Part shown: in pieces, positions 1-40,603 of the stretch
Position numbering within the stretch: the first letter of the stretch is position 1
Layout of the letters: each line of letters opens with the position of its first letter
Assembly: GCA_017984435.1 (NCBI GenBank)
Contig: JAGNZK010000025.1
Span: 1-40,603, forward strand
Origin: Nitrosomonas sp.
GTDB taxonomy: Bacteria; Pseudomonadota; Gammaproteobacteria; Burkholderiales; Nitrosomonadaceae
Direction of reading: 5' to 3'
DNA length: 40,603 nt
The notes under the pieces: generated by a model
The model's input: only the letters and a program-made list of their open reading frames with translations
Database searches by the model: none
What the model was told of the DNA's origin: nothing
Program-made: the position numbers and the translations under genes

Positions 1-339
1 TCTGCCAGGCGTCCGGCCAAGGGACTGATTCTCCACTCGGATCGAGGCAGTCAATACTGCGCACAAGATTACCAGAAGCTACTGAGACAGTTTGGCATGA
101 CAGCATCGATGAGCCGCAAAGGAGATTATTGGGATAACGCTCCGATGGAAAGCTTCTGGGGAACGCTCAAAAATGAACTGATTCACCATCGGCGCTACCG
201 TACCCGAGTACAGGCAATACAGGAGATCACCGAGTACATCGAAATCTTCTACAACCGGCAACGAAAGCAGGCTTGCCTCGGCTACCTGTTACCCGCTGCA
301 TTCATGCGGCAATATTATGAAAAGCTATTCGCCGCTTAA
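1..339 (+). CDS. IS3-family transposase OrfB, C-terminal part (cut by window edge)
   Basis: The frame is open from base 1 to the stop at 337-339, giving 112 residues of the C-terminal half of a DDE integrase-type transposase (rve fold). The second catalytic Asp is in HSDRGSQY near the start. The catalytic Glu is in DNAPMESFWGTLKNE, and the family tail EIFYNRQRKQACLGY follows. The protein cuts and joins IS ends in the cytoplasm. The visible part is intact, so the copy could be functional if the missing orfA and 5' orfB are present. A decayed relative lies at 29061-29165. Confidence 0.9.
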   Translation, partial: SARRPAKGLILHSDRGSQYCAQDYQKLLRQFGMTASMSRKGDYWDNAPMESFWGTLKNELIHHRRYRTRVQAIQEITEYIEIFYNRQRKQACLGYLLPAAFMRQYYEKLFAA

Positions 340-372
340 CCCGTTGGACTCCACTATTGCCAACTAACCTCA
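1..372 (+). mobile_element. 3' part of an IS3-family insertion sequence
   Basis: This is the right-hand part of an IS; the left part lies outside the window. It holds the end of the transposase OrfB and, after its stop, a terminal region. Read on the minus strand this region starts TGAGGTTAGTTGGCAATAGTGG, near position 372. The GCAATAGTGGA motif close to a TGA tip is typical of IS3-subgroup ends, which supports a boundary at about 372. The target duplication cannot be tested without the left end. Confidence 0.75.
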
Positions 373-445
373 ATTATCTTAATGAAGGTCTTTATGTTGG
401 TTATTTAATAAAATTATCTATAAATAATTGATTTTATTATTAAAA

Positions 446-538
446 TGGCGGAGAGGATGGGATTCGAACCCATGTGCCAAGTTACCCTGACCAACTGATT
501 TCGAGTCAGCGCCGTTATAGCCGCTTCGGTACCTCTCC
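446..538 (-). tRNA. tRNA-Ser (CGA)
   Basis: On the minus strand the acceptor stem GGAGAGG pairs with CCTCTCC, followed by G and an encoded CCA. The anticodon loop is CTCGAAA, giving anticodon CGA (reads UCG). The long variable arm and the 93-nt length fit a class II serine tRNA. The T arm contains GGTTCGAATCC. It lies downstream of rpoH on the same strand, with a stem-loop between them. Confidence 0.96.
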
Positions 539-552
539 GTTTGCTGGAAATG

Positions 553-591
553 ATACATCCGTTTGATCCAAAATAAACCGAACGGATGTAT
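553..591 (-). terminator. stem-loop between rpoH and tRNA-Ser
   Basis: A perfect 11-bp inverted repeat (ATACATCCGTT at 553-563 with AACGGATGTAT at 581-591) and a 17-nt loop begin 20 bases after the rpoH stop. No strong U tract follows on the minus strand. It may be a terminator, or a 3'-end stabilising or processing hairpin. Confidence 0.5.
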
Positions 592-610
592 GAATAATGC
601 AAATTTAATT

Positions 611-1456
611 TTAAGAACTGGTAGCCATGACGCCGCGCATTTTCTGTAGCGCTTTGGCTTCAATCTGGCGAATACGTTCTGCCGACACGCCCAATTCATC
701 AGCCAGGTCATGCAGGGTGGCGGTGTCTTTTTCCCTTAACCAGCGGGCTTCTATGATGTGGCGGCTGCGATCATCCAGACAATCCAGCGATTGCTGTAAG
801 CCTTTTTCGCGTAAATGGTTAATCTGCGCTTTCTCCAAAAGTTGTGAGGGTTCAGCACCATCCGTCAGATAACTGATCGGACTATAGGTATCATCTTCAT
901 CATCAGAGAAAGGTTCCAACGAGATATCCGATCCGTTAAAACGCTTTTCCATTTCGACCACTTCTTCAGATTTGACGCCTAGTTGCGTGGCCATCGCATC
1001 CACTTCCTGCGGAGTCATGGTGTCCAATCCCTGTTTCATGCTACGCAAATTGAAGAACAACTTGCGTTGTTGCTTGGTGGTCGCTATTTTGACTAAACGC
1101 CAATTGCGCATGATAAATTCATGAATCTCAGCTTTGATCCAATGCACGGCAAAAGATACCAAGCGCACACCGCGCTCCGGATCAAAGCGCTTGACTGCTT
1201 TCATGAGGCCGATATTACCTTCCTGAATTAAATCGGCCTGTGGAAGGCCATATCCCTTGTAACCACGTGCTATCGCGACCACAAAACGCAGATGCGACAA
1301 AATTAATTGTTGTGCCGCTTCAATATCACCGTGATTCCAAAGACGTCGTGCTAAATTACTTTCTTCCTCTTGGGAAAGAACAGGGAAAGAATTAGCAGAC
1401 TGAATATAACTTTCAAGATTTGCTCCCAGTGCGGGTAATGTTAAAGCATTCGTCAT
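611..1456 (-). CDS. rpoH: RNA polymerase heat-shock sigma factor RpoH (sigma-32)
   Basis: This 281-aa sigma-70-family factor directs RNA polymerase to heat-shock promoters. Region 2 is clear (DLIQEGNIGLMKAVKRFDPE at about 75-94). The RpoH box QRKLFFNLR at 130-138, diagnostic for sigma-32 and linked to core binding and regulated turnover, is intact. A region 4.2 helix-turn-helix (DELGVSAERIRQIEAKAL) lies near the C-terminus. Length is normal. The ATG start has an AGGAG-type ribosome site 9 bases upstream. It follows ftsX on the same strand after a 106-base gap that holds its own promoter overlapped by a CIRCE element, so HrcA control is likely. Confidence 0.97.
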   Translation of the reverse strand: MTNALTLPALGANLESYIQSANSFPVLSQEEESNLARRLWNHGDIEAAQQLILSHLRFVVAIARGYKGYGLPQADLIQEGNIGLMKAVKRFDPERGVRLVSFAVHWIKAEIHEFIMRNWRLVKIATTKQQRKLFFNLRSMKQGLDTMTPQEVDAMATQLGVKSEEVVEMEKRFNGSDISLEPFSDDEDDTYSPISYLTDGAEPSQLLEKAQINHLREKGLQQSLDCLDDRSRHIIEARWLREKDTATLHDLADELGVSAERIRQIEAKALQKMRGVMATSS

Positions 1457-1511
1457 TGTAATAATCTCCTGATGATGATTTTTACGTACTCTTTATAATC
1501 TCTTTTATTTT

Positions 1512-1541
1512 ATTCTAGCACTCTGGTTTTGAGAGTGCCAA
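1512..1541 (-). promoter_or_regulatory. rpoH promoter overlapped by a CIRCE operator
   Basis: Bases 1515-1541 read CTAGCACTC-N9-GAGTGCCAA and match the CIRCE consensus (TTAGCACTC-N9-GAGTGCTAA) at 16 of 18 positions with the exact 9-base spacer. On the minus strand TTGGCA (1536-1541) and TAGAAT (1512-1517) are separated by 18 bases and make a good sigma-70 promoter for rpoH. HrcA bound at the operator would cover both promoter boxes. The site is 59 bases before the rpoH start. Confidence 0.85.
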
Positions 1542-1562
1542 CATTTTAAAAAGTTTCCTGTT

Positions 1563-2474
1563 TTATCCAGGTTCAATTTGCCAGAGATGGCTAGCAACCG
1601 ATAAACGTGCGCCTAACCATCCTAACCAGGCTGAGAACACTAGCAAGCTGATACTATCTTCGGGGGAAAGGTGTTGTAGCTGCAGGTCAAAATCATAAAG
1701 CCGGACAAGTTCAACAAGCTCTGCATTCATCGTTTCTATGGCAAATGTGATGATGGACCAAGCGGTAATGCCGCCTGCCAATCCCTGAATGGTGCCAAAA
1801 TAAAGAAAGGGGCGTCGAATAAAATTATCGGTTGCGCCAATTAACTTGGATATCTCGATTTCATCCCGCTTGGTAAGGATTTGCAGGCGGATCGTGTTGA
1901 ACATGATCGCGATAATTGCGACACTCAGGAGCGTTGCCAGCATAAGCACGACAAAACGCCCCAGTTTGAGCAACGCATACAAACGGTCGATCCAGGCAGA
2001 ATCAAACTGCACATGTTCGATTTCCGGCCAATTTTGCATCGCTGCGCGCAATTGCTCCAGAGTTTCGGAAGTACTCTCCAAAGTGTGCACAATGAAGGCA
2101 TCCGGAAGCGGGTTACGTAACAGACTAGCGGTGATGTCCGTGAGTCCGTTATTTTGCTGCAACTGATGCAATGCAACATCCTTCGAGACGAACTGGAAAC
2201 TAACAATCTGTGAATCTTCTTCCAGACGCTGCTTGATGCTTGCGATATCTTCCTTTTGGGCATCCAGCTTGAGAAACAAGCTCATTTGCGGCGAATTGGC
2301 TGTTTCTCCGGAAATAGATTGCAGGTTTCCCATGAATACATAAATACCCGTTGGCAGGCTGAGGGCGATGCCCATCACCACAACACTGAGCAGACTGGTC
2401 ACCGGTGTAGCAATCAGTCGTTTGAGTGTGAGAAAAAATACAAACCCGTGTTGCATTAGCCATGCGCGAATCAT
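1563..2474 (-). CDS. ftsX: cell division ABC transporter permease-like protein FtsX
   Basis: This 303-aa inner-membrane protein pairs with FtsE and links septal constriction to activation of peptidoglycan amidases. It shows a cytoplasmic N-terminus and a first membrane segment at about 21-47. A periplasmic domain of roughly 120 residues follows (IEHVQFDSAWIDRL near its end). Three more membrane helices form the FtsX/MacB-type domain, with the conserved stretch LTKRDEIEISKLIGATDNFIRRPF. Its start overlaps the ftsE stop by 4 bases (ATGA), so translation is coupled. Confidence 0.95.
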   Translation of the reverse strand: MIRAWLMQHGFVFFLTLKRLIATPVTSLLSVVVMGIALSLPTGIYVFMGNLQSISGETANSPQMSLFLKLDAQKEDIASIKQRLEEDSQIVSFQFVSKDVALHQLQQNNGLTDITASLLRNPLPDAFIVHTLESTSETLEQLRAAMQNWPEIEHVQFDSAWIDRLYALLKLGRFVVLMLATLLSVAIIAIMFNTIRLQILTKRDEIEISKLIGATDNFIRRPFLYFGTIQGLAGGITAWSIITFAIETMNAELVELVRLYDFDLQLQHLSPEDSISLLVFSAWLGWLGARLSVASHLWQIEPG

Positions 2475-3124
2475 GCTGCCAATTTTCCTTGTTTAAGCGA
2501 TAGGATGCGATGTTGCGTGTCTTCCAATAAAGAAGCATCATGCGTTGCTATCAGTACAGTGACACCCACCTGATTGAATGATGTGAACATCGCCATAATG
2601 TCTCGCGCATATTCAACATCCAGATTGCCGGTGGGCTCATCGGCGATCAGAATAGTCGGTCGATGAACGACCGCGCGCGCGATGCATAATCGTTGTTTTT
2701 CTCCACCCGATAATGCAATGGGCATGGCTTTTTCTTTTTTTAACAAACCGACTTTATCCAGCGCAGCGCGCACACGGCTCGCCACGGTTTTGTTATCAAA
2801 ATTGCTGATTTGCAGCGGCAGCAAAACATTATCAAACACGTTGCGATCAAACAGAAGCTTATGATCCTGGAAAATGAAACCGATTTTGCGGCGTAAATAG
2901 GGAATAGCACCTGGCTTGAGTTGAGCAATATTTTGTCCGCTAATAGCGATCGTGCCGGATGTCGGACGCTCTATCGCAGCGATCAACTTTAGTAGCGTAC
3001 TTTTACCAGCACCGGAGTGTCCGGTCAGAAATACCATTTCACCGGATTCAACCGTCAGATCAATGTTATTTAAAGCAACATAGCCATCCGGATAACGTTT
3101 GGAAACATTCTTGAAGGTGATCAT
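2471..3124 (-). CDS. ftsE: cell division ATP-binding protein FtsE
   Basis: This 217-aa ABC ATPase works with FtsX at the divisome. Walker A is GHSGAGKST (35-43), the signature is LSGGEKQR and Walker B is [12 protein letters not shown], followed by the switch His in IATHD. The length is typical of FtsE, with no extra domain. The gene sits 18 bases after ftsY and overlaps ftsX by 4 bases, giving the classic ftsY-ftsE-ftsX order seen before rpoH in many proteobacteria. Confidence 0.97.
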   Translation of the reverse strand: MITFKNVSKRYPDGYVALNNIDLTVESGEMVFLTGHSGAGKSTLLKLIAAIERPTSGTIAISGQNIAQLKPGAIPYLRRKIGFIFQDHKLLFDRNVFDNVLLPLQISNFDNKTVASRVRAALDKVGLLKKEKAMPIALSGGEKQRLCIARAVVHRPTILIADEPTGNLDVEYARDIMAMFTSFNQVGVTVLIATHDASLLEDTQHRILSLKQGKLAA

Positions 3125-3142
3125 CGTTGTTTTACCAATAGA

Positions 3143-4171
3143 TCAATCAAACATCGCTTCGACAAACTCTCTGGCATCAAAAGGCCTTAAATCATCCAGA
3201 CCTTCGCCGACGCCCACAAAACGCAATGCCGGCGGGTTCTGCGGATATTGCCCGGCTATGGCCGCCACTACGCCGCCTTTGGCGGTGCCATCCAGCTTGG
3301 TCAGAATCAAACCAGTGACATTCAGCGCTTCATCAAAGGCTTTAACCTGCATAATGGCATTTTGTCCGGTGTTGGCATCCAGCACCAGTAATACTTCGTG
3401 CGGTGCATCCGGCATGGCTTTGGCAATCACGCGTTTTACTTTTTTGATTTCTTCCATTAAATGCAGTTGTGTGGTCAATCGACCGGCGGTATCCGCCAAT
3501 ACAATATCAATGCCACGTGCTTTCGCTGAATTGACTGCGTCAAAAATCACTGCTGCCGGGTCGTTTTTTTTATTCGGATCACTATCCGGTGCGATTACGG
3601 TGATATTGTTCCGCTCACCCCAGACGATCAATTGCTCGCGCGCAGCTGCGCGGAAAGTATCGCCGGCGGCCAGTAATACCGATTTGCCTTGTACTTGGAA
3701 ATATTTGGCAAGCTTGCCAATGGAAGTTGTTTTTCCCACGCCATTGACACCTGTTATCATGATGACAAAAGGTTTTTGTGTGGTGGTATCCAATGGCTGA
3801 GCAAGCGGCTCCAGCATGGTGATGAGCGCTTCCTTAAGCGCTTGTTTTAATTGTACAGAATCCGTCAATGCATCGCGCGTAACTTGCTTGCGCAGATTTT
3901 CAAGTAACTGATGGGTTGCATTGACGCCGATGTCAGAAGTTAACAGAATCGTTTCCAGTTCTTCATAAAGCGCCTCGTCTATCTTACGGCCGCTAAATAG
4001 ACCGGATAGCTGCTTGCCCCAGCTTTGCCGGGTACGCGCGAGGCCTTGTTTAAGCTTGCTTGCTAAGCTCGCTGATTGATCAGCGGGATTGGATTCAGCA
4101 GCTGCATCAGGCGTAATCGTTGTTTCATCGGAATCCGCAGGATTCTTTTTGGATTTAAAAAAACTAAACAT
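3143..4171 (-). CDS. ftsY: signal recognition particle receptor FtsY
   Basis: This 342-aa GTPase is the membrane-associated receptor for SRP-ribosome complexes delivering inner-membrane proteins. A short charged N-terminal segment (about 1-55) replaces the long acidic A domain of enterobacteria. The N domain follows, then the G domain with P loop GVNGVGKTTSIGKLA (141-155), DTAGR, and TKLDGTAKGG. It is the first gene of ftsY-ftsE-ftsX and is divergent from the M16 peptidase gene. Only about 76 bases separate the two starts, so both promoters must lie there. Confidence 0.96.
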   Translation of the reverse strand: MFSFFKSKKNPADSDETTITPDAAAESNPADQSASLASKLKQGLARTRQSWGKQLSGLFSGRKIDEALYEELETILLTSDIGVNATHQLLENLRKQVTRDALTDSVQLKQALKEALITMLEPLAQPLDTTTQKPFVIMITGVNGVGKTTSIGKLAKYFQVQGKSVLLAAGDTFRAAAREQLIVWGERNNITVIAPDSDPNKKNDPAAVIFDAVNSAKARGIDIVLADTAGRLTTQLHLMEEIKKVKRVIAKAMPDAPHEVLLVLDANTGQNAIMQVKAFDEALNVTGLILTKLDGTAKGGVVAAIAGQYPQNPPALRFVGVGEGLDDLRPFDAREFVEAMFD

Positions 4172-4247
4172 TCTGGTAGGCTCTACTATGCATTGGAATT
4201 CTCAAAGCTTAATTTTATTCTGTTTACTCATACTTGGGTTAGTAAAA

Positions 4248-5648
4248 ATGAAACCTAATTACCGCATTACTTTTTTTCGCTACTCTGCATCCTTTGGATG
4301 GTTGATAGCAAGCTTGCTGATCACCTTCCCGGTATTCGCCAATCCGCATGAGTATTTACTTGATAATGGGTTGAAATTGATTGTAAAACAGGATCATCGT
4401 TCACCGGTTGTGGTGACGCAAGTTTGGTATAAGGCGGGTAGCATTGATGAAGTGAATGGCGTAACCGGTGTAGCTCATGTGCTGGAACATATGATGTTTA
4501 AAGGCACAAAAAAAGTTCCTAATGGCGAATTTTCAAAAAAAATTGCAGCTGCCGGGGGGCGTGAGAATGCTTTTACCAGCTACGATTACACCGCTTATTA
4601 TCAACAATTGCATAAACATCATTTACCCATGGCGATGGAATTGGAAGCGGATCGGATGCGTAACCTGATTCTGACAGAAGAAGAATTCTCGAAAGAAATC
4701 AAAGTGGTGATGGAAGAGAGAAGATTGCGTACCGATGATCAGGCGCGTGCGTTGGTATATGAAAAAATGATGGCGGCTGCATATCAATCGCATCCCTATC
4801 AACGTCCGATCATTGGCTGGATGAATGATCTCGAAAATATGCGCGTAGCAGATGCGCAAGAATGGTATGACCGCTGGTATGCGCCTAATAATGCGATACT
4901 GGTCGTGGTCGGTGATGTTGATGCCAAAGAAGTATTCCGATTGGCACAAAAAAATTATGGCGGCATTCAAAAGCGCCCGTTATTGCCGCTCAATGCCCGC
5001 AAACCACAAACCGAGCCGCCGCAATTAGGCACCAAGCGGATTATCGTCAAGGCACCGGCAGAGTTACCTTATCTCATCATGGGATATCATGCGCCGACGA
5101 TCAGAAATGTAACGGCGGACTGGGAACCTTATGCGCTGGAAATATTGGAGGGTGTGCTGGATGGTCATGCGTCAGCCAGACTGAACAAGTCATTGGTTCG
5201 AGAAAATCAAATCGCCAATTCAGCGAATGCCGGTTACAGCGCAACGGCCCGTGGCTCGAGTATTTTTTTTCTGAGTGCGGTACCCAGTACCGGTAAAACC
5301 GTAGTGGAACTGGAACAGGCATTACGCGGTGAGATTGAAAAAATTATCACAGTGGGGGTTACGGAGGCAGAACTGGCTCGGGTTAAAGCGCAGGTGATTG
5401 CCAGTCATGTGTATCAGCGTGATTCCATTTTTTCTCAAGCCATGCAGATTGGAAGACTGGAAAGTATCGGATTGTCTTATCGTGACATTGATACCGCATT
5501 GGAAAAGCTAAAAGCGGTTACTACCGAGCAAATACGCGATGTGACCAAGAAATACTTTAATGATGACAGCCTGACCGTGGCTGTGTTGGATCCGCAACCT
5601 CTGGAACAAAAATTGCCCGCTAAAGCACCGGCTGGATTAAGGCATTGA
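4248..5648 (+). CDS. secreted M16-family zinc metallopeptidase (pitrilysin/insulinase type)
   Basis: This protein of about 466 aa has a signal peptide (hydrophobic core SFGWLIASLLITFPVFA, cut before NPHEYLL), so it is probably periplasmic. The inverted zinc motif HVLEH is at about 77-81 and the third ligand Glu is in VVMEERR about 75 residues later. The active M16 half is therefore complete, and an inactive M16_C half follows. The start at 4248 was chosen because it gives a normal signal peptide; an in-frame ATG at 4188 would add 20 residues and the ribosome site is weak for both. Many relatives have a second, inactive M16 gene next to them. None is present here. Confidence 0.88.
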   Translation: MKPNYRITFFRYSASFGWLIASLLITFPVFANPHEYLLDNGLKLIVKQDHRSPVVVTQVWYKAGSIDEVNGVTGVAHVLEHMMFKGTKKVPNGEFSKKIAAAGGRENAFTSYDYTAYYQQLHKHHLPMAMELEADRMRNLILTEEEFSKEIKVVMEERRLRTDDQARALVYEKMMAAAYQSHPYQRPIIGWMNDLENMRVADAQEWYDRWYAPNNAILVVVGDVDAKEVFRLAQKNYGGIQKRPLLPLNARKPQTEPPQLGTKRIIVKAPAELPYLIMGYHAPTIRNVTADWEPYALEILEGVLDGHASARLNKSLVRENQIANSANAGYSATARGSSIFFLSAVPSTGKTVVELEQALRGEIEKIITVGVTEAELARVKAQVIASHVYQRDSIFSQAMQIGRLESIGLSYRDIDTALEKLKAVTTEQIRDVTKKYFNDDSLTVAVLDPQPLEQKLPAKAPAGLRH

Positions 5649-5667
5649 ATCGATTAAACGCATTGAG

Positions 5668-5709
5668 GCTCTGACAGACACTTCGGGTAAATTAAGCCAC
5701 TGTCAGAGC
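5668..5709 (+). terminator. stem-loop between convergent M16 and EF-hand genes
   Basis: A perfect 10-bp inverted repeat (GCTCTGACAG at 5668-5677, CTGTCAGAGC at 5700-5709) with a 22-base loop lies 20 bases after the M16 stop and 34 bases before the EF-hand stop. There is only a weak T-rich stretch on the plus side (TTTGTTT further on). It may serve both converging transcripts. Confidence 0.5.
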
Positions 5710-5743
5710 AAAATTGCAGTTTGTTTAGCTTTTCAAACGATGC

Positions 5744-6100
5744 TTATTTTTTTGCATCGTCATTTGTATGACCGCCATCTTTCTGATGATCATGTTTATG
5801 CGCATGATCTTTCATACCATGCATTTCCGTGTCATCCAAAAAACCATCCTTGTTGGTATCTTTTTTATCAAACATGGCTTCATGGTGTTTCATGAACTCT
5901 TCCTTACTGATTTTGCCATCTTTATTTTGATCTGCTGACGACATTTTATGCGCACACTGATGGCCGTGATGGTCACCGGATTGGCCTGCAGCTTGTCCAC
6001 TTTCTTTAGCAGCATCGGCAGCGAAAACTGTTGCTGTGCTGAACGTAAGTAAAAATGCAGTACTAACGGCGATAGCGATCAAATTTCTTGTATAGAGCAT
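5744..6100 (-). CDS. exported EF-hand calcium-binding protein, His-rich tail
   Basis: This 118-aa protein has a signal peptide (about 1-28, ending VFAADA) and is predicted periplasmic. Two canonical EF-hand loops are visible: D57-Q-N-K-D-G-K-I-S-K-E-E68 and D81-T-N-K-D-G-F-L-D-D-T-E92. Each has acidic residues at loop positions 1, 3, 5 and 12, so Ca2+ binding is expected. Histidine-rich stretches precede the first loop (DHHGHQCAHK) and follow the second (MHGMKDHAHKHDH), which could add transition-metal binding. Function is unknown. The gene is monocistronic, with an AGGAGA ribosome site. Confidence 0.85.
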   Translation of the reverse strand: MLYTRNLIAIAVSTAFLLTFSTATVFAADAAKESGQAAGQSGDHHGHQCAHKMSSADQNKDGKISKEEFMKHHEAMFDKKDTNKDGFLDDTEMHGMKDHAHKHDHQKDGGHTNDDAKK

Positions 6101-6239
6101 ATTGTTTCTCCTGAATAATCAATCAATGAAAGATAAAAATTTTCTTTCCGCTTTTTAGAAACGAACTCATTTGGAAAGTTCGAAAAATAGCTTCAATACG
6201 AATAGCACACGACAAGGTTGGATAAATAGTGATGCTATT

Positions 6240-6785
6240 TCAGGCAACAATAAAGTGCTCGCGGTAATACTTTAATTCATTAATGGAATCATAAATATCG
6301 GCCAAAGCCTCATGCTTGCTTTCTTTGGTTAATCCTTTCGCGATTTCCGGTTTCCAGCGTTTGGCCAGCTCTTTGAAGGTACTGACATCCAGATTACGAT
6401 AATGAAAATATGCTTCCAGTTGCGGCATTGAGCGAACCATAAAACGCCGGTCCTGACAGATTGAGTTTCCGCACATGGGCGATATACCAGAAGGCACGTA
6501 CAATTTTAGAAATTCGATCATCTGCGTTTCAACTTCAATCTCGTTAAGTCGAGAGGCTTTTACTTTGTCAATCAGACCGGATTTGGCATGTGTCGACTTA
6601 TTCCATTTGTCCATGCCATCCAGCACTTCATTCGATTGATGAACGACCAGAACCGGACCTTCAGCGACCGTATTGAGTTGCGAATCGGTGATCACCAACG
6701 CCACTTCAATAATGCGATCGGCGTCCGGGTTGAGTCCGGTCATTTCCATGTCGACCCAGATGAGGTTATTGTTATCTTGTGCCAT
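6240..6785 (-). CDS. orn: oligoribonuclease
   Basis: This 181-aa DEDDh 3'-5' exonuclease degrades 2-5-nt RNAs, including pGpG from c-di-GMP breakdown. The family start [19 protein letters not shown] carries the first D and [14 protein letters not shown] and the HEALADI motif (H and final D) complete the active site. The start at 6785 gives the usual length. An upstream in-frame ATG at 6830 would add 15 atypical residues. Neither start has a good Shine-Dalgarno sequence. The gene is divergent from the M48 peptidase gene. Confidence 0.95.
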
Positions 6786-6903
6786 AATTGTTTTTATATT
6801 TTTTGAATGCAATGTGTTTAATTGTGTCATATTGGCTGCAATCCGTCTAACAGACCGCGCAGGAATACTGATTAATTCAACTTAAGAGTTTAAACTATTT
6901 ATT

Positions 6904-8160
6904 ATGCAAACATTTACATTGGTTTTTCTTATCGCACTATTGCTCACAACGCTGACCCAAATTTGGCTGGCAGCACGGCATATTCGTTATGTGCGAGCCC
7001 ATCAGGACAAGGTGCCGGAAAAATTTGCCAGCCAGATCAATCTGGCCGATCATCAAAAAGCAGCGAATTACACTTGCGCCAAAACGCGTGCCGGATATGC
7101 GGGTATTCTGTTACAGGTTGTACTCTTGCTCGTTTTTACCTTGGGCGGTGGTTTGAACGCACTGAGTAATTTCTGGGCGAATTGGCTGAGCGATCCGCTG
7201 ATGCATGGCATGGCGCTGATTATCAGCACCTTTATGATCATTGGCATTGCGGAAATTCCGTTAAGTTATTACCGTACTTTTGTGATCGAAGAGCAATACG
7301 GTTTCAATAAAATGACGCCAGGTATGTTTTTCACGGATCTGATCAAGCAATCCGTGCTGGGTTTGTTGCTAGGAGCACCCTTACTGTTTGGTGTGTTGTG
7401 GTTGATGGAGAGAATGGGAGAAAGCTGGTGGTTGTATGCTTGGCTTGCTTGGATCGCTTTCAATTTAATTGTTCTGGCGATTTATCCTACCTGGATTGCG
7501 CCGATGTTTAATAAATTTACCCCGTTGGAGGATGCCACCCTCAAGACACGGATTGAGCAACTGATGAATAAATGCGGTTTTAAAGCCAGCGGATTGTTTG
7601 TCATGGACGGTTCACGCCGCAGTAATCACGGCAATGCGTATTTCACCGGATTTGGCAAAACCAAGCGGATTGTCTTTTTTGATACCCTGTTGTCACGCCT
7701 TAATCCGGGTGAGATTGAAGCGGTTTTGGCGCATGAGCTGGGGCATTTCAAACACCGTCATGTGATTAAGCGCATCGTGATATCGTTTGCCATGAGTTTG
7801 GCATTTTTATGGATACTGGGTTATTCAATGGGTCAAAGCTGGTTTTATGAAGGATTGGGTGTGCCGGTTGCAACCGTGCCGTCAACCGCGATGGCATTGA
7901 CGCTGTTTTTTCTGGTGATGCCGGTGTTTACCTTTTTGCTGCATCCGATATCGAGCATTTATTCGCGTAAACATGAGTTTGAAGCCGATGCCTATGCCGC
8001 GCAGAATTCATCGGCGGATGATCTGATTCATGCGTTGGTTAAGCTGTATCAGGACAATGCCGCCACGCTTACGCCGGATCCATTACACTCGGCCTTTTAC
8101 GATTCACATCCACCGGCGGCCATCCGCGTGGCTCATCTACAAAGTCAGGGACAATCATGA
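6904..8160 (+). CDS. M48-family membrane zinc endopeptidase (Ste24/CAAX protease type)
   Basis: This 418-aa inner-membrane protein has several transmembrane segments (about 4-23, 66-88, 103-120, 150-170, 178-196 and a pair after the active site). The zinc site is HELGH (277-281), and the third ligand Glu lies in KHEFEADAYA further on. The N-terminal part matches the bacterial Ste24 peptidase N-terminal domain (SYYRTFVIEEQYGFN). It probably takes part in membrane-protein quality control, since bacteria lack prenylated CAAX substrates. Its stop overlaps the next gene's ATG (ATGA), starting a three-gene coupled set with the pterin dehydratase and rsgA. Confidence 0.92.
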   Translation: MQTFTLVFLIALLLTTLTQIWLAARHIRYVRAHQDKVPEKFASQINLADHQKAANYTCAKTRAGYAGILLQVVLLLVFTLGGGLNALSNFWANWLSDPLMHGMALIISTFMIIGIAEIPLSYYRTFVIEEQYGFNKMTPGMFFTDLIKQSVLGLLLGAPLLFGVLWLMERMGESWWLYAWLAWIAFNLIVLAIYPTWIAPMFNKFTPLEDATLKTRIEQLMNKCGFKASGLFVMDGSRRSNHGNAYFTGFGKTKRIVFFDTLLSRLNPGEIEAVLAHELGHFKHRHVIKRIVISFAMSLAFLWILGYSMGQSWFYEGLGVPVATVPSTAMALTLFFLVMPVFTFLLHPISSIYSRKHEFEADAYAAQNSSADDLIHALVKLYQDNAATLTPDPLHSAFYDSHPPAAIRVAHLQSQGQS

Positions 8161-8498
8161 GCAATACCGTATGCGACTTAACTTCCAAGCAATGCAAACC
8201 GTGCGAAGGCGGCGTACCGCCGCTTTCTGCCACGGAAGTTTCTACATTTTTGCAGCAAATTGATGGATGGCAATTGCTGGACAAACAAATCAGCAAAACC
8301 TACGCCTTCAAGAATTACTACCAAACCATGGCGTTTGTGAATGCGGCGGCATGGGTTTCCCATCGGGAAGATCATCATCCGGATATGCTGGTAGGCTACA
8401 ATCAATGCGTTGTCACCTATACAACGCATGCAATTGGCGGTTTATCCGAGAATGATTTTATCTGTGCAGCCAAAATCGACAAGCTGTTTACGATTTGA
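8157..8498 (+). CDS. phhB: pterin-4a-carbinolamine dehydratase
   Basis: This 113-aa PCD/DCoH-type enzyme dehydrates 4a-hydroxytetrahydropterin, recycling pterin cofactor. The active-site cluster is clear: H69-R-E-D-H73-H74-P75-D-M, followed by YNQCVVTYTTHAIGGLS with H91 and the GLSENDF ending. The N-terminal extension with CDLTSKQCKPCEGG is common in proteobacterial members. No aromatic amino acid hydroxylase is nearby, so its partner reaction is not shown. It overlaps the upstream peptidase by 4 bases and rsgA by 4 bases. Confidence 0.93.
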   Translation: MSNTVCDLTSKQCKPCEGGVPPLSATEVSTFLQQIDGWQLLDKQISKTYAFKNYYQTMAFVNAAAWVSHREDHHPDMLVGYNQCVVTYTTHAIGGLSENDFICAAKIDKLFTI

Positions 8499-9412
8499 GC
8501 GCTCGCCAAAAAAACTCAAAACATAAAGTTGCGTATTCAACCGGGCAAGTCACTGCCGCATTTGGCAGGCATTATTCCGTTGAAACTGAAGCAGGGGAAA
8601 TCGTATCGTGCGTCATGCGCGGCAAGAAAGGCGGCGTGGCTTGCGGTGATCAAGTTGAGTGTCAGCTCACCACGGCCGGGCAAGGTGTCATCGAAACGAT
8701 AAAGCCGCGCAAATCACTGTTATACCGCAGTGACGCCTTCAAGGAAAAAATCATAGCCGCCAATGTGACACAAATCATCATTGTCGTAGCTGCAGTTCCC
8801 AGCTTTAGCGAAGAATTGATCAATCGCTGCTTCGTCGCTGTTGAAAGCGAAAATATTGAAGTACTGATTGTGCTGAATAAAGCCGATCTCGCAGCATCGA
8901 CTCAAGCGGCAATGAGTATACTGTCGCTTTACAGGGATCTTGGCTATCCGGTATTACAACTCAGCGCCCTAAAAAATGTTTCAGCGCTTCGACCCTATTT
9001 AACAGGCCATCTCAGCGTATTGGCCGGTCAATCGGGGATGGGTAAATCAACCCTGCTCAATGCACTGATTCCGCAAGCCAAACGGGCCACCGCAGAAATC
9101 TCGGTAGCATTGGATTCCGGCACCCACACCACTACGCACTCACAGCTTTATCACGTCGATGCTGATAGCGATATCATCGATTCGCCCGGATTCCAGGAAT
9201 TTGGATTGAATCATATTAAAGATGAGAATCTGGCGTACGGTTTTATCGAATTTCACTCATACATCGGACAATGCAAGTTCAGTAATTGCCGTCATACCAG
9301 CGAACCCGGCTGTGCGGTGATACTGGCCGCGCAAGCAGGGAAAATCCATCCCAAGCGGTTGGCTTTTTATCATAGACTGCTGCGACACGGTAGCCAGAGT
9401 ACAAATGAGTGA
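8495..9412 (+). CDS. rsgA: small ribosomal subunit biogenesis GTPase RsgA
   Basis: This 305-aa circularly permuted GTPase checks late 30S maturation. Order of parts: N-terminal OB fold (about 15-75), G4 NKAD (128-131), G1 GQSGMGKST (178-186), G3 DSPGF (229-233), then a zinc finger with C260, C265, H267 and C273. The start is TTG at 8495, overlapping the TGA of the upstream gene (TTGA), which implies re-initiation by translational coupling. Length and motif order are normal. Confidence 0.95.
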   Translation: MSARQKNSKHKVAYSTGQVTAAFGRHYSVETEAGEIVSCVMRGKKGGVACGDQVECQLTTAGQGVIETIKPRKSLLYRSDAFKEKIIAANVTQIIIVVAAVPSFSEELINRCFVAVESENIEVLIVLNKADLAASTQAAMSILSLYRDLGYPVLQLSALKNVSALRPYLTGHLSVLAGQSGMGKSTLLNALIPQAKRATAEISVALDSGTHTTTHSQLYHVDADSDIIDSPGFQEFGLNHIKDENLAYGFIEFHSYIGQCKFSNCRHTSEPGCAVILAAQAGKIHPKRLAFYHRLLRHGSQSTNE

Positions 9413-9518
9413 AGTAGCTTGCTTTAGTAAGTACACCTACTCGCCACAAGCCATTATTGACGCGATGAATCCGCTCCGGCAAGATGCGGCTTACATAGCA
9501 ATCCACGAACTGTTGTGA
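9405..9518 (+). CDS. possible 37-aa protein overlapping the rsgA end
   Basis: An ATG 6 bases before the rsgA stop opens a 37-codon frame with sequence MSEVACFSKYTYSPQAIIDA followed by MNPLRQDAAYIAIHELL. Overlap with the rsgA stop (ATGAGTGA) would allow coupled translation. The amino acid composition is ordinary and no family is recognised. It may equally be a chance frame in the 137-base gap before the SLC13 gene. Confidence 0.3.
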   Translation: MSEVACFSKYTYSPQAIIDAMNPLRQDAAYIAIHELL

Positions 9519-9549
9519 TTGCTTTCAATCTCTTTAACACCATGATCCT

Positions 9550-10932
9550 ATGACCATCACTCCTAATCGTCAGTGGGCATTAATCGCTGGTCCGTTGCTG
9601 GCTATCGCCGTGGCTTTCAGCATGAACCAATCCGGTTGGGAAGCACAGGCTTGTTGGACGGGTGCCGTGGCCGTTTTGTGTGTTGTCTGGTGGATATTTG
9701 AACCAATCCCTATCCCTGCCACCGCCATCATTCCTTTAGCAATTTTTCCACTCATGGGTGTTTTGCCGCAGGAAAAAGTATCGACTGCTTATGGGAGCGA
9801 ACTGATTCTACTGATGCTCGGCGGATTTATGATTTCTGCGGCAATGGAGCGCTCCGGGGCGCATCACCGTATTGCACTGGGAATGATCAATTTCGTCGGT
9901 GGAGCCAGCAGTCGTCGCATTGTGCTGGGTTTCATGATTGCAACTGCGGCATTGAGCATGTGGATATCGAATACCGCGACGACACTAATGATGCTGCCGA
10001 TTGCGCTGGCTGTGATCGCGCAAAGCCCCGATAAAAAATTAGCCGTACCACTGTTATTATCCATTGCTTACGGCGCTAGTATCGGTGGCTTGGGTACACC
10101 CATCGGATCGCCACCGAATCTGGTATTCATGCAACAGTACGAAAAATTTACCGGCACGGCAATCAGCTTTACGCAATGGATGAGCTGGGGACTGCCGGTC
10201 GTATTGCTCCTTGTTCCACTGGCTGGGTTGTGGCTTACGCGCAAACTAGATTACAAAGGAGAATTAACGATTCCCCCAACCGGTGATTGGCGACCGGAAG
10301 AGCGCCGTGTGCTCATCGTGTTTGGTTTCACTGCTTTAGCCTGGATAACACGTCTTGAGCCTTTCGGCGGCTGGAGCACATGGTTTGATCTCAAAGGCGC
10401 TAATGACGCCATTGTGGCGCTGATCGCCGTCGTGATTATGTTTCTGGTTCCAAATGGGCATGGGGGTAAGCTACTGGACTGGAAATCAGCCGAAAAAGTA
10501 CCTTGGGGCATTCTTATTCTCTTTGCGGCGGGTATCGCTATCGCACAAGCTTTTGTTGAATCAGGACTTTCCAGCTTTATTGGCGATCGACTGGCCATTC
10601 TTGCCAGCTTACATCCGCTTGTTATTATTGCAATCATTGCACTGATCGTCACTTTTCTCACCGAAACCACCAGCAATACGGCCACCACCATTTTATTAAT
10701 GCCAATCCTGGCACCGGCTGCACTTGCAGCGGGTCTCGACCCCAGCTTGTTGATGGTACCGGCAGCGATGAGCGCCAGTTGTGCTTTTATGCTGCCGGTT
10801 GCAACCGCGCCGAATGCGATCGTTTTTGGCAGTGGACACGTATCCATTGCCAATATGGCGCGAGAAGGATTGGTGCTGAATTTTATCGGGGCTGCGGTAA
10901 TTACCTTGGTTTGTTATTTTTTAATTGCATAG
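9550..10932 (+). CDS. SLC13/DASS-family anion or dicarboxylate:sodium symporter
   Basis: This 460-aa inner-membrane transporter has about 11-12 hydrophobic segments. Family hallmarks are the two repeat tips: SIGGLGTPIGSPPNLVF (near 172-190) in the first half and TETTSNTATT in the second. Both correspond to the SNT/TNT-type substrate and Na+ binding motifs of DASS carriers. ISNTATTLMMLPIA is also visible. The substrate (C4-dicarboxylate, sulfate or other anion) cannot be told from sequence alone. It precedes cstA by 74 bases on the same strand, which suggests an organic-acid uptake group. Confidence 0.9.
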   Translation: MTITPNRQWALIAGPLLAIAVAFSMNQSGWEAQACWTGAVAVLCVVWWIFEPIPIPATAIIPLAIFPLMGVLPQEKVSTAYGSELILLMLGGFMISAAMERSGAHHRIALGMINFVGGASSRRIVLGFMIATAALSMWISNTATTLMMLPIALAVIAQSPDKKLAVPLLLSIAYGASIGGLGTPIGSPPNLVFMQQYEKFTGTAISFTQWMSWGLPVVLLLVPLAGLWLTRKLDYKGELTIPPTGDWRPEERRVLIVFGFTALAWITRLEPFGGWSTWFDLKGANDAIVALIAVVIMFLVPNGHGGKLLDWKSAEKVPWGILILFAAGIAIAQAFVESGLSSFIGDRLAILASLHPLVIIAIIALIVTFLTETTSNTATTILLMPILAPAALAAGLDPSLLMVPAAMSASCAFMLPVATAPNAIVFGSGHVSIANMAREGLVLNFIGAAVITLVCYFLIA

Positions 10933-11006
10933 CAAGACAAATCAACGGCACGGATAATTCACTACAATTTGCTTTTGTTTACCTCCCCACTTCTACTGGA
11001 AAATAA

Positions 11007-13079
11007 ATGAATAATTTAGTTTCGAAACTTGGCTGGCTATTATTTTCTTTTACCGGCGCTTCCGCTTTTGCCGTCATCGCCCTAAATCGCGGTGAATCCA
11101 TCGGCGCGATCTGGATCGTTATTGCTGCAGTCTGCGTGTATATCATCGCTTTCCGTTTTTACAGTCTGTTCATTGCGAATCGGGTACTAAAATTGGATGC
11201 CACGCGCATGACACCGGCGTATAAGCACAATGATGGATTGGATCATGTGCCGACCAATAAATATGTTTTATTTGGCCACCATTTCGCGGCGATTGCCGGT
11301 GCGGGGCCGTTGGTGGGACCAATTTTGGCGGCGCAGATGGGCTACTTGCCCGGGATGTTATGGTTGTTAGCCGGGGTTGTGTTTGCGGGTGCGGTACAGG
11401 ATTTCATCGTGCTGTTCATATCGACGCGACGCGATGGCCGCTCACTGGGTGACTTGATCAAATCGGAACTCGGGCAATTACCCGGTATGATCGCAATGTT
11501 CGGTACGTTCTTTATTATGCTGATTTTACTAGCGGTATTGTCGCTGATCGTTGTTAAAGCGCTAGCCGAGTCGCCTTGGGGAACCTTTACGGTGGCTGCT
11601 ACCATTCCCATCGCATTATTCATGGGGATTTATGCACGTTATTTTCGCCCGTGCGCGATTGGTGAAGTTTCGCTGATTGGTTTTGTGTTACTGATGCTAT
11701 CGATTGTCGCCGGACAATATGTGCAGGAAGATCCGGTGTTAGCCGCTATTTTTACCCTGACCGGCGAGCAATTGACCTGGGCGCTTATCACGTATGGTTT
11801 TATCGCTGCGGTGTTGCCGGTTTGGTTGCTGCTGGCGCCACGCGATTATTTGTCTACCTTTCTCAAGATCGGTACCATTGTTGGTCTGGCCATTGGTGTT
11901 ATCTTTATTTCGCCGCAACTGAAAATGCCGGCGCTGACGCAGTTTATCGACGGTTCCGGCCCGGTTTGGTCGGGTGGCCTGTTTCCTTTTCTGTTTATTA
12001 CCATTGCTTGCGGCGCGATTTCCGGTTTTCATTCATTGATCGCTTCCGGTACCACACCTAAAATGATTCAGACGGAAACCGATGCGCGTTTTATTGGCTA
12101 TGGCGCGATGCTGATGGAATCGTTCGTTGCCATTATGGCCTTGGTCGCTGCGGCAACGTTGGAACCAGGCATCTACTTTGCGATGAACAGTCCGGCGGCA
12201 ATTATCGGTACCACGGCGGAATCGGCTGCGCAGACCATTACCCAGTGGGGATTTTATGTCACGCCCGAGATGATTACCCAGACCGCGCAGAATGTCGGTG
12301 AACATAGCATCATTTCTCGCACTGGCGGTGCTCCGACGCTGGCAGTCGGCATGGCGCAGATTTTATCCGAGGTTGTCGGCGGTACCGCAATGATGGCTTT
12401 CTGGTATCACTTTGCGATTCTGTTTGAAGCGCTCTTCATTCTGACTGCGGTCGATGCCGGAACCCGCGCGGGACGCTTCATGCTGCAGGATTTATTGGGC
12501 ACGTTTGTGCCAGCCATGAAACGCACGGATTCGCTGATTGCCAGCCTGATTGCCACCGGTATTTGCGTGGCTGGCTGGGGATATTTTCTTTATCAGGGCG
12601 TGATCGATCCATTGGGTGGTATCAATACGCTATGGCCGTTGTTTGGTATTGCGAACCAGATGCTGGCGGGGATTGCGCTCATTCTTGCGACCTGTGTGCT
12701 GTTTAAGATGAAGCTGGATCGCTTTGCTTGGATCACGATCATTCCACTGATGTGGGTTAGCATCTGCACGCTTACTGCCGCCTGGCAAAAGATTTTTGAT
12801 ACCAATCCGCGCATTGGTTTCCTGGCACACGCCGATCAATACAAGAATGCGATCGTGGATGGCGTTGTTTTGGCGCCCGCCAAGTCGATAGAACAAATGC
12901 AACAGGTTATTTTTAATGATTACGTGAATGCATCATTGGCAAGCATATTCATGCTGGTTTTGATCAGCATGCTTTTCTTTGGAATTAGGACCGTATTGCA
13001 AGCGCGTGTCATCAACCACTCGACTGCCAAAGAAGCGCCTTTTGAGCTATCACCCGCTTATGCAACCACTGAGAAATAA
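11007..13079 (+). CDS. cstA: carbon starvation protein CstA family transporter
   Basis: This 690-aa, highly hydrophobic inner-membrane protein has some 16-18 membrane segments. Family hallmarks include the N-terminal GHHFAAIAGAGPLVGPILAA and AGAVQDFIVLF. SGFHSLIASGTTPKMI and DAGTRAGRFMLQDLLG follow, then FGIANQMLAGIAL. Known relatives in enterobacteria (CstA, BtsT) import pyruvate or peptides. The gene is followed 18 bases later by a YbdD-type small protein, the usual partner. It starts with ATG after TGGAAAATAA. Confidence 0.95.
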   Translation: MNNLVSKLGWLLFSFTGASAFAVIALNRGESIGAIWIVIAAVCVYIIAFRFYSLFIANRVLKLDATRMTPAYKHNDGLDHVPTNKYVLFGHHFAAIAGAGPLVGPILAAQMGYLPGMLWLLAGVVFAGAVQDFIVLFISTRRDGRSLGDLIKSELGQLPGMIAMFGTFFIMLILLAVLSLIVVKALAESPWGTFTVAATIPIALFMGIYARYFRPCAIGEVSLIGFVLLMLSIVAGQYVQEDPVLAAIFTLTGEQLTWALITYGFIAAVLPVWLLLAPRDYLSTFLKIGTIVGLAIGVIFISPQLKMPALTQFIDGSGPVWSGGLFPFLFITIACGAISGFHSLIASGTTPKMIQTETDARFIGYGAMLMESFVAIMALVAAATLEPGIYFAMNSPAAIIGTTAESAAQTITQWGFYVTPEMITQTAQNVGEHSIISRTGGAPTLAVGMAQILSEVVGGTAMMAFWYHFAILFEALFILTAVDAGTRAGRFMLQDLLGTFVPAMKRTDSLIASLIATGICVAGWGYFLYQGVIDPLGGINTLWPLFGIANQMLAGIALILATCVLFKMKLDRFAWITIIPLMWVSICTLTAAWQKIFDTNPRIGFLAHADQYKNAIVDGVVLAPAKSIEQMQQVIFNDYVNASLASIFMLVLISMLFFGIRTVLQARVINHSTAKEAPFELSPAYATTEK

Positions 13080-13097
13080 ATATTGGAGAAAAGAACG

Positions 13098-13298
13098 ATG
13101 ATCAACAAAATTACCCAGACCCTACGCCACATTTCACACAGCATGCGATTGATGGTTGGCGTGCCGGAATACAGCACATATGTCGATCACATGAGAAATG
13201 CCCATCCCGATCAGCCCATCATGTCTCACGTGGAGTTTTTCCGCGAGCGCCAGGAAGCGAGATACGGTGGCAATGGAAAAATAAGTCGTTGTTGTTAG
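13098..13298 (+). CDS. YbdD/YjiX-family small protein, CstA partner
   Basis: This 66-aa protein belongs to the short family always encoded after cstA/btsT (YbdD, YjiX; formerly DUF466). Visible hallmarks are VGVPEYSTYVDHMRNAHPD, FFRERQEARYGG and the C-terminal CC. The start was placed at the ATG at 13098 because GGAGAAAAG lies right before it; an in-frame TTG at 13083 would add five residues. It probably supports transport by CstA. Confidence 0.93.
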   Translation: MINKITQTLRHISHSMRLMVGVPEYSTYVDHMRNAHPDQPIMSHVEFFRERQEARYGGNGKISRCC

Positions 13299-13476
13299 CG
13301 AATTTACATATAATCATTCTGTAAAATCAGGGGAAAAGCTTTAATTTATATGCTGTATCTCCGTTAACTGGTTAAGCTATTATTACCTCACTATGTTTGC
13401 AAATTACAAATCTAACGAGATATTTGCTTAAAATCGCTTTATGTGTTTCCTTAATTCTTAAATGAGAGAAAATTCA

Positions 13477-13518
13477 ATGTATAGAACCGTCTTTTATAAT
13501 ACTTATGTTTATTATTGA
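13477..13518 (+). other. possible leader ORF overlapping the dedA start
   Basis: ATG at 13477 follows GAGAGAAAA and opens a 13-codon frame ([13 protein letters not shown]) ending at 13518, 14 bases inside dedA. The dedA ATG itself has no Shine-Dalgarno sequence. The overlap would let ribosomes from the leader reach dedA. Proven only as sequence. Confidence 0.35.
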
Positions 13519-14137
13519 TTTTATTCTCCATATTGACAGACATCTGCAGGAACTCGCCTCAGAATACGGGTTATGGGTTTATGGAATTCTGTTCCTGATC
13601 GTATTTTGTGAAACCGGGCTTGTCGTGCTGCCTCTGTTGCCGGGAGATTCACTATTGTTCGCCGCAGGCTCCCTCGCATCCTTGGAAAATTCGCAGCTTA
13701 ATCCACATGTCTTGTTTGTCGGACTCTGCATTGCAGGTATTTTGGGGGATAGTGTGAATTATTGGATCGGCAAAAAGACCGGTCCAAAAGTTTTTACCTC
13801 GCAGGAATCTCGCTTCTTCAAGCGTGAATATCTCGATAAAACGCATGCTTTTTATCTCAAATATGGTGCTAAAACAATCATCATCGCTCGTTTCATTCCC
13901 ATTATTCGTACATTCGCCCCATTCGTCGCTGGCATTGGAACGATGCCCTATCGCACCTTTATAATTTATAATATCGTCGGCGCGATACTGTGGGTTGGGA
14001 TATTTATTTATGCTGGGTTTTATTTTGGACAACTTCCATTTGTACAAGCAAATTTCAAGCTCGTCATTTTGGCAATCATTATTTTATCGATAACCCCTCC
14101 CGTGATTGAATACCTCAAGCATCGCTACAAAAAATAG
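13505..14137 (+). CDS. DedA-family membrane protein (SNARE-associated/VTT domain)
   Basis: This 210-aa inner-membrane protein has the DedA hallmarks: [19 protein letters not shown] (about 36-54), [14 protein letters not shown] and [27 protein letters not shown] with the conserved R-x-x-P motif. Family members are needed for membrane homeostasis; some act as undecaprenyl-phosphate or lipid flippases or proton-dependent carriers. There is no ribosome site before its ATG. A possible leader frame overlaps the start. The upstream 206 bases after ybdD are AT-rich and hold no other gene. Confidence 0.92.
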
Positions 14138-14249
14138 CAACGTATTGGATAAACTAATAAACGCTGAGTATCAGTGTGTTAATTTTGTCGCGTAACTAAG
14201 CTATCGCAGCATCATGTTTTTAATGCAGAATACATGACTCAAAAGATAA

Positions 14250-15818
14250 TTAATCCTTATTTTTTGAGGATGCATTGTCATGATGATTACAATCCGCAAG
14301 AGGACGAATCTGACTGATGATATCTTCACCGCCGACGGAGGTATCAATGCCCTTGGCGACATGGCTTTTTCGGTAGCCGTAACAGAAATAGAAAATCAAT
14401 CCGATTCCGGACCAGATCGGGAATACCAGCTTAGCATCCGCTGGTAGAAATAAAAAAAGCGTTATACAGCCGACCACGGCAAGTGGCCCTACCAGCCAGA
14501 TTATGGGCGCCCTGAAAGGCCGCACACGACTTTTGTCCCTGATGCGCAGTATCATCACTGCAATTGCCACAACCATGAAAGCGAACAGCGTGCCGGAATT
14601 GGAAATGTCTGCCAGCTTGCCAACAGGTAAGAAGGCAGCGGCAACAGTCACACCGAAGCCAGTGACATAAGTGACAATATGCGGTGTTTTGAAGCGTGGA
14701 TGAACGCGGCTTAGCACTTCCGGCAACAGGCCATCGCGTGACATAACAAAAAAAATACGAGTCTGCCCGAACAACATCATAAGCACTACCGAAGGTAGCG
14801 CCAGGAAAGCAGTAAAGCCGAGCAAAGTACCGATTTTTTCCCATCCGATCTCGCGCAGAACCAGTGCCAGCGCTTCACGTGAGCAAACCAATGGCTGCTG
14901 TCCGATAGTGGCAAGCGATTGACATTGCTCGGCTAAAGCCAGAGAACCTGGCGCCAAACCCTTACCGGCTGAATCGAACAATGGTTGTGCGCCGATTGAT
15001 CCAATCGCTCCCAACGAAATCAGGAGATAGAATACTGTACAAACTCCGAGCGAACTGATGAGGCCGATAGGTACATTGCGCTGTGGATTCTTGGTTTCCT
15101 CAGCGGCGGTCGAGACTGCGTCGAATCCAACATAGGCAAAGAAAATGGAAGATGCTGCCGCGATTACCCCCGCTTCGCCTAAAGGCAAAAAAGGTTTAAA
15201 ATTTTCTATGTCCGCGATAGGCACCGTAAGCGCAATAAAAAGTGTCAGGACAGCAATCTTGATTGCAACAAGCACAGCATTGAATGTGGCACTTTCCCGT
15301 GTACCAATGACCAGTAATCCGACTACTAATATGCAAATGAAAATCGCTGGCAAATTAATGACACCGCCGGCAAAAGGACCATTCGCGAGCGCAAAAGGTA
15401 TTTCGATGCCTAATGAATTCTGGAGCAGACCGACGAAATAGCCCGACCAACCGACAGCTACGGCGCTCGCAGCCACGGAGTACTCGAGCATCAGCGCCCA
15501 TCCTACCAGCCAGGCCACGAGTTCACCCAGTACTGCATAGGAGTATGTGTAAGCAGATCCGGAGACGGGTACCATTGAAGAGAGCTCAGAATAACAAAGC
15601 GCTGCCACGATACAAACAAAACTAGCGATGACGAAAGAAAGCATCATCCCGGGGCCAGCCTTCTGTGCAGCTTCAGCTGTCAACACAAAAATACCTGTCC
15701 CAATGATCGCGCCGATGCCCAAAAGCGTTAATTGCCATGCTTCTAAGGATCGGTGAAGGCCTTTCTTTTCTGCTGTAGCCAGGATGGCGTCTAGTGATTT
15801 TACGCGCCAGAAAATCAT
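14250..15818 (-). CDS. APC-superfamily cationic amino acid permease
   Basis: This 522-aa inner-membrane permease has 12-14 hydrophobic segments. The N-terminal GIGAIIGTGIFVLTAEAA is the substrate-binding glycine motif of TM1. SGSAYTYSYAVLGELVAWLVGWALMLEY and FFAYVGFDAVSTAAEETKNPQ are typical of the CAT/YfnA branch. The loop with SLATIGQQPLVCSREAL, near the middle, is unusually Cys/Gln-containing and may be external. The C-terminal part is hydrophilic and His-rich. It stands alone and is convergent with dedA. A GAGGGA ribosome site precedes the ATG. Confidence 0.88.
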   Translation of the reverse strand: MIFWRVKSLDAILATAEKKGLHRSLEAWQLTLLGIGAIIGTGIFVLTAEAAQKAGPGMMLSFVIASFVCIVAALCYSELSSMVPVSGSAYTYSYAVLGELVAWLVGWALMLEYSVAASAVAVGWSGYFVGLLQNSLGIEIPFALANGPFAGGVINLPAIFICILVVGLLVIGTRESATFNAVLVAIKIAVLTLFIALTVPIADIENFKPFLPLGEAGVIAAASSIFFAYVGFDAVSTAAEETKNPQRNVPIGLISSLGVCTVFYLLISLGAIGSIGAQPLFDSAGKGLAPGSLALAEQCQSLATIGQQPLVCSREALALVLREIGWEKIGTLLGFTAFLALPSVVLMMLFGQTRIFFVMSRDGLLPEVLSRVHPRFKTPHIVTYVTGFGVTVAAAFLPVGKLADISNSGTLFAFMVVAIAVMILRIRDKSRVRPFRAPIIWLVGPLAVVGCITLFLFLPADAKLVFPIWSGIGLIFYFCYGYRKSHVAKGIDTSVGGEDIISQIRPLADCNHHDNASSKNKD

Positions 15819-15985
15819 GAATCCCTCTTTTTAGTTAATGCAAATGTTTTTAATGCGTCGGAAATTCTGCGGGGAATAGTGTATAAGAAATGGCGCTACA
15901 TGACGATAAAATGAGTACAGAAAATTATCCAAATTATACTGTGGCAGCAAGGGAAGATTGAATCGTTGTTGTAAGTGAAATGTTC

Positions 15986-16528
15986 CTAAAAATACCCTTC
16001 GGATAACACCCAAGCTTTCCATCCGGCTAAACAAAATAACGTAAAGAATGCTGCCAAGATATCATCAAACATGACGCCAAACCCGCCTTTCAGATTGCTG
16101 TCGTAGTATCGGATGGGCTGGGGTTTGGCAATATCAAACAGGCGAAACAAAATAAATGCGGCGAGCTGCCATGCCCAATCTAGCGGTGTAAAGTACAACA
16201 CCAAAAGAAATGCCACGGTTTCATCCCAAACCATGCCGCCATGGTCCGGCGCACCCAGCGCTTGACCACTGAGACCGCACGCCCAGATGCCGACAATAAA
16301 CATGACGTCAATCAACAATAGAAAATAAACCGGACTCAGGTAGTGATTCAATAGCCAGAATAAAGGAAATGCCGCCAATGTTCCCATCGTGCCCGGCGCA
16401 ATAGGACTCAATCCGATGCCACCGGAAAATGCGATGAAATAGGCTGGATGACTGTAAATTAAATCCAGATCGGGTTGAAGCTGCGCGGATCGATTACCAG
16501 CATTAGCTTCAGGCACTGAAGTGGTCAT
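15986..16528 (-). CDS. pgpA: phosphatidylglycerophosphatase A
   Basis: This 180-aa inner-membrane lipid phosphatase makes phosphatidylglycerol from its phosphate. Hallmarks are SGGIGLSPIAPGTMGTLAAFP near 34-54, WDETVAF with acidic residues, and FRLFDIAKPQPIRYYD...GGFGVMFDDILAA at the end. The gene overlaps the end of thiL by 20 bases. A GGAG lies about 13 bases before the chosen ATG. It is the last gene of the rib-nusB-thiL-pgpA string, as in many proteobacteria. Confidence 0.94.
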   Translation of the reverse strand: MTTSVPEANAGNRSAQLQPDLDLIYSHPAYFIAFSGGIGLSPIAPGTMGTLAAFPLFWLLNHYLSPVYFLLLIDVMFIVGIWACGLSGQALGAPDHGGMVWDETVAFLLVLYFTPLDWAWQLAAFILFRLFDIAKPQPIRYYDSNLKGGFGVMFDDILAAFFTLFCLAGWKAWVLSEGYF

Positions 16529-17480
16529 ATCCTTGGGTCTCCAATGTCATAGTATTTCCTTGCGCATCTTTTACAATCAATCCCTTGCCTGCAAAAATTT
16601 CACCGATACGAGTGAGTGGAATAGCCAGTTCAGCAGCAAGCGCTTCAATTTTTCCGCGATTTGCCTGAGGTGCTGTGAAACATAGTTCATAATCATCTCC
16701 GCCAGCCAGTAAGCATTTGATTGCCAGCGATTGGGGCAAATATTTTTTTAATATGGGTGAGCTTGGTATATGAGTTATATGGATGCAGGCTGCTTTTTCC
16801 GAACTCTCCAGGATATGCTCTAGATCCGCCATTAATCCATCGGATATATCAATCGCGCTATGCGCCAGGTCGATCAAGCGTTGTCCCAATTCAACTCTGG
16901 CTGCCGGTGTCAATAAGGCAGGCAAACATTGCGCGATCTCATGAGATTCCAGGGTTATTCGCTGCAGTTCATGATTAAGCGCCAAGGCCGCATCACCTAA
17001 TTGACCGGAAACCCAAATATCATCGCCCACTTGAGCGCCACTACGGCGCAGTGCCTTACCTTTCGCAATTTCACCCACAATTTGCACACCGATATTCAAC
17101 GGCCCGGCCGTTGTGTCTCCGCCGATCAGTCCCACATGATGGGCATCAGCCAGCACAAAGAAACCCTGACTGAATTCGTTGAGCCATGTTGTATTCTGTT
17201 TTACCAGTTCTTCCGGCAGCGTCAAAGCCAGCAGCACCCAACGGGGTTTTGCACCCATTGCGGCCATATCGGAGAGATTAACCGCGAGGGATTTATGTCC
17301 AAGTGTGTAAGGATCTACATCCGCGAAGAAATGTTTGCCACATACCAAAGTGTCGGTTGAGATGGCCAATTCTGTTTCAGTGAATGCGGCAATGAGCGCG
17401 GCATCATCGCCGATTCCCAGTACTGCGCCCGATGCGGGGCGTTTAAAATAGCGATGGATAATATCGAATTCTGAACACAC
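16509..17480 (-). CDS. thiL: thiamine-monophosphate kinase
   Basis: This 323-aa enzyme phosphorylates thiamine phosphate to the active diphosphate. It has the PurM/AIRS-like fold with VLGIGDDAALI (20-30), STDTLVCGKHF, the motif SLAVNLSDMAAMGAKPRW and GDDYELCFTAP. Translation begins with GTG at 17480, six bases after the nusB stop. It is co-transcribed with nusB and overlaps pgpA. Confidence 0.95.
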   Translation of the reverse strand: MCSEFDIIHRYFKRPASGAVLGIGDDAALIAAFTETELAISTDTLVCGKHFFADVDPYTLGHKSLAVNLSDMAAMGAKPRWVLLALTLPEELVKQNTTWLNEFSQGFFVLADAHHVGLIGGDTTAGPLNIGVQIVGEIAKGKALRRSGAQVGDDIWVSGQLGDAALALNHELQRITLESHEIAQCLPALLTPAARVELGQRLIDLAHSAIDISDGLMADLEHILESSEKAACIHITHIPSSPILKKYLPQSLAIKCLLAGGDDYELCFTAPQANRGKIEALAAELAIPLTRIGEIFAGKGLIVKDAQGNTMTLETQGYDHFSA

Positions 17481-17486
17481 GTCGTT

Positions 17487-17987
17487 TTAACACGATGCCT
17501 GGTTTTTGGCCAATCTCTGCGCCTCTATCTCAACCGCACGCAGCTGAATGGCTAATTTATCCAGCACGCCATTCACATATTTATGGCCATCGCTACCACC
17601 GTAAGTTTTGGCCAATTCTATCGCTTCATTGATAATTGCGCGATAAGGGATCTCAGGGTGGTGGATCAACTCAAAAGTGCTTAATAATAAAATTGCAAAC
17701 TCTACCGGACTTAATTCATGCAAAGGACGATCCAAACAGGGTTGAATGTGCTTATCCAGCCCTGCAACATCCTGCAATATTCCACGCAGTAGATGGGAAA
17801 AGTGTTTTTCATCCACATGTTTAAATTCATCGGATTCGCGCAATTGTTGCTCAATAAAATCCGCTGTACCGCCAGCCATTTTCCACTGATAGACGCCTTG
17901 CAATACAAACTCGCGTGCAATCCGGCGGCGGCTTTTGTGTTTGTCTATTTTTCTATTTGCGGTAGTTTCTGGTAATGCATTCATCAT
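17487..17987 (-). CDS. nusB: transcription antitermination factor NusB
   Basis: This 166-aa RNA-binding protein acts with NusE (S10) on boxA for rRNA antitermination. An N-terminal basic segment ([23 protein letters not shown]) leads into the all-helical NusB domain. [14 protein letters not shown] and [33 protein letters not shown] are classic family stretches. The start overlaps the ribH stop by 4 bases, so the pair is translationally coupled. Confidence 0.96.
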
Positions 17988-18466
17988 AAGGCGATTTCAT
18001 CGATTTTTATTTGCAAATTGGCCATTTCCAATGCAGCCTGAGCGGATTCCATGCCTTTCTGACTCATGCGGGCGATTGCCTGATCATCGTTATCCGTGGT
18101 TAATATGCCATTGGCGACGGGAATTTCCACTTCCATCTGTGTCAGCATCAAACCGTGCGCAGATTCATTGGCGACAATTTCAAAGTGATAAGTATCACCG
18201 CGAATCACCGCACCTAATGCAATCAGCGCATCAAATTGATCGGATACCGCCATTCTTTTTAGTGCCAATGGAATTTCCAGGGCACCCGGGACGGTTACCA
18301 ACAGTATATTGGAATCCTGCACACCGTTTTTCTTGAGTTCCGCGATACAAGCGCTGAGCAATCCTTCCCCGATATCAATATTAAAACGACTCATAGCAAT
18401 GCCGATGCGCAGATCAGCGCCATCCAGATTGGTTTCAAATTCAAGAACATTGTCATAGTACGGCAT
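17984..18466 (-). CDS. ribH: 6,7-dimethyl-8-ribityllumazine synthase
   Basis: This 160-aa enzyme catalyses the penultimate step of riboflavin synthesis. The motifs GAIE-like [31 protein letters not shown] with the catalytic His in TYHFE, and [18 protein letters not shown] are all present. An AGGAG ribosome site precedes the ATG. It lies between ribBX and nusB. The length is normal for particles made of lumazine synthase. Confidence 0.96.
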
Positions 18467-18490
18467 ATCTAACTCCTGTAAGTTTATTTA

Positions 18491-18523
18491 TTGATTGACC
18501 AGTGATCATTTTTGATCAATCAA
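18491..18523 (-). promoter_or_regulatory. hairpin between ribBX and ribH
   Basis: An 11-bp stem with one mismatch (TTGATTGACCA at 18491-18501, TGATCAATCAA at 18513-18523) and an 11-base loop lies 25 bases before ribH. On the minus strand it is followed by AATAAATAAAC rather than a U tract. It is more likely an intercistronic stability or attenuation hairpin than a full terminator. Confidence 0.4.
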
Positions 18524-18533
18524 AATTTAAAGT

Positions 18534-19634
18534 TTATTGCTCGTGCATTTCCACGTAACTGGTTACTTCCAGGCCGAAACCTGCCACACTGGGCATTTTT
18601 CGCGGTGTTGCCATTAGTCGCATTTTTCCTACGCTAAGGTCTTTCAGGATTTGGGCACCAATGCCATGATTACGTAAATCCGTTTTGACAGGGTTAGGAA
18701 AATACGGCTCCTTGAGTTGAATGCGCTCAATCAATTTGGCAGAGCTTTCTTTACGATGGAGTAGAACGATAACCCCCTGCCCCGCTTCTGCGATCATTTT
18801 TATCGCATCATGGATGCTCCAGGAATGCGTATTATCCTGCATATCCAACAAATCAATGACTGATAATGGTTCATGGACACGCACCAATGTTTCTGTTGCT
18901 GGGTTGATTTCGCCTTTCACCAAAGCCAGGTGAGTGGTATTAGCTATTTCATCATGGTAGGCGATGAGCAAAAATTCACCATGCAATGTTTGAATCGTGC
19001 GCTCAGTGACGCGCGTTACCAGACTCTCAGTTTGACTGCGGTATTGAATCAGATCGGCGATTGCACCAATTTTGAGCTGGTGTTTGTTTGCAAATTCGAT
19101 TAAATCAGGCAACCGCGCCATACTGCCATCTTCTTTCAGAATTTCACAAATCACCGAGGCTGCCGTCAAACCGGCCATTCTGGCTAAATCACAACCGGCT
19201 TCGGTATGCCCGGCGCGCACCAATACGCCGCCTTTTTGCGCCATCAGTGGAAAAATATGACCGGGCTGTACAATGTCTTGCGGTTTGGCATCCGCTTTAA
19301 CGGCAACTTGAATGGTACGTGCGCGATCGGCCGCGGAAATACCCGTGGTGACGCCACTGGCTGCTTCAATGGACAGTGTGAAATTGGTCCCCAAGGGCGC
19401 ACGATTGGCGGATACCATTAAAGGTAAATCCAGTTGATGGCATCTTTCTTCGGTCAAAGTCAGACAAATTAATCCACGGCCATGGGTAGCCATAAAGTTG
19501 ATGGCTTCCGCCGTGACAAAATCGGCTGCGAGAACCAAATCCCCTTCATTCTCGCGATCCTCTTCATCGACCAGAATCACCATCTCGCCGTGCTTAAGAT
19601 CGGCAATAATGTCTTGGATGGCACTGATTTTCAT
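18534..19634 (-). CDS. ribB: 3,4-dihydroxy-2-butanone-4-phosphate synthase with inactive GTP cyclohydrolase II-like domain (RibBX type)
   Basis: In this 366-aa protein, residues 1 to about 200 form DHBP synthase: [17 protein letters not shown] (acidic metal/substrate loop), [12 protein letters not shown] and [17 protein letters not shown]. The C-terminal half aligns with GTP cyclohydrolase II. However, the three zinc cysteines and surrounding catalytic motif are replaced ([19 protein letters not shown]), so it should not open GTP. Such RibBX fusions are known in beta- and gammaproteobacteria, where a separate ribA does that step; ribA is not in the window. The start is 34 bases after a palindromic repeat element. 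Confidence 0.93.
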
Positions 19635-19667
19635 GATTGTTTAACCCTGCTTAATTTTTACATTTTG

Positions 19668-19810
19668 AAGGATGCCTCTAAAAATTTAAAGTTCTAAACA
19701 AAGCAAGGCACGAGCAAAAATGGTGACGCAGCATATAGTTAATATGTGAGGAAGCATTTTTGCGAGTAACGAAGCATTGTAACGAAATTTGGATTTTTAG
19801 AGACATCCTT
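19668..19810. repeat. 143-bp palindromic MITE-like element between ribE and ribBX
   Basis: The ends are inverted repeats: AAGGATGCCTCTAAAAAT at 19668-19685 against the complement of 19793-19810, with one mismatch in 18. The interior is itself an imperfect palindrome (GCAAAAATG against CATTTTTGC) centred on CATATAGTTAATATG. It has no coding capacity. Its right tip supplies two bases of the ribE stop codon. A single-stranded RNA copy would fold into one long hairpin. Confidence 0.75.
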
Positions 19811-20408
19811 AAATGTTTAATAATCTTGCCACATAACGCGCCAACATATCCGTTTCCAGATTGACGCGTATTCCTGGCGCAAGCTCATTCAAAGTGGTCA
19901 TCACCAAAGTATGCGGAATCAGATTAATAGCAAACTCATCCCCCGCAATCTGATTGACCGTCAAGCTGACGCCATTGACTGTGATGGAACCTTTATGGGT
20001 AAGATAGCGCAATATTGACTCTGGTGCTTGAATGATCAAGACAAAACTTTCTCCGATAGGCTCGAATTTAACCACGGTCCCGATCGCATCCACGTGTCCG
20101 CTCACCAAGTGTCCACCCAGTCGATCCGACAAACGCATGGCTTTCTCCAGATTGACACGCATACCGGCTTGATCCAATCCTTGTGTGCAATTCAATGTTT
20201 CCTGCGAAACATCCACTGTAAACAGACCATCCGTCAACGCTGTAACCGTCAGACAAACACCGTTCACCGCGATACTGTCACCGATCAGCACATCGCTCAG
20301 ATCCAATTTTCCGGGGAAAATGCTTAAGGACAACCCATGATCATCATGTTCTTTTATGGGATGAGCCTGCTTTATTTCACCGACCGCTTGTATGATTCCG
20401 GTAAACAT
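19809..20408 (-). CDS. ribE: riboflavin synthase alpha chain
   Basis: This 199-aa enzyme dismutates two 6,7-dimethyl-8-ribityllumazine molecules to riboflavin. It starts with the universal MFTGIIQAVG and contains two homologous lumazine-binding barrels: SIAVNGVCLTVT with LGGHLVSGHVDAIG in the first, and SITVNGVSLTVNQI and IPHTLVMTTL in the second. A CGGAGA ribosome site precedes the ATG. Both ends abut palindromic repeat elements, and the TAA stop overlaps the tip of one of them. Confidence 0.96.
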   Translation of the reverse strand: MFTGIIQAVGEIKQAHPIKEHDDHGLSLSIFPGKLDLSDVLIGDSIAVNGVCLTVTALTDGLFTVDVSQETLNCTQGLDQAGMRVNLEKAMRLSDRLGGHLVSGHVDAIGTVVKFEPIGESFVLIIQAPESILRYLTHKGSITVNGVSLTVNQIAGDEFAINLIPHTLVMTTLNELAPGIRVNLETDMLARYVARLLNI

Positions 20409-20438
20409 TCAAATATTCTCCGACCTGTTCGGGTATAG

Positions 20439-20577
20439 CAGGCCGTTGAAAAACGTTTTCGAGGCAGCCGATCCAGGCAAAAACAGGCGAAAAAGCGCAG
20501 TTTATGCGTGATAAATGAGCATTTTGAGCCTGTTTTTAACATAGTAGCGGCAACACAGATAGTTTTTCAACGGCCTG
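20439..20577. repeat. 139-bp palindromic element with 16-bp perfect inverted ends
   Basis: CAGGCCGTTGAAAAAC (20439-20454) is repeated perfectly inverted as GTTTTTCAACGGCCTG (20562-20577). The interior contains CAGGCAAAAACAGGCG against GCCTGTTTTT, so the whole element can fold. It is non-coding and unlike the 19668-19810 element. It lies 30 bases upstream of the ribE start, inside the probable ribE leader or promoter region. Between it and tRNA-Arg (20578-20733) no gene was recognised. Confidence 0.75.
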
Positions 20578-20733
20578 ATAGCGTGAATGATAGGATATGC
20601 CGCAGTGAATTGGAATCGATATGACGTGCAAACTGGGAATCTTATGCTCCTACAGCGTATAACTTGATGAGCATTCAAGCGAGAAAATGACCCTGAGAAA
20701 ATCAAAAACGGTTATTAAAAGAATCCGCTTGTT

Positions 20734-20810
20734 TGGCGCGCCCAACACGATTCGAACGTGCGACCCCCGCCTTCGGAGGGCGGTACTCTATCCAGCTGAG
20801 CTATGGGCGC
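20734..20810 (-). tRNA. tRNA-Arg (CCG)
   Basis: On the minus strand the acceptor stem GCGCCCA pairs with TGGGCGC, then G and encoded CCA. The D arm is AGCTCAGCTGGATAGAGTA, and the anticodon stem CCGCC/GGCGG encloses loop CTCCGAA (anticodon CCG). The T arm contains GTTCGAATC. The length of 77 nt is normal. Confidence 0.97.
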
Positions 20811-20933
20811 GTTGATGAACAAGACTGTCAATAGCATTTACCGGTCGACAGGATAACTGCTTTTATAGCGCTCGTCCAACTTGGATTGCCTTGGTATTAC
20901 TTGTGCATAGCACGACAAATTGAAAATCTTGGA

Positions 20934-22226
20934 TTACTCAGGATTTTTTGTTTCTGTGTCTGCCAAAGCGGGAAAAATTTTGACGGTTTTTACCACCCGA
21001 TTCTTAGTTTGAATAATTTCCATCGGATAGCCGGCGATATTAAGCCCGATACCTGCTTCCGGAATATCCTGAAAATGTTCCACTATCAGACCATTCAAGG
21101 TTTTAGGGCCATCCAGGGGAAACTGGAAATCGAGCTTGCGATTTAATTCACGTAACAAAGTGCTTCCTTCGACAACAATACTGCCATCTTCCTGTTGCAG
21201 AAAGGCGTTGGTTTGTGTGGGGGCATGTGTCGTAAACTCTCCAATAATTTCTTCTAAAATATCCTCCAGCGTAACCAAGCCCATCCATTCACCATATTCA
21301 TCAACCACCAGACCAACTCTTTTCTGATTTTCTTGAAATAGCTGCAGTTGAGAAAATAATGGCGTGCCCGAGGGGATGAAATAAGGTTTCCGCATCACTT
21401 TCTCCAGGGCTTCTGCTGTTATCTTGCCATTTTGCATCTGATTCAACACCTTGCGTACATGAACAATACCGACAATGTTGTCCATGCGTTCACGATAAAT
21501 GGGTAAGCGCGTGTGGTGACAAGTCAATAACTGTGCGTGGATCACATCATCATCCGCATCCAAATCAATCGCTTCGATCTGGTTACGCGGCACGATGACG
21601 TCATCGACTGTAATGGTTTCAAGATCAAATAAGTTCAACAGCATGCTTTGATGTTTATGCTGTATGAAATGACCACCTTCCAATACCAGCGTCTTAAGTT
21701 CTTCCGTGCTTATTTTTTGTTCAAGCTCGCCTTTCTTGGGTTTCAATCGAAATAGAATCAGTAATCCACTGACAAACAAATTAACGAACCATACGATGGG
21801 GTAACAAATGATTAATAAAGGTGTCAGCACATAGCTGGCTGCTAAAGCAATACGTTCCGGGTAGGCGGCTGCGATGACTTTTGGGGTAATTTCACTAAAC
21901 ACCAGAATAGCAAAGGTAATGGCTATTGTTCCCATGAACAATGCAAACTCATCATGGGCAAAAAAAGTAGCAATAATGACAGCGACCAATGTTGCAGAAG
22001 CCGTGTTCAGTAGATTGTTACCCAGTAAAATGACACCCAGTAATCGATCCGTGTTATCGAGCAACTTTACGGTTAACCGGGCACCACGGTGGCCTTGCTT
22101 GGCCAGATGCCGCAAGCGATAGCGGTTAATCGCCATCATGCTGGTTTCAGATAAGGAAAAGAAGCCTGACAGAATCAATAAAAACACCAATGCAATCAGC
22201 ATGATGTGCAGCGGCATGTCTTCCAA
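20934..22226 (-). CDS. CNNM/HlyC-CorC family membrane protein (DUF21, CBS, CorC domains)
   Basis: This 430-aa inner-membrane protein has an N-terminal DUF21 domain with SGFFSLSETSMMAINRYRLRHLAKQG (about 20-45) and GNNLLNTASATLVAVIIATFFA. A CBS pair follows (VPRNQIEAIDLDADDDVIHAQLL; VDEYGEWMGLVTLEDILEEIIGE). The C-terminal CorC domain (about 345-425) has VVEGSTLLRELNRKLDFQFP. Relatives act in magnesium/cobalt efflux or homeostasis. Translation may begin with TTG at 22226 (AAGGTG at good spacing) or ATG at 22217. No partner gene is adjacent. Confidence 0.92.
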   Translation of the reverse strand: MEDMPLHIMLIALVFLLILSGFFSLSETSMMAINRYRLRHLAKQGHRGARLTVKLLDNTDRLLGVILLGNNLLNTASATLVAVIIATFFAHDEFALFMGTIAITFAILVFSEITPKVIAAAYPERIALAASYVLTPLLIICYPIVWFVNLFVSGLLILFRLKPKKGELEQKISTEELKTLVLEGGHFIQHKHQSMLLNLFDLETITVDDVIVPRNQIEAIDLDADDDVIHAQLLTCHHTRLPIYRERMDNIVGIVHVRKVLNQMQNGKITAEALEKVMRKPYFIPSGTPLFSQLQLFQENQKRVGLVVDEYGEWMGLVTLEDILEEIIGEFTTHAPTQTNAFLQQEDGSIVVEGSTLLRELNRKLDFQFPLDGPKTLNGLIVEHFQDIPEAGIGLNIAGYPMEIIQTKNRVVKTVKIFPALADTETKNPE

Positions 22227-22384
22227 AGAACACCTTTATATAATGTGATGAAAATGATTAAAACGGATAGTTGTATATTTTGGATTCAAACAAATGTTTG
22301 TCAACAGGAAAATGTTGATTGTACAGATAGATATTTTTCTCAGAATTGATTGGATGATTTTTATCTTTGGTAGTCATTAAACTT

Positions 22385-22415
22385 TGCCAATGGGACTTGA
22401 GTCAACCCATTGGCA
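22385..22415 (-). terminator. stem-loop downstream of the P-loop-like gene
   Basis: A perfect 10-bp inverted repeat (TGCCAATGGG 22385-22394, CCCATTGGCA 22406-22415) with an 11-base loop lies 60 bases after the stop of the gene at 22475. On the minus strand it is followed by AAGTTTAATG, a weak U stretch. It is a candidate terminator. The rest of 22227-22474 shows no gene. Confidence 0.5.
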
Positions 22416-22474
22416 GTAGGTGTGCAACAGAGTGCAGTGGTAGAGCGCAAGATATGGAAGGAATAGGTGTCGTT

Positions 22475-23593
22475 TTATAAATGGTGATATTCACGGGATG
22501 TCATTGTATGCTGCTCCCAACTTGCCAGCATATTCTGTATGGATGGCATTTGCACAGGAGGGATCTGCAATACATCGACGATGGTCTGAGAACTCAGCGC
22601 TGTTTGATCTAAAACAGGCAATCCAGCGGCATCTACCGCTTCAATGATCGCCAGGGGAGAAGTCGTCAAGCGACCGCTGATTGCTGTTACCGGTAGTTTT
22701 TTACGTTTTAGGTATTCGACCCCTGATGCTGCATCCGCAACATCATCTGCTGCAAGAATCACGCTATCCACAATTTTTGCAAACACCCGCGAATTTAGTA
22801 AAGCGGCTGTTTCGCTCTGTAACAAACCATCAGCTATCTGAATGACAATCGCATCCACTCTGACCACACTCAAATGGGTAACCAGTACTTCTATAATATG
22901 ATCAATCTGTTCCGGTGTAGCGAGGTATGTCGATGGAAAACCTGCATGAGTAAAATCCAAGGTTAATTTAGCGCCAGCCTCTGTCATCAACTCAGCATCC
23001 TTCGCTGAGCCAGTGCCCGTCACCTTGGCGACGCCTACTGTATATCCTGCGTTGGTCAGGCCACGAATCATGGTTGCCGCTGTAGTGGTTTGATCGGCAG
23101 TCACTGTCGTGCCAACCACAGAGACTGTATAAGGGTGAGGAAATAGACTCATCAGTTTAGGTAAGGCCGTATCTTTTAAATTGATTCGCTTTCCATTGCT
23201 ATCCGCTAACAAGCCGATAGGTTGAATACTGGCAGGCATTTTTACATTTGCATGCGGGCGATTCGTACGTGCTGCGATACCTCCCGCTGTCACCAGATTG
23301 CATGATCCCAAATCTTTGGGGACCTGAGCTTCAAACTGATTCGGCGTATAGTGGTGGCCGTAGCACACGATAATTTCGTCCCCAGTAAACAAAGCGGAAC
23401 ATCGGCCATGTGTTAACTCTAATCCAGCAGGGTAGCCTGTCTTTGTCACTTTCGCCAGTAGCATATCCCCGGCATTAGGAATAATATCGTCTTCCTGCAA
23501 CAAAGCCGCTACCGATTCCGGTTTTAGATTGCGCGAGGTATAAGCTACTTTGGCATTCAATATGCGCTCTTGGCTAATGGGTGAAATGTTCAT
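22475..23593 (-). CDS. SIMIBI/DUF1611-like P-loop protein lacking the Walker lysine
   Basis: This 372-aa soluble protein shows two parts. Residues 1 to about 130 include a beta-rich stretch (PNAGDMLLAKVTKTGYPAGL). Residues about 155-340 resemble a P-loop fold like DUF1611 or dethiobiotin synthetase: VSVVGTTVTADQTTTAATMI, then NAGYTVGVAKVTGTGSAKD, and DAIVIQIADG as a Walker B-like strand. The P loop reads G161-T-T-V-T-A-D-Q-T-T, where G-K-T would be expected, so ordinary nucleotide hydrolysis is doubtful. Family assignment is by pattern only. AAGGAA precedes the ATG. It lies after the cupredoxin-propeller and 58-aa genes, separated from them by a terminator-like hairpin. Confidence 0.6.
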   Translation of the reverse strand: MNISPISQERILNAKVAYTSRNLKPESVAALLQEDDIIPNAGDMLLAKVTKTGYPAGLELTHGRCSALFTGDEIIVCYGHHYTPNQFEAQVPKDLGSCNLVTAGGIAARTNRPHANVKMPASIQPIGLLADSNGKRINLKDTALPKLMSLFPHPYTVSVVGTTVTADQTTTAATMIRGLTNAGYTVGVAKVTGTGSAKDAELMTEAGAKLTLDFTHAGFPSTYLATPEQIDHIIEVLVTHLSVVRVDAIVIQIADGLLQSETAALLNSRVFAKIVDSVILAADDVADAASGVEYLKRKKLPVTAISGRLTTSPLAIIEAVDAAGLPVLDQTALSSQTIVDVLQIPPVQMPSIQNMLASWEQHTMTSREYHHL

Positions 23594-23641
23594 TTTTAAT
23601 TCCTTTATCTATGCGCGTTAGAAAATAATGGTAGCTCTTCT

Positions 23642-23673
23642 AAAAACTAGAAGGGAGCGATTAACGCCCCCTT
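23642..23673 (-). terminator. terminator or attenuator after the 58-aa gene
   Basis: A 9-bp stem with one mismatch (AAGGGAGCG at 23651-23659, CGCCCCCTT at 23665-23673) has a 5-base loop. On the minus strand it is followed after a few bases by TTTTT (23642-23646). It lies 13 bases beyond the 58-aa gene stop and would end or reduce transcription before the gene at 23593. Confidence 0.6.
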
Positions 23674-23685
23674 TCTTATTCAGTG

Positions 23686-23862
23686 CTAACTCAGAACACT
23701 CACATCATTCCAGCTAATTTGATCAGGTTGCACATTCTCTAGCGTGACGAATGCATCAGGCCAAAAGTCTACGATGAGTCTTGCACCATTCTGATGGCTA
23801 CCAGTAACAAGACTCGTCAGATGATCCACTGAAGTTAAGCCAAGACCAGTATCAAATCTCAT
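23686..23862 (-). CDS. 58-aa protein resembling an RTX-type C-terminal segment
   Basis: The protein begins MRFDTGLGLTSVDHLTSLV and ends DFWPDAFVTLENVQPDQISWNDVSVLS in one frame. The pattern of ValVal-Asp-Phe, Thr-Leu-Glu-Asn-Val, two to four residues and Asp-Val-Ser near the end resembles the C-terminal non-catalytic segment of hemolysin-type (RTX) exported proteins; here it stands alone. The start at 23862 was chosen because CAGGAAAAG precedes it. An upstream ATG at 23946 would add 28 residues without a ribosome site. It lies 99 bases after the cupredoxin-propeller gene, probably in the same transcript. Function unknown. Confidence 0.55.
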   Translation of the reverse strand: MRFDTGLGLTSVDHLTSLVTGSHQNGARLIVDFWPDAFVTLENVQPDQISWNDVSVLS

Positions 23863-23961
23863 TGTCTTTTCCTGATAACTATAATTAAATCGAGGTAAAA
23901 CAGTGCTATAAATTATGAAGCCCTGCCGAACACCGTTTATATCCATCTTTTATCAATTGAA

Positions 23962-25797
23962 TTAATTAATCGGATTACGTTGCGCCGATGTCAATTGATT
24001 GCTCCATTCAGCAGGTAGATTCTGGACCCAGCCGTTATAAACCAACGGAATCGGTAGAATGCCTTGTCCCCCCATGCCTGGATTGCCGGTTATCGTGGCA
24101 TCCTTGAGTGTTGTACCGGCAGAAAAGAGTCCCACCTTACCTACAATCTTGGCATCGGATGGATTTCCGTCACCGTTTGGATCAGGATCGACCACTAACA
24201 ATCGGTTAGAGAATTTGCTGGCAACATACGCATAGTAGCCCCCCCCTTTTTTTGCGCCATATTGCACACCGTGGCAACCGGGATCACATGGCAGCATCGC
24301 AACTACCTCATCGGTGGTTGCTAAACCCGGTCTCGTGTCAACAACGGTAATCGTACCTGTGAGCGTATTGGCTGTAACCATATTTTTCCCATTGGGGGAA
24401 ACAGGCGTTTGAATCGGTAGTGCGCCTACAGGTCCGGAAATGACGCCTGATACTGGATTGTAATGTTCGATCAGGTTGATATGTTTGATGACATGATGTG
24501 TATCCATATCGATAACCGCGATTGTGCTATCCAGTAGACTGGCAACGTAATATTTGCTGGCATCCGGCATCATGCCTGTAGCTATCGGATGACTAAATGG
24601 GCCACTTACCGGCAAAATGGCTTCAATCGTATTAGTCTTGAAATTATATTGCGTACTGTCGTCTGAAAGGACGTTTGGCGTTACCATGGTCTTGGCGTCA
24701 TGACTCATCCAATGCGCATGAGCATTGCCTCGTCCAATATCTATCCGGCGCAGTACATTGGTTGCAAGTGGAGCCAGCTCCATGACGGAATCTGTCCGTG
24801 TATCGCCGTTATTGGTGATGTGAAGTCGATCGCTATCGGTCAAAGTCATCACATGCGCGGGTGCTTCACCTACAGACACATTGCGGATGAGTGCCCCCGT
24901 TTCACGATTATAAACAGTCAGTTTCTTGTCAAACCATTGTGTCGCATAAATGACGGTTTGATTTTTGTCTGTCCACATATTGTGTGCGTTGTTCATGTTA
25001 ATTGATGGTAAAGCCACTTTACGTTTCACTTGCCATGTGGAACCATCTACTGCTGATATCGTTCCCGGTTTTGATTTTCCTGATGTGGTCTCAAACTGAG
25101 TGGCTACCCATACTTCGCCGACAGCAGGTGTTGTTGGTTTTTTGAGAGCTTCCAGTGTTATGTCATTTCCATAGCGTGCATTTAGCACGGCTGGTAGATT
25201 AACGACACCGATATCTATACGTACATCAACATTGGGATAGGTAACATGCCAAGGGCTATTACTTGCATAGTTTTGCCAGTTAGCAGGATTGGTTGCAATA
25301 AAGAAAGTTCGTAACAAACGTGTTGCCAGATCGCTACTTGTTGGAACAGTAATGCCATTGATTAAACTGATCGAGGATCCGAGATCCAGGCCACTTGTTT
25401 TTGGATCATCGACAATCACTGCACCAAACATATAAGGATGGATACTGCAGGTGAAAACATATAAACCGGGTGTTGTCAGCGTTACATCATCGCCACCTTT
25501 CCGGGGTTCGGTATTAAAGGGCATGTTGGCGGCCCCGGTTGGATAGATCAAACTGGTTCTCGTATGCACCGTATTGGAATTGCCGGAAAACTTGACGCGC
25601 ACACCCGGTGAGGCAATCGCAATAGAACGATTACCCGCAACGGCTGTTCCGGTATCGAACCAACGTCCTGGGTTATCTGTCAGTTCAAATTTGACTTCGT
25701 TGTCACCAGCAGAAGCGTTGCTAACAGATAAAGTTAAGATCGCTGAGGAATAAACCGTCAAGCCCACAATCTTTTTAATAAAATTTGTATCAAACAT
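23962..25797 (-). CDS. secreted cupredoxin fused to a YVTN-type beta-propeller
   Basis: This 611-aa exported protein has a signal peptide of about 1-30 (ending SNASA-GD). Residues about 31-130 form a plastocyanin/amicyanin-like cupredoxin with a complete type 1 copper site: H78 in NTVHTRT and C117-S-I-H120-P-Y-M123. Residues about 225-545 are YVTN-like propeller repeats (VIYATQWFDKKLTVYN; YYVASLLDSTIAVID; MVTANTLTGTITVVD; YAYVASKFSNRLLVVD). Histidines recur at the blade starts: H272, H315, H360/H362, H403, H509. Only the electron-transfer-type copper site is certain. The substrate is unknown. AAGGAGGG precedes the ATG. Confidence 0.85.
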   Translation of the reverse strand: MFDTNFIKKIVGLTVYSSAILTLSVSNASAGDNEVKFELTDNPGRWFDTGTAVAGNRSIAIASPGVRVKFSGNSNTVHTRTSLIYPTGAANMPFNTEPRKGGDDVTLTTPGLYVFTCSIHPYMFGAVIVDDPKTSGLDLGSSISLINGITVPTSSDLATRLLRTFFIATNPANWQNYASNSPWHVTYPNVDVRIDIGVVNLPAVLNARYGNDITLEALKKPTTPAVGEVWVATQFETTSGKSKPGTISAVDGSTWQVKRKVALPSINMNNAHNMWTDKNQTVIYATQWFDKKLTVYNRETGALIRNVSVGEAPAHVMTLTDSDRLHITNNGDTRTDSVMELAPLATNVLRRIDIGRGNAHAHWMSHDAKTMVTPNVLSDDSTQYNFKTNTIEAILPVSGPFSHPIATGMMPDASKYYVASLLDSTIAVIDMDTHHVIKHINLIEHYNPVSGVISGPVGALPIQTPVSPNGKNMVTANTLTGTITVVDTRPGLATTDEVVAMLPCDPGCHGVQYGAKKGGGYYAYVASKFSNRLLVVDPDPNGDGNPSDAKIVGKVGLFSAGTTLKDATITGNPGMGGQGILPIPLVYNGWVQNLPAEWSNQLTSAQRNPIN

Positions 25798-25996
25798 TCA
25801 ATGCCCTCCTTGATTAACACTAATGATTTCTAACTTGTACTCACTCAATTAAGCTATTGTCGGAATAATGAGTTTTCCTGATAAATTAAGACGTATCAAC
25901 GCTAAATTTTTTCTTGTATTAATTAATAATAATTTTCGATTTGTACTACTTAGTTGCATCATTGCTACGGTATAACTGAGTTTTGCTTGTTTCATG

Positions 25997-26131
25997 TCAC
26001 CGGCCAGCCACCTTGCACATGATCATTCTTCCGAGTAACTTTCCGATGCGATTGGATTCACAATCATCGGCCATTTCGGCCGCCGCTTGTAAACTCAGCA
26101 GCGGTCTCGGCAAAGTGTCTTTGACGCCCAT
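25997..26131 (-). CDS. possible 44-aa ORF or gene remnant
   Basis: ATG at 26131 opens MGVKDTLPRPLLSLQAAAEM followed by ADDCESNRIGKLLGRMIMCK and ends VAGR. The patch is richer in G and C than its surroundings, which suggests it was once or still is coding. It has no clear ribosome site and no recognised family, and it could be the tail of a lost gene. Confidence 0.25.
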   Translation of the reverse strand: MGVKDTLPRPLLSLQAAAEMADDCESNRIGKLLGRMIMCKVAGR

Positions 26132-26137
26132 ATCTGT

Positions 26138-26322
26138 TTGTATCATTCATACAACACTCAGATTGCAAATGTCCGACTGCATTATTCCTGTTGTATGTAT
26201 ATCCGATATAATTATGAGATGCTTATTGTGCTTGCGTAACATGCTGTTATATGATTTTTCATACAAAAGTATGTTACGTGGGAAATTTTCACATGTCAAC
26301 AATATGTGTAATAATTTCCCAC
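26138..26322. promoter_or_regulatory. cluster of inverted repeats upstream of the DUF6502-type gene
   Basis: Four symmetric sites sit within 185 bases. TTGTAT-N5-ATACAA is at 26138-26154. CGTAACAT/ATGTTACG, at 26235-26242 and 26271-26278, encloses CATAC-AAAA-GTATG (26260-26273). GTGGGAAATT/AATTTCCCAC, at 26278-26287 and 26313-26322, encloses CACAT/ATGTG. The last ends 68 bases before the gene start. They look like operators for one or more dimeric regulators, or cruciform-forming DNA. Confidence 0.55.
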
Positions 26323-26390
26323 ACCATGCTATTATTACGATGTTGCTATTTCCAATTTTAATTTAATAATCTGATAGTCTTATTTTAGAT

Positions 26391-27275
26391 ATGCACTGTG
26401 TTTTGCCTTCTATTTCGATACTTTCACCAGCACTTGTTTCTGCGTTGCGCCGGGTATTGCGGCCATTTATTAAGCTGATGCTGGCAAAAGGAATTACTTA
26501 TAATTATTTGTGTGACTTGCTTAAGGATATCTTTGTAGAAGTGGCGGAAAAAGAATTCAGGATTGGCGGAAAGCCTTCTACTGATAGTCATTTAAGCTTA
26601 CTTACAGGTATTCATCGTAAAGATATCAAACGATTACGTCATTGCGATCATTCGAATACCGAAATTATCCCGCAGGCTGTTTCAATGGGTGCGCGGCTTG
26701 TAAGTCTTTGGACCAGTGATGTGCGTTATTTGGATGAAAATAGTCAACCCAAGCCATTGCCTAGGTTTATTAAAGAGGGAGGGGAGATTTCTTTTGAAGG
26801 ACTGGTTGCCAGTGTAAGCTGTGACATTCGTTCGCGAGTCGTATTGGATGAGTGGTTAAGACTCGGTGTAGCTCGCTTTGATGATAAAAACCGCGTTTGT
26901 CTCAATATAGCTGCTTTTGTCCCCGTGCATGGTTTTGATGAAAAGGTATATTATTTTGGTCATAACCTGCATGATCACGCAGCAGCGGCTACCAGCAATT
27001 TGTTACAAGAAAATCAACCATTTTTGGAACGTAGCGTTTATTATGACGCATTAAGTGCGGATTCAGTTAAAATACTTGCTGAGAAATCTGAATTCCTTGG
27101 AATGGAATCTCTACTTGCTATCAACAAAGAGGCAATAGAGCTGGAAAAAAGCGATACTCTGAAAAGTGGCCCGCATCACCGTATGACATTTGGTATTTAT
27201 TATTTTAGTGAACCTGCTGAATCAGAGATATCTACTGAAAAGAAAGATAATGTGCATAATAATATTAGTGAATAA
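26391..27275 (+). CDS. DUF6502-type protein
   Basis: This 294-aa soluble protein has the DUF6502 pattern. A helical N-terminus has LRRVLRPFIKLMLAKGITYNYLCDLLKDIFVEVAEKEF (read in two parts, about 20-57). The stretch SLLTGIHRKDIKRLR has the look of a helix-turn-helix module. WTSDVRYLDENSQPKPLP and FEGLVASVSCDIRSRVVLDEWLRLGVA follow. This resembles a transcription-factor-like winged helix, but no function is established. It ends 22 bases before the secreted DUF5666 gene, with which family members are often paired. Its ribosome site is weak. Confidence 0.75.
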   Translation: MHCVLPSISILSPALVSALRRVLRPFIKLMLAKGITYNYLCDLLKDIFVEVAEKEFRIGGKPSTDSHLSLLTGIHRKDIKRLRHCDHSNTEIIPQAVSMGARLVSLWTSDVRYLDENSQPKPLPRFIKEGGEISFEGLVASVSCDIRSRVVLDEWLRLGVARFDDKNRVCLNIAAFVPVHGFDEKVYYFGHNLHDHAAAATSNLLQENQPFLERSVYYDALSADSVKILAEKSEFLGMESLLAINKEAIELEKSDTLKSGPHHRMTFGIYYFSEPAESEISTEKKDNVHNNISE

Positions 27276-27297
27276 AAAACACTTCTAGAACTTCTGG

Positions 27298-29043
27298 ATG
27301 ATAAAAATTTCATTGGCAGCGGCATACCATATCAGTATTTACCTATTGCGCATTGTTACTTTGTTGCTCATATGTTCGGTGAGTGCATTAGCAAAAAACA
27401 ATTGCGAGACAAATGCTTCACAAATTAATCCTGCAAACTTTGCTCATTCTGGAATAGGCGGCACGGGTTCACCTATAGCTCAATCCGGCATTGGTGGCAC
27501 AGGTATTCACGATGGCGGAACTGGAAGCGTAGCAAGCGATGGTGGCGTAGGTGGTACAGGAATTATTGGGATTATCACTGGATTTGCGAGTATTTGCGCC
27601 AATGGTATTGAAATTCATTACGACGTCGACACACCTGTCTCGATCGATGGCCGGTTATCTACGGTGCGTGATTTGGCTGTTGGTCAGGTAATTGCCGTAC
27701 GTTCGCTTGGCGCAACAACAAGTCATGAGCTTACAGCCAGCCACATTGCGGTCATTCATGCTGCAGTCGGACCGATTAGTCACCTTAATCCTGAAACCCG
27801 GGAATTATATGTATTGGGTCAGACCGTACAAGTTGGCCAATTAAAAGATCACGGTAATTTCTCAAATTTAAAAACCGGCGATTGGGTACAAGTTAGCGGG
27901 CACAGGCTCTCCAGCGGCGTAATCGTTGCATCACGTATTGAATCGACTACGCCACAGTTAACAGAAGCTGGAATAAACGGCTATGTTACTCAGATTGATG
28001 CGAAAGGTTTTGAAGTGAATGGAACTCGTATCGATCATGATGTTCAATTACTGCCTGGTATCACTCAAGGTATGGAAGTACGGATTGCGGGTCACTGGGA
28101 TGGCGCTCATCTGAAGGCACAACATATTCAAATTGAACCTACTCGTCAAAGCATTGGAAATGTAGAGCATCTCGTAATCGAAGGATATATTCATGCGCTA
28201 GACGACAAGGGATTAAATATTAATAACCAAGCCATTGCATTTGAATCTGCACAAATACCAGCAGGTAATACAAGAAGTGATTTCAGGCTGGATCAACGAA
28301 TTCAAATCAGTGGCCGATTGGGTACGGATCAACGTGTTATTGCTGAACGCATTGAGTTAAAGCATGAATCCCCTGTTCAACTGCAAGAAAGGAATGATAG
28401 AAGCCAAACTGATGGCAGAGGTAATAAAAAAAATCTGGAAAATGAACCGGAAATTAAACCTGCCAAAGGCAATGAAAGCAGCCAAACTCAGCGCGACGGT
28501 CATAGTGATGGCAAGCAAGAAAGGAACGATAGAAGCCAGATCGATGGCAGTGGCAGAGGTACTAAAAATAATCATCTAGATAATGAACGGGAAACTAAAC
28601 CCGCTAAAGGCAATGAAAGCAGCCAAGGCCAGCGCGATGGCAACAAAGACAGTTTAAAAAAAGAGATTGACCATACCAGTGGTTCCCGTTCAGAAAATCC
28701 ATCTTCATTTAAAGATGAGAAGAAATTGGATGATTCAGGCGCTTCCTGGCGTGAGGATACGGAAAAATTACAAAACAGTCGTGAGCAAAAATTACAAGGC
28801 CACCACGAACAAAAATTACAAGACAGTCGTGAGCAAAATTCCTCTGATTACCAAACTATAAATCAGCCCGAAAAATTAGAAAGGCCGGATGCACAAGACA
28901 GACCAGATAACCATAGAGATCATCTACAAAACAACGATGTAACAGATCGTGTGATTGATCATAGAGATAATCTGCGAGACATTGATATATCGGATAGAGT
29001 ACGCGATCATGGCGTGCACCATGACCGACACTTTGATCGATAA
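27298..29043 (+). CDS. secreted multi-DUF5666 protein with repetitive charged tail
   Basis: This 581-aa exported protein has a signal peptide of about 1-32 (LLLICSVSALA-K). Residues 50-90 carry glycine repeats (SGIGGTG twice, GGTG, GGVGGTG). About 95-355 hold four beta-rich DUF5666-like units, each ending in a pattern such as GQVIAVRS, GDWVQVSGHRL, GMEVRIAGHWDG or DQRIQISGRLG. Residues 356-581 form a hydrophilic, probably disordered tail with two in-frame repeats of 44 and 46 residues (QERNDRSQ...GNESSQ). QKLQ motifs and an Arg/Asp/His-rich end (HGVHHDRHFDR) follow. Likely periplasmic or surface located. Function unknown. The gene follows the DUF6502 gene closely. Confidence 0.8.
   Translation: MIKISLAAAYHISIYLLRIVTLLLICSVSALAKNNCETNASQINPANFAHSGIGGTGSPIAQSGIGGTGIHDGGTGSVASDGGVGGTGIIGIITGFASICANGIEIHYDVDTPVSIDGRLSTVRDLAVGQVIAVRSLGATTSHELTASHIAVIHAAVGPISHLNPETRELYVLGQTVQVGQLKDHGNFSNLKTGDWVQVSGHRLSSGVIVASRIESTTPQLTEAGINGYVTQIDAKGFEVNGTRIDHDVQLLPGITQGMEVRIAGHWDGAHLKAQHIQIEPTRQSIGNVEHLVIEGYIHALDDKGLNINNQAIAFESAQIPAGNTRSDFRLDQRIQISGRLGTDQRVIAERIELKHESPVQLQERNDRSQTDGRGNKKNLENEPEIKPAKGNESSQTQRDGHSDGKQERNDRSQIDGSGRGTKNNHLDNERETKPAKGNESSQGQRDGNKDSLKKEIDHTSGSRSENPSSFKDEKKLDDSGASWREDTEKLQNSREQKLQGHHEQKLQDSREQNSSDYQTINQPEKLERPDAQDRPDNHRDHLQNNDVTDRVIDHRDNLRDIDISDRVRDHGVHHDRHFDR
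28384..28653 (+). repeat. two in-frame tandem repeats (132 and 138 bp) in the DUF5666 gene tail
   Basis: Both copies start CAAGAAAGGAA and share AGGCAATGAAAGCAGCCAA and AGCGCGA. They differ by several substitutions and one 6-bp length change that keeps the frame. A shorter triplicated unit (GAGCAAAAATTACAA-like) follows at about 28760-28830. This is repeat expansion in a disordered tail. Confidence 0.8.
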
Positions 29044-29060
29044 TGAGTTTGGTCACCTCC

Positions 29061-29165
29061 ATGAGTCGCAAAAGCGATTTGGTGCATCATCAAAAACTCA
29101 AAGCACGGCAACGAGCCATTCAGGCATACCGAAATCTTCTATAACCGACAAGAAATGCGCCATCT
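29061..29165 (+). pseudogene. decayed IS3-family transposase remnant
   Basis: A short stretch translates as MSRKSD, then LVHHQKLKARQRAIQ. After a frameshift it reads EIFYNRQEMR. It aligns in order with MSRKGD, LIHHRRYRTRVQAIQ and EIFYNRQRKQ of the intact transposase at 97-282, with the middle deleted. It has no catalytic core and no IS ends. It begins 18 bases after the DUF5666 stop. Confidence 0.75.
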
Positions 29166-29225
29166 GTCATGGCTCGAGAGGGTTATAATCTCATTCTGCT
29201 AAAGAGCAGCTTACATAGGCTTGAC

Positions 29226-29330
29226 ATGTCACAACCTGCCAAAACAGCCGACGAAATGCATAATGGTTTTTTGCAGAAATTTTACTTTTACATTTTCCTG
29301 GCCATTGTTTATTTGTTAAGCCTCGTCTAA
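29226..29330 (+). CDS. possible 34-aa single-pass membrane protein before lolC
   Basis: ATG at 29226 opens MSQPAKTADEMHNGFLQKFY followed by FYIFLAIVYLLSLV and a TAA at 29328-29330. The second half is one hydrophobic helix. The stop is two bases before the lolC ATG, and lolC has no ribosome site of its own, which favours translational coupling. TAGG lies upstream as a weak ribosome site. The family is not recognised. Confidence 0.4.
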   Translation: MSQPAKTADEMHNGFLQKFYFYIFLAIVYLLSLV

Positions 29331-29332
29331 TT

Positions 29333-30622
29333 ATGGCAAACTTCGGGATAAATTTATTATGGGTGTATAAATTCGTGTCCCCTTATGAACTTTTCATTGG
29401 TTTGCGCTATACGCGCGCCAAAAAACGTAACCATTTCATCTCGTTTATCTCATTAATCTCCCTGCTGGGCATTACACTGGGAATGACCGCGCTGATTACC
29501 GTCATGTCAGTCATGAATGGTTTTCAAAAAGAAGTGCGCACCCGCATTCTGGGCGTCGCTTCGCATGTCCAGATCGGCAGCATGCATGGCAATATGAGCC
29601 ACTGGCAGCAAATTGCGGATGAAGCAAGCAAGCATTCCGCCGTAGAAGCTGCTGCGCCTTATGTGAATGCGCAAGGGATGTTGTCACATAATCAGGTCGT
29701 ACAAGGCGTCATTGTACGTGGCATTTTGCCAACGATGGAAAACAAGGTGGCTGATTTTGCAAAAATGATGGTGAGTGGCGAACTGGATCATCTGGTGCCG
29801 GGCGAATTCGGTATCGTCATCGGCATGGAATTGGCCCGCACCATGGGAACTTTCGTCGGTGACAAGATTGTGTTGATCTCACCGCAAGGACAAGTCACCC
29901 CCGCGGGCATTTTACCGCGTCTGAAACAATTTACCGTAGTGGGCATCTTTGAAGTGGGTCATTTTGAATACGACTCCGGGTTAGTCCTGATTCATATGTT
30001 CGATGCGCAAAAGCTGTATCGCATGGAAAATGATGATGTGTCCGGTGTACGCTTGAAGCTAAAGGATTTATTTCAAGCTCCCACAGTGGTGCAAGAATTA
30101 CCCGCACTGCTGACAATCGACAGTTATATCAGTGACTGGACTAAACAGCATGCCAATTATTTTCGTGCCATCCAGATCGAGAAACGCATGTTGTCATTGA
30201 TTCTGGCATTGATTATCGCAGTCGCAGCATTCAACATTGTATCCACATTGGTGATGGCGGTGACCGACAAACAAGCGGATATTGCGATTTTACGCACCCT
30301 CGGCGCCAGCCCGCGCAGTATCATGAAGATATTCATTGTGCAGGGCACGTTTATTGGTGTCTTTGGCACTATTCTGGGTGTTGCCGGCGGTATGTTGTTA
30401 GCTTACAACGTCGGTGAAGTAGTTGCATTTATTGAATGGCTGCTCAACGTGCAATTCCTGTCGCGTGAGGTTTATTACATCAGCAAGATTCCAACCGATC
30501 CGCAAATGACGGATATCACAACAGTTGCCATCACTTCATTTATTCTAACGTTATTGGCGACTATTTATCCCAGTTACCGTGCATCCAAGGTGAATCCGGC
30601 AGAGGCACTGCGCTATGAATGA
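29333..30622 (+). CDS. lolC: lipoprotein-releasing ABC transporter permease LolC/LolE
   Basis: This 429-aa inner-membrane protein extracts mature lipoproteins and hands them to LolA. It has the family N-terminus [23 protein letters not shown], then [23 protein letters not shown] in TM1. A large periplasmic domain follows (about 70-290), then three further membrane helices with [19 protein letters not shown] and the end [18 protein letters not shown]. The ATG at 29333 is uncertain; a GTG at 29375 before SPYELF would give the more usual N-terminus. It overlaps lolD by 8 bases. Confidence 0.94.
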
Positions 30623-31304
30623 TATGGTTATTTCCTGTCGCAATCTGTTCAAGCAGTTTTCCCAGGGCGATCTGTCAGTTCCGGTATTAAAGGGGGTTAA
30701 TCTGACGCTGACTAAGGGTGAAATGCTGGCCATCGTCGGCGCATCCGGTTCAGGCAAAAGCACGTTGCTGCACGTACTTGGCGGGTTAGATGCACCCACC
30801 AGCGGGGATATCAAGATTCTCGGGCAGGATATTGCGCATATCAATGAAGAAGAGCGATGCCGGTTACGCAATGGCTCCCTGGGCTTCATCTATCAATTTC
30901 ACCATTTGCTGCCGGAATTCAGTGCGCTGGAAAATGTCGCTATGCCGCTGCTAATCCGCCGCCTGCCGAATCGGGAGGCATATGATCGTGCAGCCGATAT
31001 TTTGAAACAAGTGGGCTTGAGTCACCGTCTGACGCATACGCCCGGTGAATTATCCGGTGGCGAGCGCCAGCGCGCCGCTGTTGCACGTGCATTGGTAACA
31101 CAACCCGCGTGCATTCTGGCTGATGAGCCGACGGGGAATCTTGATCGCCATACTGCAGAAGCAGTGTTCGATTTAATGCTGGAGCTGAATCATAAAGTCA
31201 ATGCCAGCCTGATCATCGTAACCCACGATGCGCGATTGGCTAATCGCGCGCAACAGGTCAAACAATTGATTGACGGGGTTTTATGTGACATTGCGAATGC
31301 ATAA
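30615..31304 (+). CDS. lolD: lipoprotein-releasing ABC transporter ATP-binding protein LolD
   Basis: This 229-aa ABC ATPase powers the LolCDE lipoprotein-sorting complex. Walker A is GASGSGKST (42-50). The Q loop with [23 protein letters not shown] is diagnostic of LolD. The signature is LSGGERQR and Walker B is [12 protein letters not shown]. The ATG overlaps the lolC stop, so translation is coupled. No lolE is present, consistent with a single LolC/E-type permease forming a homodimer, which is inferred. Confidence 0.96.
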
Positions 31305-31404
31305 TGAATCATGCAATAAAAAATCAGATAATTCCGGCATATCTACACAAACAAACAAGCAATACTGATTAACGCTGACGGAGATTCAGCGCAATGCTAC
31401 AACC

Positions 31405-31418
31405 ATCCTAAAAAGGAT
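31405..31418 (+). promoter_or_regulatory. small hairpin covering the fbaB ribosome site
   Basis: ATCCT-AAAA-AGGAT forms a perfect 5-bp stem with a 4-base loop. The AGGAT arm is the Shine-Dalgarno sequence for the ATG at 31423. The stem is short and AT-rich, so it may only slightly slow initiation or respond to temperature. Confidence 0.3.
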
Positions 31419-31422
31419 AAAA

Positions 31423-32472
31423 ATGATGAACATTACGACTATTCTGGGAAATGAAAGTGACTTTCTGCTCAATCATGTATGCAACACGATACCCAAGAGT
31501 AGCTTGCAATTACCGGGGACTGATTTTGTCGATCGCGTGATGGCCTGGAGCGATCGCAAACCCAGTGTATTGCGCAATCTTCAGATGCTGTATAACCATG
31601 GACGTTTGGCAGGCACGGGTTATTTATCACTGCTGCCGGTAGATCAAGGCGTTGAGCATTCTGCAGGCGCATCATTTGCGCCTAACCCGATGTTTTTTGA
31701 TCCTCAGCATATTGTTGAACTCGCGATTGCAGGGGGTTGCAATGGCGTCGCTTCCACGCTTGGCGTGCTGGCCATCGTAGCGCGGCGCTATGCACATAAG
31801 ATTCCCATGATTCTTAAAATTAATCATAATGAATTATTAACCTACCCCAATAAATTCGACCAAACGCTTTTTGCCAGCGTCAACCAGGCTTTTGATATGG
31901 GTGCCTGCGCAGTCGGTGCAACAGTTTTTTTCGGCGCTGAAGAATCGCGTCGTCAAATTCAGGAAGTTTCACAAGCATTCGAGCATGCGCATAATCTGGG
32001 TATGGTTACCATATTATGGGCTTATACACGTAATGCCGCATTCAAAACCGCTGATCAGGATTACCATGTAAGTGCTGATCTGACCGGCCAGGCGAATCAT
32101 CTGGCAGCAACGATCGGTGCTGATATTGTCAAACAAAAAATGGCAACCAATAATGGCGGTTATAACGCCATTAAATTCGGCAAGACGCATCCCAAAGTGT
32201 ATAGCGAATTGACGACCGATCACCCGATCGATCTGGTGCGTTACCAGGTCGCCAATTGTTATATGGGACGAATCGGCATGATTAATTCGGGTGGCGAATC
32301 AGGCAGTGATGATTTGCACCAGGCAGTTCGAACTGCGGTCATTAACAAGCGTGCAGGCGGCATGGGGCTCATTTCCGGACGCAAGGCATTCCAGAAACCT
32401 TTTGCGGAAGGTGTCAAGCTGCTGAACGCTATCCAGGATATTTACCTATCTGAAGCCGTAACGATTGCCTAA
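31423..32472 (+). CDS. fbaB: class I fructose-bisphosphate aldolase (DhnA/FbaB type)
   Basis: This 349-aa Schiff-base aldolase interconverts fructose 1,6-bisphosphate with dihydroxyacetone phosphate and glyceraldehyde 3-phosphate, serving glycolysis, gluconeogenesis or the Calvin cycle. Family stretches are [39 protein letters not shown] and [14 protein letters not shown], with the Schiff-base lysine at about 237. It ends with [13 protein letters not shown] and [15 protein letters not shown], the phosphate-binding part. The gene stands alone, 118 bases after lolD, with AAGGAT before its first of two adjacent ATGs. Confidence 0.94.
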
Positions 32473-32556
32473 CTAATCCAGGCAACCTGCACTATGCACT
32501 TGAATTTATTTTCATCAACAACTTACTGATGACTGATCGATCTTTCTAACCCGCTT

Positions 32557-34266
32557 ATGCGTACTTTATTTACGTACATCATGGTTTTCCCCCGACGCAG
32601 TGCATTTGTTCTGGTTGCATTGCTCATCGCCGGCATCGCTGAAGGGCTGAGTTTAACCGCGTTACTGCCTTTGTTATCGATCGCTATGGGCGATTCCAGC
32701 GAATCGAGTGATTCAGGTATCGGTAAATTCATGGAAAAAATGCTGCAAAATATGGGCATTGAACCCACTTTGGATACCATCTTGTTCATTATCGTTGGTG
32801 GCATGTTTTTCAAGGGGCTGGTGCTGCTAATAGCCAATCGCCAGGTAGGTTATACCGTTGCCCATGTGGCTACCGCTTTACGCCTAGATCTCATTGAGGC
32901 TTTGTTGGCCAGCCGGTGGCAATATTATTTACGTCAACCTGTTGGGTCGCTGGCTAACTCGGTTGCGACGGAAGCCTATCGCGCGGCCAACGGTTTTGAA
33001 CACAGCGTTAATGTGTTGGCCCTCTCCGTTCAAGTGCTGGTATATGCCATCGTGGCATTATTTATTTCATGGGAAGCCACACTAGCTTCATTGATCATCG
33101 GTTTATTCTTACTGATTGCATTGAATCGCTTAGTCAATGCCACGCGTCGTGCAGGCACCAAACAAACCCACTTGCTACGCAATTTATTGACATACTTATC
33201 CGATGTGCTCAGTTCCGTGAAATCACTCAAAGCCATGGCACGCGATAACGTTGCCGATGCCATTCTGCATGAACAAACACAGCAACTGGAAAAAGCCACA
33301 CGTCGGGAAGTCATGAACAGAGAAGCTTTAATCGCTCTCCAGGAACCCATTCTTGCCGCCTTGACCGCCAGCGGTCTGTATCTCGCGCTGGTAATATGGG
33401 AGTTATCCTTGCCGGAAGTCATGCTGATGGTTTTTTTATTGACCCGTATCCTGGGATTACTGAATAAAACGCAACGCAGATACCAACAGCTTGCCGTACA
33501 AGAAAGCGCTTATTGGGCTTTACGCAAGGCTGCCGAAGATGCACGCGCGGAAGCTGAAAGTACAACCGGAACACTGCAACCCACGCTGCAAAAAGGCATT
33601 ACCTTGCAGCATGTCAAATTCGATTATGGTCAGAAAACCATTTTCAAGGATCTAACTATCGAAATACCGATTAACTCATTCACCGCAGTCATGGGACCCT
33701 CCGGTGTCGGCAAAAGTACTTTGCTGGATTTACTCTGCGGATTAACCGAACCACAATCCGGTGAAGTCCGCATCGACGGCATATCTTTGCACGACATCAA
33801 TCTGCGCCAGTGGCGCCACATGATTGGCTATGTCTCGCAAGACACTATCCTGTTGCATGATACGGTGATGAATAACATTCTGGTCGGAGAACCCACATTG
33901 ACCGCTGCCGATGCTGAACGGGCGCTACGCCAGGCCGGTGCCTGGGATTTTGTCAGTGCCTTACCGGAAGGACTGCAAACTGCTGTAGGTGAGCGCGGTG
34001 GACTGCTTTCCGGCGGACAACGCCAACGTATCGCCATCGCACGCGCACTAGCGCACAATCCATCGTTTCTAATCCTGGATGAACCCACCAGCGCACTGGA
34101 TCCGGAAAGCGAACAAACCATCTGCGAAACACTACAGAAATTATCACAAAACCTGACGATTATCGCTGTCTCACACCAACCCGCGGTTATCAATGCCGCA
34201 GATCGTGTGTTTATACTTTCCAATGGGGTTGCGGAATTGCTGTCGCAAGGGCCTGATCAGCACTAA
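32557..34266 (+). CDS. ABC exporter half-transporter (fused membrane and ATPase domains)
   Basis: This 569-aa protein has six membrane segments in about 1-315, belonging to a type IV ABC exporter domain. The ATPase domain has Walker A GPSGVGKST (380-388), Q loop IGYVSQDTILLHDTV, signature LSGGQRQR, Walker B FLILDEPTSALD and a switch His in AVSHQ. It would work as a homodimer in the inner membrane. The loop SDSGIGKFMEKMLQNMGIEP between the first two helices is periplasmic. Substrate is unknown; no outer-membrane or adaptor gene lies nearby. It is convergent with the EAL-like gene at 34301. Confidence 0.9.
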   Translation: MRTLFTYIMVFPRRSAFVLVALLIAGIAEGLSLTALLPLLSIAMGDSSESSDSGIGKFMEKMLQNMGIEPTLDTILFIIVGGMFFKGLVLLIANRQVGYTVAHVATALRLDLIEALLASRWQYYLRQPVGSLANSVATEAYRAANGFEHSVNVLALSVQVLVYAIVALFISWEATLASLIIGLFLLIALNRLVNATRRAGTKQTHLLRNLLTYLSDVLSSVKSLKAMARDNVADAILHEQTQQLEKATRREVMNREALIALQEPILAALTASGLYLALVIWELSLPEVMLMVFLLTRILGLLNKTQRRYQQLAVQESAYWALRKAAEDARAEAESTTGTLQPTLQKGITLQHVKFDYGQKTIFKDLTIEIPINSFTAVMGPSGVGKSTLLDLLCGLTEPQSGEVRIDGISLHDINLRQWRHMIGYVSQDTILLHDTVMNNILVGEPTLTAADAERALRQAGAWDFVSALPEGLQTAVGERGGLLSGGQRQRIAIARALAHNPSFLILDEPTSALDPESEQTICETLQKLSQNLTIIAVSHQPAVINAADRVFILSNGVAELLSQGPDQH

Positions 34267-34300
34267 CGAATTCTATTTGTTTTATGTTTTCAATAACTTC

Positions 34301-35170
34301 TCAAACAGCTTCTGTAATCAGTTTTTCGTAATAATTACCTTGTACCAGATCAAATCCCTCAGAAACCGCAATATTCGCCTGTTCTTTTTGTTCAATTCGC
34401 TGCAATATCGTTTGTCCGTTGGCCAAACTTTGTAGTTCCATCAATTTCTTTAAATCCGCTGACCAAATAGCGTCCGAATGCTGACCGACTTCAATATTGG
34501 GTGCATTAATACGCAAATAATTCGCTGACATTTTGACAATCAAATCCCAAAGCCCGGTTGCTGCGTATAACGAGCCGACATTAAGCGCGATTTGATAGCC
34601 ACGACGACGATAATTGTATAAGCCATCCAACAACTGGGTGTGATTTAAAGCATAAGAACTATTAATTGTCGTTGAAATGACTACATTCTTGGTTGCCAGT
34701 CCGCATTTGAAAATAATTTTCTCAAAATAGGCACCATGCTCTTGTTGAACACTAAGTATATGTCTTGGATCAACATCCAGGAAAACGATGCCACCGTTAT
34801 GCACATGACTGAGATAATTCAACATGTGAACCGTTCTGCATAGGCGATCCAGGCTAATAATGGATTGGAAATTAGCAGGTTGCGTAGCAACATCTGTGAT
34901 CAAATTGCCTATTTCCGTGGACTGTACGCTATGCACGCTATTGTCATAAGGTGTAACGGATAATTGCGCAATATGACCGATAAGCGCTTCACTATTGTCA
35001 GCCTGCCGCACAGGCAAAAAAGCACTGCTCACCCGAATAGGGCCAAAAATACCACTCACCAAACCTTTGTCCAAAATAAACGGACGGAAATTGGAATGAT
35101 GTTCGTGCTCAAAACGATCGTTAAAATAATCGACTAATTGCTGTAAAGGTACTAATTGTTGTATAGGCAT
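34301..35170 (-). CDS. degenerate EAL-domain protein, second copy in the sulfate locus
   Basis: This 289-aa soluble protein has an EAL-like fold but no catalytic motif. AFLPVRQADNSEALIGHIAQL takes the place of the EAL strand. SLDRLCRTVHMLNYL (106-120), FLDVDPRHIL (130-139), NYRRRGYQIALN (186-197), YLRIN and VQGNYY (276-281) follow in EAL order. The metal-binding Glu, Asn and Asp residues are absent, so no c-di-GMP hydrolysis is expected. It is a clear paralogue of the protein at 38125. The start at 35170 follows GGAGT; an in-frame ATG at 35221 was rejected. It lies 132 bases after cysA on the same strand. Confidence 0.75.
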   Translation of the reverse strand: MPIQQLVPLQQLVDYFNDRFEHEHHSNFRPFILDKGLVSGIFGPIRVSSAFLPVRQADNSEALIGHIAQLSVTPYDNSVHSVQSTEIGNLITDVATQPANFQSIISLDRLCRTVHMLNYLSHVHNGGIVFLDVDPRHILSVQQEHGAYFEKIIFKCGLATKNVVISTTINSSYALNHTQLLDGLYNYRRRGYQIALNVGSLYAATGLWDLIVKMSANYLRINAPNIEVGQHSDAIWSADLKKLMELQSLANGQTILQRIEQKEQANIAVSEGFDLVQGNYYEKLITEAV

Positions 35171-35302
35171 AGTTACTCCATAGTTTAAGCGTGCGCTACC
35201 AAAGCGCAATTGGCTCATCAAGCGGCATCAAAATTTGCAGAATGCTCAAAGCATCGAAACGAACCTCATTGATTTCTCTTGAAGGTAGTCATACAAAATA
35301 TT

Positions 35303-36403
35303 TCAGCGCGCTTGAGCTGCATCAGCTATTCTATTTTTATGACTCGGAAACAGATCCAGGCGACGTGGTTTAATAAAAACTTCGTCGCCCCTTACCAGTT
35401 GTAATTCACGAAAACGCTCCTTACTCATTTCAACCTGGATTGGTGTTTTATCGTCATCATTGTTACGCACCAATTCCAGTCGCACGATCGGGCCGACGGA
35501 AAGAACGTGAACGACACGTGCGGCCAGCGCCGCTTCACCATTTTGCGTCCGCTCAACTTCAATTTCATGCGGGCGCACGTAGGCAACTGCCGCCAGTTCT
35601 TCGGCTTCAGCATGCTCCGGCGCATCCACTTCGATATCGCCAATCCAGGCGCGACCACGGTGCAGGCGACTATGAAACAAATTCACATTACCAAGAAACT
35701 CATACACGAACGGGCTGGCGGGTTGCTCATACACCTCATCCGGTGTGCCGATTTGTTCGATCTTACCTTCATTCATAACCACCACCCGGTCGGCAACTTC
35801 AAGCGCTTCTTCCTGATCATGCGTCACAAATACACTGGTGATGTGCATGTCATCGTGCAATCTGCGCAACCAGGAACGCAATTCCTTACGCACCTTGGCA
35901 TCCAACGCACCGAAAGGCTCATCCAGCAATAATACTTTCGGCTCCACCGCCAATGCTCGCGCCAATGCAATACGCTGGCGCTGACCGCCGGAAAGCTGAT
36001 GCGGATAACGATCCGCCAGCCAATCCAGTTGTACCAGATGCAATAACTTCATGACGCGATCGCGGATTTCCGTATTGGAAGGACGGAATTTCTTGGGACG
36101 TACGCGCAAACCAAAAGCCACATTCTCGAAAATGGTCATATTGCGAAATAACGCATAATGCTGGAATACAAAACCGACTTGACGTTCGCGTACATGTTGA
36201 TCGGTAGCATCTTCACCATGGAATAACACCTGACCGCTATCGGCTGTTTCAAGCCCGGCGATCACACGCAATAACGTGGTTTTCCCGGAACCTGAAGGAC
36301 CTAACAACGCCAGCAACTCACCGGAGTGCACTTGCAAGTTCACATCATGCAGCGCAGTGAAGGTGCCAAATTGTTTGGACAGATTAAGGACTTCAATACT
36401 CAT
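35303..36403 (-). CDS. cysA: sulfate/thiosulfate ABC transporter ATP-binding protein CysA
   Basis: This 366-aa ATPase drives sulfate import with CysT and CysW. Walker A is GPSGSGKTT (35-43), Q loop FVFQHYALF, signature LSGGQRQR, Walker [13 protein letters not shown] and switch [12 protein letters not shown]-terminal TOBE-like regulatory domain is at about 240-350 ([12 protein letters not shown]). It overlaps cysW by 4 bases. The length and TOBE domain are normal. Confidence 0.95.
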
Positions 36404-37278
36404 TCGTGACCTCTTGATTTTTGATGTTGTTGATTGCGTAATTCGATCAATGTTTTTAATACGAGCGTCACCAATGCCAGCAATGCCAGCAGTGAAGCCA
36501 CGGCAAAGGCGGCTGCGAAGTTGTATTCGTTATAGAGAATTTCGACATGCAGCGGCATGGTATTGGTGCTGCCGCGAATATGACCGGATACCACCGATAC
36601 CGCGCCAAACTCGCCCATGGCCCGTGCATTACACAGGATAGCGCCGTACAGCAGACCCCATTTGATATTGGGCAGCGTTACCTTATAGAAGGTCTGCCAA
36701 CCGCTCGCGCCCAGCACCACGGCGGCTTCTTCTTCCTCGGTGCCTTGCGCCTGCATCAGCGGAATCAACTCGCGTGCGATGAATGGCACGGTCACGAAAA
36801 CTGTTGCCAGCACAATCCCGGGTACAGCAAAAATAATTTTCATATCGTGCTCCGCCAGCCATGGACCAAACCATCCTTGCAAGCCAAAGACAAGCACATA
36901 GATCAGCCCGGAAACCACCGGGGATACCGAGAAAGGCAAATCGATCAAGGTGATCAACAGATTCTTGCCGCGAAATTCAAACTTGGCAATGGCCCATGCC
37001 GCAGCAACGCCGAATACCAGATTCAAAGGCACCGCAATCGCCGCCACCGTAAGCGTCAATTTGATGGCGGAAACCGCATCAGGATCGGTGATCGCAGCAA
37101 AATAGACATCGCTGCCTTTCTTGAACGCTTCATAAAACACCGAAATCAGCGGGATAAAAAGAAACAAGGTTAAAAAAATAAGCGCCACGCCAATCAAGGA
37201 CCAGCGTACCCAGGCAGGTTCTTGCGTCGCACGTTCTTTTTGAGCATCCGGAGATAAGGGAAAAGTAATCGCCGTCAT
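36400..37278 (-). CDS. cysW: sulfate ABC transporter permease CysW
   Basis: This inner-membrane permease of about 292 aa has six transmembrane helices. It contains [17 protein letters not shown] and the cytoplasmic coupling motif [28 protein letters not shown], then [18 protein letters not shown]. The start at 37278 was chosen because GAGGTGATCACA precedes it. The upstream in-frame ATG at 37299 overlaps cysT and has no ribosome site. It is coupled to cysA by a 4-base overlap. Confidence 0.95.
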
Positions 37279-37288
37279 TGTGATCACC

Positions 37289-38122
37289 TCATGACTCAAT
37301 ACTGCGGCGCCGACTCCACCATTGCAGCAGGTTGATAATTAGTAGCAAAATAAACGAAATCACCAGCATGACGACCGATAATGCCGTAGCACCTGCGTAG
37401 TCATACTGCTCCAGTTTGGTAATAATCAGCAGTGGTGTGATTTCTGAGACCATCGGCATATTCCCGGCAATAAAAATAACCGATCCGTACTCGCCAATCG
37501 CGCGCGCAAAGGCAAGCGCAAATCCGGTCATCAATGCCGGAAAGAGTGCCGGGAAGATTATTCGCGTAAAGGTTTGCCAGCGATTGGCGCCGAGCGTTGC
37601 TGCCGCTTCTTCTAGCTCGGATTCAATATCCTCGAGTACCGGCTGCACTGTGCGCACCACAAATGGCAGACCGATAAAAGTCAGCGCCACAAAAATTCCC
37701 AGTGGTGTAAAAGCAACCTTGATGCCCAGCGGCTCAAGGTGCTGACCAATCCAACCATTGCCCGCATACAGCGCGGTCAACGCAATACCGGCCACGGCGG
37801 TTGGCAGCGCAAAAGGAAGATCCACCAAGGCATCGACTATTTTCTTACCGGGAAAGTGGTAACGTACCAACACCCAGGCCACCAAAAGACCAAATACTGC
37901 ATTGACGACGGCAGCTGCAAATGACGCACCAAACGTCAAGCGGTACGAGGCCACCACACGCGGTGTTGTGACTATGGACCAAAACTCCGGCCAGGATAGT
38001 TCGGCCGTACGGATAAATGCTGCCGACAGCGGAATCAGTACGATCAGGCTGAGATACAGCAATGTAAACCCAAGCGCCAGATTGAATCCTGGCAAGATGC
38101 TGTGTTGTTTAAAAGTATGCAA
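37289..38122 (-). CDS. cysT: sulfate ABC transporter permease CysT (CysU)
   Basis: This 277-aa inner-membrane permease has six helices. [19 protein letters not shown] and the EAA-type motif [30 protein letters not shown] are typical, as is [17 protein letters not shown]. It pairs with CysW. AAGGAG lies before its ATG. The stop of the upstream EAL-like gene is only two bases away, so the two are co-translated. Confidence 0.95.
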
Positions 38123-38124
38123 AT

Positions 38125-38991
38125 CTAACTCCTTCCTGTTAAATTCATTGCGGTCTCGCCGGTATTGACCGTTTCTGAAACGGATAAGCGATCAATCATT
38201 CTGATTGCATGCACCGGTTCGCCAAGCAAATTCCCTTGCAGATCATCCGCATTCGCACGGATGGCAGCTGCTAATTGCACCGGTGTTTCGATATCCCGCA
38301 CCAGCAAGCTTGCGCCAAAGCTATGTATGGTATCCACCAATGATGCAATGGCTTCATGCCGTATCAGGTCATCCGCCTCAATACGCACAATGTTCGGGTA
38401 CAAGCTACCCAATTCCACCATCCAGTCACTACGAGTACCGCTGTAATTGGCAGCGATTTGATAACCGCGGGAACGATAGTTGATAATGACATGCTGCAAC
38501 AGCTTCCAATTGCGATTAACGATAGCCGGAATTTCAATGACCACTCGTGAAGTTTTCACGCCGATCAAATCAAGAAAATTTTCAAAGGCACGGCCATGAT
38601 CGTCTTTAACACTCTCCAACAAGCGTGGATGGACATCCACAAACAAGTTATCCAATTTGGAAATATTATTGAAATAGTAATTCAACGCGTGAATCGCTCG
38701 GCATAAACGATCCAGATCAACCAACTGATCATCCTTTGATGCCAGTGAAAAAACCTGCCAAGGCCAAAGCGCGACATCATTATTTGCTTTGGAACGGATA
38801 TAAGCTGCGTGCCCCGTGGTTTTGCCTTCGTTGATACTAAAAATAGGCTGAAAAACGCTGGTTAATTCGCAATGATAGAAATGTCCACTTATCCAGCCAT
38901 TTTCAGCGCGTTTCATAGAATAGTCAGTGGCTGATTGGATAAGCTCAAATTCATCCTTGACAGTAAAAGTATGGTTTGCTGATGTATTCAT
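38125..38991 (-). CDS. degenerate EAL-domain protein directly upstream of cysT
   Basis: This 288-aa soluble protein keeps the EAL-domain layout but not its chemistry. [23 protein letters not shown] (45-67) replaces QPI...GxEALx[18 protein letters not shown] (91-106) is kept. FVDVHPR (117-123) replaces the Asn-bearing strand, and VVIEIP (150-155) still has Glu. [14 protein letters not shown] (177-190) replaces [19 protein letters not shown] replaces VKID, and LQGNLLGEP (251-259) matches QGYLFGKP. Missing metal ligands argue for a sensor or adaptor, not a phosphodiesterase. It ends 2 bases before cysT. Confidence 0.8.
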
Positions 38992-39049
38992 GGAATAATC
39001 CCTGCATAAATTTAGCGGCTATCTATTGACAGCGAAGCTATTTGAATTC

Positions 39050-39394
39050 TTAGTGCAATCTCCGGAATTGATCTTTGCTTCCACAAAAACTTTTACAACA
39101 ACAATCTTCATCTGTTTGATGAGCATTCAGCAATTTGTCTTTCAACTCATTCACTGAGCGATGGCAATACACTAACGGAATACCGCTGCGACTCGCTTTT
39201 TCCTTCACTGAATTGGCAAGGCTGTGATTGACGTAATCGCAAATAACGACAACTAACCGTGTTTCATTTGGAAGTGAACGTTTGTTAAATCCTTTCTTGC
39301 GACCACTCCAATGCTCAATGCGTGCATGGCGCTGAGTGGAAATGAGGTGCTTGAACGATGTAACATAATCCCCGCCGACAATTAGAACAGTCAT
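39050..39394 (-). CDS. DUF2325-like small protein with cysteine-rich tail
   Basis: This 114-aa soluble protein begins MTVLIVGGDYVTSFKHLIS and contains ARIEHWSGRKKGF, LVVVICDYVNHSLANSVKEKA and GIPLVYCHRSVNEL. This is the Rossmann-like DUF2325 pattern of a strand, a short substrate-like loop, then D and H-bearing strands. The C-terminus has C98-C99-C100 and C104, and C52 and C77 lie in the core, which could bind metal or respond to redox. AAGGAC precedes the ATG. It lies between sbp and the EAL-like gene in the sulfate locus. Function unknown. Confidence 0.7.
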   Translation of the reverse strand: MTVLIVGGDYVTSFKHLISTQRHARIEHWSGRKKGFNKRSLPNETRLVVVICDYVNHSLANSVKEKASRSGIPLVYCHRSVNELKDKLLNAHQTDEDCCCKSFCGSKDQFRRLH

Positions 39395-39417
39395 ATTCAG
39401 TCCTTATCCTTATAGTG

Positions 39418-39439
39418 GTAGCGCACCGCAGCGCGCTAC
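39418..39439 (-). promoter_or_regulatory. intercistronic hairpin after sbp
   Basis: A perfect 7-bp GC-rich stem (GTAGCGC 39418-39424, GCGCTAC 39433-39439) with an 8-base loop lies 8 bases beyond the sbp stop and 23 bases before the next ATG. Hairpins at this place in binding-protein operons often protect the upstream message from 3' decay, allowing more binding protein than permease. Confidence 0.6.
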
Positions 39440-39447
39440 ACGGTGTT

Positions 39448-40446
39448 TTACTTCAGGTAAATCTGATCAAATGTGCCGCCATCAGCAAAGTGGACTTTGT
39501 GCGCACTTTTCCAGCCACCAAAGACATCATCAATTTTAAACAACTCGATCTTTGGAAACTTGCTGGTATATTTCTCAGCAATCTTTGCATCAGTGGGACG
39601 ATAGAAATGTTTGGCAGCGATTTCCTGACCCTCTTCTGAATAGAGGTACTGGAGGTAAGCTTCAGCAATTTGACGCGTACCTTTTTTGTCGACTACTTTG
39701 TCGACGACCGCAACCGGTGGTTCCGCAAGAATACTCAGTGACGGTATGACAACTTCAAATTTATCTGCGCCATATTCCTTGAGCGCCAGAAAAGCTTCGT
39801 TTTCCCAGGAAATCAAAACATCACCCACACCACGCTCCACAAACGTTGTGGTTGAACCGCGCGCGCCGGAATCCAATACCGGCACATTTTTGTAGATGCT
39901 TCTGACAAATTCCTGTTCTTTATTCTCACCATACTTCCGTTTGCCAAATTCCCATGCTGCCAGATAATTCCACTGTGCACCGCCGGAAGTTTTCGGGTTG
40001 GGTGTAATGACAGAGACACCGGGACGCGCTAAGTCATCCCAATTTTTAATTCCCTTGGGATTACCCTTGCGTACCAGGAAAATGATCGTCGAGGTATACG
40101 GTGTACTGTTATGTGCCAATCGCTTCTGCCAATCTTCCGGGAGCAACTTGGCTTTCTCCGCGATGGCATTAATATCGTTGGCTAACGCCAGTGTGACAAC
40201 ATCCGCTTCCAAACCATCAATGACAGATCGTGCCTGTTTGCCGGAACCGCCGTGAGATTGCTGGACTTTCACTGTTTCCTTGGTTTTTGCCTGCCAGTGC
40301 TTGGCAAAAGCAGCATTAAACTCCTGGTAAAGCTCACGGGTTGGATCGTAAGAAACGTTGAGTAAGGTTTTTTGCGCCAATACATTACCGCTGATAACGA
40401 GACTTGCTGCCAAAAAACTTGTTGCTAGCCATGTTTTAGTATTCAT
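39448..40446 (-). CDS. sbp: periplasmic sulfate-binding protein
   Basis: This 332-aa protein has a signal peptide of about 1-24 ([11 protein letters not shown]). The mature part opens [20 protein letters not shown] and has [27 protein letters not shown], the Ser/Gly sulfate-binding segment. [29 protein letters not shown] and [27 protein letters not shown] follow. It delivers sulfate (possibly thiosulfate) to CysTW. TTGGAGG lies before the ATG. It is the first gene of the operon and is followed by a stabilising hairpin. Confidence 0.96.
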
Positions 40447-40528
40447 GATTTTTCCTCCAATTAAAATTTAAGATTGTTTACAAGAGACTGATTAACACTT
40501 CAAAGTATAGGAAGTCCGTGTCGCCTGA

Positions 40529-40542
40529 GCGTTGATCGACGC
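40529..40542. promoter_or_regulatory. near-palindrome upstream of sbp
   Basis: GCGTTGATCGACGC is symmetric except for one T/G pair and lies 83 bases before the sbp start. TATACT on the minus strand (about 40505-40510) is a possible -10 box, but no good -35 box was found at the right distance. This may be an operator for sulfur control (CysB-type), unproven. Confidence 0.25.
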
Positions 40543-40603
40543 AAGGGTGCGAGTGGCCACCAGCGCAAGAGTTTGCTGCGATACGGTTTTTTACGAATTC
40601 TCC

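Follow-up and report, generated by a model that had tools for sequence, protein, structure and literature searches.

A survey quoted in PMC3510510 (available part) covered 1805 EAL-only proteins, of which 450 lacked key residues. Many stand-alone degenerate EALs have no known role. YdiV (RflP) of E. coli and Salmonella, which acts against FlhD4C2, is a degenerate EAL protein that has lost 8 of the 10 catalytic residues (PMC3510510, available part). The EAL domains of FimX and LapD are likewise non-catalytic and serve as receptor or adaptor, according to the sections of PMC7288161 at hand. In Pseudomonas aeruginosa, an EAL-containing protein, PA0285 (PipA), is encoded beside cysAWT-sbp (PMC10874727, in excerpt). 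Searches of an open-access library gave no paper that links a stand-alone EAL protein to the sulfate ABC transporter, and the available portion of PMC8346489 holds no occurrence of EAL, sulfate or Nitrosomonas. Here, we analyze two degenerate EAL proteins, EALa and EALb, whose relatives recur beside the sulfate genes of further bacteria, suggesting that a regulator of sulfur uptake has been overlooked.

Results

The window, the whole 40,603-nucleotide stretch of Nitrosomonas sp. DNA that was analyzed, comes from a bacterium that is probably an ammonia oxidiser. As the original prediction had it, seven genes lie in order on one strand:

39448..40446, minus strand: sbp, sulfate-binding protein (NF008022, 521.7 bits; PF13531)
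39050..39394, minus strand: DUF2325 protein, 114 aa, between sbp and EALa (PF10087, E 7.4e-14)
38125..38991, minus strand: EALa, degenerate EAL protein, 288 aa (PF00563, E 1.5e-22, 80.6 bits)
37289..38122, minus strand: cysT, sulfate ABC permease (TIGR02139, 440.8 bits)
36400..37299, minus strand: cysW, sulfate ABC permease (TIGR02140, 431.6 bits)
35303..36403, minus strand: cysA, sulfate ABC ATPase with the CysA C-terminal regulatory domain (TIGR00968, 401.4 bits; PF17850)
34301..35170, minus strand: EALb, strongly degenerate EAL protein, 289 aa from its probable ATG start (PF00563, E 3.7e-5, 23.7 bits)

Curated family matches were found for all four subunits of the CysTWA-Sbp sulfate ABC transporter. 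CysA exceeds the cut-off of the TIGR00968 subfamily model (401.4 against 342.75 bits) and falls below that of the PRK10851 equivalog (NF008105, 439.5 against 502 bits). The gap of two bases between the end of EALa and the TTG start of cysT is as first described. The picture of two EAL genes bracketing the locus holds strictly for cysTWA, but not for the locus as a whole, since the gene for EALa is itself within the presumed operon, with DUF2325 on one side and cysT on the other. Promoter-like sites were no commoner than in shuffles (8 vs 10.0), and terminator-like sites did not exceed them (8 vs 7.6).

EALa and EALb share LDRLCR and the motifs F-x-D-V-x-P-R (for example FVDVHPR) and NYR-x-RGYQIA-x-N (for example NYRRRGYQIALN), and both have lost the glutamate of the EAL motif, the Asn of the metal site and the two paired Asp residues, as originally claimed. 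Against the PF00563 cut-off of 31.3 bits, EALa lies above (80.6 bits) and EALb below (23.7 bits), and the EAL homology of EALb comes through EALa (hhalign 99.8%). In searches of the PDB, the EALa profile found YkuI as its best sequence match (2bas/2w27, E 1.3e-14), a wide profile had FimX and LapD-type chains among its matches, and a mixed profile found an EAL structure; the EALb-only profile found none. By profile comparison, EALb reaches EAL structures via intermediates only. A prediction that these are not EAL folds had been named as grounds for refutation; the profile matches instead support an EAL fold, for EALa directly and for EALb via intermediates. The TTG start listed for EALb (35221) is probably wrong. 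The real start is probably the ATG at 35170, giving 289 aa, because GGAG (GGAGTAACT) precedes it and most relatives start there. PHROGs gave a single match, phrog_11823, for EALa (E 1.7e-4), and no relative was found in the viral contigs searched.

Both proteins fit a group that we propose, namely stand-alone EAL proteins that have a DR..R..H..N site and whose genes lie close to sbp, to cysTWA or to a CysB-family gene. Of the ten catalytic residues, which we take to be those identified by RocR numbering, EALa keeps 2 and EALb 1, so neither has the full set of an active c-di-GMP phosphodiesterase; eight canonical EALs from the window's genome have 10/10 each. Across the group, the count spans 10/10 to 0/10. 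All ten residues are present in 14 of 69 group rows, and therefore part of the group is probably still enzymatic. For EALa and EALb themselves, the suggested role of catalytically dead adaptor or sensor is compatible with their sequences.

The following sites lie outside the catalytic centre:

38680..38712, minus strand: EALa invariant site D94-N104 (DR..R..H..N), in 69/69 group rows against 0/8 canonical EALs
38584..38598, minus strand: second conserved site of EALa, HGRAF, H132-F136, from counts in the group against canonical EALs
34817..34849, minus strand: DRLCRTVHMLN of EALb, counterpart of the EALa invariant site

D94, R95, R98, H101 and N104 each occur in all 69 group rows and in none of the eight canonical EALs that the window's genome encodes. 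At the HGRAF site, H is found in 67/69, G in 69/69 and F in 68/69 rows, again against 0/8. DR..R..H..N is retained by all 44 degenerate rows. Seven short relatives (open frames of 189-251 aa) match the profile over its first part only and keep both motifs. We considered whether the site was an artefact of fetching. When 18 rows of named loci were set aside because their fetch patterns had included DRLCR, the site was present in 51/51 rows fetched without a pattern containing it, although profile searches may still favour the site. It is also present in 31 of 33 open reading frames found from cysT, the exceptions being L220, which is split, and L298, which is weak. Eight further rows were left out: L331, which sits on a long branch, and seven proteins of a type with about 440 aa. 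Each site residue occurs in 7 or 8 of these rows, for which no sulfur link was seen; therefore, DR..R..H..N is not exclusive to sulfur loci.

EALa was found in 68 of 126 genomes of the host's taxonomic family, and 64 of these 68 have it on the strand of sbp, no more than 2.6 kb downstream. Among 49 named loci, sbp precedes EALa in 47, the other two being contig ends; a DUF2325 gene lies upstream in 34; the distance to the following cysT is at most 250 bp in 34 and 2-3.3 kb in 13; and EALa is in tandem in five. EALa is sometimes ahead of a 2.7 kb encapsulin insert. In 15 of the 49 loci, genes for an encapsulin shell and a cysteine desulfurase lie directly 3' of EALa, and the encapsulin at one locus (L139) is named as family 2A. 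In Synechococcus, sulfate starvation induces the counterpart (PMC8049743, in excerpt). These neighbours hint at a link with sulfur starvation.

Beyond the family, we took the 120 best-scoring cysT regions among the matches listed, with six places of the host's family left out. A gene of the group is present in 33 of these best 120 listed regions and absent from 87. Of the 33 genes, 31 lie within 1.5 kb of an sbp or cys gene and 31 on its strand. Canonical EAL genes occur in only 6 of the best 120 listed regions (two of them within 100 bp of sbp), against 33 for the group, which argues against a chance neighbourhood of an abundant domain. The position of the gene varies: before sbp, between two sbp genes, or after cysA or a CysB-family gene. 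Outside the host's order, sbp or cysT lies within 1.5 kb in 3 of the 29 loci seen, and a sulfate transporter was not seen in 4 of 15 distant named loci (L184-L187). A phylum-wide search at E 1e-35 gave matches in 95 of 319 genomes, mostly in frames longer than 400 aa. By synteny counts, the test set beforehand, co-occurrence with cysTWA in other genomes is thus conserved, though many sulfate loci lack the gene. Since it is absent from 87 of the best 120 listed cysT regions and from 31 of 96 sbp-bearing family genomes, its function is accessory.

EALb points in part to another neighbour. Its 20 loci comprise 13 that follow cysA, six that are divergent beside a CysB-family gene and one at a contig end; a CysB-family gene thus adjoins all six readable loci that do not follow cysA, and in these six cysA is absent within 1.5 kb. 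A relative of EALb from another order (L329) has the same divergent CysB-family partner, 68% identical, and in L178, L180 and L215 a CysB-family gene sits between cysA and the EAL gene. L178 comes from Azonexus and has its catalytic residues intact. In the window's genome, a single CysB-family match was found at E 1e-40, and it lies on a different contig. Among the best 120 listed cysT regions, 46 have a CysB-family gene, and no enrichment was found with the EAL gene (11/33 with, 35/87 without). Therefore, only the EALb pairs, not cysTWA loci generally, point to CysB. The pairing itself (6/20 loci) speaks for gene regulation no less than for the transporter.

Both genes are under purifying selection, with dN/dS of 0.087 and 0.135 for EALa and 0.145 and 0.163 for EALb. 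EALb of one genome (G093) is split into two frames, and another (G084) has a fragment beside a full copy. A careful tree joins EALb, with support of 98/94, to L314, L315, L325 and L329, which belong to different orders within the class, and sets it apart from EALa, so that a recent duplication of EALa is rejected as its origin; a quick tree lacking these four placed EALb beside Alcanivorax with weak support. The sulfate-linked rows do not form a single clade: their label requires 6 changes, against a mean of 17.7 after shuffling. EALs of about 440 aa without a seen sulfur link fall inside. Between intact and degenerate catalytic sites, at least four changes occurred on the tree.

Discussion

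We propose an EAL-derived group tied to sulfur acquisition, to which EALa and EALb belong as two distinct members. They would act as soluble, non-enzymatic regulatory adaptors, encoded and presumably co-transcribed with the sulfate ABC transporter. Their working site would be DR..R..H..N with HG..F in the first half of the domain, not the catalytic centre. This half may dock on a CysB-family LysR regulator (most likely) or on CysA, CysT or CysW, a mode that we picture after the docking of degenerate YdiV on FlhD4C2. Under sulfur scarcity, they would tune the expression or activity of sulfate uptake; their expression at low sulfur and the direction of the effect are steps that we infer. This reading rests on homology, conserved neighbourhoods, catalytic loss, purifying selection and an invariant non-catalytic site. 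We hold such YdiV-like adaptors of the sulfur regulon, docking via the first domain half, to be a tentative explanation, somewhat short of an even chance, and our confidence was lowered because CysB is not enriched in EAL-bearing cysT regions. Possible but doubtful is a dedicated EAL-derived regulatory arm of sulfate assimilation, in which the first-half site recognises CysB-family regulators or a sulfur-status ligand. The c-di-GMP active site would then have been lost on several branches, and some lineages would have dropped the barrel end altogether.

Degenerate EALs can bind c-di-GMP, and EALa could be a metal-free receptor of c-di-GMP or a related nucleotide, of the FimX/LapD type, coupling the level of the second messenger to sulfate transport, with EALb as a non-binding partner. 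EALa retains several pocket residues: across its rows, the QPI glutamine is kept in 66/67, the ExLxR arginine in 64/67, and Q and G of QG in 64/67 and 66/67. The contacts of FimX are tabulated in PMC7288161 (Table 1, the part at hand). The window's genome has 22 EAL matches (the two window genes counted). However, EALa keeps just 2/10 catalytic residues, and the position that we match by spacing to FimX E653 is R, W or H in 56/67 EALa rows. EALb has lost nearly all scored catalytic and pocket residues; Q and R are gone, and of these pocket positions QG alone remains. We consider this receptor role unlikely. The place of EALa, which ends two bases ahead of cysT in the window and lies at most 250 bp from it in 34 of 49 named loci, would also suit subunits or locks of the transporter that bind CysA, for example at the C-terminal regulatory domain that it carries, or CysT/CysW, and gate flux. 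The variable position relative to cysT and the 6/20 EALb loci that have a CysB-family neighbour but lack cysA within 1.5 kb make such a subunit or lock improbable as well.

The fading of catalytic residues from 10/10 to 0/10 across the group, the broken EALb in G093, the extra fragment in G084 and the absence of the gene from many loci could together mark passengers, remnants of a c-di-GMP phosphodiesterase that was sulfur-regulated in the ancestor, retained through linkage and heading for loss. Such decay is quite improbable given dN/dS of 0.09-0.16, a non-catalytic site invariant in 44/44 degenerate rows and tandem EALa in 5/49 loci. It is more improbable still that the degenerate EALs pair with an active EAL or GGDEF-EAL protein of the genome and pass sulfate status on to the control of biofilm and motility. 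Relatives with all ten catalytic residues do hold similar loci in other bacteria, of the 6 cysT regions with a canonical EAL (best 120 listed) 2 have it no more than 100 bp from sbp, and the Pseudomonas phosphodiesterase PA0285 adjoins cysAWT-sbp (PMC10874727, in excerpt). Yet such pairing is itself a proposal, and PA0285, a GGDEF-EAL protein, has another architecture.

For one group of stand-alone degenerate EALs, a common setting emerges in sulfate uptake and CysB-family genes, together with a shared site that outlives catalysis. A culturable host exists for it, for example Nitrosomonas europaea, a laboratory strain with EALa genes in tandem. If the adaptor reading is true, dead EAL domains would have a new regulator target besides FlhDC, and a second-messenger enzyme would have turned into a nutrient regulator. 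Should c-di-GMP still be bound, biofilm signaling would be tied to sulfur supply.

Compared with known systems, EALa and EALb (about 288 aa) are shorter than YkuI of B. subtilis, whose chain has 431 aa. To our knowledge, neither YkuI nor YdiV has a sulfur link. The EAL domains of FimX and LapD are parts of larger multidomain proteins, unlike the stand-alone EALa and EALb, and FimX binds c-di-GMP, whereas EALa and EALb are compared with it by sequence alone. PA0285 is a GGDEF-EAL phosphodiesterase (PMC10874727, in excerpt), whereas EALa and EALb are stand-alone and degenerate. YdiV acts through a transcription regulator (PMC3510510, available part), and action of this kind is what we propose for EALa and EALb.

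The sulfate uptake locus and its two EAL-like proteins

The original prediction placed sbp, a DUF2325 gene, an EAL-like gene, cysT, cysW, cysA and a second EAL-like gene on one strand, and all of them lie in this order on the minus strand of the window. The features are:

38125..38991 (-): EALa, degenerate EAL protein of 288 aa, between the DUF2325 gene and cysT
34301..35170 (-): EALb, strongly degenerate EAL protein of 289 aa from its probable start, the ATG at 35170 (-), after cysA
39050-39394 (-): DUF2325 protein with a cysteine-rich tail, DCCCKSFC
9550-10932: gene of the sodium:sulfate symporter family (PF00939), with a CstA gene following it; the sulfate ABC locus is ~23 kb away

Of the two EAL-like proteins, EALa is a clear EAL match in the profile search. 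EALb scores under the Pfam cut-off, but a profile comparison links it to EALa (99.8%). The genome is 2.8 Mb in size and holds 22 EAL matches, EALa and EALb among them. The closest named loci are from Nitrosomonas, with 87% identity of EALa in strain Nm84, which makes this genus the likely source.

Both proteins are under purifying selection. In two comparisons, with loci L129 and L141, EALa has dN/dS values of 0.087 and 0.135, EALb of 0.145 and 0.163, the DUF2325 gene of 0.129 and 0.213, cysA of 0.031 and 0.034, cysT of 0.026 and 0.028, and sbp of 0.054 and 0.058.

Conservation within the Nitrosomonadaceae

Of the 126 family genomes, 71 have an EALa-like match at E 1e-8, and 68 carry an orthologue (E below 1e-70). 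The expected co-occurrence with sulfate genes was borne out: in 64 of these 68 genomes EALa is encoded downstream of sbp, at most 2.6 kb away and in the same orientation, and in the remaining four sbp is on a different contig (one) or undetected (three). Across the family sbp was detected in 96 genomes, together with EALa in 65 and without it in 31. In the 49 named loci (L129-L177), sbp is upstream of EALa in 47, the other two being contig ends, and the DUF2325 gene is upstream in 34. The cysT gene follows EALa at <250 bp in 34 loci and at 2-3.3 kb in 13, and is unseen in two. EALa is duplicated in five named loci and EALb is present in ten, among them a fragment in L135 and a split frame in L152. 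Diverged EALa copies stand in tandem between sbp and cysT in L143, L155, L158, L161, L165, L031, L059, L062 and L064, with Nitrosomonas europaea among the bearers.

In 15 of the 49 named loci, tblastn places genes for an encapsulin shell and a cysteine desulfurase directly 3' of EALa (L129, L136, L139, L140, L142-L146, L148, L153, L169, L172, L174, L176), and in three more they follow cysA (L156, L160, L165). Nitrosomonas europaea is among the species with this pair, which in L139 was identified as a family 2A shell with its cargo. The shell is found in 31 of the 126 family genomes compared and is absent from the window's genome.

Reach beyond the family

Within the 8 kb fetched, 11 of 15 other named loci (L178-L192, 30-35% identity) have sbp and/or cysT; L184-L187 have neither. 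The EAL gene of L118 is directly downstream of an O-acetylhomoserine sulfhydrylase gene, that of L110 adjoins a gene for an SsuA-family binding protein (147.7 bits against a cut-off of 163.5), and L185 has an SrpI-like encapsulin gene 1.4 kb away. L184 (ammonium transporter), L114 (TonB receptor), L186 and L187 depart from the sulfur context. The DUF2325 gene also lies directly 3' of sbp outside the family (L193, L194, L196, L197); a Campylobacter DUF2325 member of unknown function is reported to be induced 352-fold by violet-blue light (PMC9426514).

Of 399 genomes drawn evenly from the order, 98 match the EALa profile at E 1e-22 and 156 have cysT. For 90 non-family matches (76 genomes) the position was compared with that of cysT: 34, in as many genomes, are no more than 20 kb from it and 32 share its strand, where we estimate a chance expectation of ~1% in a 4 Mb genome. 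For the reverse test, from cysT outwards, we took regions of up to 19.8 kb at 120 of the listed cysT places (118 outside the family, two inside it without EALa). An EAL frame nearer to the sulfur-linked group than to canonical EALs is present in 33; this count covers ~9.5 kb around cysT, and a region without such a frame may have an EAL gene elsewhere in its genome. Of these 33 frames, 31 are within 1.5 kb of sbp or a cys gene, 31 are on its strand and 31 carry the DR..R..H..N motif; canonical EAL genes occur in six of the 120 regions.

A class-wide draw matched 76 of 369 genomes. Of the loci seen, 29 are outside the window's genome. The order is sbp-EAL-cysT in L314 and L315, and L325 has the EAL gene after sbp; the other 26, many of them in frames >400 aa, show no sbp or cysT within 1.5 kb. 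In Alcanivorax loci the EAL gene is divergent from sbp-cysTWA. Lengths of relatives were measured as open frames and are therefore upper bounds.

Loss of catalytic residues and an invariant site

Residues were counted in 69 aligned rows, a set without the 440-aa type, L331 and the short relatives, at ten positions that we take to be catalytic from RocR numbering. The rows keep from 0 to 10 of these residues, all ten in 14 rows, two in EALa and one in EALb. D94, R95, R98, H101 and N104 of EALa, the DR..R..H..N motif, are present in 69/69 rows, including 44/44 that keep at most five catalytic residues, and in 0/8 canonical EALs. At the second site, HG..F, H132 is kept in 67, G133 in 69 and F136 in 68 of the 69 rows. 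Patterns containing part of DR..R..H..N had fetched 18 rows; the motif is present in all 51 fetched otherwise. Seven short relatives (L241, L246, L267, L276, L277, L287, L292; all family code f21, <1 kb from sbp), whose open frames span 189-251 aa, match the domain over its first part alone and keep both motifs. Motifs that stay conserved while catalytic residues range from 0 to 10, together with these short relatives, are our main argument for a common function other than c-di-GMP hydrolysis. Eight rows were set aside with their own counts, seven of the 440-aa type with 10/10 catalytic residues each and L331 with 2/10; each DR..R..H..N residue is found in seven or eight of them, so the motif reaches beyond the sulfur link.

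With eight canonical EALs from the window's genome as the root, the tree sets the remaining 76 rows apart with support of 100/100. In the same tree, EALb groups with L314, L315, L325 and L329 (98/94), apart from EALa; the two are therefore separate lineages meeting in one locus, which perhaps acquired EALb. Sulfate-linked rows are clustered, the label needing six changes versus a shuffled mean of 17.7, and four once the two other sulfur contexts are counted in and set against every remaining labelled row; a single clade of sulfate-linked rows was not recovered. The ~440-aa type falls among these rows, nearest L251, L282 and L299 (85/78), and at least four changes, with no direction assigned, separate intact from degenerate forms.

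EALb and CysB-family regulators

Of the 126 family genomes, 20 have EALb, which is interrupted in one (G093). It follows cysA in 13, is at a contig end in one, and has no cysA in the 1.5 kb flank in six. In all six (L046, L047, L049, L052, L056, L057) a divergent LysR-type regulator adjoins EALb, its best NCBIfam models being CysB-family, with E-values of 1e-92 to 1e-94 that stay under the curated cut-off. The same CysB-like partner (68% identity) is also paired divergently with the EALb relative of L329, which is from another order. A CysB-family gene lies 93 to 224 bp after EALb in L048, L050 and L051, and in L178, L180 and L215 one separates cysA from the EAL gene. Two observations speak against CysB as a general partner. 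CysB-family genes, found in 46/120 cysT regions overall, are not commoner with EAL (11/33) than without it (35/87), and the single CysB-family match of the window's genome at E 1e-40 is on a different contig.

Discussion

In this study, we established the homology of these EAL proteins, their neighbourhood, their residue loss, the invariant site and the selection acting on them. The EAL proteins may be expressed in sulfur limitation, as suggested by the encapsulin and desulfurase genes that neighbour EALa in some loci, whose Synechococcus counterpart is described as induced by sulfate starvation (PMC8049743).

What the proteins do can be read in several ways. We tentatively favour an adaptor whose conserved first half of the EAL domain would dock on a CysB-family regulator, although this reading falls somewhat short of an even chance. 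EALa has lost as many catalytic residues as YdiV, eight of ten (PMC3510510 for YdiV), but retains Q48, R66 and Q252-G253. That EALa is a c-di-GMP receptor seems unlikely to us, and direct gating of the transporter by the EAL proteins encoded beside it seems equally so.

Degenerate EAL adaptors have precedents in YdiV, FimX and LapD. We found no published account of a sulfur-linked EAL group in the open-access literature searched. The nearest published statement concerns PA0285 of Pseudomonas, a GGDEF-EAL enzyme encoded beside cysAWT-sbp (PMC10874727). In the favoured reading the sulfur-linked EALs would resemble YdiV, a degenerate EAL adaptor reported to dock on FlhD (PMC3510510), with a CysB-family regulator as the proposed target.

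Follow-up and report, generated by a model that had tools for sequence, protein, structure and literature searches.

Degenerate EAL proteins are best known from the control of motility and biofilms. LapD and FimX retain the EAL fold with lost catalysis as parts of multidomain proteins serving biofilm formation or pili, and YdiV/RflP, a degenerate stand-alone EAL protein, binds and blocks FlhDC, a transcription factor for flagella. YkuI of Bacillus subtilis, with 431 residues as against 288 for the protein called EAL2 here, carries a further C-terminal domain and has, to our knowledge, no link to a sulfur locus, and pipA (PA0285) of Pseudomonas aeruginosa presumably lies near sbp-cysTWA. One source names LapD as a degenerate EAL effector and describes PdeR and PdeL of Escherichia coli as EAL proteins working through contact with a transcription factor or a promoter (PMC5052742). 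For sulfur storage, serine O-acetyltransferases are enriched as accessory components of encapsulin operons, according to a source whose main text gave no match for 'eal' or 'transporter' (PMC8346489). In the open-licence literature, no link of EAL proteins to a sulfate operon was found in titles and abstract openings, and nothing joined DUF2325 with sulfate, encapsulin with cysteine desulfurase and EAL, or an EAL domain with a sulfate-binding protein and gene neighborhood. The EAL-sulfur regulatory link proposed here would count as little noticed.

The window, a stretch of 40,603 nucleotides from a Nitrosomonas species, carries seven genes on its minus strand in the order sbp, DUF2325 gene, EAL2, cysT, cysW, cysA and EAL1, where an earlier note on this DNA had placed them. 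The identities it had given to the sulfate genes and the DUF2325-like gene were borne out by profile scores above the cut-offs. The periplasmic sulfate-binding protein is encoded by sbp (39448..40446; NF008022, 521.7 bits, cut-off 288), the two sulfate ABC permeases by cysT (37289..38122; TIGR02139, 440.8 bits, cut-off 246.1) and cysW (36400..37299; TIGR02140, 431.6 bits, cut-off 329.1), and the ATPase, which bears a C-terminal regulatory domain (PF17850 and PF12857), by cysA (35303..36403; TIGR00968, 401.4 bits, cut-off 342.75). As all four exceed curated cut-offs, they represent an Sbp-CysTWA sulfate ABC transporter. The DUF2325 protein (39050..39394; PF10087, 52.1 bits, cut-off 33.6) has 114 residues with a Cys-rich tail, and its gene shows a dN/dS of 0.11-0.16 against three relatives. 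EAL2 (38125..38991; PF00563, 80.6 bits, cut-off 31.3) is a stand-alone degenerate EAL protein of 288 residues, and EAL1 (34301..35221; PF00563, 23.7 bits, below the cut-off of 31.3) is a second, more diverged one. The spacing of 2 bases between the EAL2 stop and cysT, also reported in the note, holds with a TTG taken as the cysT start; the remaining gaps, from sbp to EAL1, measure 53, 58, -11, -4 and 81 bases. The last would widen to 132 bases with an ATG at 35170, which may be the true EAL1 start because four of seven aligned orthologues begin six residues further in. A pattern scan placed a hairpin of 7 pairs, with no strand assigned, in the sbp-DUF2325 gap (39418..39439), which is no clear operon terminator because a T-run follows on the plus strand only. 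Terminator-like sites were not enriched (8 observed versus 7.6 expected in shuffles), promoter-like sites were likewise no commoner than in shuffles, and Rfam gave no match in 30000-40603.

AlphaFold2 models of EAL2 (pLDDT 79, pTM 0.77) and EAL1 (pLDDT 81, pTM 0.81) each matched EAL-domain proteins in all 50 PDB entries listed. Both proteins are thus predicted EAL barrels, and these structure matches rule out that either has another fold. They share 29% identity over 249 columns (E 1e-21) as well as the motifs LDRLCR, FxDVxPR and NYRxRGYQIAxN, which the earlier note had recognized together with the degeneracy of both proteins. At ten canonical EAL positions (E R N E D D K D E Q), EAL2 reads A R D E N Y R E R Q, keeping 3/10, and EAL1 reads I S D S N V R N Q Q, keeping 1/10, the Gln. 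The residue set of an active c-di-GMP phosphodiesterase (EAL Glu, Asn, Glu, Asp-Asp, Lys, Glu, Gln) is complete in neither.

Relatives of these genes repeatedly lie beside sulfate genes. Among 80 relatives kept of 144 found, with neighbours counted within 10 kb, sbp accompanied the EAL gene more regularly than any other gene, occurring in the flank of 62 and, in 56, at a distance of at most 600 bases on the same strand. In turn, cysT was in the flank of 56 relatives and at most 100 bases from the EAL gene in 38. Of the 36 EAL2 matches with at least 54 bits, a cut chosen after the list was seen as the score of the weakest EAL1 row, 27 had cysT no more than 12 kb away, versus 0 of 30 weaker matches. 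Rows numbered 83, of which 81 were used and the fragment rows G058:C5:142910 and G008:C36:12401 left out. In a control with the generic Pfam EAL profile (best 150 matches, 87 in genomes with cysT), 2/87 were within 12 kb of cysT, one at 7.8 kb (G007) and one at 10.0 kb (G016). Chance neighbourhood is ruled out by the flank counts, the bit-score contrast and the generic control, and the conserved co-occurrence with the sulfate operon, whose absence the earlier note had named as refuting its proposal, is strong. Within the genus, EAL2 and cysT were both present in 17 genomes, EAL2 only in 2, cysT only in 7 and neither in 11 (Fisher p 0.002, kinship ignored); the seven with cysT only indicate that EAL2 is dispensable for having the transporter. 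Nitrosomonas europaea, which is grown in laboratories, carries the locus as well (L155).

The motif LDRLCR calls for a narrower reading than its conservation suggests. Its core, D-R-x-x-R-x-x-H-x-x-N, also occurs in intact relatives, so that it is no marker of dead proteins, and in cousins lacking a sulfur neighbour, so that it names no sulfur partner. Because the pattern [LF]D[RH]LCR[ATV][IVL]H[AV] had served to retrieve the 80 loci, conservation of this helix signature among them is partly built in. Of 20 rows found independently of the pattern, all 20 had D-R-x-x-R-x-x-H-x-x-N and 18 had HG-x-x-F, cousins with no sulfur gene in the flank included, and we no longer take the signature to prove that the sulfur partner is constant, which slightly lowered our confidence in the preferred reading given below.

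The linkage has limits. No sulfur gene was found in the flank of 12 of the 31 non-nitrifier loci and 2 of the 49 nitrifier-type loci. The flanks of the Duganella group and of Pseudothauera showed none, and among the intact relatives examined roughly one in two had none in sight. When an intact Azonexus protein served as query, sbp was within ~1.5 kb in 3 of 8 loci with frames below 400 residues and in 0 of 22 loci with frames of 400 residues or longer; a rate of 4/7 is biased, because the ten regions were handpicked, mostly for their short frames, and the presence of sbp was known beforehand for three of them. A sulfur link of all EAL relatives is therefore ruled out by the 0/22 and by the Duganella-group and Pseudothauera flanks. 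Neighbours of other kinds in these two groups and in an amtB-linked relative (L194) fit the idea that what the EAL family senses is a different nutrient or signal and that the sulfur link is inherited gene order only, as does the glycerophosphodiesterase-like gene that EAL2 follows in the same-genus genomes G010 and G015. We regard this as decidedly unlikely, since sulfur neighbours recur in arrangements as varied as sbp-EAL-cysT, cbl-EAL, EAL divergent to acetyltransferase-encapsulin genes and EAL1 divergent to a CysB-type gene, a variety not produced by the mere inheritance of a single order.

If EAL2 acts on the transporter, it could be a metal-free c-di-GMP receptor, like the EAL domains of FimX and LapD, that gates it, for example via the CysA regulatory domain, with EAL1 as its partner. 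Among 53 nitrifier rows, R66, E153 and Q252 of EAL2 are kept at 94-96% and Arg occupies the catalytic Lys position in 96%, so that EAL2 could still bind a ligand in a metal-free manner. A conserved basic residue at position 203, the 38 loci with cysT close by, and YkuI (PDB 2bas, 2w27) as the closest solved sequence, one of its two entries being a c-di-GMP complex, point the same way. However, the EAL Glu is kept in only 1 of the 53 rows and the loop-6 Asp pair and late Glu in 0, and EAL1 retains 1-2 of the 10 canonical residues in 12 rows, c-di-GMP binding by EAL1 being doubtful. Moreover, EAL2 was found in G010 and G015 (the latter 87% complete, with its EAL2 near a contig end), where no cysT orthologue was found, and the EAL gene of L162 (Nitrosospira), L164 and the Methyloversatilis loci L172 and L176 is accompanied by sbp, encapsulin and a serine acetyltransferase-like gene, no cysTWA being found in these flanks. 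We consider the receptor role unlikely, if still worth weighing. The same loci qualify the proposal of the earlier note that the EAL proteins gate or report on sulfate transport: the conserved linkage lends it partial support, but transport is too narrow a description.

The broader arrangement is sbp-[DUF2325]-EAL-[encapsulin 2A-cysteine desulfurase]-cysT-cysW-cysA-[serine acetyltransferase-like]-[cbl/cysB], with bracketed genes in only some loci. In one example (L088), encapsulin 2A and cysteine desulfurase occur together; in one relative, the family 2A shell scored 536.6 bits (cut-off 380) and the encapsulin's cysteine desulfurase 915.3 bits (cut-off 800), and the serine acetyltransferase-like gene of relatives was above the EpsC-type and below the CysE cut-off. 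These genes raise the alternative that the EAL proteins serve not uptake or transcription but sulfur storage, for instance by helping in assembly or release. Of the 80 relatives, 20 have an encapsulin gene in the flank, 12 of them at most 400 bases from the EAL gene, and in L108 and L195 the EAL gene some 1-2 kb from encapsulin is an intact one; in Synechococcus elongatus, sulfate starvation induces the family 2A encapsulin, as stated in one report (PMC8049743). Yet 60 of the 80 loci have no encapsulin in the flank, and between sbp and EAL1 of the window, where all seven genes are identified, shell and desulfurase cargo are absent. A genome-wide search gave no encapsulin match either, an absence that is unproven because 14 control genomes were equally negative. 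On balance, a storage role appears quite improbable.

Judged by the ten residues, the EAL lineage of the sulfur loci shows graded catalytic decay: in other families, proteins that retain the full set adjoin sbp, and half-decayed and dead ones occur at comparable sulfur loci. Decay is also seen away from sulfur neighbours, in the Duganella group. In a quick tree, which has long branches and places EAL1 with little certainty, a 68-row clade with the nitrifier rows and EAL1 contained no intact row (SH-aLRT 98). EAL1 itself had a long branch and fell outside the clade of nitrifier EAL2; it may be a separate lineage, but a single clade of EAL1 and EAL2 was not rejected (p-AU 0.249). This near-complete catalytic loss in nitrifiers would be expected if a former phosphodiesterase gene were decaying functionless in the operon, and broken copies in relatives (EAL1 in G008, an EAL gene in G058) and the seven same-genus genomes with cysT and no EAL2 agree with such a relic. 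But dN/dS values of 0.087-0.135 for EAL2 and 0.15-0.20 for EAL1, well under 1, indicate that both are under purifying selection and make a pseudogene unlikely. Long open frames at the EAL position in Nitrosomonas, Nitrosospira and Nitrosovibrio, and tandem EAL2 copies in four Nitrosomonas loci (L143, L148, L151, L155), likewise speak against a relic, which we hold to be very unlikely.

EAL proteins that are encoded with the sulfate operon of ammonia-oxidising bacteria and have lost key residues yet are kept by selection point, on the comparative evidence, to a regulatory link of sulfur supply with the c-di-GMP signalling family. Our preferred reading, given somewhat less than an even chance, is that both EAL proteins belong to the sulfur-supply regulon as pseudo-phosphodiesterases that act by protein contact, likeliest on a CysB/Cbl regulator or the transporter. 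The ancestor would have been an EAL phosphodiesterase, perhaps of the trigger type, tying a sulfur-supply protein to c-di-GMP; in nitrifiers, turnover would have been lost and the protein-contact function kept. Gene order suggests a CysB/Cbl-family regulator as the likeliest target, tuned by EAL1 and EAL2 under sulfate scarcity, with CysA as second choice. In Azonexus (L174), an intact EAL gene starts either with a GTG that overlaps the stop of cbl or with an ATG that follows this stop by 2 bases. EAL1 can also lie outside the operon, and the three such genes found (L116-L118) all stand divergently next to a regulator gene of the CysB family. A close orthologue of that regulator gene was present in 1 of 25 same-genus genomes sampled (G013 itself), and since a CysB/Cbl gene is in the flank of only 21 of 80 relatives, the case for this partner is weaker than that for the sulfur link itself. 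More speculatively, heterodimers may form between EAL1 and EAL2, or within the tandem EAL2 pair that some other Nitrosomonas carry. The least probable reading that we put forward, a long shot, is a changed message, in which c-di-GMP hydrolysis by a protein encoded next to sbp and CysB/Cbl regulator genes gave way to an emptied pocket that senses a sulfate-assimilation nucleotide (APS, PAPS or PAP) and signals to the regulator.

A single EAL lineage that is intact, half-decayed or dead at comparable loci, linked with sulfate uptake and, at one locus in four, joined by family 2A encapsulin, opens two questions to testing: whether there is a connection between c-di-GMP signalling and sulfur supply, and how a second-messenger enzyme becomes a plain regulator. 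Compared with the family 2A encapsulin/cysteine desulfurase operons, relatives' loci hold this pair plus a serine acetyltransferase-like gene, whereas the window operon is devoid of an encapsulin gene. YdiV/RflP may serve as a model only, by analogy, no entry of that name being among the 49 matches of the sequence comparison. The intact sulfur-locus relatives could work like the trigger phosphodiesterases PdeR and PdeL; unlike these, the window proteins are stripped of most catalytic residues, and their target would be a sulfur regulator instead of the curli pathway. LapD and FimX are among the fold matches of the window EAL proteins, which in contrast to them are stand-alone and reside in a sulfate operon.

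On the minus strand, reading from the contig end inward, the window carries sbp (encoding a sulfate-binding protein), a DUF2325 gene, EAL2 (38125-38991, 288 aa), the sulfate ABC transporter genes cysT, cysW and cysA, and EAL1 (34301-35221), with intergenic gaps of 53, 58, 2, -11, -4 and 81 bases in that order. The single-strand arrangement claimed in the earlier note was thus borne out, as was the end of the first EAL-like gene 2 bases short of cysT. Nitrosomonas sp. Nm84 is the closest named relative for the window EAL proteins. Because four of seven aligned EAL1 orthologues begin six residues further in, the true start of EAL1 may, judging from sequence, be the alternative ATG at 35170.

We collected relatives with a profile from 15 family members and one peptide pattern. 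This gave 144 coding stretches from named bacterial genomes, and 80 of them, each with at most 10 kb of flank per side, were retained; BLASTP against 17 reference proteins identified the neighbours, which were counted by identity thresholds. The flanks of the 80 relatives contained sbp in 62, cysT in 56, an encapsulin shell gene in 20 and the LysR-type sulfur regulators CysB/Cbl in 21 cases. Moreover, sbp lay on the same strand less than 600 bases from the EAL gene in 56/80, and cysT less than 100 bases away in 38/80. One or more of sbp, cysT, cysW, cysA, encapsulin and desulfurase flanked the gene at 47 of the 49 nitrifier-type loci (classed by title, plus six by hand, distant L194 included); the same gene set was represented at 19 of 31 non-nitrifier-type loci and absent from 12. 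When EAL2 matches from 61 genomes, counted where cysT was present, were split at 54 bits, a cut chosen after viewing the list, 27 of 36 matches above it and 0 of 30 below it lay less than 12 kb from cysT. For a generic EAL control, 87 of the best 150 listed matches fell in cysT-bearing genomes, and two of these 87 were that close to cysT. Within the genus, 17 of 37 genomes had EAL2 and cysT (counting G003, whose cysT is a fragment at the end of a contig), two had EAL2 alone, seven had cysT alone, and in 11 neither gene was found. The link to cysTWA suspected from the one locus is found across many genomes, the named loci and the searched genomes being overlapping and hence not independent samples.

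Several loci depart from the common layout. In G015 (L096:6583-8974) and G010 (L097:5936-8338), genomes in which no cysT orthologue was found, the EAL2-like gene lies downstream of a glycerophosphodiesterase-like gene, and in G058 (L098:9824-10021 and an adjoining piece) sbp and cysT flank an EAL gene that is in fragments. Tandem EAL2-type genes precede cysT at four Nitrosomonas loci (L155:8891-10789 from N. europaea, L143, L148 and L151), which hints at a possible heterodimer. The DUF2325 gene (39050-39394) has a counterpart near EAL2 in 32 of the 49 nitrifier-type loci, and a Cys-rich tail ends most aligned copies. Upstream of sbp, L081:5515-7197 encodes an outer-membrane barrel of the Alginate_exp type (PF13372, 325 bits) that might serve as a sulfate porin, with matching frames in 44/49 nitrifier-type loci; the window contig stops short of where this gene would lie.

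Compared with three Nitrosomonas relatives, dN/dS was 0.087-0.135 for EAL2, 0.15-0.20 for EAL1, 0.11-0.16 for the DUF2325 gene, 0.05-0.06 for sbp and 0.03 for cysT. The values for the two EAL genes make it unlikely that they are junk.

As the earlier note had proposed, both proteins have lost catalytic residues: of ten canonical EAL positions, nitrifier EAL2 rows keep 2-5 and EAL1 rows 1-2. Zoogloeaceae, Sterolibacteriaceae and Oxalobacteraceae rows keep 3-7. All ten persist in 11 rows of the first set, five with sulfur genes in the flank (L108, L174, L179, L195, L197) and six without, and in seven further rows, four of which, from hand-chosen regions, have sbp within less than 1.2 kb (L251, L252, L253, L255). 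The intact EAL gene of Azonexus (L174) begins either at a GTG that overlaps the stop codon of cbl or at an ATG 2 bases past that stop. L099, L256 and L257, all from one family, have sbp-EAL-cysTWA next to acetyltransferase-encapsulin-desulfurase; their EAL proteins have lost the late glutamate and at least one of the two loop-6 Asp residues. A quickly built tree of 93 of 118 rows, which has long branches, united the nitrifier rows and EAL1 in a 68-row clade (SH-aLRT 98) containing no intact row; a single origin of the catalytic loss is likely, not proven. Separate decays occurred in the Duganella group and in the second EAL gene of L174, L179 and L191. At L249:8936-10560 and L250:8087-9673, a short second EAL-like gene (~230 aa) lies ahead of an intact or nearly intact one. 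The helix signature D-R-x-x-R-x-x-H-x-x-N, present in intact and dead members, was dropped as a marker of a sulfur partner, because it also occurs in cousins without sulfur neighbours and was favoured by the search pattern itself.

Strong EAL1 matches came from eight further same-genus genomes; in five of these, as in the window, the gene follows cysA, the G008 copy being broken. In the other three, G013, G025 and G027, it is located elsewhere, each time divergently oriented to a 299-aa LysR gene of the CysB family (L116:7095-9077, L117:6896-8873, L118:8352-10357), whose product scores under the curated CysB-family cut-off (311.7 vs 402 bits). Among 25 same-genus genomes sampled, G013, from which the query came, was alone in showing a close orthologue of this regulator; EAL1-bearing G000, G007, G008, G020 and G022 had only distant matches (~40%). 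These divergent pairs and this distribution link EAL1 to a regulator of the CysB type outside the operon context.

In part of the relatives, a family 2A encapsulin shell and its cysteine desulfurase lie between EAL2 and cysT or follow cysA. Within the sulfate operon of Nitrosomonas-type genomes, the pair occurs at L088:7700-10439 (shell 536.6 bits, cut-off 380; desulfurase 915.3 bits, cut-off 800) and at L080, L087, L089, L091, L095, L120 and L155. No match to the shell family came from the window genome, nor did any come from the control genomes. Some relatives also carry a serine acetyltransferase-like gene, its 163.5 bits lying above the EpsC-type cut-off of 150 and below the CysE cut-off of 210.65. 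The order at L162 and L164 is sbp-EAL2-encapsulin-desulfurase-acetyltransferase-cbl, and cysTWA was not found at these loci; in Methyloversatilis (L172, L176), EAL-sbp is divergent to acetyltransferase-encapsulin-desulfurase. According to PMC8049743, an encapsulin of the same type in S. elongatus is induced by sulfate starvation. Given these additional genes and this starvation response, the locus looks like one for sulfur supply as a whole, beyond transport alone.

A degenerate EAL protein is of a known kind; what looks new is its position in a locus for sulfur supply, with a decay series still extant. The main text of the encapsulin survey PMC8346489, by term count, contains neither 'EAL' nor 'transporter', and a link between degenerate EAL proteins and sulfur supply was not found in the open-licence literature searched.

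In sum, computation shows the predicted fold, the loss of catalytic residues, the selection and the linkage. From gene context, the most likely target of the EAL proteins would be a CysB/Cbl regulator, a reading that draws on the junction of cbl with EAL, the pairing of EAL1 with a regulator gene and the loci where cysTWA was not found; CysA comes second. The ancestor may have been an EAL protein coupling c-di-GMP turnover to a sulfur-locus partner, and the present protein would act through contact alone. YdiV offers a precedent for such a contact-only end state. For the proposed ancestral state, the published precedent is provided by trigger phosphodiesterases, which bind a transcription factor (PMC5052742).
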